Shown one piece after another: positions 1-64,000 of a stretch of 64,000 nt of DNA. This stretch comes from Larus michahellis (Eukaryota > Chordata > Aves > Charadriiformes > Laridae), in assembly GCF_964199755.1 (NCBI RefSeq), contig NC_133901.1, forward strand, positions 7,975,016 through 8,039,015. Direction: 5' to 3'. How positions within the stretch are numbered: the first letter of the stretch is position 1; each line of letters begins with the position of its first letter. Position numbers and translations under genes: made by a program. The notes beneath the pieces are model-generated. The model did no database searches and was not told the DNA's origin. It worked only from the letters and a program-made list of their open reading frames with translations.

Positions 1-585
1 GCTTTGGTAAAAAATGAAACACGCTAATTGAGGAGAAAACGCTACTTTCAATACAAAAATGTGTGCTTAAAGTAAGTGATGCTTACTTTAAGATGACAGG
101 GGACATAAAGAGGTGTTTGCAGCAAACTATGAGATATTCCGATACCTGTTTGCTTTGTGAAGCATTCCTCGTGCCCACCACATTGGGAAGGGAAGCTCAG
201 ACACCCTACACGCAGGGCACAGGCTCACTCCGCCTGCAGGGTACCAGCTCGCGTCAGGGAGGGTTCAGAGCTCCATCGCGGCACTGGTCCTACCCAACCA
301 AGACCTCAAGCCGTGAGTGCTGCCAGCTGGAAACGCTGCAGGCAGCGCTGTGGGAGCACACCAGCAGCTGCACACACGGCAAGGCTGTGTCTGGCTAGGA
401 TGGGTTACTATCCAGAGCCATACCAAAGCAGATAGCTTGCATCTACTCCAGGACAGCTTTCTCACATGTCTTTTTGTCTATGGAGAAGGTTTTTTTTTTT
501 TTTAAAAAAAGAAAAGTAAAATAAGTTCAGATAAGTTTGGTTATAAACACTTTCATGCATGACATCAAAAAGCATCTCTCCATAA
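1..585. other. intergenic, no gene recognised
   Basis: A GC-richer patch at about 160-420 carries short overlapping ORFs on both strands without recognisable similarity. A T-run lies at about 488-503. I see nothing functional. Confidence 0.5.
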
Positions 586-837
586 CAGTGACAGGACAAG
601 GGGCAACAGGCATAAACTGGAACACAGGAAATTCCATCTCAACATGAGGAAAAAACTTCTTCACTATGAGGGTGGCAGAGCACTGGCACAGGCTGCCCAG
701 AGAGGTGTGGAGTCTCCAGCTCTGGAGATATTCAAAACCCACCTGGACGCGTTCCTGTGCAACCTGCTGCAGGTGACCCTGCTCTGGCAGGGGTGTTGGA
801 CGAGGTGATCTCCAGAGGTCCCTTCCATTCTGTGATT
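586..837 (+). mobile_element. CR1 LINE, truncated 3' end
   Basis: The CR1 3'UTR signature runs GACAGGACAAGGGGCAAC, then AAAAAACTTCTTCACTATGA, GGCTGCCCAGAGAGG and finally CCAGAGGTCCCTTCC, ending ATTCTGTGATT. The element is 5'-truncated and non-coding. Confidence 0.9.
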
Positions 838-3800
838 AAAGTATTATACATTTCTCATTTTGGGAATACTCTACATTGAAAAAGAGTTTAAAAAAAAAAA
901 TAAGTGTTATAGCAATCTGATATTCAGAGCCAGTCCTAGGAGCAGCCCAACCTAATTGGCATGTGACAGCAGAAGATGGAGAGTTCAGCAAGCAGCGGTG
1001 AAGGCTGAAGAGCAGGGCAGACTTCAGAGGGGGGTTACCAGAAAACAGGTTCCCAGTCACACAGCGGGGAAAGAAATGCTTGTAACAGGAGATAAAACAC
1101 AAGAGCAACATGGACCACAGAAGAAAATCCTCCCCGCCCCCCCCCCAAAAAAAAGAAAGAAAATATTAAAAGGAAAAAGTCTAAAGGAGAAAGAGCATGT
1201 CCTAAAGAGCATCAAGGAAGTGCTGTGAAATGCCTTCCCACTTAAAGCGCTGCCACAGGGGAGGTCTGGGAGAGGATGCTGGTAGTTCTCTGCACCCAGG
1301 AAGGTCAGCCTGCTCTGCTAGGCATCTCCAGCACAGAAATCATCTTCACTAAGTAGCAGCAACTTTTTTTTTTTTTGTGGGGTGGTGTAGGTGTGTTTTA
1401 TCCTCATCTGATGCATGCTAATAGCGCCTTAAGGGGGATAAAGCTCTATCTAGGTAGACACATCTCATCCTTTAGGGTCAGACCATCCAGTTCCCAGGGT
1501 CAGACTGAGCCTGTAGCGTGGGGGATGCTCTCAGAGGCAGGTCCTGGGTAGAACAGACAGTTAATGTGCACCTGATTATACTTCTCTGACTTTTAGACCC
1601 CTACACTCGCTGTTTGGTATTAAGTTAAATTTTCTCCATGTGTAAGGGAGTTGCTGCAAGCTTAATTCCTCAGTCCTCAGACTCTTAGCCTGCCTATCCC
1701 AAGTACTGCTTTGAAGTAATTGCTAATTTCAAGCCCAAAGCCAACCCAGTATTTGGCAAGAAACCAAGAGGAGCAACAGACAAAACCAGCACACTTAAAC
1801 CTCAGATTAAATTATGCATTGCAGTCATTTTTATAAAATGGTTTTAAATACTTATTTTTCTCAGAGAAAACACTGACATAGATTTTGTTAGTTTAAAAAA
1901 AAATAAGAGATTGGCATGTAAAAGAAAATTTATTAACAAAGTCAGTTGCCTTGAGTTTCACTTCAAGGAAGATTGACCAGAAGGCACTTTGCTCAAAAAT
2001 TTGATGTCCATGAGTCCAAATTTACTTGGATAGAGACCCGGCACTGCTGGGAAGGAGGGATATCATTGTGCTCCTCCCTTGCACCAGACAAACCTCCTGT
2101 GTGTGACCCTGCTGCAGGGTCCGCAGAATGAAAGCAGGAACCCCGCTAACACAGAATACTGGTGTCAACAACTAACCCGAAAGTTAGACAACTCTGCTAT
2201 CAGCAGATGAGGCTCCCTTGCTGAAATAACTCCTGCTTCCCTGGAACCTTCCAAAGGACAGACAGCAAAAAAGGAGTTTCAGCGTGGAGGGAAGCTGGTT
2301 CCGCTGGTGCTACCTCTGAAGCGGCACAGATCCACTTCGAAGTCTTGTTGGGCAGGAGGTGAATTTTATTTTCCCCAGGAACTGCTGGGCTTCAAAGGCC
2401 CTGCAGTCTGGCTACAGTACTTCAGATACAGTATCGCACCATTGCTCCCTATGTTTCAGGTTCACAACTATTTTCGGTAAAAATAATTGGGGGGAGGAAA
2501 AAAAAAAAAACTTTATCCTGTTCAGAACAGGAATGGGTAAAATTGCACTGCATTCTGGTTTCCCAGGGTTCACTTCTGAAAGTCTGCAATGGGCTTTCAA
2601 ATCCTCCAGACATCTTCCACATTGCTGAATAGCAAACAATTAAAAATGAAGTTATGTTCATTTGTTTTAACACATTTTAAGGATAGAGTCTGAGACTGAG
2701 CACCCAACACCCTTCATTTATAATTGCAGCTGGAAGGCACCAAGTCCAGCGTTATTTTTTTTTTTTTAATGACAGAACAGGTACAGACAAGAACAGTAGT
2801 GTGTTAAAGAATCAAGTTAACACTACAATGTTTTGGGGTTTCTTTAATATCTATCAGAATTTTATTTCAGTGATTCATCAGTATCCATGCCTTGTCCCTG
2901 TGTGCGTAAAGTGCATTTACGAGAAGGAGATGAGTTTCCATCTGGGATGTCTGTCTTGACTTGATTTAGGAGAGCAGATTTAATAAGCGGTTATCAAACA
3001 CTTTTGATTCTGCTTTTAACGTAGCATGGACAGACATTTAAGAGTCCTTTTGATAAACTAGACGTGAGACACAGAATGGGGTTTCTTTTTCAAAACACTT
3101 TTCAAATATCTTGTAAATATTGATAGACAAAATGAGGAGAATTAATTAAAACATAAAATAAATCCACCCCTTCCTATAAAAACTGATTAGATCTATTGAT
3201 TATATAATAAAAGCCTACAGTTTGGTTTTAATAAGCTACAAACGAAGTGTCCAAAAGGAGGAGCATCCTTTTTACAGTTGTTGGAGAAGATGCAACATTC
3301 TTCCCTTTCCGAAGCCAACGGGATTGATAAATTAAATCCGAAGCCAATGGGATTGATAAATTAAATCAAAGTCAGACCTTTAACTTACTTTGTTTTTCTA
3401 GTGATTAATTGTATTGAAAGAGCTCCCACCAGTTACAGCTGGCTTTGGGTCACACCCCAAGCCGAGCTCAAGGGTAAATCCGTACTGGTGATTAAAGAAA
3501 GAGGCATTAACTGGATTTCAAGTACTTGCAACAAATTGTCCACAAGAGATCCGTGGGCTAGGACACATTTGCAGAATATATTAAAAGCTAACACTGCCTT
3601 CCAAACGAGCTCAAGAAAAATCTTGCAGTGTTCTCAGACAATTTGAAGAGGGAAAAAGTTATATTTCCTGGATAACTTCTTCACAGTGCTTACGCATTCG
3701 TCTCAAGCGACGTTTTAGATACAGATACACTGAGGCTATAAGATAAAACAGGCATGTGCTTATACTGCGAGTACAGCTGCAGCATCTCAGGAAAAAGAAT

Positions 3801-4627
3801 CCACCTTGGGTCAGCCTAGGGACCATTGAGACTGAATATTCAGCACAGGATTTTTCATGAGACAGTACAAGATACCAAGGAAAAAAAAAAAAGGAATAAA
3901 TGTAGAGACTGTGATAAAACCAGAATAGCAGGGAAGTCACCTGCAAATGACAAGCTGTTTATAGCCCTCCAACCTTGTCTGCTCACTGTTCTTGGGTTAG
4001 CACGCAGTTACAACAACTCTGGACACACTTAATGAGAGCACTAAAAAAATTTTCACATCAGCAACACCACTGTATAGCAATTGTTGGAGGGTACATTTCC
4101 CTAAACAAGCAGTTTTGAGTCACAAGGACTAATCAGCATTCTAGCAAGAACAAAACCAGGAAAAAGTAAGCAAGACTTGGGAGGACAGATCGCATGAGTT
4201 TTGTGAGGAGTGTAGAAGTCTCTACAATCATAATGGTAACACTTCAAAAACGGGAGCTCTTAGAGAAGGTGGAAATTTGGCCAAGATAAACCAGCACATT
4301 GGGAAAAAGGCTAGCAGTAGAGAAGCAATGAAAATGGGAATTCCGGAAAGAATAAGGGGAAAAAGATTTTTGAACACTGAAGTCTAAAGCATTTACACCA
4401 ACTGTTAATGAAACAAAAGAGAAGTGTAGAAGAGATTCTAGCTTTAGGCTAACTTTATGAAGAACTGAATTCACCTTGGACTAATCAAGCTGGTGTGAAC
4501 AATTAGGCTATTGTCTAATGGTGACGCCCTTAGAAATTATCCCACTCCCATTTAGTTGCTGGTACATTATCTGGTTAAACAGATCTCTGTTCTTCCCTGC
4601 TTTGTCGTGCATTGTACAGTTTAGGGA
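838..4627. other. intergenic, no gene recognised
   Basis: AT-rich sequence with several A/T runs (near 890, 1365, 2500, 2755) and the 29-bp duplication at 3.3 kb. No ORF over about 95 codons and no RNA gene is seen. Confidence 0.55.
3309..3366. repeat. 29-bp tandem duplication (two copies)
   Basis: Two adjacent 29-bp units (3309-3337 and 3338-3366) begin CCGAAGCCAA and end GATAAATTAAAT. They differ by one base (C to T at unit position 11), which points to a recent local duplication. Confidence 0.95.
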
Positions 4628-4733
4628 TTGAGCAACCTGGTCTGGCGGGAGGTGTCCCTGCCCAGGGCAGGGGGGTGGAACTGGATGATCCTTAAGGTCC
4701 TTTCCAACCCAAACCATGCTGTGATTCTATGAT
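4628..4733 (+). mobile_element. CR1 LINE, truncated 3' end
   Basis: This is the terminal 106 bp of a CR1: AGCAACCTGGTCTGGCGGG, CCCTGCCCAGGGCAGGGG, TGGATGATCCTTAAGGTCC, then the CCAACCCAAACCATGCTG tail and the ATTCTATGAT end. Confidence 0.92.
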
Positions 4734-7700
4734 CCCGTGTATAAGATATTTAAGATATGCAAGATTTAAGTATCACTTGTAAGCGCTTTGCACTACTGAT
4801 AGGAATGATGTCAGATGCTAGAGTATTCTGTTACCAGCTCAAAAAAGGAGATCTCACTATTAGAGCATTGCTACAATTTAACAGAGGTGACTGAAGGCAA
4901 AGGGATACAGGAATATGATGCACTGCGAGAGCTGCTATTTAACTACCTTATTAATCTTTAATCACTTTTTTGAAAGAGGTAAGCAAACAAAAATATTATT
5001 TGCAAATGGCACTAGCTGGATTTCTGCTGGTCCTATGCAGGAGTGTAAGGAAGACTTTGATGGCAGAGGGAATCAATCATTGCCGTATCCCGGCACTGAC
5101 ATTACGCTGAATGCAAGAACTGACATAATGTAAGTCTTCTCTCCTTCAAAAATGTCATCCTTTGCATTTTGTTTCCCCTCAGCCTGCTCTGGTATTAAAA
5201 AGCTGACTCCGCTTGAGAGGAAGCAAACGGCACAAAGACACCTCCATTCACCAGAGCTTGAAGGGTTGTCAGGGGTGGGAACTGAAATAATCAGGAAGAG
5301 GAGGAAAACCACCACGTGGCAAGTTCCTGCCGCAAAGCAATAAAGAGCCCCTGTAATAGAAGATGAACCTCAAAGAAAAGTGCGAGAAAGGGTGAGAAAT
5401 GCTTTGACAAAGATAATGCACCAAAAAAAAAGGTAGAATGTTTGGGGAGAGGCAGCAGTGGAAAGGAAAAATAAAAACAATTTATACACAGCAAAGACTT
5501 CAGTAAGTGCTCCGAGCATGAAGTAGACTAGACAAAGTTTCAAAACAGCTGCTGGAATGATAATACACAACCTAGCAAAATTGTGCTAAAATTAACCGAC
5601 TTCAAACATGAGATCTGACTCCTCTTTACCTCCTTCCAACCTCCACTTCATGTCTGCAAGCTGCCTCTTCAGAGAAAAATGCAAACGCAGAAAAAAAGAG
5701 GAATTGCACTTTTGTACTCTTTGCCCCAAGAGCAAGTAATTAATTTTTTTATAACTTTAAATTTGCTTGCAATTCTTACGCAACAGGGCAGATACCACAG
5801 GCCTGAAAGCAGCTCTGAATAAGTGATTTAAGGCTTGACCCCATATTCCAGTTCGGTCCAGGAAAAGACACCCATGAAAAATATTTCTCGCTTCGCACGC
5901 CTTTTGGGATCACCAGCATTTGTCAACATCAGCCAAGTATTTCAGAGGGAACAGTATGCCGCTTAGCGCTAAAATGTTCAAGGTTTGTACAGAACATCAA
6001 CTCAGGGTGGACCGACACACAAAGCCAGCTACGGGCTTGCTCAGCTGCCCGCTCCTGCCAATGCAAACACATCCTCAGAGCTTGGAATAGGCTGGAATTA
6101 CAGATTTTACTAAGCTCATTTATACATTGCAGTTCACAAGCCACTCCCAGCCCAATCCAGAGAGCCGGCATGTCAAAACATCGCCTTTTTTTCCCCCCCG
6201 CCCCCTCACAGCGCACATACCAAGCCATTCACCACGCTCCCCGCGGACAAGCCATATGCTCCTCAGCACTTCATCCAGAGCTGCACGCAACCGACTCGTC
6301 CTCTTGCACAGCCCAGTGGCGACAGCTCGGAGAGACAAGGAATCACATTGTCGAGATCTAAAGGGGCTATTTCAGGGTCCCAACCATTCACATCCCACAT
6401 CTCCACAACCCCCACCCAGCGACAACCCAGAGCACCTGAAGCCACCCACAGTAAATGGGGTCTTACCTCCCCAAATTATCCAAAATTTATCCAAAGACAA
6501 TTATGTTCTCCTTCTGCATCCCAGGTTCATTCACCATTGAGAGTAAAAGCTCCCACAGGGCTTTGGAGACCTCTTATAAGACATCACACATGTGGAGAGG
6601 CTCTAAAGAACAATTTGAGCTACACCTGAACGAGACAGCTCAATTTGGCTCAAAACAGCTCCTGATTATCCAAGGCATGGAATTGCAGATTTCTCTTCAA
6701 TTGCATGTTTTACCACACACGCCCAGGAAGTTCAGGAGTTGCTCTACAGCTTTCTGCTGGAGAGAAAAATGGTTTTATTTATATTGATTAATAAAGACTT
6801 GCTCAGATAATGGCATTTCTAGCATTTGCAAATTCGAAAACACTGTAAATCCCCAAAGCTTCCCTGCTCCAAGTCTTTTAAATCTCAGGCAGATTTGAAG
6901 TCGCTTTAAATCTCACGGAAAGCGATTCGCCATAAATCCCAGTGCAGCCAGGGAGCATTAAACACATTTTGGCTGATAAGAATACCTCGGGAACGCACAG
7001 CTATCGAAATGGGTCCAGCACACCAATTCTACTCACGTCCACCGTAGACTTCATAGGAGGGGCTGGCAAAACAGTGAAGGGCTCCTAACGTGTTATAGAA
7101 AGAAAAAACATCATTTTCTAGGAGTATAATTTTTTTTCTGCCCCACTAAACTTTTTAATGCTTTCAGCAGTGTTGATTTATTAGAATTGCTTTGGGAGAC
7201 AGCACTCAGAAGCTTCTTTTGCTGTAAAATCCCGACGATGGAGAATAACTTTTACATCTTGCAAACCGTCCGCTGTGAAAGATTTTTTTCATTAGGATGA
7301 AGGCGTTTAGGGATTTTTCTGTGTAATATGGAATGATAACCCTTCCGAGAGCATGCCTGGGCTTGGTTAGGAGCCCGTGAATGATGAAGTGCTCCTGGAT
7401 GGACAAGTTACTGTGTTTCAATAGCAGATATTTCTTGAGTTGAATTTAGTGAAGAAATCCTGCCACCAGCAACTCACTGTGTAAATCTCACCAGGATTAT
7501 TTTTTTTTTCCCCCCCTTGAACTGAGATCTGTAAGAGTCATCAAGAAAGGCACAGAAAACTAATTAGCAGATCTCACACGCATACAGCATTTGCCATATC
7601 ACACCTTCAACTTCAGGCACAAGTGCTAACATGTGGCAGCAACAGCTTCCACCGGAGCACAGGAATACAGCACGGGGACTGCGCTGCAATCCCCCATCCC

Positions 7701-8030
7701 TGTGCCCTGGCGCCTGAAGGTAATTCCATGATTGCTTTCTTGGGGAGCACATACACACCAGGAAAGCCTGGATGGGCACGTGGCACTGTCAAGGAGAACA
7801 TCACCCTCCCACCCTGTCCAACAGCCCCCTGCCCCACCACGCACAGGGCTTTGATAGCAAATTATTCTGAATTTTCAGTGATGAAGGGATCTCTATAGCT
7901 TTTACACCAACTTGAAAAATTTTGCCTCACACATATTTGGCTTTTCTATAGAAAGAAGCAAAAAAAATATTTTTTTTTTCCATTAAAACTATGTACGTAC
8001 CAGGCCAGGACATTGCTCAGGCCACATGAG
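4734..8030. other. intergenic, no gene recognised
   Basis: A C-rich tract occurs near 6190-6212 within a moderately GC-rich patch (6.0-6.5 kb). Its ORFs (up to 137 codons, 6127-6540) are proline/serine-rich and low in complexity. Nothing is recognised. Confidence 0.5.
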
Positions 8031-8124
8031 AAACCTGGTCTAGTGGGAGGCGTCTCTGTCCACGGCAGGGGGTTGGAACTAGATTGCCTTTAAGATCCCT
8101 TCCAACCCAAACCATTCTATGATC
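8031..8124 (+). mobile_element. CR1 LINE, truncated 3' end
   Basis: AAACCTGGTCTAGTGGGAGG, then GGCAGGGGGTTGGAACTAGA and CCTTCCAACCCAAACCATTC make up the last ~95 bp of a CR1. Confidence 0.92.
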
Positions 8125-11100
8125 TTCTTATCCAATATTGGTAAAAAGTATTTCTGTGTCCATTAACTTCTTTTGGTAATGCATAAATGACAGAACAGAA
8201 AATATCTTCTGTCTTCAAAGCCCTTCCAGCAGGATTAAGCAACTCCTTGGACAAATAAAGGCTCCACCAGGACCCGTCCATGGGGACCGCACATCTGGAA
8301 CACCACAGGTTTGCAGCTGGCACATACGCTGCCAGCTTCAGCGTCGGGCTGCACACCTCTCGCTCCGGAGTGCTCGAGGAACTCAAAAGTACCCAGGAAA
8401 TTAATAAGCATGTTATTATCTAGGGAAGAAAGTGTTGCCTCTTGAATAACTTAATTTGTAAACAAGAGGGTGGCATACAGAGTTGAAGTCTGAGTGCTGT
8501 TTTCTGCACTGAATTCATATCATTTCAGATACTGGTGTCTGTGGGTTCACTTTAGATACTGGAGTTGTTGAGACTCCTCTAATTTCAATTATATCTTGTT
8601 TACTCAGAATAAAACAGAAATGTGGATATAACTAACTTGATACCTGGTTTGACCAAACTGACAGTTTGTTACTAAAAATTGCCGTTATTTTAAGTTACTT
8701 TTTTTTGCTCAAGTGCTTCATTTCAGTTTTAAAATAACTTTCCAGTGCCTGAGATCTTTTTAGTTTTACTTCTTGATTACTTTTTTTGGCTGCCAGGAAA
8801 TGCTATAACTCCAATTGTGTTGCAGATGAATTTAGACTCCGTTGGGAACAGCAACTCGTATATGCTATTTGTTTTGGGGGTTTTTTTTTTTCAGTTTTAG
8901 GGAAGGTTTTATGAACCACTGAAAGAATATATTTAGATATATTTTTTTAAGTTATTTTCCTAAAAGTGCTCAAGTCAATTACAACCAATTGAGTGGAAAC
9001 ATTTGTATTGGAGTTAAACACAGATAACAACAGTGAATAAGAAGTGGGAAGATATATTTGGGAAAAGCCAGAGAGACTGTAGAATGGCTGTTTATAACTG
9101 CAGTTACTGCTTTAATAGCTTGGGGTCCTTTTCCATTGTTATTCAACTGAAAGTTAAGTTGTGCTCAGTTTCAGCCAATAAAGTCTAATTTGGGAATAAG
9201 AGTCACAATTCGGCACAGCTGAGCCCAAGCCTTGGTGCATCATGGAGGTGGCCTCCTGCCCACAGCCATCGCACTGGACCTCGCAGGGCTGGATCCAGAG
9301 CGAAGTTTCTGCTCCTTTTAACGGGCATTGGTGCAAATCTCGAGGGAGAGTTCTGGAAGTCAACAGCACTCGGCAGCCCCTGCCTGCCTGGAGTTCGGAG
9401 AGGAGATAAAGCAGAGCACAAAAGCTCTGTTCAAAAGGCACACGCAGAAGCTAATGGTATCAAGAGCAGAGTGCCTGCTAGCTGGGCGTTCCCTTTTTGT
9501 GTGAAGATGAAACAAAATCAATCCATTTCAGTTATTCTTTATGTTGTCTCAAGTGCAGGCAGGTAGGCTGAACTTCTCACTTTGGCACTGGGGTCACACA
9601 TTCAATAAGACAGTAAGACACGGCTACACGGGAAGTTGTTGGTCCGAATTACCTTTGATCATTAATATTCCAGATTAACAATGAAAACACAAGCTAGGAT
9701 GTGCCTGCTAAGAGGGGAATACAGGAGAGTTGGGCTAACCCCCATCAGGCATCAATGCAGCTGTGCCACTTCCAGCTTGTGACCAGCATGGTGGAAGCCA
9801 GCGTTGATGTCCCCAAGTTGTTTCACACAATACTTCTAATGGCTATGCCTTGAGCCTGCAAAAAAGTGTGTTTAAGCCAGGGAAAGACCCTCTGGCATAA
9901 GGAAAATAAAGCCCATGAGCAACAGAGCAGAAGCTGCACATACACAGAAGCAGCACAGGATCAGCAACGGACATTGATACCATCGCCTTTAGTCAAACCC
10001 ACAAATCAAACTACCTGCTCCCTTCCAGAAAGCTCATTAGTCCTCCTGCCAAGGAGCAGTTACCCTTATTCTCAATATAAGCATTAAAGATAGCACTGAA
10101 GTGACCTGGGGAGGAAACCGCATTCATACGCAAAGATCAGTGTGCTATGCTACCAAGATGCACAGGAGGTTCTCCCAAAAGAAAGCATGTCACGCTTTAC
10201 CATTCATTGCAAGCCTGTTTGTCCAGTTTTCTAGAGCTTTATCACTGCATTTTGGAAGCATAAATTCCAAGTCTGATATTTATCACCAGCTTAGATGACA
10301 AGTCCGGGGGTGATTCCTGGTTAATACACTCCTCAGTCACCTCCTACCAGTGTGCAAGAGGAAAGTTTTAAGAGTTTAAGATACCTGAATATCATATAAT
10401 TCTGCACATTTTACTATGCCAAAAGGAGAACATGCACCACTCATGGGCCACAGCTGGATATTGAGTGTCCAACCCACCCAGAAATACCATAGCTGCAATG
10501 GCAGGTCCAAACGGCTACTGCAATGGCTGTAAACAACAAGGTGATCTGGCACATACATTTATTCCAATTCCCCTCACACAGTTAAAGAGTATTTCCAAAC
10601 TACAGCTACTGGACTGTTTTTAAATAAACTCTTCATAAAACTAAAGTTGCAAAGTCCACCAAGCAAGGCTCTTAATCCTCAGTACTTTCATCCAAATGCC
10701 TCTCGTCCGGAGTCCCCAGCAGGTAAACCTTACACAGAAGCTTTCAATGATGAATATACAACATACTAAAGGTGACAAATACCATTTTATCTTCATGAAA
10801 CTCTGGTATTCCGCAGTTCTGAGCTTCCAAACACCATTTGTTGCACCTTGGTATCGTTATACAATAGCAGCGCAAGTAAAGCTACAGCTGATAGAGCCTG
10901 CGACTTCTCACACGCTAAATCCATACGAATAAATCTTATTAAGCTTAAAGGCAAGTAGTTACTGTACCTGTTTGATAGATTTATTATCCCCAAAACCTAG
11001 CGCACTGATGCGAAATGCAGGTATGAATTGAATAGTTACACTGCACAAACAGCCAGCTATTAGTTATATTATGGAAACAAGAAGAACGTTGATAAGGTGC

Positions 11101-14100
11101 TCCGTTGGGATATTTAACAAGCATCAAAGCCTAGATTGAAAGAGACATTTGTCTACGAGAGTCAATGAAGATATACATCCTCGTACCACAGCTAAGTTTC
11201 ACTCATACAGAGTACAGGAAAACAAAAGGTAAAAAAGTGGTTCCCTCCCCTCCTTCTATTACGTTAATCAGCTTTCTGTAGGTGGCACTACAGAACCCTG
11301 ATGAAGCTACCACAGCTTTTAAGTCAACCCTGCCTTGGTTGGGCAGTGGACCAACAGACCTCCAGTGGTGTCTTCCAATCTAACTCATCCGACAGCTGCG
11401 CTTCCAGCCAAGCCGGGTGTCAGCCCCACCAGCTTGCTGTGAACAGCCATTAGCCACTAGTCCTTGCCAAAGCATCTGATAAACTGGGGGGGGTGGAGGT
11501 TCAGGGGGACATGCCAGACACCTCTGACCTGCACAGGAAGTCCTCACTTAAAAGCACAGATTGAATTTTCTAGGAATACCAGAGAGCAGAGTTACAGTTC
11601 CTCATAAAGTTTCAGTTTTCAAGCATTCCCCCCTAAAATTGTCTGACATTTGACAGCCAGTGATTAAACACTGTAAAACAACCACCTCGGGGATGAAGAA
11701 TACTCAGCTACCTTGTAGAAGTGGTCTTTCACTAAAGGTCACGCTGTGTTATGCTACGCATATTTTAAAGCCTTGCTCAGCGTAAGTGATCCTTACTTCT
11801 GGCTTCAGTCTGTTCTACATGGCTTAATTTCTTCCTTCAGTGATGTTAATAACACTTTTGTCTTCCCTTCCATGCCCACGCTATTTATGTTCTGTCTCCT
11901 AACAAGAGATTTTGCTGGTGTTACTCATTTGGGTGTCCTGACAAGACAGGATTTGTTCTTTCATACATATAAACTGTGTGAAAATCAGCTTTAAACCATT
12001 TGACTTTAAAGGCTATTTCCATTAAGCTATGCTGAATCAAAAAAACAAGATGTTCGTCTCCTCTTATTCCCATCTGCTTCAGTACATTTCAGAGAACATT
12101 ACCGTATTAGAGATTTCCAGTGGAAAAAAAATAATTATTGCTATTCTGAAATAGCTTAGACTGGTGTGAACGTTACTGACAGTGTTTAAGAAATCATTGC
12201 ATTGCAGCCTAATGAGAAAAGAAGTCTGTAGTATAAGAGGTACTTTAGAAAGACACATCATTTTATGCTTGTGTGAAGCTTGGTGGTGTAGTAGGAGTTA
12301 AAAGCCCAGCATAGAGCTCTTCAGAGGCCAGAGTCCAGCCCGGATCCAAATTCTGTTTTTCTACAGTGTTTGTAATGGGCTGTTATTCCTGTGGTCAGCA
12401 GGCGCTTGTCAGTTGTGAAAGATATGGAAAGAACTGATTTAGGAAATGTGATGAAATTGCACACGAATAATCATTTTGTCCAAGAGAATTTCCAAAGTCC
12501 AGCTTGCAGTTGAAAAGAGATTATAACGTCGATACCCAATTTTGATCCTCTTTCACTATGACTTTTTTTTTTTTAAACAAGGGTGCACAGTTATTGAAGC
12601 TGACAGATAAGCGTCATCCACGGCATAAGAGAAGGAGGGGAGCGGGAGGGGACACAGGTATGGCATTGGGCAGCCTGCTGTTCCCCCCCACCCTAGAGTC
12701 TCAGAGCATAAAAACAGCTTTTTGATTAACCTCACACCATCCAAAACCAGTCTGCCTCTGCCCAGCTACGCCAGGGGAAATACCTTGTGAAAATGAGATT
12801 TGTAGCAAATGGGAAAGCTCCGAGGCAGAGCTTTTTTTTAAGGGAGGCTTATGTCATCCTTCGCAGTGGAGACAGTAGTTAAGGACACAAGGCTACAGCA
12901 CATTCAAATCCTGGTGCATTCAAAAATTAGAACAGATCTTCCCAAAACAAGAGCATGAAATTAAAGAGAGCTAATATATCCATCAAGTTAAGCGCTTATA
13001 GCATTTGCAAGCTCTTCCTAAAGAATGGAAAGGACAATTATTTCCTAGCGCATCTTCCTGAAAAGCCTTCACTCTGTGTTGCAAACAAGATCTTTACTGG
13101 TTTACCCTTATTTTCCCAGCTGTCAGTCACCAAACCAGTCACGGCTGCCATTCAGTTATTGCTTTTCGCTCTTCATTCAACAACTTCTGCTGACATCTCT
13201 GGGCCCAGGCAGGTTGCTCAGAGAGGATCCCATGCCCAGTCCAAGGGCTTGGCCGCCGTATTCGCATGCCCTCACTACTCACACAGCATCCATTTCTTTG
13301 GCTGGGCAACAAAGCCAAGGCTTCAAATCCGCTTGCGCCAACTCTTGGAAACACTAGTGGGGTCCTTCAGCCCACAAAGCACGGAGAAGTTAAACACTGG
13401 CATTGCTTGGGTTTATTAGTTCAACCAAGAATTAGGCAAGGCGGAAAATATACTTTTTTTTTAATATTAACTTTCCACAATCTCCAGTGCTTTGAGCATA
13501 CATTAGTTATGAAATTGAGACACCCAGTAACAGCTCCTCAGTGCCAGCTAGGTGCACTTGAGGGCGTGCAGAACATGGGTCCTGACATAGTTTCATTTGC
13601 TTGGTAATCATAACCCTGTTCTTCAAAATAACTCCCACATTGCCCTTCTTCTCCCTGCTTTTCCATCCAGAATAAGCTCCAGCACTAATGAGGCACGTGG
13701 GAAGCATCAGTACCTGCAAAGAAACTGAGAACATCTTTCCCTCATTTTCCAGGCAGTAAAAGGGAAAACAGAAACATCTCTCACATTGAAAACCCACTGG
13801 ATTTATTTATGCTTCAGGCTCCAAAAAGGCTAATGAACTTTTTTTTAAAGACCACCTGTAATTATGTACCAGTAATTTGCCATCCAAAAATCAATTGCAG
13901 GTGCAGATAAGAGCATTTGGATGCCTCATTAATTGATGAGTCTCACAAATCAAGTAGATGTCCAAGAGCTGTATATGTTGCACTCACAGCTTTTCTGCCT
14001 CCTTGTTTCATGCATTTGGAGACACCAAAACGGTGTAGATTTAGGTTTGGGTCCATTTTTAGCCCAGGCTTCATATGCAAAAAACCAAAACCAGAGTCCC

Positions 14101-14522
14101 CCGTGCATTCACATACTTCTTAAGACTCTGGACTGTAACAGTGGGTGAATAATACACATATTACGTGCTGAGGTTTGCACTCCAGCTCTCCGCATTCAGA
14201 GCTCTCACCATGGACACGTATCCTCTGTAGTATAACAATGCTTAATTCAAAATAAAAAGCAAAGCTAGGTTCAGGGATTTGATCAACATTTTGGGTTCTC
14301 AGCCCAATCCCTCTTGAAGAGGCCTACATGCTTCTGCAGACCATATACAGGTCTTCGGCACGACATGCCACGATGACAGGTGCCACAGAGTTTATTATAT
14401 GGCTCCCAACTGGTAAGGCTGAGAGCAAGGAAGACGCTGGGAAGAAGAAACAGGTAGGCACAGAGGAAGCTAGCAGTAAACATACAGGGAAATCCCATTC
14501 TTCATGCCCATAACAGCCCTAA
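8125..14522. other. intergenic, one CR1 remnant only
   Basis: Apart from the diverged CR1 at 11.33 kb this stretch holds no recognisable gene. The 154-codon plus-strand ORF at 12,955-13,419 has no domain, signal peptide or splice context I can identify, and I treat it as chance. Confidence 0.5.
11326..11384 (+). mobile_element. diverged CR1 LINE fragment
   Basis: CCCTGCCTTGGTTGGGCAGT, GACCTCCAGTGGTGTCTTCC and AATCTAAC resemble the CR1 3' end with several substitutions. It looks older than the other copies. Confidence 0.5.
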
Positions 14523-14775
14523 AATCATAGAACGGTTTAGGTTGGAAGGGACCTTATACAGACCATCCAGTTCCACCCCCCTGCCCTGGGCAGGGACACC
14601 TCCCACCAGACCAGGTTGCTCCAAGCCCCTTCCAGCCTGGCCTTGAACACCTCCAGGGATGGGGCAGCCACAGTTTTCTGAGCAACCTGGGCCAGGGGCT
14701 CACCACCCTCACAGTCAGGAATTTCTTCCTGATATCTCATCTAAATCTCCCCTCTTTCAGCACAAAGCCCTTGTC
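14523..14775 (-). mobile_element. CR1 LINE, truncated 3' end (inverted)
   Basis: The reverse-complement CR1 signature reads from the 3' tail (ATCATAGAACGGTTTAGGTT) through CTGCCCTGGGCAGGGACACC, CCAGACCAGGTTGCTC and GGAATTTCTTCCTGATATC. It is the only minus-oriented CR1 I see. Confidence 0.93.
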
Positions 14776-17700
14776 TGCACCCACCTCTCTGCACCAAGGT
14801 CAGAACCAAAGGTAGGTCCTACACAGTAGCCGTCATCTTGTGGTTTTTTCAGGGGACTTTGTAAGGCCAGAGCAGAATTTCCTCGATTTTGCTGGTCCGT
14901 TTGCAGCACCACATTGCCATCTGGTGTCCCTCGCCTTCCCCGGCAGCCTCTCCAACAAGCAGGTGAAATACAGCAGCACTGCTAGCGCAGTCTAAACAAA
15001 GCTGTTCAAGATGCAAATAGGTCTGCCATCCATCACACATTTAAATGGATTTGAACGTTTTAATTAACTATTTTAGAAATACAAGACACGAGCTTGCAAG
15101 GACGCAGTCAGACGAAGTGTCACCAAAAAAAAAGCAGTGTACAATAGCAATGCAAGTATTAAGTCTTGGCACATTAGGATCTGCACAGGTGTATCACTTC
15201 GAAAACAGCTTTTTTATACTCCAGCAATTCAGTCATTCAAGACTAAATCATGCCTCTTCAGCTAATGTCTTGTTTTTATCATCTAAACATGCAATAATAT
15301 TTTTAACTGGCCCTTGAAATGATACACCAAGCTATTTGCAGCAGATTTAACCTTCTGCTTAAATCCTGCGCGCAACCAGCTATCACTGCTCAGCTACATC
15401 CTTTTGCAAACAGTCTTCATGGCTTGCTCACTGGCCTTTCTTTTTTTCTTCCCCCGGCCTAAAGAATTTGCAGAAAGCTCTCTATTAAATGCAGGTTTAA
15501 GCAGTGTCTTTGGCACAAAGCTAATCAGACCCAGGGGATGGAACCTAGGTCTTAATTATGGAGGGAAATTGAAGAATATTCTTTTTCAGAAAGTTCCTTG
15601 GGCATGAAGAGTGAGAAAATAAACCCAGCAAAGGAAACTCGTTCCTCAGCAGCCAGAAACACCAACACAAACACAGAAAGAACAGGGCATGAAGCTGTTC
15701 CTTCCTAATTCTGACTAGCCTAACTTGCATGCCTGCTATATATACATTAATCCTTTTTGCTGCTCGCAGCGCAAGCTCAGGAGGAAGCAAACAGATGGAC
15801 AATGACTTATTGTTGGAGAGACTTGGATCAGCAACTTAGAAATTCAGATTTATATGGGAAAAGCAAGTTAGTCATCCAAACAAATAGATACGCCCTGGGG
15901 AGAAGAAAAATCTGGATAGCAATGGAACTAAAATAAAACCTTAAGAAAAATAAAGACTATGAGCTTGCAGAAGACAGAAACAGATATAAAGGGAATATAA
16001 AGAGAAAAGAAGCAAGGCAACACAAAGCGGGCATATACAACTGTCTGCTAAATGCTCATTTCTTGTGTGGCTGCATTTATAACACAATGAAGGAAAGACC
16101 GAGATCTTAAAAGCACTGAGTGTACCAGCCTTTGTAACATACAGGTCCATACATCGGTGTTTTCTCAAACACTTTAACACTTCCCAACCCCAAGTGTTGC
16201 TGAGGAAGACTGAGGCTGTCGGGTCCCCAGATGTGCCCAGCTGTGCACACAAGAATCCCTTCCAGCACACCTGGAGAGCCTCCGCAGCTCTGCAGGCACC
16301 CTACACCCACCGTGTCTGGCCGGCACCACACATTGACATCACAGAGTGATTGGGGCACATCCTACAAGCCTCAGGTAGCCCGGGCACGGGGTGACCCAGC
16401 AGCACACGTGTGATGCACCCAGTGTGTGCCAGCGGCAGCAGACTCCCTGCACAGGCACCAGCAGCTAGATGCGATGGGATATTCAGGCTATATTAAGGTT
16501 CAGGATTTAAAATTAAAATTAGAGCGGGGGGGTTAGGTCGCAGAGCAGGATCTCTTAGGCAATAAAGAGCACCTCTGGAGTAATTTTCTTAGAAATATTC
16601 TAGAGGAAGCAACCTTGCCAAGGCAGAAGATGGTCTGGATGATCTAATCATCTCTCATGTCGGGGCTGTGTCATTACCTTCAGTTTGCATTACAGATTAC
16701 ATGTAATACACAGTGTCCAGAAATAGCATATGCACAGCAGGTTATTCTCCTGGACCCTGTTGCTTTCCACCTGTCCAGAAATTGCTTGCCAGATCCACAG
16801 ATGCAAATTCCGGTAAGTCAGAGGCTATCATCTTGTTCAGCAAGAGGACACAGGGATAAAGAGCTGAGATACTGTTGGTACTTACCCTTCACAGAAGGCA
16901 GGAGAAAAAAAAAGAAAAGAAAAAAAAATCAGAGCCACAGGCATATTAAGTATTCTCTCCAGGAGCACGTCAGACATCTGGATTACACTTGGCAGTGAAA
17001 GACAGTTACGCTAGTCCCTGCCCTGTTTCCATCTCCTTGGTAAATTAACAGGGATGAGCTACTTATTACTCTGGCTGCTGTTCCCCACTTCTCCGTACGG
17101 CGATAGCATCAGAACAGCAACGCAGGCTTTGCCTGGGCAACTAACCCAAGGAGAGGCCCAAACCAAAATCCACAGGGGCATCCTTCGATTAGAGCAGGAG
17201 ATGTCTAAGGGTTTTATCTTCAGATATTTCCAGACAGAAGTTGAGATAATTAAAGCAAATTTATAGTTTTGCTAAACATGTCATTGATATTCAGTGTCTC
17301 AAAGGGAATATTAGTCAAAGTATATATTTAAAAAAAAAATACAACCCACAACCTGTATCGACCAGACCGGGCTCCAGCCTTTCTCCATCAATAAGAATTT
17401 TTGTGTTTTTCTCGTAAATCCTGGAGAGTTGGCTACCTAAAGATTTTAGGCACTTGAAGAGAAACCAGAGAAGTAGGTAACACAGGTAAGGGAACCCCAC
17501 ACTTTTGCTCCGACAACAGGCAGAGAGATCCTGACATTTCAGCCTGCCTCCATCCACCTTTATTTCCCCCGGTGCCACGGAGCTGTGCTGGAGTGGGGAT
17601 TGCGGGGGCAGAGATATCACAAAACAGCCAAAGAATAAGAGCACCAAAAACATTAGAAATATTTCAGTTCTGAAATTGCTTCCAGCCCAAGCATCATGAC

Positions 17701-20700
17701 TCGATACCGAGCATTTTTGGCTTCAAGAACAGTTATTTCAATTGACCTGAAAGATTTATTTTATTTTTTTTTAAATACGTGAATAGTTTGAGCAGAAACA
17801 TTTGAAATCTTCCCATCACTGAGAGTCTACAAAAAACCCACCTATTCCCATACGCTTTGCGGGAGGCACTATCACTCGGTGGCATCCCTTTAGCTCACCA
17901 AAAGAGGTCAGTTAAGAACAGAGCAGCCTAAAGGCGCGGTTTGCTTATCATCGATGTGAGACATACCCATCCACCTTTCAGTTATATTTAGCACGGCAGA
18001 GAGGTGGGAACCTCCAGTTACAGCTGCGTCAGCCCTGGCAAAGCTGTTGGGGAATTAATCATTGCTCACTCTTTCCTTCTAGTCATTGTTACAGGCAGAA
18101 GTTAAGCAACATAAGCATCAACTCCCTTCTCCCCATTTATTATCCAGGAGAAGCAGAACTAATTAAATATCAGCCTCAAAACAGCCCATTCTTTCAGCAT
18201 GAGGGAGATTGTGACAAATCACATTCTTCCATTAGCTTCCCATGCAGTACCAGAAGAGCTAAGTTAGAAACCCACCAGCCTGAAGACATTTTCTCCTCCA
18301 ATTTACATTTTAATGGGAGAGCAGAGGACTTATTGCTAAGTGCCAGGAGCTGATAGAGCTGTGCACATTCTGAGGGTCTAATAAATGCACTGACCCATAT
18401 TTTTCACATTTTATGAGGCAGTGGGGAAAACTGCTGAAAGAGCTCGTTTGCAGCTATGTTAATTACACTTTCTATGGGAAAAAGGAGGAACGTGCCACAA
18501 AGAGCTACTTGCAGCTGCATCTGTGGGACAGTTTAATCTACTGTTTAGAGCAGGTAATTGCATGCTGGGAGGATCCTAGGTTCTTGTGACAGCTGGGCCA
18601 CCGGGCTCCGTGGTGGTCATGGTCAGACCTTGACCTTCCTGGGCCACTTACAAAAACCTATAAAGGCAGTAGAGCTTTACAAGGCGAAAAAAAGCATTTG
18701 AGTTGAGCTTTCTCATGTAATTAGGTCCTCCCAAGCAACTGTGGCAAACTACAGAGGAGTTCATAAAAAGTTCTCATCTGTGGCATTCGTCCTCTCTGAT
18801 CTAGCCCCCGACGCTGACTGCAGCTATTGGATGGAGGTTTCTCCTCCTCTCACCACAGCAAGGAAACAGGCAGAGCCAAAGGCAGCCCCATGCTGCCGTC
18901 CTGCTCATCAGCTTTCAAAAGCAGAGCAGCAATGCAATTTGAGAAACGTCAGCTTCCATCACACACATCAGAGCCCTTCCATCCACGTCTCGTGGCAGAC
19001 GAGAGAGGCTGGAGATGACATCGGTACATGGGAAGTAGGTAGGAAGATGAGCTATGGAACGGACAACAGAATTGCTTAATTTGAAGACAATGCTTCAGCA
19101 GAGGGGAAAAGCATCGGCGGAAGGAGAGTTGGGTTTGTCCTCTCTTCCATGCAGCATGTGTGGCTCTACCAGAGCTCACCAGCTAACCTGGCCCTGCAGA
19201 GACCTTCCAAAACTCTAGGAACAAATCCCTAAGAGATGATCTGTGCATACTCTCCTGTCTGTGGCGATTAATCAAGGTACCTCCTGAGCAAGGCAGTAAC
19301 TGGGACACAGGGTTTCCTCAATGGTTCCCTTACACCACTCGCTGAAGTTCAGTCCCTAGTCAAGCAGGCAGTCACCCTGAATGTCCATTTACGCCAAATA
19401 CTGAACACTGTTGCACTGGAAGCAGAGGAATCCCTGGACATTTTATTATTTTGGGGATCTTGAGGGAGGAAAACAGCTACCACCTTGGTTGTTGTAACTG
19501 ATCCCAGAAGAAACACTTGGAGTAGTCACGGTTTGCAAAGTTCCAGTAATGTTGATTTTCAGGAGCTGTGATCTACATGCCGCAGAGACACTGGAAGTTT
19601 TAAGATGACTCGTCAGGTTCAACAAGACTTTTTATTTGGTTTTGATACCAAAAGCATACTAAGGACTCAAACTTCTAAAATTTATTTCTTTGTTTCTTCC
19701 CATTCTCGAGGTCTCCTGCAGTTTCAGCCATACTCTCCATGGCTCCCAGCTACTTCACTTGCTAAAGAGAAAAATATTCCGACCAGGCTGATAGCAGTTT
19801 TATCCAGCAAGAGAGATGTGCTCTAGGGTCATAACTGCTTTGAATCCAAATTATTACAGTTTGTGTTTATAAAGCTATCCTCCATAACCCCAATCTTACA
19901 CCTTTAAAGCCAATTTACTGCCCTGTGTTATGCAGCTGAATACCAAAAGAAAAAGGGCAAGAGTCAAAGTGAAAAAAATAACAATTTAGCTCACATAAAG
20001 TGATTGTATAATCCTAACACTTTATCGACTCTTTAAAATGAAAGAAACACCAAGATAGATATCTTTATTGACTAGGTTGGTGCCCTTTCAATAGCAAACT
20101 GATGAACAATCGTATTAAGCTAGCCACATATTTATGAATACCCTACAGCTTAATAAATTGTTATGGAGCAATGAAAGTTTACGTAGATAACTAGAAATGT
20201 CAGAATAATACTACACAGACACCATGAAATGGAGTATTACTCATTTGAATCACAATCCAACTTAAATAAAACCTAGCACTTGTTTTATGACTTTGCCCTC
20301 ATAACAAACTTCAGTTTTCCAGCCTTTTCTCACTACTTGGTGACTCAGCACAGCAAGACGCTCCACAGGTGTAATTTTTACTTAATGATAATTGATTTTT
20401 CATTAGAGAGCAATAGGCTTAAGTTTAAGATACAGAACGAAAAAGTGCAGAGATAAAGGTGGACCAGATGCAACTATAGAGACAGTTTAACAATAAAGCG
20501 AGAACAGATGTTTCCTCTGCCAGGGAGGAAAGGTGCGCCAGTGATTTTCCCACTGCCTCATGGCTCCTTCTAAGAGAGAAGCAATTAGGTGTTATGCTGT
20601 CTAGAACAGACACATTTACATTGATCTCTTACCAGAAGAGCATAAGAGAAAGAAAAAGCAGCTCTATTTGGTTATCTCCTCTCCCAGACATCTACCTGGC

Positions 20701-23700
20701 TTCCAAAGAGAGGCAGAGCTGGGCTAAAACAGACCACACACACCAGCCACTTTGCAAAAAAAAAAAAAAAAAAGAAAAAATCTCATTTCAGATTATCCAT
20801 CTCCCATCAAAACACCTAAACTGAAAGCTCCTTGGAGCAGGAATGGGAGTCTTCAACATTTATATTCTGTTGGAGGGGCTGCCAGAAAAATCAATCATCT
20901 GTTTCACACAGCATCCACCAGAAACACAATAAGGGAAACTGAAAATCAGTTTTTGAAAATCAGCTTTCAAGCTACACCCTACCCGTTCTGTGCCCGGCTG
21001 CATTACTGCAATCTTGAGTAAGGAGCACTGATCTTTAGGGAAAAGAACTCTTAATTTCCATCCAAAGGAACCCAGGCTTTTCAGCAGCACTAGTGGGGGA
21101 AGAAAAAGTTGGTTTCCCCCTAGAAGCAGCTGCTGGCTTGCTGGGCTCCTCTCACACACAGCACGTAAAGAAATGGGCCCAAAACCCTGTACTAAAATAT
21201 GCAGAGCAAGTATTAGAGCTCGTCTCTGAAACCGTGCCTTGACAAGTAAAACATTTCACTGAGAAACACACCTTTGGAAGCGGATCTGTTACAGAACGTG
21301 GCACTTTTGGACTAAAACCTTCTCCAAAAAGCCTACCTGGAAAAAAGAGACAGGGAGAGGTAGGGAAACAGAATTACAGCAGATCACCAAAATATTTTGG
21401 TCACACTGTAACACTGAGTTAGATGTACTCGGTTGTTACATACACAGCTCCAGCTGGGGAGGACATAGCAAATGGCCAAGGACAAGCAAGGAGCCAGGAG
21501 TAAATGCATTTTGTAGTCACTGCTATAAGTGAACATGTCTACACCAGAGTTGCTCAAAATCTAATCTGTAATCTCTTCAGACACTACGACACTCTTCCCT
21601 GTAAATACTCTTAACCCAGCTTTCTTCCTATAGATTATTTCTAGCAACACCAAGGACATCAAAACAACTCAGCCCTTGCCACGATTGCCCTGGATGTGCA
21701 GCAGGGATTTGGTGCTCAGCCCTGAACTTCCGTTTGCTGAGCAGAGCTCCCCGGAGCATCCCTTAATGCTGTGCTTTCCTCCAGCTCTCTTTTCCTAACA
21801 AACTTCCCCGCATTGCTTTACTGGGACACAACTGCAACCTAAAGGCGTTCAGAAAAAAAGCCCAGCTCAGTTAGCCACGCTCCCTTAAACGCAGCGTGCT
21901 GTGGCTCGTAACCAAATTCATTAGCATCAGCCCATTGCCTTCAAGCAGAACCAAACTATAGGTTCCCCAAAAGCTCACCTCTCCTGTCTCCCAGAACACA
22001 CAGGTCCAGACTCTACAGGGATATAAATCTCAGTAACCTCATTGAATCCAATCAGAAACACCCGTGGGGAACACAGACCACCACCTTGTTTACATCCAGA
22101 AAACACAAAGCAATTAGGAAAGAGCTGGCATGTTTAAAAAAATACTACATATATTTTTTAAAATAAGATGTTCCAACCTCTTTTCCTATTCCCTTCCTCT
22201 TCTTCTACCTTTACACCTTTCTATCAGACTTGTTATTTTTTTCATGTTTATATAAGAAATATATTTATTATTAATAACTGTGTCGGTCACTATGAAGAAC
22301 TGAACAGGCAGTGCCGGTAGCCTGGGCAAGCCAGGACACAGAGCAGGCCCAGCACCCAGAGACACCCACTAGCAGGCTTTGTCCTCACATACAGCACAAA
22401 TTTGGGTGCTGGCATCCACAGCATCATGGACACACAGGAAGGTAAAGAGGGAAACAGGAGCACAACAACAATACTCTCCGAAGTAGGATTCACACAGTGA
22501 TCTCTGCCAGCCGCAGCCACCACCACTCATGACAACACAGCAAGAGGGTTTCCAGAGGTCGGATGTGTCTACAGGTGTTTGTCACCATTTAGAGTCCCTG
22601 GAAACAAGTAGTAAAAGCAATGCCCTCCTCCCACGCATGGTCCCATAGTAAATACAGTCACACCAAAACCTCCACCTGCATTGGCACACGCAAGCACAAG
22701 CTGCATACAGGTGCACGCTCAGATGCAAGCATTTAAAGCTTAAGTGAACCAAAACTTTTTTTTTTTAATAAGAAAAAAATACTCTTAAACATAGTTCCAT
22801 AATTAATTTCGAATCCCTGGACCATAAAAAGGATTTATAGCAGAACGAGATTTAAGTGCTGCGGAGCCAGATGCATAGGGCTTTTTGACCAAATACCAGA
22901 AAAATTTTCAATCAAAATGATTTATTAGTTTAATCTCTCAAACAGTGTGCACGTTTTTTGCTTGATTTGATGGCCCTAATGTCACAATTTGATACCACGC
23001 CTTTAGCTTGATATCTCACTCCCTCACCCCCCCCATCTCCAACACAAATACCTGTTTCATGAAAAAAATTCAGAGATATCTTAGTTCTAGGATGACTTAT
23101 TCCCTCTTTTTTTTAAAAAGAAGTTTGAGTCAAAGTCTGGAGAGTCTCAAAACAGATTGGTTTGGAAGTTGCAAAGCTTAAACTGAGAAAGATTAGCTAA
23201 AATAAAGCCAGCGCATTTTCTGTCCATCCTCAATTTTATCTTATTGCAATAAGATATTTCCTATAAGGGGAAGAAAGTATTAAAGTTCCGGCTGCAGCGA
23301 GTGGAACTTCACCCAGAACGCTTTTTCATCAAGATGGAAAATTCCTGCTTGAAAAAGGATTCATTTACAAAAAAAACCAGAAGCAACTCGAAGCAGTCAT
23401 TAAAACACACAAAGTTACCCAAATTTACCCCAAAAATTGACTTTGCAACTTTTAATATAGGCATCCAAGTTTAGGCGCCTCTATAGAAGACTCTTGTTAA
23501 ACCAGACCTTATAACCCCACGCAAGAGCAAGCCCCTTTCTTTTGGAAATTAAATCATGGCATGGTGCAGTGCTCTGCCAGTCTGAAACAGTTTCAAGTCG
23601 TATTTCTGAAGCCCCAGCCTCAGAGGTACAGCTTCGCAGGCAGGGCACATAAAACCGTGACAGAGAGCTTACCGTGAATAAATAATGGTGGCTATATCTG

Positions 23701-26700
23701 GAAAACAATACCAGCCTACACGCCGCTTGATAAATACCCGCTATTAAGAAGCTCCAGCGTTTTACAAGCATACCAGATAACTAGCAGTGATCACGCTGTA
23801 ATCCATTGTAATTCACATTGAAAAAAAAGTGTCTTTTTTCTCCTTTCAAGGGAGAAAGTCTTTCTGCAGCCAAGTAGTTGTAAGCAAAGTTACAGGTCTC
23901 TGAAAAAACAAGGCATATTTCAGCTGAAATACCTGAATCAGGATTAATAAATTGTGTTTTCAAGCCTATTACAAGTTCCTACCTTAAAGTCAGTGTGCCT
24001 TCACCAAAACACATCCATTTTCATCCAAACCGGCGTATAACAGTATAACGTTTAGCTTACCTGGCTGCTGCCTGGGACTCAGCGTACTGATCTAGGAGCA
24101 AGCCCCCGCTGAGGAGAGCTGCCTTCCACCAGCCAAGGTCACCAAGACACGATCTCTGCTCCCAAAGAGCAGCTAGGGGGATATTACCCCCTTTAATAAC
24201 CGACACAGCAGCCCTCAGGCTTTGCAGGTGGGCTTCGTTCTGGGGCAAATTCAGCTCAGCTGGTGAGCAAGGGGAGGTGCCTGAAAGCAAGCGGTGGCTC
24301 TCAGGAGTGCAGGGCACCTGGAAAGCCCCAAAACAAGAGGACGAAGCACAGAAGAAGGGAGATCCAAGCTACGTCCTGTGTAGGACAGAGCCTCCGATGC
24401 TCCTCTGGGCAAAAACCACAGCCCTGCCAGCAAAATTATGAAAATAAGTGCTAATATTATGGCATCTGTGTAACACCTGAGACAGGGATGAAAAGACATG
24501 AAAAATACCAAGAGAGGTGTGTTTTCCTCTGGAAATCAGAACGGCTTTGTAATCTTGTTAGAACTGATTGCGGCATGATTTGTGCCAGTTCAGCGCTGCC
24601 CTGACACCACTCCAGGTACTTTATTTACTTTGAAATGAAAGCGACGGCATAAAGCAAAGCTGTATTAGATAGGGGCTTTGTCAAAGTATGAAGAAGGATT
24701 TTTCTTCCCACCAGCCTACTCTGTTTTCTGAGGTTAGGAAGTGTCCTTGCAGGAAGGAGTCGTGACTCCTCAGGATCCATCCATCTGATATCCCTCATTC
24801 CCCACTGATTTTATACAAAGGACTTAGTTGCCTAACTCTGGGCTCCAGTACATTTTTTGCCAGCAAGGCACCCAAATCCTCCTGTAGATTCAGCCCTCAC
24901 CATCCTAATTAAAGAAGCAGCTGCTTTTTATGGCCTTATGTCAACTTGGAATAATTTTTCTTAGCTATTGAAAACAGCTGCTCTTCTGATTAGTACACTG
25001 AGCATTTATTTTCTCTTACACCGGTGTCAAACTGCTTCGTTGCAGCACAGAGAGGAGACACTTCGTTTTACAAAATAAATCTGTGCTAAGTAGAAGTAGA
25101 AACGAAATGGAACAAATATTTTGGCAGCTTTTTAATCGGTGCTACGTAATGAGACAAAGCACATCCTCAATCAATTAATTCACTGTTATTCTGACACGAC
25201 GTGAAAAATGAGGAAAGCCATATAAAAATGAGGGCTTTTTTAATGCTTCAAAACTTCCCACGGAACAGTTTGCTTTAGTTAAAAGTTGTTGGGGCAGCTT
25301 GCTTCACCAAAGCACCCCACAGCAGTGAGACTGCAGATGCTGTCGTGAAAAAAAAAAAAAAAATGACCTTTTAAAATGGAAAATGGCTTGGATTAAAGTT
25401 TTCTAGCCAGTTTTCTAGTCTTGGGGAGGCTACCTGGGAGGAAAGGGTAAAGCAGGCGAAAGCAGAGCTGGCCAGACCTGCGACCCACAGCACGTCCTAC
25501 CCAGCTGGGCGGCAGCCCTGCCCCAATCCTTCACATCAGCCCCCCTGCAGACCGGCTGTGTTTAAAGCTCCAAAAGCCTTTGAGCAGGGAGGCTTCATAC
25601 GGCCTTTAAAAGACAGAAAACCCCACCGAGGCATCGTCGGTCTCTGCTTGTAAAAGAGGAGCTGTATGCATTTGTTTGTGTTGAAAATTTCAACTAATTT
25701 GGGACAATTTTTGAGCCCAGCTGTGGACTGACCTGATTAAAGGTATTTTGTTAACAAACAACACACGGTTTGGCAGTAGAAAAAAAAATAATGTAGAGAA
25801 ACAATATTTTCCAGGCATTATTGTTAATTCAATATGATATTAGATAAAGATAACTCCCTCTCTGCAAAGACCCGTATTTATCCAAACCGCCCCTCACTGT
25901 GCTTAACATGCTCAACTTTGTGAAATGCTTGTTTAATGTGTTTTAATTCAATTTAAAAAAAAAAAAAGCTTTCAAAATAAACATCGATACTTAAAATTAA
26001 ACTAAAGGTATCACTGGCAAGTCTGTAGACTCTAAGAAACTTAAGAATATGAAGGAGCTGTGTGTTATATCAGTAACTTGCATGCATGCTTCTTGCCCTC
26101 CCAGTCAGGGTTCCAGGCAGAAATCCCTTCCACTGGTGTTAAGTTAATGATAAAATATGTCCTTAGCACAGGAGCCAGCACAGACTGCTGTCACAGCCCC
26201 CCTGTATCCTTTATGGGGGTTCAGAAATCAGTGGGATTGTGCCATGTGCATCCTGTGTCCTTCCCCAGGCTCTGCGAGTCCAGACCTTTGCACAGCCTGA
26301 GTTGTCTCCAGCTGCTCCCATTAACCTGCTCTCGGAGCACCTTTGCAGGATTTAAGCAGCGCGAAGTCTCCTAATCCTAAAATATATTTTACGCAGATAT
26401 TTTTGTAAGGAAGCAGGAGCTCTTCCAGTTTGCATGGTGTTGACAGATCTTTTTTCTCTAGAGGACCAGGCAATTAATTTATGGAGAGGATTAGATCTGA
26501 GCAGATTCTTGAGAGACCCTGAATTTTTGCATTGCTTTCTCAAGAGTGTTCGTAGAGGTTATTTTTACAAAAAGTGTAAAAAACTTCAGTGGGAGAAGAG
26601 AAGATTGCTAGTCAGATGTCCACATACCACCATCTGTTACAGGAGCCGTATGGGAAGCAGCATGAAGGCACAACAAAAGAATTGAGGGTGTTGTGGCAGC

Positions 26701-28347
26701 AGGAATCCAAAATTATTATTATTATAACTTCTTCGTTTTCTTCAATAGTTAACAGCTGCCAGAGAATCTAAAATCTGCATCATTTATACACTTAGTACTC
26801 TGGACTTGAACTACATAGGAACTAACTCAGATTATGCACCAAATTAAGCACTAACTTTTTGTCAAAGCCAGTACACCTCACATTGGAATTGCTGATATTG
26901 AAAGACGGCTGTAAAGCTGATGAGTTGAAGGACCCTCTACATTTACCGGAGAGATAGGATCAGCCTTTTAAAATTGCCTTGTTTTTATCTTAAAATTTAA
27001 CAGCAGTTCTCTGGTGTTAATTTTCTCACTGAGTAAAAAAATCTCTCAGGAGCTCTTCATCTTGGTGCCATGTAAAAAGAAGACGTTAGGGACAGGGACG
27101 TGATTTATGATGGTATTTAAATACGGCGTGGAAAGCACGACGGAATTTAAGCAAGGAAACGGAGAGCAATGGGAATAGTAGCCTAATTCACCTCGTCTGC
27201 ATTGGAGTCAGACCCAGCATTTATCAAATCACTGGGAAAATGTCCCAGAGTTGTGACTGCCTGAGAAGACAACTAAATCCCAGCACCACTGAAGGCTAAT
27301 TACGAGACGTAAGTTTTATTTCTAAAAAAAAAGAGCGATTGGAACAATTTTGTGTGCCATAGTTAATATGCCAAAGGTGGCGTAAAGTTACTGCGATGAG
27401 AGAAGGTGCATTAGTAAGGAAATATACCCAATCTGACATCCAGAGATTATTTAATGTCATACTTTTATTTCACAAGATTCAGTTCCATTTTGGTAAACGA
27501 GCTTTTTAGAAACGTGCTCACACGTCCACTGGGCCGTCACGATGCCTTAGGATTCGTGCGAGTGCCAAAGCCTGCTCCCGACTGCCTCCTCCTCCTCCCC
27601 GCAGCCCAGGGCTGACCCTGCAGCATCAGCTGAATTGGTGGCAGCTCAGAAACCGGGGGCTTCTGAGTAGCCTAATAAAGTGGATTATGCATCTTTTACT
27701 TACTTTTGAAAGTTTCAGATATATTTTTGCCTAAGGATAATATTTAGGGTGGTTTTTTTTACACTGATCAAATAGTTGTAATACTCTTTTAGACAAACCT
27801 TCATATAATTAATTCATGACCAAGTCTGAAGTACTAGATAATACTGATTCAAGGATAAAATAACTTCAAATCTTTTCATTTGATTTCAAGAAACCTACTG
27901 CTTATGTTCACATCTGATTAAGCTCTACAAATCAAACTGCAATCTTTACCAAAATTAATGGCTATCAGTACTGATTTCCAGAGGAGTTTTGACCATGCAG
28001 GGATCGCAGGAGCTGGCCTGATTAAAATTGCAGTCAGACGATGAGTTTCATTACATAATTTGAATAAGCTAATTATAAACCTGAAGTCTGTGATATGAAA
28101 TCCCCTCCCCATGCCGGTCCTGCTGGCGTTTGGACAATGGTTTCTCTTAGCCATCACCCACCTGCGTAAAGGACATGCCACTTCTTGGGGCTCTTAGTTA
28201 AAACTAATCCGTATTTTGCAAATATACATATTTTAGTTAAAAAATCACAAAACTTAGCAACTAAACCAATATGCTAAACTGATGCTCACTTCTCCTCACA
28301 GGCTGAAAGAAAGGCATGTTTCTCGGTAACATCTTTGCCCTCTAAAT
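14776..28347. other. intergenic, 3' flank of OTOL1
   Basis: This 13.6-kb AT-rich stretch has long A/T runs (near 20,756, 22,757, 25,348 and 25,957), GC pockets at 25.45-25.56 and 27.53-27.61 kb and an (ATT) run near 26,711. No ORF above about 115 codons, tRNA or interspersed repeat is recognised. The last ~0.9 kb may be OTOL1 3'UTR. Confidence 0.5.
27464..27469 (-). terminator. OTOL1: possible OTOL1 poly(A) signal
   Basis: The nearest canonical AATAAA I noticed downstream of the OTOL1 stop on the minus strand is here, with ATTAAA at 27450-27455 close by. It implies a 3'UTR of about 0.9 kb. The assignment rests on position alone. Confidence 0.3.
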
Positions 28348-32454
<4,107 letters not shown>

Positions 32455-32462
32455 GTTGGCAG

Positions 32463-34860
32463 CTGTAGGAAAAGATGAATGCAATTACAAACAGTTGCAC
32501 AACACCCTTTGCATTTGCATGTTCCCCGCCAAGACCATTTACTCTGCATCCACCATCTCTTTCCTTGCACTTTTCTCTGCATCCCTTTTCCTATACTTGT
32601 GTCTTTTAATCCAGATAATCACTTGGTTTAGCATGAGAAACATCTGGCCATGCTCATCACAGCTGACCCATACACAGAGACCCTTCAGCCCGGGCACAAG
32701 CCAGAAGACCTGCAGGAGTAGTGTCAGGCACATTTGGGCATCTGCCTGGAGGACTACATTACAAAGCCTCACTTTTTATGTGAAAAATAAAGCAAAATTA
32801 GCAAAACCTCCTGCCTGCTCACTCCTATTGACCGTCATCCTACAGAGCACTTGCTGTTCGGCTGCTCCTGTTAGCTGTGGTTGGAAGTGCTCCCACAGGT
32901 TCCCACAGAAGTTCAAGGCACTGACTGAGAGCTTCACGATCACCAAGACACATGATGTCACCCTTCTGAGTATAGGATTAGGAATAATTCAATAATGATT
33001 TCAGAATCCAACACAACTGCACATTATAAAAAGCTCTGCTCTAAAAGAATAAATGCAAACAAAATGAAACATCAAGTATTCATAAATTATGTCGATTTTC
33101 TCTTTGTTACCAAATGATTTTCTGGACTTGCATATTCTTTTAGCGTGAACTTCCACGTCCATTCTTTTTATTTTTAAATCGTTGATTCAGCTCAATCAGG
33201 AAGAAAGAACAAAGTAAGAAGCACACATTTTTTCCTATAGGACAAATGACGCCTCTCAGATGACTTGTCATATAAAGCATCTTTGTTTCCTTTCTAAACC
33301 AGTGTACCAACCTGTAAATACAAGTGGAACAGACTCCCTTTCTTGCTGAACCTGTAATCTAACCTTCCTTAGAAGCTAAGGCACTTAATTACATGAAAAA
33401 GTCAACAAGATAAACGCTGGCTATCCTTGCCATCCAGAGGGCAAAAGGAGGTCCAACCCAAAGTCACCTGTTTGGGGGCTGGATTATAATCTTTCCATCT
33501 TTAAGAATTCAGTTTTAGAGGACAGGGTCATGATTTTTTCCGCTTTCACATAAAACCAAATCATTTAGGGGAAAATTGATTATCCACACAAAATCCCCAG
33601 TGATCACTGTTGCTCATTGCTGCTGTTCAACCCATTCTTCACCCCATCAGCTCCAGTAAGGGATAAATTATCCCTTCTCCATGTGTGTGTCACATCAGGA
33701 CCGGATACTGGGCACTGATTTTTGTCATAGACTCATGTTTGCTCCTGACCAGCCCCTGCCAACCTGACCATGAAGAGTTTAACTCCGGGGCGGTTGGTGG
33801 GTGAGGGCAGGTCTCAGCACTGGCAGGCAGAGAGGAGCCGGACCTTACAGCCAGCAGCAGGGAAGCAGCCGCAGTTGTGGAGAAGGAGGGTCATCTGCTG
33901 TCTCGGAAAAGAAAAAAAAAGCATCAAATTCTCCTTTTGAAGAATGTACTCATGCAGGAGTGTTTTGCCACTGCTGGAAATAACTAAACAGACTCATGAC
34001 TTCTGCACACTGAAAGCCAGCAGAAGAAAGAAATTGCAGCTTTAGAGACCTTGTAACTTTATGAGGAAATGGTAAATCAGTTTTCAAATCAAAACTGTTA
34101 CCATGTTGTACTGTAACAAACAATTCCTGCAACAAGCTCTAAATCCAGACACTTTCTAATTCCATAGCTGGATTCATGGATTGCCGTCAAATACTGGAAA
34201 AACATAATTAATAAAAAAATTATACCTTGCCAGTCTGCTTAGAAAATAAATTTCTCATAGCTAAGTATCATTAATCAGATTTTCATTATAATGGGCGAGA
34301 CTGTTCCTAAAATAAGCATTCCTAAATATACAAATGCATTTTAATAAAACTGAAATTTTTGACTTTTTCATTACATTAGCTCACCACCACTGATTCTAAA
34401 GTCATTCGTTTGAATGCCCCCACTAGGAAAGATTATGATTCACAGTGGACACAAAATATGAAGAATTAAACTTTGCCGCAGTGACATCTTGTTCAGCACA
34501 TCTATTTAATTGGATTAAATATCCACTAATTGTTAGTACGTGTCCCCATAATAACATTGTAATAAAACAGTTGTTCTTTGGTTTAGTCCCTAAAATAATA
34601 GAATTTCGGTATTGCAGTTCACAACAGGTATTTAATCCCAATCTCCCAGGTTTAAATATCAGGGAGATGATTGCACTTTGTCATTTAGTTGTTTCAAATT
34701 CTTATACAGGGGAGGAAAAACACTAGTCCTCCTGCAGCTGTACATTCATGACAGACTAACTTTTTGAGATAAATCATATTGTCACTATGTCTTAAATTCT
34801 ACAACTTCATTGCAAATATCCCGCCTGAAGACTAAACGATCAGTGCGTGCTATCTCCTAC
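32463..34860 (-). other. inferred OTOL1 first intron / upstream region
   Basis: This would be a 2.4-kb intron if the candidate 5' exon is right. Otherwise it is upstream sequence. It is AT-rich, especially 33.0-33.4 and 34.2-34.7 kb. I see no coding exon, interspersed repeat or RNA gene in it. Confidence 0.4.
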
Positions 34861-34861
34861 C

Positions 34862-35012
34862 TTATAAACGGTCCTGCTCCCAGGACGACCCCCCCTCAAT
34901 GGCACTTTGAAAAAGACAATCTTATTTTCGGAGAGAATCAGTTTTATTTGTGTATCGGCTGCTCCTGTGGCCAATGAGAGCCTGCACGGTGCGGGGAGAA
35001 GCGGGGATTGGC
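34862..35012 (-). promoter_or_regulatory. OTOL1: candidate OTOL1 promoter and 5' non-coding exon
   Basis: OTOL1 needs an upstream exon because its coding exon starts with an acceptor. The best candidate I see, on the minus strand, is an exon ending GTTTATAAG with donor GTAGGA (exon end at 34861). A TATA-like AAATAAAA lies at 34942-34949, with two CCAAT motifs further upstream: one in minus orientation at 35007-35011 and one in plus orientation at 34971-34975. This predicts a start near 34,915 and a non-coding exon of about 50 nt without ATG. Only motif positions support this; RNA data could place the exon elsewhere. Confidence 0.35.
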
Positions 35013-38000
35013 AAAGTCCCCTGAAAGGAGCAAGGTGACATTGAAATTTGAGGAAATTCAAACGCTTTCCCTGACTGGGATGCTGCTCTTCACATGGGAC
35101 TTTTACGGCTCTTCCCGCAATATCAGTTTGGGGGGCTTTGGGGATGCTCCTTTTTCAACTCACAGCATCATATGTTGGTACCATCAGACTCAGCATGAAT
35201 TTGCCCATTTGCTTCAGCAGGGTCCAGGTTTCTCTGTGGGTATTTAATGTGCAGAGTTTGGCATCGCACTCCCCTCCCTGCAGTGGGAGTTTAGAAAGGG
35301 TAAGAGAGAAATTACAGAAATAGCTGTATGGGATCACGGGTGCATGTGTGCATGTGTCTGCATGGAAATGCACCCAAAGGGGAATTCAGTCTCAAATCCG
35401 GGCTGTCCCAGGTAAATGCGGAGATGGAGTAAGCAAATGCTGCCTCGTTGTCCCTCCACCTGCGGTGCAGGGCAGGGTACCTGCAGGAGGCTGTGCAGCA
35501 CGTCGGGGCAGCAGAACAAAACTCCGCTGGGAAAAGGGACAAATCCACCCCAGGAGGGTTGCTGCAAAGTTGTTCTTATTGGAACTGATAACCCCTCTGG
35601 ATTTCACAGGCTAATTGATTTTCCTCAGTCTTTCCCAGCAATCACAGCACTCGTTTCCTTCCCCAGTGACCTTAAAATGGGCCAGCGTTTATTCTTAGAT
35701 TTCCCAACCCGGTTCAGAGTCCGGTACGAAACGCAGGAATGTGAGGCTGCCTTTCATTGCCTTGTCTTGGTGAAATATGAGCAAGGAAACCATCTCATTC
35801 AATCAGTCTGAATTTACTACACACCAGTACACTCCAAGCTCAGCTGACGGCCAAGAAAGGCTGCTTGTTTCAGGCAGGCTACAGAAAACAATCAATTCTC
35901 CCTTAATGTAAGGGGAGAGAATTGTAATCCTCCATGATTTATTTGCGACCACCTTCTCCTGCACAACAGTCTAGAGCTTTCAGCAATAACAAGTTGATTA
36001 AGGAAAGTCTATTACTAAACATACCAGGCTAGATCGATTCCCCAGCTTTTCAGGCTATTCCAAAGAAATCAATTAGGAGTTTTGCAGCGAGATGCTCTAG
36101 CCCCATGTAGGACACGGGCTTGTCACTGCTCCTGCAATGGAACCTCCACCAGCACTCACTGCTCCTCGTTCTCACTGCTGGAAACAGCGCTGGATCCTGA
36201 ATTCAACCAGTTCTTTTTAAAAAATTAGTAACCCTTTTCAGGACTGTAATTGGACACAGTGTTTCCAAGTGAAGTTAAAAATACTTGCATCTTCAGCAGT
36301 TATATTTCTGACAAGACCACAGACACATAAATTGAAGACAAAAGGCAATCAAACCAATTATAATAAAATCCTTATTTTGATCTTAACTCGGGACTTTTCT
36401 TCAGCAACAGAAGTTATTCCACAGGGGAATATTAACCATTTTTAAGCAAGATTACTGCATTTTATAGTGTTGCCTCCATATTCACCAAAGCTACTCTTTC
36501 ACAGACTTCAATTTAATGCCATATTTGCTGCACACTAAAGCTAAAGCCAGCTTTAATCCTGGGTTAGTGTATTTTCCTGAATAGCTTGAATAGTAGCAGT
36601 CTGCAATAGTATTATTAGATTATGGGACAACTGCAGGTTTTTTAATTATACAGTGCTTATTGAGTTACCGAAGCAGTTTGGAAAACTCATGGGTTGAGAG
36701 TGTAACTTAAGATTTAGCACTAGATTAACCACTCTGTTTATTTGGGGGATCTGCATCTACGTTTTACTGGTATAAATGATGCATGTGGGACATTAAAATT
36801 CCTTCAAAGTACATTTCAAACACACTCCTAGCCTTGCGTATTTGCAGATAACTGGTTTTGAATGAGATTTGCAAAGTTAAGTGAAAAAAAAAAGCTGTGT
36901 CCATGCTACCGATTTCCACCAGTACATCCACCAGCCATGGGTAGGAAGGGCTGCGATCTTCTCATAAGTGCTGGGTCACTAAAAGCTCCTGCCGGAGCTT
37001 GGCAAAAGCAAACACATGAAAGCCAGCGCATCCCGGAAAGCCAGAGGAAGCTTTAACCAGCATAAAGCAATTCCCCGAGGAAGAAGCATCCTTGCAACCA
37101 ATAATCCTTGCAACCCTAATGCCAGTTCCCCATCATTATCAGAGATGGGGAGGAAAGGAAGGATTTCGTCAGAGACCCTCACCTCTCCCCTCCTCTGCAG
37201 CCTGAGGCTCCTCCTGGGGCACAGGGCAATCCTGAACCTGGATGATGTGGCCAGAGCAACCTTGTACTTGCGGGATCCTCTCCTTGGCTACCTTTCTGAA
37301 ACACAGGCGGACACAGCAAGCTGTGTAAATATATTTTGCATTAAATTAATGGAGTATTTCATAATGAGATCAGCAAAGGAGATTCAAAAAGCACCTCCTG
37401 GAGGGTTCCACTTCAAAATGTTTGCAAATGAAAATAGAAAATTTAGACCTGCAGATAAAAAAAAAAAAAAAATCTGTTTTGGAAATACAATTAAGGAGGA
37501 AACAGTGAAAACTGAAGCAGCATAGAAAATAAGGCAGGTTTGTAATAACAGGTAATTTAAAATCTTAATGCTCAAGTATCAAGAAGGCAAACTGGAAAAA
37601 AGAATATTCACATAGAATAGGAAGTAGGCAAAAATGGAATTAAATTACACTCGAGCTGGGTAAAAAGCATTAAAAGGGAATTAATATTTCTGTGTGAAAA
37701 AACAATTAACACTTCTCACAAGATTTCCCACAACACTTTAGCAGACCTCCTGGAAGAGGCCCTCCTCTCCCCACCCAAATAATTTTATTTCCTGAAAAAC
37801 TGAAATGTGTTCTGGTCTCCTTTATTCATTATCACAAAACAATTGAGCTAAACAGAAAACAGACAGAAATGAAAATTTTCTGCCATGTTGTTAATTAGGG
37901 GAGGGAATATTTCCATACGAGATGGTACAACAGATAAATTAATCAAGTCAAGATACAACCTTTTTTCTCCTCTCTTATGTACTCAGTATGCCGCAGCCTC

Positions 38001-38059
38001 CTAAATGTCCCTTAGAGGCAGCACTACATGGAGAGCAGGAATTCACCCTTGCTGGGTGA
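35013..38059. other. intergenic, between candidate OTOL1 promoter and collagen pseudogene
   Basis: AT-rich sequence with a 12-base direct repeat (37,088 and 37,104). The 169-codon plus-strand ORF at 37,016-37,525 ends in lysine runs encoded by an A tract and shows no domain. It is probably chance. No C1q remnant was found downstream of the collagen pseudogene. Confidence 0.5.
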
Positions 38060-38085
38060 AAAAAAAGCAGAAGGCTGCTTTTTTT
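38060..38085. repeat. short perfect inverted repeat
   Basis: An 11-bp arm (seven A then GCAG) and its exact complement (CTGC then seven T) flank a 4-nt loop AAGG, at the 3' edge of the decayed collagen exon. Confidence 0.8.
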
Positions 38086-38528
38086 ATTTTTAAGATGCAC
38101 TGAAAAGCTACAGTTTCATTTTCTCCCCCGTTTTCCTTCTGTCCTTTCTGTCTTTTTCGACGTGGAAATTCAGCCAGCCCATGTTTTCCAGGCTGACCCC
38201 TTTTTCCAGGGACTTCAGGGTCTCCTTTGGGCCCCAACAATCCTCAGACATCAAGTGACCCCATGTGTCCCTTCCAGCCCTTCCCACCCATTTTTCCTCT
38301 GTCCCCCTTGGACCACTTTTCTCCCCAGTTACCTCTTGGTCCTGTGTCACCTCTGGGATCCAGTTGCTCCTTGTAGGCTGCAATTCCTGGAGGTCTTCCA
38401 GGACCAGTTTGTCCCCTCCAAGAAGGAAGTCCTGCTTCACCACTGAGCACCTCATTACTCTTCTCCCTTTGGTCCTCACTGTCCATGTCCTCCTGGAGAT
38501 CCTTGTATTCCCCTCTTCCCAATGTATC
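38060..38528 (-). pseudogene. decayed collagen (Gly-X-Y) exon, OTOL1-like organisation
   Basis: On the minus strand an acceptor (AACTAG, ending 38529) opens an exon in phase 1, as in OTOL1: GYIGKRGIQGSPGGHGQ, then TGA (38476-38478), then GPKGE. A frameshift near 38,455-38,470 moves the reading to a frame that holds the triplet register for over 30 repeats (GEAGLP, GQTGPG, GDTGPRGNW, GDRGKMGGKGWKGHM), with a second TGA at 38244-38246 and then GPKGDP, GKRGQPGKHG and KGQK. Many register glycines are now W, S, R, E, D or A, which are single-base changes from GGN. After the rod only AF, where a C1q domain would begin, can be seen; the rest of the domain is missing. It lies 5.6 kb upstream of the OTOL1 coding region on the same strand. 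I infer a dead short-chain collagen gene, perhaps an OTOL1 tandem paralogue; another C1q/collagen family is possible. Confidence 0.75.
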
Positions 38529-39834
38529 CTAGTTTATCCGCAAAAGGGAAAAAATTGTTAAATTCCCTTTACTAAGAACAACATCTCAGAATAGACAGAA
38601 CACAGCTCTGTGGGAGAACCTTCACTGGTTATCAAATTACATGTTGACCTACATAATGTCAACTTTGTTCACCTAAAGCAGGCAACATACGACTACTGAG
38701 AACTAAGCTGTAAGTGGTGTAAAAACAACAAACCAAGCAAGATACAAAAGATCAAAATCTTCTTCCATCTGGAGATGCTGCTCTTCAGATGCCATGGAGA
38801 ACAGCCCACTCTGGGGACACCGCAGCCATCCTGGAGCCCATGTGCGGTGTGCCCATCTGCGCAGCATTTGGGATGCTAGTTTGCAGTTTTTTGGTTTGGT
38901 TTTTTTTGCAAAAGAAAGAATTATGAAATAAATGCTTGAGCCAAACAAAACCTAAGATGCAAAAAAAAAAAAAAAATCTTTGTAATTTATCTCTACAGTT
39001 GTTCTAATTTCAGATTAAAATTTTGGGGGTCTTTCATTTGTGATGAGAATTTTAAATACTGTGTGGGGTAAATATTAAACAAGTCATTTATGTAGAAAAA
39101 GGAGCTGCTACACATGTAGGCTTTTAAAATGCTTGACTTGAAAAAAATACTGCCATAGGGATTTTCATTGGATGCAAAAGAATAAAATAATCTCCCTGAT
39201 AAATCAGTAGAATTGTATTTAGTGTTATTAAGATTCAGATATCAAGGGGAAAATAAGATCAGAAAAAAAAACCCTGCATCAGTCTGTGCCCGTATATCTC
39301 ACAAACCCTATACTATATGTTGTTTTAAATTTCCTAAGCGTGCAGGATGGCAGTGCAGTCACACCTAAATAGAGATTTATGGCACTTCAAAGTATAATGG
39401 CTAGAAGGATCCAAAAGCTACCGTTGCACATAAATAAGCATTTAGGGAGTTATTTAAGGACTATAAGAACTTCATGGTACCTATTACGTTCTATCGAGTC
39501 AATCACTCTAAGAGTCCCTAAATGCATATTTAAAATACCAGTAACACGTCCTTATTTATATGAGAGACCAGAATTAGAGCGCACGAGCTGTTGTAGCTCG
39601 TTGGGCTGAACTCCTACACCGGTGCTGATTTTTTAAGCCCTTTTAGGAGTGTAAATTGGCCCTGCAAACACCGCTGCAGTGGGGAGCAGAGCGCGGCCCC
39701 GCTCCAAGCCCTGCTCCGGGGCACGGATCTCCTTTGTCAGGACCTACAGATGCCTCTGGTCTTGACTAAGAAACACGTCCATTGTGCTCGCCTGGAAACT
39801 GTAGACGGCCAAAGGTAAAAAGTGATAAAATTAC

Positions 39835-39865
39835 CTGGCTCCCCTTTTTCACCCTGGTCTCCCTT
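39835..39865 (-). pseudogene. collagen exon fragment with intact splice donor
   Basis: On the minus strand this reads KGDQGEKGEPG and ends CCAG before donor GTAATT (starting 39834). The split Gly codon and phase match the OTOL1 first coding exon, which ends GEQGPPG. Upstream the frame meets a TGA within three codons, so the exon's 5' part is decayed or uses another boundary. It lies 1.3 kb upstream of the collagen exon at 38.5 kb, and I take both as parts of one dead gene. The fragment is short, so chance cannot be excluded. Confidence 0.5.
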
Positions 39866-42800
39866 TGTGTGTCAGGCTCGGGGATGTCACAGAAACCTTG
39901 CTTCTCTGGTGTACTGCTGTTTTCCTTCAGTGTGTTTAAGAAACAAAATAGTCCTCAATAGCCATGCCTTTGCTAATAGCAAGCGGTGGGATTGTTTTTC
40001 TCCTTGTCTCCAGTACCAACTTTCAGGGAAGATGATATTTGCTGGAGAGGGGTCTGAAATGCCAGCCTGGCTGGTGATAGTGGCTTGTCCCTTTGGGGTG
40101 AGGGCTGTCAGCCCCTCCGCCAGCCGCATGCTGCAGCTGAGGATGGCAAAGCAGCCCGGGAGCCCCCCGAAGTGCCACCCTCTGGGACCACTTCGGTGGC
40201 AAGTGTGCAAGCCTGGGTCAGTGGGGACAGTGGGTGCCCATGGCAGGTCCCCTATTCCTGGTCTCTGTCCCCTGCCGCCCCTGGTATCAAGGGGAATCAG
40301 CTGAATGCACCTCAAGAAAGGGCTTTCCCAGCAAAACGATTACTACTAAAAGAAGCAGAGAAGTGACACGCAGTCGTAATGCAGTGCAAGTACCACACCT
40401 GAAGAATATCTACCAATGCAGAAACTTCTTTCCCATCCGCAAAGACGGAGACTGTTGTATTCACAGGATTAGATGCTAAAATAAAGAAGAAAAACTGCAT
40501 ATGTTGTACAGTCCTTAAAGAAGCACAGAAAGATCTCCACTCTGACTATTCACAGGACACACAGAGCACCAGCTGCTTTATTGCAGCTTCCTGGAATATA
40601 TTTTTTCTGGTTGAAATCTCCTTTTTCATGTTTAATATATGAAACCCATGAGATAGATCCAATACCTAATACCTATGAGGTAATGTGCTGCCTTTGCATT
40701 CCTTCATGAGCTAATTCTGCAGCTTAAAGTGGCCACTCGACACTTCATGATGTATATCCCAGCATTTAATTATTCTGAGATCAAAATAATCCCAGAGAAA
40801 GTACATCATGCCTATAGCATATTGCAAACTAGCAGTTTTATGTATCCAAATTTATAATTGATTATGTTTAAATAGACACCTAACATTCAAAATATTTACT
40901 TCCCTCAGGCTAAATATTTGCCTGTGAATAACTGGTAGAAATCACAGTGACCTCTATAAACAGTCCTGAGCTGTAATTTACCTTTTAAAACTACTCACAC
41001 TGGGGACTATAAAATTGTATTTTGGATAGTATCATGGCGAGGAGATGAACTGTCAGAGTGATTTTATACGAACATCCAACTTTAATTGGATTTTCTGAAA
41101 AATTTAACGAGGAGAGGGTCCTTTCTGGCTTCTGGTGGGTGCAATTCAGAAACCAAAGTGCCTTTATGGAGCCAAAGTAAGAAGGAGAGAGGATCGGTGA
41201 GTTGGCAAAAGCCCACCCGGAGAAAGATGCACTGGAGGAGTCAACAGGCTGCTTGGACCACTCTGAGCTCAGGAGTTTCTACATCTAAACGCTGTAGTGG
41301 AGGGCGTGAGTTATATACATATATACATATTCCTTCCATTTCTAGGAAATTTACCTATTGCCTATTGTTGAACTCGAGGAATAAAAAGCACACCATAAAG
41401 TTTTATATTGTCTCTAATTTTTTGTACCCGTGGTTGTACTGCCCCATCTCACTCATCCCACATACCTGCCTTCCCCAAAGTTTTTAGGGGTACATCCCAT
41501 CATGTCAACGCCACCTTCTTCCAGCGCTCACCCGTGTATCACCCTCACTCCAACGCCAGACTTGGCAGCTCTACTGATGCGGGACAGGCATTAGTCTTTG
41601 AGGGTCACTCAAAGGAAATAGGCCGTTTCTCCCTTTTTCTTTGCAAAGACGCTACAAGCCCATAGAGGCCAAATACCTAAAGTTCAAAACTTGGTCAAAA
41701 ATTGTGAACCACCATTGTTCAAAAATTCATACTCTAATTTTCAAAATTTTAATATTTTTTTTTTTATAAAAATTGGGAAAGATTTGGCCACACAGCTGCT
41801 GTTGTACTTGGATCAGGTGCAATTATTCTCATACATGTAAAGTTCCCATAAAGTTCCACAAACAAAGAAAATTGGCTTGGCTGGCTGCTGAGTTTCAGGA
41901 AGTTTTTTTACTATTAGAACAGGCGACATTTACCAAAGGTGTATGCCGGGATCACTAATACAGCAGCAGCCTATTAATCAGCAAAGGGCAGGTGTTGTTT
42001 TCTAAGAACCTTTATGCCAGCACTGTGGATTAAGCCAAATATTATCAGTTTTCATCTAATTATTTCACAGAGGGTCTCTCTAGCTCCATACACCTGCCAC
42101 TTTCCCTTCTGAAAGACAAAATTTAATTAAAATCAGGAGATTATGCCTACGCACCTTCTTTTTAAAAAGGGAGATATAGTATCAGGAAGCAAGTCAGGCA
42201 CCAATACTGCAAACCTCATAGTTTTGCTGCGAGACTTGGGATATTTAGGACTCTTAACGCTTAAGCTCTTAAAACCCTGCGATTGCAGAAAATTGCAGAT
42301 TTCATTTTAAAAAGTCAGTTCTGAGCCCTGTGTTAAAAAGGCTCAGACTCTAGGAAGTAAATGACAATAATCCCAAATGTAATTATATTTAAACATTTCC
42401 AGGCTCATAATTTGAGAGGAAATAAGTCACAGCTTGGAATACTTAAGGGATATCAACCTGGTAACTACAACCAGCTTTACAGAGAGATAACAAGCTGTGT
42501 TTCTGATTTCTGATTGTGCCCTTGCCAGTACTAAGGTGTATACGTACAAACAGCATCAACTAAAATACAAGGAAACAGGACTCAGTGACAGACTCAGCCC
42601 TTTCCTAGTCCTCAGCTACGCTACCAGGCTTTTAATTATTGTAGCTCTTAAACAAAGTCTACGTTCTAGCCGCACCTGCCCAAGAGATGGCAATGTCTCC
42701 CTGTCAGACACAGCTTGTCCACGGCAAAGCACTTTGCATTAGCAAAAGCTTTTGTCCTAAGCTTATTATTCCATAATAAACACTGCAATCATTATCTATT

Positions 42801-45800
42801 TTAATACTGTGAAATCCAGTCAGCCCGAAACTACCCAAGTTAATAAGCATCTTATGAGACAAAGGGCTTATAGACCTCCACAATGGCAAATTTTATTCAG
42901 CAGAGAATCTTGTCCTGCTCCTCTGTGGCACTGTGTCGACACACAGTGACGCAGACTCCTTTGCAGGTAATTTTACATCGGGAGGTATTGCAACACCCGT
43001 TGGTAATAAGGAAATGGAAATGACTATTTTCCTTTAACCCAAATTCTTCTTTGCTTTGGCAAATACATGACTTGTAATTAAGCAGTGCTACAGAACAAAG
43101 TTGCAGTGTTTTAAAGAGTCACATGCTGCAACCTTAAAATCCCGATAGGAAGCAAAAAATCTGGGAACAAAACTGCCTGTGTGTTTGCTAGACTCAAAAC
43201 TTGTTGGGAGTGTATAGTATTTACAAAATTAAACAGCACAGAGAGAGAGAGAATTATTTTTTCTGACACACAAACTAGATGCAAGGGACTTTGGATCAAC
43301 ACTAAAGTCAGAGGAAAGATTCCCACTGATTTCTTTGGAACAGACACCTAATACTCACACAAGGTGCAAATTAACTCTCCTAGAAACACAACTCCCCATT
43401 TAAGAAGAGGCGAGAGGCTGTGTGAGAAGAACATGGTGGTTTGGGGCTCATTTCACACCTCAGCATGCTCAGAGATGAGCTGCAGAGGCAGTGAGATGCA
43501 CATCAGGTTTGCATCTCCCAAAAAACGTAGCCATCCAGGGTCTCCTGTGGGGTGGCTGCAGTTGCCAACATTGGGCTGTAAAAGCATCTTCTGTCTCCGC
43601 CACAGGTGTGTTACGGGACTTTCATAAGTGAGAGTTTATCATGCTCTGCAGGGTTACTTTCCCACCCACCAAACCACCATCCGTCTTTCTCCCGCACTCA
43701 TTTATCCTGATTTCCTCTGAAGGTCCCCTGAGAGGAGCCACTGCACAAACCTCTCCACCTCCTCTGCACCTCATCCAGCAGCGGGAACGATACAAGGGAA
43801 TGTAGAATAACACTAAATTATAATTATAAATAAACACACGGTATTTTTTAGATCTTCTGATAGAGCAGGAGCAGAGCAACTTCCTTTCCATCTCTCATAG
43901 CAGGCCTTGAAAAGGAAGAAAGAACCAAACACGCCTCAGTGGGAAGAATTTCTACGGCAGTAGCTGCTGTTTGCAAGGAGGTGACAGAGTCTGGTTTGGA
44001 CTCCAAATGTAGTGACAAGCTTTGCCATATGCCAGACATCGTGGTGAAATGTAGCATATTTTTACAAGAACTGAGAGACAAAGAAGAGGGTTTCCACGTT
44101 GGCAGGTGCAGCTGTGAAGAAACAGGGATGATGGGGCAGAAGGTGGGATGGAGAAGGATAAAGAGGTTTCAGAAAATGTGGAGAACTGCTGCTTCAGCCA
44201 GAGGCTCATCACAAGAGGGCACTCCAAGTGCTCCCAACAGCCCTGCCAAGGATGCTCTCACAGCCCGCACCATTCAAAGAAGTACAAACATCCCGGCCCT
44301 AAGCCTTAATCACCCCCACAGACCCCTGTGCATCCTGAGCATCCTGCTCCAGCCAGGACAAGCACAACAGGAAACAACAAACGTCTTCCTGGAATAATTT
44401 ACCAACAGCCTCCACATAAAAAGGGAATTACTGAACACTGAGTACATGTGATTAATAGATAAAACATGAAAAATCAGGTATCTGAGAGACCTACACTTTT
44501 CAAACTTGTTTCCATTGGGAGCAATAATAAAGGCTGAATCTGTACGGTCAATGTATATAGGGGAAAACAAACAAATAAAAAAGAAAGGAACAAAAAAAAC
44601 CCACCTACTGGTAAAAATTGCTCATTTTAAGAAAATTTCCCATGGCAAACTGGTATCAGAATGAGTAAGATTAATCACAAGGCTGGGTATACTCATGCAG
44701 CATTGTGAAAGAGCATAAAGAGATGAAACAGATAGTGGATGAAATTGCATGTTTTTAAAATGAAGGTTAAAGCCTTCTCCAACAACTGGGTGCAACCCAG
44801 AGCTGCCGCAAAACTGGCTGGCAGTGCCGTTCAGTGGGCGATTCCTTCCAGACCACCACAGCCGCCTTCTCTAGAGGGAAACTTTAAACTCCCAGAGCAA
44901 CTTCATTGTTCTCTAAAACACCCAGGAAGCGGTTATAGGAGCAAACCACGCATCCACTACCACAGCCGTAGGTCACTGTCTACCCACTGGATGAAGTTAG
45001 GTAATAGTACAATCATCCAGCAGATGTGGGAAGAGAAATGGATTGTGTCTTGGACGTATGAACATCCCTGGCTGAAGCTTACAGCAGCTTTGCCTATCAG
45101 AAATCAAGATCTCATAGATGAGCCACTCTGCTAAGAAGAAATAAATAATTTTGCAATAACTAGACCTACTTGGGAATATTCATCCAAAAATGATACTGAT
45201 TTGATTCACATTCACTCCTCCTTCTGTTTTGTCCTTATCATTATTCAAATGAATAAGCTCTGTAGCAAGTAGGTATGTCAATGAAACAAATTTTCCAGTA
45301 ACACCGAAAAAGGCATTTTTAATCCATAAGCACAAATATTCACACCTGATATCTGAATGAGGATGTGAGTATGTTCAGGTCTTCCACAGGCCAAAAACAA
45401 TATTACAATTATAACAAGAAATCACACACTTGCTTATACAGACCATTAAACTGGCTGTAGCAATTTAATATCGTCAAAGGGACACATCAGGAGCAGAGAG
45501 CAACGTGAAGATCTGACTCACGCAGGATAATAGATCCCGCCCAGCCCTTGTACTCAAAGTTGATTAATCCTTCACCTTCTAATTACTTGTTGTACCTGAT
45601 CTCAGAATGCCACCCACCTCCTGCTCTAGCTGGGGTACAGGCAGATTTACCCCAACTGGAATTTACCCAGAACACCAGTTGATAGGCTGCATATAAATAA
45701 TCACGAATTTGCTTTACGCAATGTATAAGCAGTTTCTCACTGAATACCATTTCCGACATCAGATCACAGGTCCAACCTTGCACAAAATCGAAAAGGAACT

Positions 45801-48800
45801 GCACCATGAGGCAGGATCAGACCTGACCACTGCTGCCACCACTGCCCCACCAGCCAGCGTCTGCCCAGCCTTTCCTGCCTTACAGGCACCTTTGCGCTAA
45901 CACTAATTCCCAAAACAGAAGCTATAGACCCTACCTGCTGTTCAGCTAAGGCAAGTGGAGAGTTAATCACTGCCAAATAGTTGCCACACAACACCCCTGA
46001 AGAGGTGATTACTTTATCCAGTCTGCCCTATAATTAGATAAAACGTTGTTCTCTAATTTGACAGGTTGACTTTAAAGGCAGTTTTGTCAGGAGATCAGTC
46101 TGTGACTTCCAACAGGACCACAGAAGAGTTACACCAGATTAGGATAATAATCAAAGGTTTAGCCAGAGCGTCAGCCCAGCCCAGCATCCCAGCTTAAGGA
46201 TGTTTTACAGGAATATTCTGCAAACTCAGACAAACCAAGCCTTACGCTTACTCTGGAAGTTTTTCTTCCATCAGTCAAGACAGCCTGACTAGCTAGACAA
46301 GATCTGAAAAAAAATGTCCAGATATCTTACTATTGCAAAAAGAAAAGAGTTTGGGCCTGTTGTTTTTTTCGTTTTAGAAGAACATCCTTAGGTTTGCTCA
46401 GGTAACCAGGCCTTCAGAGGACCCCGCAGTTATTTTCCTCCTGCACTTAAAGTTAAAATATACTTATCCAAAGTAAGACTACCTGACAGAAAGTGAAATT
46501 TCAGACCTTGCTCGAGAGACGGAAGATCTACCATCTGCAGAAGACAGGTGCAGACTACGTAGTGGAGTTAATAAAAGCAGCACAGTGGGACTTTGACATG
46601 ACTTAGTAAATATTTGACATTCAAAGCTTGCAAATACCCAACGCACACACTGACTATGACACAAACACAGACAGCTAACAAATTAAGGTCTTTATTTTTA
46701 GAACATTCATCCTTTTCTGCCCTCAAAGAGTCGCCTTAATCTCTAATGAGCAGCCTCACAGCCCGCTGGTTTACCTTCCAGGATGGATGAAGCCTTCACA
46801 TGTGAGTGAAATAATCAGCAGAAGACAAGGGGCACGGGCACTGCAGAAAGCTCTGTGCCCGCAGGCAGCAGCAATGCAGCAGGAATGCAGCGGGAATGCG
46901 CAGCCATGGGGTCAGGTCACAGAACGGTGCTCCCTGGGGAGAACGCAACTGCTACGGAAGACACCAAAGCACCTGCACAAATTCAACATCCACGTGTTGA
47001 ATCCAAGTCACGTGGGCAAAGGCAAGCTGCAGGAGCTAGCAGAAGGACACGGGATGGAAACGCACCTGGACAGCAAAGCCTGCTCTGGTGTGCAATCTAG
47101 CCACCCGCTGACCCCAGCTGGAAAGAAAACTTGCCTGTTGGCAAGTGTTTCCGCAGCAGGGTGTGACAGAGCCTAAAGACTCATGAAATATTCAAAGACT
47201 ATAGTTTTGACTTTACAAATGTTATGTTAGCCTTTATGGCAGGTAAGTGATTTTATTCCTGTCTCAAGGGGGTAATCTGGATGTTTCCTGCAGGAGTGAA
47301 AGCCAGCACTGAAATCCTCAGTAATAATTAACACAAATCCCCAGCGGTGAAAGAAGGAAGGGAACAGATCTTCCAGAGCACCAACCCCTGGGGAGACAAG
47401 GAAACAAACTGCCATATTTTTAAACACTTTATAGAAGTAACAACTTTGGTATGACTTTTACCATGACAAGCACAAGACTCTTGGAGAAGCCTGAGGTTCG
47501 AGCAGGTCTGGAGCAAGGGGATGGCAACCCCAAGGAACGTGATGGCTGAGCCTCGCTTATCACTGTTACACATCTATTCTATAGGCCTGTTTTTAAGGCA
47601 TTGGGAGAGTTTTCGGCTCCTTGGCTCAGGAACAGAAGGGCCTCCATGGCCCTAATGCCATCCTGCAGCAGCGGCTGTGCTGGTAACTGCGAGGGATGAG
47701 GGCGGGGGGACGCACATCGCAGCCAGGCCAAGCAAACCCACCCACGTCCCAACACGGCTCTGCAGCCATTGCACTGACACCGGCATCTCCTGCAGAGAGG
47801 GGCAAACACGGAAGAGGGAGCACCCGAACCTGGTGCATCAGCACCTCACACTGCTGGCAAGGGGTTTAGCTTCTTTTTAAAATGTATTTATTTGACCACA
47901 TGAGCTCTCTCCCTTTCAAACCCTGGCTGTTCCAGCTAGTCTAGTAGAAAAGTTAACTTTTCGTTTCCTTTTTTTTCCCCTCACTTTCTTTTTGTTCCTG
48001 TTTCATTGCTTTGCTTTTCATTTCTTCCAAGGTGCAAGCCAGCAGGCTTCTCCTGGGTCAGTGAGGGGAGGAGACGGACAGGAGCGGGCAGCTCAGGGAG
48101 AAACAGCGGGTGAAGGGAAAAAGCCTTTCCTCTTTCAGCAGCAACGCTTGATAAATCAAACCACTGCCTCCTTTAGATTAAATCCTGTCCTACTTCTCAC
48201 GCAAGAGTTATTAATCCTGAATTCAATCAGGAGGCAGTTCTAACCATCCTCCTTGGTGAGGTTTCTCCCTCTGGAAACACCAGCCCTTGAAACACCCTGC
48301 AGCCCTGTCTTGTCTTAAGGAAAACAACACTTGATTATCAGCAAATCTGTAATCCATTGTAAGGCAAATCCTTCTCCATCCGATTAGATAGTGTGTTCAA
48401 AAGACAAGTGTGAACCATTCATATACGCCTTCATCTTCTATAAATTGGCAAGTCCACCTAATTCCAACCGGAGTGAAGCAAGAGAGTAACAGATCATCGG
48501 GGTGATAATGAGGCTGTGGGAAAGTTATTTGTAAACTCCTTTTGGAGAAATACTCTATCAATAGCTAAAGCTAAAGCTGTTGTGTGGAGCAAGCGCTCTG
48601 ATAACCAGAATGCTTTTGCAAGTGTTTTTACAGGATTGGTGTGATACCCACCCACTGCCAGATCACTGGCAAAAGCACTCTTACCATTTCACGCACCTGA
48701 CGCTCGGGCACCAAGTATTTTACCAAGCTAAGCTGCACACACAGACCCAATGCAGGCTCATGCAGTACTCCAGGACCGATGAGAGATCTGCTTCAAGCTA

Positions 48801-51539
48801 GAAAGGGGTGCAACTACTTGTAAATTTAAAACAAAGCCTCTGCATAAGTATATTTTAACATCAAAGACCAAGCAAGCATCAGTTCTGCAGTCAACATCTA
48901 TAAAAACAGCAGCAGAAGAAAGAGGCACTGTTCTCGCTGTGTGAGCTGGGGACGAAAGTGTCACATCCTGATTGCCTCTGTGCCGCCGGTGTAGCTTTGC
49001 TTGTGTAACTGCCTTTTAAAGACATTAATTGAGGAAAGAGCATTTTTAAAGCAGCATTAAAATGTGTTCAAATATTAAAAGAACAACCTTAATTCCAGCA
49101 GTTACATCTGGCCCTTGAAACACTTCGCATTCCTTTATGGCCTTCTGTGGTTCCGAAGACACCAGCCGGTGCCAGAACAGTGACACAGTGGCCCCAGGTC
49201 CCGCTGCTGCGTGCTGAGGACGAGCCACCCCTCTGTGCAGGGAGGTCCCCATTGACCCAGCAGCTTCAGGCAGACACAGCCATGACCAGCTTTGCAGGCA
49301 GAGCTGTGGTGACAGTCACCTCTGGCAGAGTGAAGCAATGAGCTGAAAAAACCACTGCACAGCTGCAGAGAATGTGCAAACTTCAGTTCCCCCACAAAGG
49401 CACATCTTTAAGAGGCAGCTTGTTGTACAGAAAAGTCGGCAATTTACCAACACAAGCTCTTTGTCTCACAGCTCACACCTACTTCTAAAAATCAGCTCTA
49501 CTCATAAATGTGAGAACACCACCACGTGGCTGGCTCCAGCCTCCAGGTTCGCTGTGGTACCCACTGCCTTTGGGGTGTGTGTGCTTCTGGCTTCTTCTGC
49601 CATGTGAGCACAGCCACGAGCCAAACAGACCTCGGTGCCTACAGCCAAACAGGCTGTGGTCAAACCCTCATAGCGCTGCTTCATCAGCCACATTCCCGTA
49701 CCACCCCTTGTCATTTGCTCTCGCCTCTGTGGTACGGAGAGTCACTGGCAAAATAAACTTATTTTTTATCTGATGACTCCCTCAGCCCAGCTTATCCCTC
49801 TGCCACGAAAGGGGACGTGGACCCAAGAGGGGCAGGCAGGGAGAGGGACAGGTCCCCAGGTGGCTCAGTGCCATGGCTGAGGACAGGCACACCATGCTAC
49901 ACCCATGGGCTCCCAAGCTCTTTGGGGATGGTCCCTCCTAATGGTACTTGGGCAACTTCAGCCAACCTTCGGCTGTGGGAGGTGCCCGTTGCCACACAGG
50001 GCAAGGACGTGGCACCAGCGACAGCCCTGCTCCCACCTGCACCTGGACAACATTTGCAACACCCTAATTTTCAAACCCAGGAGGCTGAAGTTAAGGATTT
50101 TTGCCCCCAAAGGCAATGGGAGTTTCTCTGTATCTCCTGCTGCACATAAAAGTTGCAGCATGTCCCAATGGCCTGGTGGGCCTGACTTAGGCCGTTCTTA
50201 CAGCAGGGTTTTGTGCAACAGCTGCTTCCATGCTCCTTCAACAGCTCAGGGCAGAGCACAACAACCAGCCATGCCCAGCTCTGCAGAAATTCGGATCTAG
50301 GCTGGCAGCACATCCAAACGATACGCAGGAGGCCCACATGGCAGTGCCTGGAGCCACCCAGCTCCACTGAAAAGCACAGATGTTTCACGGAGTCTGTCAC
50401 ACTGCGCTCAGAGCCAGCACACCCTATAAGCTTCATTTGATGTGTCCATGCAAACGGGATGCTGGCTCATGCCGAGGTACCCGGCAAGGAACTTGCTCAT
50501 TCTTCACGAGCTGTTCATTTTGCTGCTGTCCCAGTGCGAGGTTTTGGGTCCAGACGCTACACTGACACAACTCATTTTGGAGAGGTCACCAGGAGGGATC
50601 CAGGGATGCCTCATCTCAAGAAGTGCTACCCTGCTGGCCCCAAAGCAAAAGCCGCCACCTTTTGGCCATGTCCCAGAGCAAAACCCATAACCTTTAATGA
50701 AAGAACACAAGACAAAACCCACCCTTTCTTAATGCCACTTGTTTACCACTTAATTAGTGGCGCATAGTAACTGTTTTGAATGCTGAGAAATAGGATCAGC
50801 CTGTCAAGACCAGGTCTCTGCGATTGCTTTGCTTAGTGAATGAGATTGCACCTGGCATCGTGTGGCCTGAGGGTAAAACAGTGAACAAGGCATTTCTGTT
50901 ACTTTTAGTTCTCACACTGCAAAGTTAACTTCTTAAGTAGCTCTTTAGTTGCGAGCAGGACACTAAATCATGTTTTTTTTATATCGGGGCAGAATAAACT
51001 AAGGAAACCTAAGCCTCGTGGTTAGCAGTGTGACGTAGTATTTCATGGGATTTCAGATAAAGTCTTGTAAGTACTTGTCCATCCATATCTTTCTTTTCTG
51101 GAAACACCTCATCTGATACGTTATCACCATTTCCCTCTCTACACACCCATAACACTGGTTTCTCACCGCCGTGCTGCAGCACATCGCAGTGTGTAGGTCT
51201 TTCCCACTCAGCCCCTTCGACCTGGGGAGCTCCCAGGCACCTGCCAGCGCCCCCGGGCACCCCTTCGTGCACCCAGCCTCCCCCAGCTACGTTATAAACT
51301 CTATTACAAGCTTATATATTACAAAGTATGGGTAGAACATAAAGCATTAACTAAGTAAAAGCCGGTTCAGTGCCAGATGTCCAGGGGAGGGTTGGCAGAG
51401 GTTCACCGGAGCGCCGCTGCTCCCTGCAGAGAGGAGACGAAGTGCATTACGCAAGTGCGTTAAACCGATGCCGCCTATAGACGCAGGATCGCAGGGAAAC
51501 CTTAAACGTCGCGGTGATGTTTAGCGGGATGTCACCGTC
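39866..51539. other. intergenic, between collagen pseudogene and SPTSSB promoter
   Basis: GC pockets occur at 40.08-40.28, 47.65-47.85 and 49.8-50.7 kb, with ORFs up to 152 codons. None has a recognisable domain. The pocket at 40.1 kb lies where an N-terminal exon of the dead collagen gene might be sought, but I see no convincing match to the OTOL1 first coding exon. No CR1 was recognised here. Confidence 0.5.
43241..43252. repeat. (GA)6 microsatellite
   Basis: A run of six GA units lies in an otherwise unremarkable intergenic region. Confidence 0.85.
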
Positions 51540-51682
51540 CCGGCGGTGACACCCCGCTAAATCCCACGGGTTTCCCCGAGCCTGGCGCCGCTCTCCCCTT
51601 CCTCCCCCCGCCAGCTCCCCGCCGCGGGACCGCGCTGCAAACCCGAGCAGAGCAGCCGGAGGCGCGCAGCGGCTGCGGCAAC

Positions 51683-51700
51683 GGGGCGGGGCGGGGCGGG
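51683..51700 (+). promoter_or_regulatory. three tandem GC boxes (SP/KLF-type), G-quadruplex potential
   Basis: GGGGCGGGGCGGGGCGGG is an 18-base run giving overlapping GGGGCGGGG sites about 80-100 bp upstream of the TATA-like box. Its four G-runs with single-C spacers also fit a G-quadruplex pattern. Confidence 0.75.
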
Positions 51701-51781
51701 ACGGCGCGGAGGGGCGCGGAGCGGCGCGGACCGGCCCCCGGCGCGGCCGCGGCCGGTGGGGCGCGGAGCAGGGCGGGTAGG

Positions 51782-51789
51782 TATTTAAG
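51782..51789 (+). promoter_or_regulatory. SPTSSB: TATA-like box of SPTSSB
   Basis: TATTTAAG sits inside the CpG island, which suggests a start site near 51,810-51,815 and a first exon of about 50 nt. A TATA-like element within a CpG island is a less common arrangement. Confidence 0.6.
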
Positions 51790-51811
51790 CTCGGCGGCGG
51801 CGGGCTGGGAG

Positions 51812-51860
51812 AACGGCGGTGCGCGGCGCGGTGCGGTGCGCGGCATCCCGCGGAGCGGAG
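51812..51860 (+). other. SPTSSB: SPTSSB non-coding first exon (5' end inferred)
   Basis: A strong donor, CGGAG followed by GTGAGG, begins at 51861 about 70 nt after the TATA-like box. The exon contains no ATG. The 3' end is well supported by the donor; the 5' end is placed only by distance from the TATA-like box. Confidence 0.6.
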
Positions 51861-54800
51861 GTGAGGGAGGCGCCGTGCCGGGGAGCGCGGGGTCCGGTTT
51901 TGCTGTGGCGGCGGGGCCACCCCCCCACCCCCTGCACGGCCCGGTACCGGGGGTCAGCCCCTGCTCCGCTCGGCCAAGGGCATCGCGGCGGAAGCGCCGT
52001 CCCGCGGCTCCCCCGAACCAACGGACCGGTGACCTTGGCCGAGCGGAGCCGCGTACTCTGCGCTGCCATCGGCGGGTCGGGAAGGAGCCGCGGAGCGAAG
52101 GCCTTGGAGCAGGGACGGCAGCGGTAAAGCCTCCAGGATTTGCTCTGCGTGTCTTCCTCAGGGTGGCTGGTGGTGTTGCAGAAGGACCTACAGCCTTCAG
52201 CAAGGTCTCTCTGGACTTGTTGCTGCTGTAGACCCGCAGTCAGGGATTTCCAGGTGGTGTTGCTGGTGCAGCTGTTGGGAAGATAGCCTGCCTAAGGGCT
52301 TCAGACTGGAAGAGGGGAGACCTAGATTAGATATCATGAAGAAATTCTTGACTGTGAGGGTGGTGAGCCCCTGGTCCATGTTGCCCAGAGAAGCTGTGGC
52401 TGCCCCATCCCTGGAGGGGTTCAAGGCCAGGCTGGATGGGGCTTGGAGCAACCTGGTCTGGTGGGAGGTGGCCCTGCCCAGGGCAGGGGCTTGGAACTAG
52501 ATGGTCTTTAAGGCCTCTTCCAACCCAGACCATTCTATGATTCCATAAGTAAAAAAGTTGAAGTAGATGGGTAGGGGTGGAGGAGAGAAGGTGAAGGTGC
52601 TACTCATACCATTGTGGTGGCAATGTTCATTGTTTGCAGGTTTTGGCTCTTTGGCTTTCTTAGAGTTGCTGGTTGCTTCCAGTAGTCCTTCAGCATGGAG
52701 TACCTCCCTGCTGTATAAGTGGAGATGGGATAGTGTACAGGAGAATCCCTGTAACAAATGCTACTACCCCACTTAATCAGCACACGTGGTACTTCTTGGA
52801 CTGTGTATTTTAAAATGCTGTAGGATTTGGGGTCCTTGTTTATCTTTTGCTTATGAACATCGTGAGTATGGCAAAAATAACTATGTCTTGAGCGTGATTC
52901 TGCATGTCCTTGGAGTGACTTCTAGGTGGTATGGTTTTGACAGAGAAATGTCGGGAAGCTCTGCACAGAGTGTGTATGTTGTTCATCCAGGAGCAATGGG
53001 AGATATGGTGAAAGGATGCCTGGAGAGCAGCTCAGGGCTGTGGGAATACTTACTCCATCACCCCTGTGCCCAAAAAGTGTCCAGGACATGTGATGTAGTG
53101 AATGGCACCAAGACTCAGGTGTTCCACCTGGCTGATGGAGGGGGGAAGAAGCCAACACAACATAACCCAGCCCCTACCACTTTTCAGGGGAAACTGGCAC
53201 AGTGGCTTGTTGCAACTTTGAAGAGCCTTGTCTTGCCCAGCTGAACAGGAGTATTTCTTGTGTTCTCCCCACCAAAAATCGAGTGTGGCTTTGCTCTCCC
53301 CACATTTGAGGGATATCCTCCTATATCAATAGTTTTCTGTGTTCAAAACTGATCATAGGGATGAAGTGGTCTGCGAAGGAAGTTGTTCCTTACTGCATCT
53401 GTGGGGTTAAATCTGTTTCTGTGAAAAATGTGAATTTCCCTTTCTATTTCTTATCTGTTGCAAATGTCTCACTTAATTTTTCTTTTCCCCTTTTAGACCG
53501 ATAACCCGTCATGGTGCAACACTGCTTCCTTTCATTAGATCTCAAAGGAGATGCACTTGCACAAGAGTTTGGTACCTGTTTTCCACTAATACCTGTCATG
53601 ACTATGACAGTATTCACCTTCTCATATTACATATAATCCAAGACTAGCTATTATTTCCAGCTGCTTCAGAAATGACTCAGAGCAAAACAAAGAAGTCTGA
53701 ATAAAATAACAACTACATTTGAAAGTAAATCTTTTCATAGAGCCCAAACATCTTAGCTATTTTGTTTATAGCATGATGTGTTTACACAACCTTCTGAACT
53801 TTAAAGTCCCCTTGAAGGACCTAGCTGATGTCCCAAATCTGAAAAGTCTTAGAGAACTAAGGCTTGTAACCAAGAGCAAAGACAAAACCCCTCGAAGATA
53901 CCTCCTGGAACAGTTCAAGACCTCTCAATTTTTAAGTACTTGCAATATAAACCTGGTGCTGGTCTCTAGTGATGGGTTTGATGTCTTGCTTGGGAATCAG
54001 CTCTGTTCAAAACCACGTGCATAAACTATGCTTACACTGAAAATACAGGGAAAGCTTGCCCTGAGATTTCAACTTGCCAATTTACCAGTCTTCTCTGGCA
54101 GAGCTTATCACCAAAGGCCAGTTCTGCTCCAATGTGCAAGTCCCATCACAGGGGCAGGACTTAGAGCTCAGAACATGCTCAGCCCAGAGAAAGCTGGAAA
54201 GGAAGGGGTTTGTACATAAACTATAAGAAGAATCTAGTTATATAAGAACACGACTGAGGAAGCTTCAGAGGAGGGAAGAACAGAAAATTCTTTGAAAAAT
54301 TAATTTGGCCTTGGAAGAAAATGGGACAGAGCTGCTCTAAGAATGTTTTTGTTATAGGGAAGCTGCATCATCTTCTTCCTCTGTGCTTGAGTGCAGAGAA
54401 AGGAGAGTGTGCCAATAAATCAGCCAGGCTTCAAAGCCAGGAGGAGCTGATTTATTTTTAAGTGTGTTTTGCTAGGAGCAGCCTATAGTTTTCAGGGAGT
54501 AGTTAAGGCATGAAATCAGTCCAAACATTAACTGCTGCACTGTCACTTGAATGGTTGGGACCCTCTCTCCAAATGAGATCCCTATGGGATCTGCAGATCA
54601 TCCTCCCCTCTCTTGAGGGTCAGCAGCTTATATATCGCATTTAAAATTACTTCCCGCAGTGTTGCAGGCCATGATGCACTCCATCTGTGTACTGAACTTG
54701 ACTGAAGGAGCAAATAGTATTTCAGAAATCATCTGGGTATACTGCAGTCCAGGTGGAAAGATAGCCTGACAAGAATCCATTTGCTCCAGTTACAGATGTG

Positions 54801-57800
54801 TCCATGCAGCTAAACTGTAGCACCAAACCAATGCTTGGGAGCAAGGTATTATTGAAGAGCTGGTGAAGGAGTACATGAGGACTAGGTTTGTATTCAGAGC
54901 TAGAGATGAGGAAGTCTGGGTTGGATTTCATGTAGCCGTGGCACTGCCACTCAGTGAGCATTTTGCTGTCGCCTTTGAATCTACTGTAGGTAGAAGTAAG
55001 TCTTTTTGTCAACTGCGAAAGGTGTTTGTTAGATTCCTAGGTCTCGTATGCATTATGGAACTTTTTCCATTTAAAAGAAAGAAAACAGCACCTATGTGCT
55101 ACCACTAAGGTCGGCAGGAAAGGAGGGTTAGTGTGGACAGATTTAGAAGATGCTGGAATTCCTTCTTCTGAGCATGGTAAAGCATAAACCTGGCTGAAAA
55201 TGCCATTGCCTTTTCTGCCTTACTGTTCCCATGCCTGAAGTATTTTTCCACTCCTGGAAGATTTATTTTTTTTTCCAAACAAACCTATAGGTGCAGTGGG
55301 AGCATCTTCACCTGCATGCAAAACATCCGAGTCATTTACAGCAATAAAATTTTACCATCTCTGAACTTCGTTCTGGTGTTGCATGGATGTTGGCGGGAAC
55401 ATGTATATAAGAAGAGTTTACAATTCCTGTAGCACAGTAGCTGGCAGTAATGTATGGCCAAGCATGCAATGAGATGCTGATTCAGGAAGACGAATGCTGA
55501 GGAAGAGAAAACAGAGATGGCCTCGCTGCTGCTGTGCATTTTTACTCCAGAATTAGAGGAGGGGGGTTCTTGATTGAAATCTATATGTAAAGACATTTTT
55601 AATGGTGCATAATTGTCCGTAGTGGGAGCTATGCTGGGATTATTGCTGCTGTACTCATTCACGTTCTTTGTCTGGCATTATCTCCCTGTGAAAACAAGCT
55701 TTAGGGTACGTTTAAACATCCATGTGTAAGTACTACAGTAACCTGAGGGTTCTGCTTGTCGGTAGGTAATAGGCAGCTTTCTAGGCTGAGCCGATGCTAT
55801 ATCGCCACGGGTCACGCTGCGTATGGGGAACTGAGCAGAACAAATGCAATAGAGGAACAGACTGAGATGGTGTCCCCGGGAAATGCTGGCATTCAGATTC
55901 CCTGCACAATTTTAACTGCTGCGTCATCTAAATTTCTTCCTGATTTCTTCCTAACTACTGGTCCACTGGACCTGTATCTCATACCTTATACACTGTGCTT
56001 GGTGCTCACTGAATAAAACATATTAAAGCAAACGCATGATGGACTGGGAACGTGACTCCCTTTGTTCTAGTTTGCATTTTCAGAAATGTCAGTCTACATA
56101 AAATCAGTGGTTTCATCCCAGAGTTATGTTACATTAACAGGGACAAGACTGGTGCCTTGGATAAGTCAGGATATTCTGAGTAACAGCAGAACAAACCCAT
56201 CTAACACAGTAAAACTACAAATAAGTAAGAACAATTACAGATAAGTAACTTGTGGAAAGGACTTCTATTGCAATACCCAAGGGGAATGACTACCCATTCC
56301 TCTTCTAATAGCTAAAATTATTTGCATATCAGACAACTTTAAAATAATTATTGCACTTTGCCTTGTGACACCTGCCATTTGGAGCCTACATGTTGCATGT
56401 GAGACCAAATAGGGGTCAGGGGCCCGTGGCAGGATTTTACTTAAGCTTCAGCATGACTGCAATCCCTTAGGATTCTGCAAAACCAACTCACTCTTGCTTC
56501 TGTGCTATCACAGCCATTATTTAGCAAATGGCCAATTTTTAGCCAATTAAATATTTGCATTTTGGGGATGGTTTGATTGCTTGCTTGCTTTTCCTCCCTA
56601 CCTTGTTTGTAACACATGGCCCTACTTTACATTCAAAGCCTGAGATACCACCTGTTCAATGACTATGGGGCTATCTACAGCCAGGGTTTGTTTTTCCCCA
56701 CTCTAGATAAATTTATGGTGGAAACCCTTTTTCTCTGTATGTGTAACTCAGCCAAACTCTCCTGCTGAGGGTGTAAGGTGTTCTTCAAGCATTCTTTGGA
56801 AACCAGTCTATCCGAGTTCCCCTACAAGAATGTTTGTTTCTTTCCACAGGAATTTCGCAGCAGGTGCATTTTGCCAGGTGCTGTCCAGCCACCCTGTTGC
56901 TCAAAGCAGAAACTATATAGTAATGTACGTAACACTCACATCTTCAGATTACAACTCCAAACACTAGCTCCGACACTGGGAACTAAGTTGTTTGGGTTTG
57001 TGTTGGGGTTTGGGTTTTTTTTTTATATTAGGCATGCTCTTAAATGAAACCTGGGATTATTTTTTATTTGATGATGATTTATCTTTTCAGCTGCCCTAAT
57101 CAGAGACATCTGTTAACAAGCAAGAAAATCAGGTTGCCACTTAAAACAATAAAAGCTGCTTTACAGGTTTCTCTTCTTGCTATTTTTGCTTGGAGGTGAA
57201 ATTGCTGAAAATAATTTGAATATTGCTTAATGGCTTTAGAAACTGAATTCTATTCATTTTATTCATAGCTGGTTGTAACAGTCTTATGGCCTCCAAACAG
57301 GAAGGCATTTCCACAACACAATCAAATACTTAAATTGAAATTTGTAGATAAATGAGCTCCAAGTTAAAATTGCATAATAGCAAATTATGTCCTACTATAA
57401 TATTGGGAACTGATGAGCTAATAATGTAGGGCCCTGTCAACTCAGAGTGCCAGCTGATTGGTTTTTATTACATTAATGCCACAGTAATGCTTAAAATACA
57501 AGTGGAAGCCTCTCTAGGACAAGTCCTGTCTAAAATACAGAATTTTTAGCCTCAAGAGTTCCTGTTTGTTTAGTGATCAGCTGTTCCCTTTGATTATTGC
57601 TACAAGGTAATTGGCCTGGTGGTAAGGAGGCCGCCTGAGACCTCCAGAGGTGTGGAACTTTGGGCAATTTCTAATGCTTAAAACTAGCCCTGAATTAATG
57701 TAAATGGGGTACATTCAGAAAAGGTATCCATGTCACAGTAACACAGTGGATTCTTGTATCTCATTGACTGAGCAGATGGTTTAAGATGGCTTTTTTTTCC

Positions 57801-60800
57801 TTCCCGCCTATGTTTTCCTTTTATAAATTATGCATCTAGAATTGCATTATCCCAAGATGCCCTTCATGTTGGCTGCATTTCCAAGACAATCCTGCTAGCG
57901 GAGAAAGTCTCTGGGTAGATTAAATGCAGTGGAAGTGTGTTAGCGGTGAGGACAGAGACTGTAATTTGACTGTTTGTCTTTTACTTATCTCAACCTCTAT
58001 CATTCATTTGGAGACCGCGCAGCTTGTGCATTAAGATAGCTTGCATTCTTGCTGGTAGCCCAGGGAGTCCCACTGCAGGTGTGTCTCAGTGCCTGGGGAT
58101 GGGGTTATTCCCCTCTGCTGTGAACTGGAAGACCTGAAGAAGCACAGGCTGGCTGCTAGGACTTGGTGACCAAGCTGAATGAAAACACAGTCCCCAGGCT
58201 GGAGAAAGTGCAACAGGGTCTTTGGTATAAATCACAGGTCTGCTCCTTATTTTAATTACTTCATACTTTATTTATGTATCCCTCCAAGACAGCAATGTCT
58301 AGTAAGTGACAGTGGTGAGTCTGCAGCCTGGTAGACTGGTCTAATATCACTAAAATCAGCCTGGGGATTTTTTTTTCCCTGTTTCTGGCTTTTCCTTATA
58401 GCAGCTCTGTATTGAGATATGCGAGTGTATGTGCTGCTGTGGGCAGAAAGCTCCAGTAGCCTGGGATTTCTCCCCTCAAAACCACTGCAGCACCACTCTC
58501 ATAACCTCATGAACACCCACAGCAAGCACTCCAGCCTCGCAGTTTCTCCGTGCAGCAGTCAGACTTAACAGATATTTACCCAAGAAAGGTATGAGTTTAA
58601 CTAGCACGGGCATAACCCCAGTGTAAATACCATAATCCTAGATACTATGAGAGGGCCCTTATCATTTTCTTTTCAAATGTATAGGAAAGGGCTTAACCTC
58701 TTCATTCAAAAATGCTGCCCTTCTTGCAGAAGGTATAAATAGAGACACTTTTGGCTCCCACTGAGTCACAGTTTGCCAGCTGTGCCATTTTTATGACAGG
58801 CTTTGCAATATTTACAAGGCTTTAAGGCCTCTCTTGAGTTCTGCCTTAAAATAATTTATCTGAAAGGAATCATCTTCCATTCATACCAGGACAGAAACCA
58901 GGGGTGGCCTTTCTCTCCAGCCTGCACCCATGCAAGTAAAGCTGTTAACAGCAAAGACAATCACTGCTAGACTTAAAATGGAAGTGATCTGCCCCCCCAA
59001 AGCATCGTAGGCGGCCTCAGTCTAGGAAATGTAGTCTAGGCGATACAGGGAAGATGGAACTGAAGGAAAAAGACTGCTTTGGGAGGAGGAGGGAAAAATA
59101 TGTTGTGGAAAGTACTGATGGTTGGAGGATGCAGAAGAAGAGGGGCTGGTGGAAAGTAAAGGCTGGGTGGGTGATGGGTCAAGTACAGAAATTTTTCTGC
59201 ATAAAAATCTGTTAACGCAAAGAAGCCTCCCTCCCTTTTTTAATGTACAGTGTCTACAGTTTCACTGCACTTGTTGCCACCAAAGAGGTTGCATTCATGG
59301 GGGTGTTGAGAGTTGAGGGGCAACTGGGGAACAGATGCAAGGAGGTCTGGACAGGAAGCTGAGGGATGGGAGGAGAAACACCAGGAGAGAAACCAGCACA
59401 TGGATGAAGGAGGGGGAGCAAAGACAGTCAGGTTCCTTATCAACAGCATTGGACAGGCATCTGGAGTGACAGTTCAACCAAACAGTCTGTCATGCTTGAG
59501 GTAAGCCTACAGTTGTTGCCTTCCCAAAGAAGAAGGGATAAAAATCTACCTTAGAGCATCTCCAGATGGCAAGGTGTAAGCTGGTCTGGCAGGATGCTCC
59601 ATTTTCAACTTAATACAGGAATGTTGAACCTTAACAACAGGCAGTACCGGTGACCTCAGGGAAGAAAGATGGAGAAATACGATCCGTCAAGGTGTGTGCA
59701 TTTTAACAGTGCATCCACCAGACAAAAATTTTACACATCAGTAACCAAAGTAAAGCTGTTACAAAACAAACCAGGAATCCTTTTCCTTGGTAATTTGTCT
59801 TCCCTTCAGTAAATACCCACATACCACCAGAATTTACTGTACAGCCTCCAGAGGCAGTAAACCACTGAATATTGTAATATATTTGGCCTATACCAGTGGC
59901 CCATCATTATTTTAATCACAGGCTATAAATTTTCCAGTCCTACCTTAGTATTTGTTGCCTTGAGGGACAGAAAATTTCTGTTGCCCCAAACACAACACTG
60001 GAGGGATGTGACATGTCCAAGCATCTCCATTCCAGGCATTTTAGGCGACAGCAGTATAGAATAAAATGATACATTGGAAGGTTTTCCTGCAGGACTAAAA
60101 TCTGCTATATTCCCTTTTACTGTGAGCTGAGCTGGTCCTTAAACTCAACACCCAAAACAAAGGAGTCCCTCCGTGAAGCCTCGTACAGTTGCTTATCATT
60201 CTGTCTCTGTGTTTTCTCTAAGTAGATGTTTTTAGCCTGAATTTAAAGATTATTTAAAATACTGAAAAGCAATTTTAACAAAAAACAGGGGAAGGCAAAA
60301 CCCATTTCTTAGTCAATACTTGCTCAGCCATTCTCCTTTCTGTGTGGAGACGGGAACAATGAATGCATAAAGGTATTACCTGCGAGGAAAATCTTTCCCA
60401 GACTTGTAACTTCTATTAAATATCCTTTTAATCTGTAATGTATCTTATTTCTTTGGAACGAGCTGAAAAAACTTCTTATGCTATTTGAGATTACTTTTTT
60501 CCCTCCCTTTCATAGCTTGTCTTTTCTTTATTCCCAACAATTGCAGGCTAATAAAAATTATTATCAGAAGTAAGCAGAGGAGTTTGTACAGAGCAGTTCT
60601 TTTAATCTCATCTTTATTCCAGAGCATACGAGTCTGCCATCCACATTCATGGAAGCTGGCCCAAAGCCTTCCCTTTTAAATGCATATCTCCCTGACTTCC
60701 ACGTGAACCCTGTGCGTTTGTAAGCTAATGTGGTTTTAATTCCTAATGCAGAATGAACAGCAAAACAGATTCACAATCAGAACGTAGGAATTGAGAGTGC

Positions 60801-61040
60801 CCAACCGATACAGCCTCAATAACTGCAAGCAGCAGTTGATAGAGCTAAAGATTGTTTTCCGCTGCTCCAGGGCAGCAGAGGCTGGTGATGGCACTGGCGC
60901 TTTAATTTCTGATTGAACTTTATTTTATAAAATACAATTATATGTGGTATCAAACTTGAAATGATGGCCACCGCATCATGTTTTAGTTCCAGGTCTTTCT
61001 TTCCACTGCAGCTGTAATCCAGGCTTCTCTATCATTACAG
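51861..61040 (+). other. SPTSSB: SPTSSB intron 1
   Basis: This 9.2-kb stretch lies between the exon 1 donor and the acceptor TCTATCATTACAG (ending 61040). It holds one CR1 (52,301-52,547) and one strong orphan acceptor at 53,496 that could mark an optional exon. No other coding sequence is recognisable. ORFs here, such as one of 101 codons at 53,719-54,024, match nothing I know. Confidence 0.6.
52301..52547 (+). mobile_element. CR1 LINE, truncated 3' end, in SPTSSB intron 1
   Basis: GAAGAAATTCTTGACTGTGA, CCCATCCCTGGAGGGGTTCA, GCAACCTGGTCTGGTGGGAG and CCAACCCAGACCATTCTATG mark a CR1 3' end in the same orientation as SPTSSB. Confidence 0.93.
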
Positions 61041-61071
61041 GTCATCTTCTCGAAATCACTGAAAGCTGAAG

Positions 61072-61314
61072 ATGGATATTAAGCGCGTGAAGGACTATAT
61101 CTATTGGCTGTACTACCAGTACCTACTGATCACTTGCAGCTATGTGCTGGAGCCCTGGGAGCAGTCCATGTTCCACACCATCACTGTGACTGTTTTCGCT
61201 ATGGTGGTGTACACGGCTTACGTCTTCGTCCCCATCCATGTCCGCCTGGCTTTTGAGTTTTTCTCCCAGATATTTGGAGGCCACCCTGAAAGCACAGTTT
61301 CCATTGTGAACTGA
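61072..61314 (+). CDS. SPTSSB: serine palmitoyltransferase small subunit B (ssSPTb)
   Basis: This is a complete single-exon ORF of 80 codons starting [17 protein letters not shown] and ending in TGA. The family core is clear: WLYYQY, VLEPWE (25-30), then a hydrophobic span with [10 protein letters not shown] and the [10 protein letters not shown] segment. These small ER membrane proteins bind the SPTLC1/SPTLC2 or SPTLC3 core of serine palmitoyltransferase and raise its activity. Isoform b shifts acyl-CoA use toward longer chains. Residue 25 is Val, the position reported to distinguish ssSPTb from ssSPTa (Met), so the isoform call is firm. The start context is strong (A at -3, G at +4) and lies 31 nt after the acceptor at 61,040. 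The C-terminus ([12 protein letters not shown]) is about four residues longer than the human 76-aa protein. Confidence 0.97.
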
Positions 61315-62180
61315 ACTTGCCCGGGTAGTGATTAGAAGCTCTTGCAACTCATGACATGCAATGTCTTCTTCAATTTTGTGTATTTATTCTGAAGTAGTTT
61401 TGCGGTTATGAAAATACCATTTTCTCTTACAAAACACGGCTTGCTCGATTACCATAGCTGAAAACCAGAATAATGCACTGACTCCTGGCTGCACAGTCCC
61501 CGTTATATAAAACACAGGCCAGCTTTTGCTGTGTGATAATGAAACACATCACCTGGAATGCCACGTTTCCCTAATATTCAACAGGCTCCCACTTTTCAGC
61601 ACCTTAATTTCATCACACGGGCATGTATGAAACAGCAAGGACTGTTTATGATGGCTGTGAAGAGGGGTACTACGCTCATTATACACAAAGAAGGTCTGCC
61701 AACAGCGTGCAGTGGCAAAACATACCATGCCTGCTTTGAGCCAGGTTAGAGAATATCCGGAGATGAGTGTAACACAGCGTGATTTGAGTACTGACTAGTA
61801 TCCATCTGGTTACTGACTTTTTAATGGCCAGAAAAGTAAATTACCAGAGAAAGTAGCAGGAGTATGAACTTGAATCCAGCCTTTTGCATCTAAGTTGCTG
61901 CCTCTGAGTTTAGATGGTCTAAGATAGTAAAAAAAAACATACTATGGGTAATCTTGTAGTTTACTGAAAATGACAGAAAGAGAGAGAACTAGCTCTGTTT
62001 CAGTGCTGTTTCCTGCCGCCTTTGATAAAAACTGAGACATCGTTTCTTTCTGCTCCCATTCACCAAAGCAAGGAAAGTGCACGTCTGCACCAGAGGAAGA
62101 TGATCCAGAAAATAGAGTGGAAGTAATATTTTAATAACTGCAGGGAAGTCTGAGTGCTTAAAGAGATCTCCTTTATAATG

Positions 62181-62186
62181 AATAAA
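62181..62186 (+). terminator. SPTSSB: proximal poly(A) signal of SPTSSB
   Basis: AATAAA lies about 870 nt after the stop codon and is followed by an ATTTATT element. It could give a shorter 3'UTR form. Confidence 0.45.
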
Positions 62187-62526
62187 TGAGATTTATTGTA
62201 ATTGCCTGTGAGGAGTTTCTTGAACAATGGAAGGTTTGTTTGGTTTTCACTCTATACCTAAATCAAATGTCAATGCCAAACCGTAAGTTATAGCTATACA
62301 GTGCATGTATCTAAGAGCTGATGCTACTGTTATTAGAAGTGAGAGATGCAAAATGTAAATAGCTTTCAAATGATGTTTGCACAGTTATAGGATTAAAACT
62401 CTCTCTTCTTTATCAAGCTGCAGTGGGGTCCTGCATGCTTAAAAGAACACTGTTTGTTTGGAAACTAAGACATGTTTTGAAGGTTGAACAGATCTGAACA
62501 TGTGTATGTAGTTTTTTTCAGAAAAA

Positions 62527-62532
62527 AATAAA
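62527..62532 (+). terminator. SPTSSB: distal poly(A) signal of SPTSSB
   Basis: AATAAA lies about 1.2 kb after the stop codon, with a T/GT-rich stretch some 50-70 nt downstream. I take it as the main signal. Confidence 0.6.
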
Positions 62533-62775
62533 ATTTTATTCTTCATAATCAACATTTCAGTGCATGACTCGGCTCTTCAGGTGTTTTCTATTTGTTCGTA
62601 AATATCCTGGATGTGTGTGGGCCAGGCTGACACCATGTCAGACAGACTATTTTGTTGCGAATGTTTTGGGGCAAGGTTTCAGAGCCATGTAGATGGATCC
62701 ATGTGCGGACTGCCGTGTCCATCATCATTAGTGCCCCGGCCCAAAATCCCTCCTCTCTCTGGTTACAGGGGAGGG

Positions 62776-62794
62776 AAAAAAAAAAAAAAAAAAA
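62776..62794 (+). repeat. A19 homopolymer
   Basis: This is one of the longest uninterrupted A runs in the window, about 240 bp downstream of the SPTSSB distal poly(A) signal. It is followed by a purine-rich GAAGAAAAAAA stretch. No gene-like sequence precedes it to suggest a retrocopy. Confidence 0.85.
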
Positions 62795-63931
62795 GAAGAA
62801 AAAAACCCGGAAACTTCATTGAAGATCCTGCTCTGCCTAGCAAGTTGGTGCTTGAACCAAAAATACTTCCCAATATCCTATACTCAAAAGATTCTACTTT
62901 TTAACTGATAGTGTGATGATGTAAATGCCGTGGCATCTCCTCATCAATGCTGTTTCCAATAACATCTTATTTTTTAATTTCTCAGAAAGGTTATTCATTC
63001 CCAATGGCATCACACACAAATGACTTGCTTCTAGGAGTACGAGGAAAGACACTCTTGTAGGTATGCAAAGGCTGGGTCTCGTATCTCAAGGAACACACAC
63101 CCAGATGTAATGTTGCTATTTAAACATTTAACTTAAAGCAAACAGAACAAGCAAACAGCTTTGTTCAGGAAGAGGGAATTTCCACTGGCTTCTCATGGTG
63201 GGATTCTTGTAAAGCATTTCTCTTCCTTATTATTCCTGTTATCTTTGTTTAGCTCTGCGGGAGGTGCTCAGAAGATGGAGGAAAACAGCAGTTTCTCTTT
63301 GGGAGGGTCCCTGCAGCCTCACTTAAGTGAAAACACTTTTTTTGTGTGTGTTCTTCAGCTTCGTTAATAAATTTAAAGTTTTTGAGCAAGAGGTATTCAC
63401 CAGAAAGGAGGCAGCTGAAAGTAACCTCTCTGTGCTAAAACCACTTTTGAGATTTTTCCAATCCTTTTCACTTCTCCTTTCTACTAGAAAAGCTGAAATA
63501 ACTCTAGCTACTTAATATTCAAAATTAGTGGGTTCCAGCAGGAGATTTCAAAGCATTTTTGGCACATAGCAGTGAAGAGAATTTTTTTTCCCCAGCTGAA
63601 AGAAAAAAGAGGTGGGACACCACTTTCCACAGCTTGAGACCATACCACACAGCTCAGGAAACCCCGCTCCAGTTTTGAAATCCTCTTGCCTGTAGATGAA
63701 GCCATTCATACACAATGGAAAGAGGTTTTAATTGGATTACATCTGCATATTAACATGGAAGCACCATTTGCTGCAACAGCTACAAGCCACAGGAGGAGGG
63801 TCACATTTCAGAGAGCTGCCAGTAACACCAGCATACGGCTCGGTACGTACAGCATATGGGCAACAACTCCGTTGTGAAGAGTATAGTGTTGGGCTCTTTA
63901 TAAAACACCTTGGCAGGGCACTCATTCCTCC

Positions 63932-64000
63932 TGCTTCATTATTACTCCATGTTAATTGTAGTTAATTGCTCCATTATTACCCTACGCTAATTGTAGTTCA
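63932..64000. repeat. imperfect ~35-bp tandem repeat at the window edge
   Basis: Unit 1 (63932-63966) and unit 2 (63967-64000) both start TGCT, share CATTATTAC and share TAATTGTAGTT, with about six differences. The second unit reaches the window end, so the array may continue. Confidence 0.75.

Follow-up and report, generated by a model that had tools for sequence, protein, structure and literature searches.

What was the collagen-like sequence that lies just upstream of OTOL1, and what became of it? An earlier note had proposed a decayed collagen gene at 38060-39865, possibly a lost tandem paralogue of OTOL1. The proposal was followed up in the window, i.e. the whole 64 kb stretch of DNA (C10:7975016-8039015), and in searches of its own genome, an assembly of 1.405 Gb in 616 contigs. 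The decayed locus sits between OTOL1 and SPTSSB, upstream of OTOL1 and on the same (minus) strand:

28348..32454, minus strand: OTOL1, intact, with four coding exons (32103-32454, 30361-30450, 29362-29433 and 28348-29243)
61066..61314, plus strand: SPTSSB coding exon, Pfam SPT_ssu-like, 65.5 bits

The OTOL1 product has 469 aa, with 74 Gly-X-Y triplets (one without Gly) and a C1q domain that scores 115 bits in Pfam. Exon 1 encodes a signal-peptide-like N-terminus of its own with a cysteine block, ahead of 4 triplets, and the last exon holds 52 collagen triplets behind a phase-1 acceptor. All three introns between coding exons split a Gly codon in phase 1, which agrees with the splitting described for the whole of OTOL1 in the earlier note. 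Elsewhere in the window, a CpG-island-like GC peak (0.571) at 50001-52000, with a tandem of a 10-base GGCGCGGAGC-type unit at 51661-51735, may represent the SPTSSB promoter or its first exon. Short tandem repeats with units of 29 and 35 bases were seen at 3308-3367 and 63932-63998, and similar open frames (LPPDQVAPSP...GWGSHSF) at 52327-52599 (minus strand) and 14531-14815 (plus strand); we take these frames to resemble 3′ ends of CR1 retroelements, and the CR1-like repeats of the genome, judged by eye, to be bird-like.

The core of the locus is a single long exon:

38115..38528, minus strand: collagen exon, decayed, starting in phase 1; runs of 8 and 37 Gly-X-Y triplets with a frameshift between them; two TGA

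In the first run, directly behind the acceptor, all eight triplets have Gly in one frame, and in the second, in the neighbouring frame, 37 consecutive triplets extend from 38441 down to 38109, 24 of them with Gly (32/45 over both runs and the two frames). The 16 bases between the runs (38442-38457) amount to two triplets less two bases, hence at least one frameshift, and the exon measures about 47 triplets. The two TGA codons, at 38476-38478 and 38244-38246, both fall at Y positions inside the register and could be former CGA arginine codons. In the 37-triplet run 13 glycines are lost. Thus the register of more than 30 repeats on the OTOL1 strand, the two in-frame stops, the frameshift and the many glycine losses that the earlier note reported were all located. 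Its interval does contain collagen, but the decayed exon occupies only 38528 to about 38115, and the rest includes an intron of 1.3 kb. The collagen signal is weak below about 38172, where the last seven triplets retain just two Gly, and the real helix end is therefore put somewhere between about 38172 and 38115. The Pfam Collagen model scores the upper stop-free piece at 18.7 bits (E 0.0014) and the lower one at 11.7 bits, both below the curated cut-off of 27.2, as may be expected of a decayed copy. Of the 88 residues in the decayed reading, 13 are proline (0.15) and 29 charged (0.33); part of the proline loss is expected from decay alone.

Could such a register arise by chance? Glycine codons at 9-base steps were scanned on both strands of the 64 kb, and two strong collagen places emerged, OTOL1 and the decayed locus, while the other places listed peak at 7/15. 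The best 15 triplets of the locus hold 13 Gly, while 2000 order-2 Markov sequences modelled on this stretch averaged 6.1 and did not go beyond 9; the best 30 hold 22, with a simulated maximum of 16. Moreover, if the sequence once was a collagen, its lost Gly codons are expected to lie one substitution from GGN; this is the case for 12 of the 13 in the 37-triplet run, versus 22 of the 71 other (X/Y non-Gly) codons (Fisher p = 4.5e-5). Only the two GG positions among the nine of the register are strongly informative at the locus, and the same is true of OTOL1. Unlike the decayed locus, the tandem arrays L040 and L045 found in the genome carry information at most of the nine positions; array L039 is less clearly set apart. 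Tandem Repeats Finder at its default threshold called no array at the locus. The simulations, the one-step Gly losses, the column information and the absent array call together largely refute an origin by chance, low complexity or tandem repetition.

As an observation of its own, the genome holds tandem arrays whose open frames are long and Gly-X-Y-like, namely L039 (C25:2.065 Mb), L040 (C17:0.904 Mb), L045 (C379), L060 (C2:29.249 Mb) and L082 (C1:2.945 Mb). Several such places exceed the Pfam collagen cut-off, which makes them a trap for collagen annotation; the GKE array L082 carried the phase-1 tag too and was excluded as an array.

The flanks of the decayed exon provide the signs of splicing:

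38529..38545, minus strand: splice acceptor, AG at 38530-38529, phase 1, Gly codon split
38530..39834, minus strand: intron of the decayed gene, 1.3 kb
39835..39865, minus strand: collagen stretch K-GDQ-GEK-GEP-G, then gtaatt, a phase-1 donor, 1.3 kb upstream of the decayed exon
39866..39960, minus strand: candidate N-terminal non-collagen part of the upstream exon, translation one frame off, LFCFLNTLKENSSTPEKQGFCDIPEPDTQ

The acceptor (...ttttttcccttttgcggataaactag|GA TAC ATT GGG, phase 1) has a pyrimidine-rich stretch about 15-25 bases before its AG, and it anchors the sole run of more than 4 collagen triplets behind an acceptor outside OTOL1 and the decayed exon's own interior. The stretch at 39835-39865 is probably the end of an upstream exon. 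Forty simulations of 57.4 kb yielded 4 donor-anchored runs of at least 3 triplets, so that 0.1 would be expected, and none occurs in the real 57.4 kb (the window minus OTOL1 and the decayed locus). The phase-1 Gly splits claimed for the acceptor and for an upstream donor are therefore both in place, at 38529 and at 39835. With one exception, no further collagen exon rises above simulation in the 1.3 kb intron or up to 46 kb upstream, and nothing at the locus was recognised as corresponding to OTOL1 exons 2 and 3. The exception is a run at 44344 on the minus strand with Gly in 5 of 6 triplets (0 of 100 simulations); it is cysteine-rich, holds a stop, does not exceed simulation at 8 or 10 triplets, was not counted as an exon and is probably due to chance. 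The reading of 39866-39960 includes a cysteine, needs a frameshift to connect with the collagen stretch and has no Pfam match as a peptide, and its role as an N-terminal non-collagen part would be speculative.

A short-chain collagen of the OTOL1 kind ends in a C1q domain, and a profile was built from that of OTOL1 and five other C1q domains. It gives OTOL1 184.7 bits and no other place in the window more than 4.2 bits; on the minus strand from 33 to 38.6 kb no C1q remnant was found (best -2.3 bits), and in the genome scan with PF00386 only OTOL1 matches in the neighbourhood of the locus. As a control of power, the C1q domains of nine of the 30 loci described below were decayed with one or three indels (90 trials per setting), and at d 0.12-0.2 they rose above window background in 88-100% of the trials, at 30% decay in 59-71%. 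Since a C1q remnant is usually detectable in this control and none was found, deletion of the C-terminal domain is probable, unless that domain was not of the C1q kind. The peptide VAFQCIL just past the helix had been considered as a C1q start and was dropped, as no profile supports it.

It is very probable, in our judgement, that the locus is a real decayed spliced collagen gene. A DNA search of the own genome with the decayed exon returned one match, itself, although such a search can miss copies, and no collagen parent emerged among the scored own-genome candidates at the DNA or the protein level. Given that neither a second copy nor a parent was found, we are probably dealing with a spliced, unitary pseudogene. 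A retrocopy is very unlikely, given splice sites in phase together with the lack of a parent among the scored candidates. Single as far as found and disabled by its lesions, the locus is one whose former function we infer.

To which collagen class did it belong? With an E limit of 10 the read-through protein had 22 own-genome matches; apart from the self-match, the tandem arrays L039 (E 0.002) and L040 (E 0.006) came first, then L041 (0.086) and OTOL1 (0.15), with arrays L045 and L050 lower down. L041 and L003, which rank ahead of OTOL1, are no collagens (Gly at best 4/15 on the matched strand), and OTOL1 is thus the best recognisable collagen, at just E 0.15. In tblastn without composition correction or masking, OTOL1 matched the decayed locus at 62 bits. 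NCBIfam matches to bacterial collagen-like adhesins, far under their cut-offs, and PDB matches at E 0.7 or more were discarded as reflections of Gly-X-Y or chance. When X and Y residues were aligned to the whole OTOL1 collagen, the result was not better than with shuffled triplets (p 0.11 and 0.14 in two runs). Over 18 targets the lowest uncorrected p values were those of L016 (0.033), the OTOL1 last exon (0.040, from one non-colinear segment), L013 (0.053) and L021 (0.087), the rest being at least 0.14; anchored alignments to the OTOL1 last exon gave p 0.72 at its start and 0.34 at its end. Two more targets were L078 (local p 0.56, start-anchored 0.045) and L062 (local 0.11, start-anchored 0.42). 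No p value for X/Y kinship to OTOL1, L011 or the others survives correction.

A genome search with the Pfam collagen model yielded 138 matches, with 150 of 2511 candidates scored, 30 loci read and runs of at least 30 triplets considered. Among C1q genes, 30 of 33 matches were read as loci that span about 1.5 kb on each side, with farther exons falling outside; ten of them (L014, L020, L022, L025, L029, L030, L032-L035) have no collagen run within that span, and L036 has spurious runs only. Only two of the 30 show a phase-1 acceptor followed by a last exon that exceeds 40 triplets, OTOL1 (52) and L011 (41), the latter forming with L057 what we take to be a C1QTNF9-like gene. Three C1q genes with long open frames (L007, L008 and L017, presumably COL8/COL10-like) have runs of 60-61 triplets without a phase-1 acceptor. 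Ahead of the first donor the decayed gene has 3 triplets and OTOL1 has 4; upstream runs in seven other C1q genes (L009, L013, L015, L019, L021, L024 and L057) comprise 8-14 triplets, a figure that assumes them to be first exons with true donors. Proline makes up 14 of 82 residues in L011 (0.17), 19 of 148 in OTOL1 (0.13) and 0.34-0.39 in L007, L008 and L017, and charged residues 29 of 82 (0.35) in L011 and 68 of 148 (0.46) in OTOL1. The composition of the decayed exon favours the otolin/C1QTNF side. C1q-collagen genes of this genome commonly split Gly codons in phase 1, and so does L078, one of the 30 loci read in the Pfam collagen search; the feature is therefore not diagnostic for OTOL1. In sum, the anatomy of the decayed exon agrees with the otolin class without being confined to it.

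Our preferred explanation, at a probability of roughly 0.5 as a whole, is that of a unitary pseudogene, a lost short-chain collagen gene whose simplest origin would be an old tandem duplicate of OTOL1. A multi-exon collagen gene would have stood directly upstream of OTOL1 on the same strand and then died, as the collagen register, the splice sites, the stops, the frameshift and the single copy found suggest. Its helix would have had little proline and many charged residues, and its single long exon, about 47 triplets in length, would have opened with a split Gly codon; given these features, the most probable product is a short-chain, secreted collagen from the otolin / C1q-TNF-related class. 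Membership of the C1q class is somewhat more probable than that whole reading, while descent specifically from OTOL1 as its tandem paralogue is possible and leans towards doubtful. What stands of the earlier proposal is a collagen gene with an intron and OTOL1-like phase that shares the strand of OTOL1 and has decayed; the X/Y likeness and a C1q domain failed to appear, and a sister relation to OTOL1 is only partly supported, by strand, exon phase, the long exon and composition. The C-terminal domain may have gone by deletion just past the helix, as its absence suggests, and the duplicate, of OTOL1 or of its ancestor, would have been kept for long. Changes at first and second codon positions, counted by hand, number 9/76 or 14/90, which corresponds to a JC distance of 0.13-0.17. 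With a neutral rate in birds near 2e-9 per site and year, the loss would date to perhaps 65-90 million years ago, a rough estimate with wide error that assumes every triplet to have begun with Gly. Judging by its lesions, the remnant would make no collagen now; when alive, one might speculate, its product was a matrix collagen that formed trimers, perhaps in the inner ear.

Among the alternatives, a remnant of a non-C1q collagen gene, e.g. of a SCARA3-type class-A scavenger receptor, that is unrelated to OTOL1 and adjacent to it by chance, survives best and is still unlikely. In genes of the SCARA3 type, presumably, the end of the protein is encoded by a long phase-1 collagen exon, and L078 (C3:130899040-130899432), which we take to be SCARA3-like, has such an exon, with 49 triplets behind a phase-1 acceptor, a stop at its end and no C1q. 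The absent C1q remnant at the decayed locus agrees with this, as does the start-anchored X/Y alignment, which is better for L078 (p 0.045, uncorrected) than for OTOL1 (p 0.72). However, L078 is rich in proline (37/97, 0.38) and less charged (19/97, 0.20) compared with the decayed exon (13/88 and 29/88), and its best local X/Y segment reaches only p 0.56.

That the locus is a collagen fragment copied or moved there by segmental or exon-level transposition, and never a working gene, is quite improbable. It would account for there being one long exon and one short run only, with N- and C-terminal parts unrecognisable, yet the two collagen pieces agree in strand and phase, follow each other in the proper order and are separated by an intron of 1.3 kb, and the scored own-genome candidates include no parent for either DNA or protein. 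Far less probable is the view that these are lost 5′ exons of a longer ancestral OTOL1 that died when a new start arose. Strand, phase, the position directly upstream and the lack of an own C-terminal domain are in its favour, but OTOL1 exon 1 bears its own signal-peptide-like N-terminus and cysteine block. In addition, mammalian, chicken and fish otolins are described with this layout and 69-74 triplets (PMC2939893), so that a longer OTOL1 ancestor is not indicated.

A live gene broken by assembly errors only, or a live non-coding RNA gene derived from the remnant, deserves even less credence. Although the lesions are known from a single assembly, 13 lost Gly, two stops, a frameshift and an absent terminal domain exceed sporadic errors, and no Rfam family reaches its cut-off in 32.5-61.5 kb, where an undescribed RNA could still escape. 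Least credible is a pyrimidine-rich or tandem-repeat stretch that merely mimics Gly-X-Y, which is largely refuted by the simulations, the one-step Gly losses, the splice sites in phase, the absent array call and the strong information at GG positions only, even though the genome does hold arrays with such frames (L039, L040, L045, L050, L060, L082) and L039 is similar to the locus in column information.

Returning to the lost short-chain collagen gene, one may tentatively propose that a bird, perhaps other amniote, ancestor had two adjacent otolin-class genes of this kind, the second being lost in the line studied here, although this is more doubtful than the paralogy itself. If this is true, the range of otoconial or other matrix collagens was formerly wider, and crocodilians, turtles or palaeognaths may still have an intact copy. 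The crystals of the balance organ are scaffolded by otolin, and the mineral used differs between vertebrate classes (PMC8211825, PMC2939893). A lost OTOL1 sister would be a concrete, datable loss in the toolkit of that organ and would show where a living copy is to be sought; if the gene encoded a different collagen, a matrix gene has nonetheless been lost, and its location is well mapped. Pseudogenes like this one are familiar, so that only proof of the otolin link would raise the interest above moderate. Among the titles and abstract openings listed in searches of open-licence papers, none describes an OTOL1 neighbour of this kind.

How does the locus compare with systems that are already named? 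The SCARA3-like gene, as we assign it, shares a phase-1 collagen exon of similar length (49 triplets) without C1q behind it; it differs in being proline-rich and terminating in a stop, and its likeness is p 0.56 locally and 0.045, uncorrected, when anchored at the start. The presumed C1QTNF9-like gene (L011/L057) has a last collagen exon of 41 triplets behind a phase-1 acceptor and almost the same composition as the decayed exon, whereas its upstream collagen run counts 10 triplets and its local X/Y similarity has p 0.67. As a mode of loss, STK33 of neognath birds offers a parallel, a unitary pseudogene with large deletions, indels and stops whose remnant stayed in place and whose loss is dated to about 100 million years (PMC4509753). 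For STK33 an intact gene is known in palaeognaths and other vertebrates, whereas the decayed collagen is known here from one genome alone. From OTOL1 itself the decayed gene differs by having neither a C1q remnant nor a significant or colinear X/Y likeness, and no recognised counterpart of exons 2 and 3. Nonetheless, the two are alike in strand, in phase-1 Gly splits, in low proline and many charged residues, in the few triplets before the first donor (4 in OTOL1 vs 3) and in the possession of one long collagen exon (52 vs about 47 triplets).
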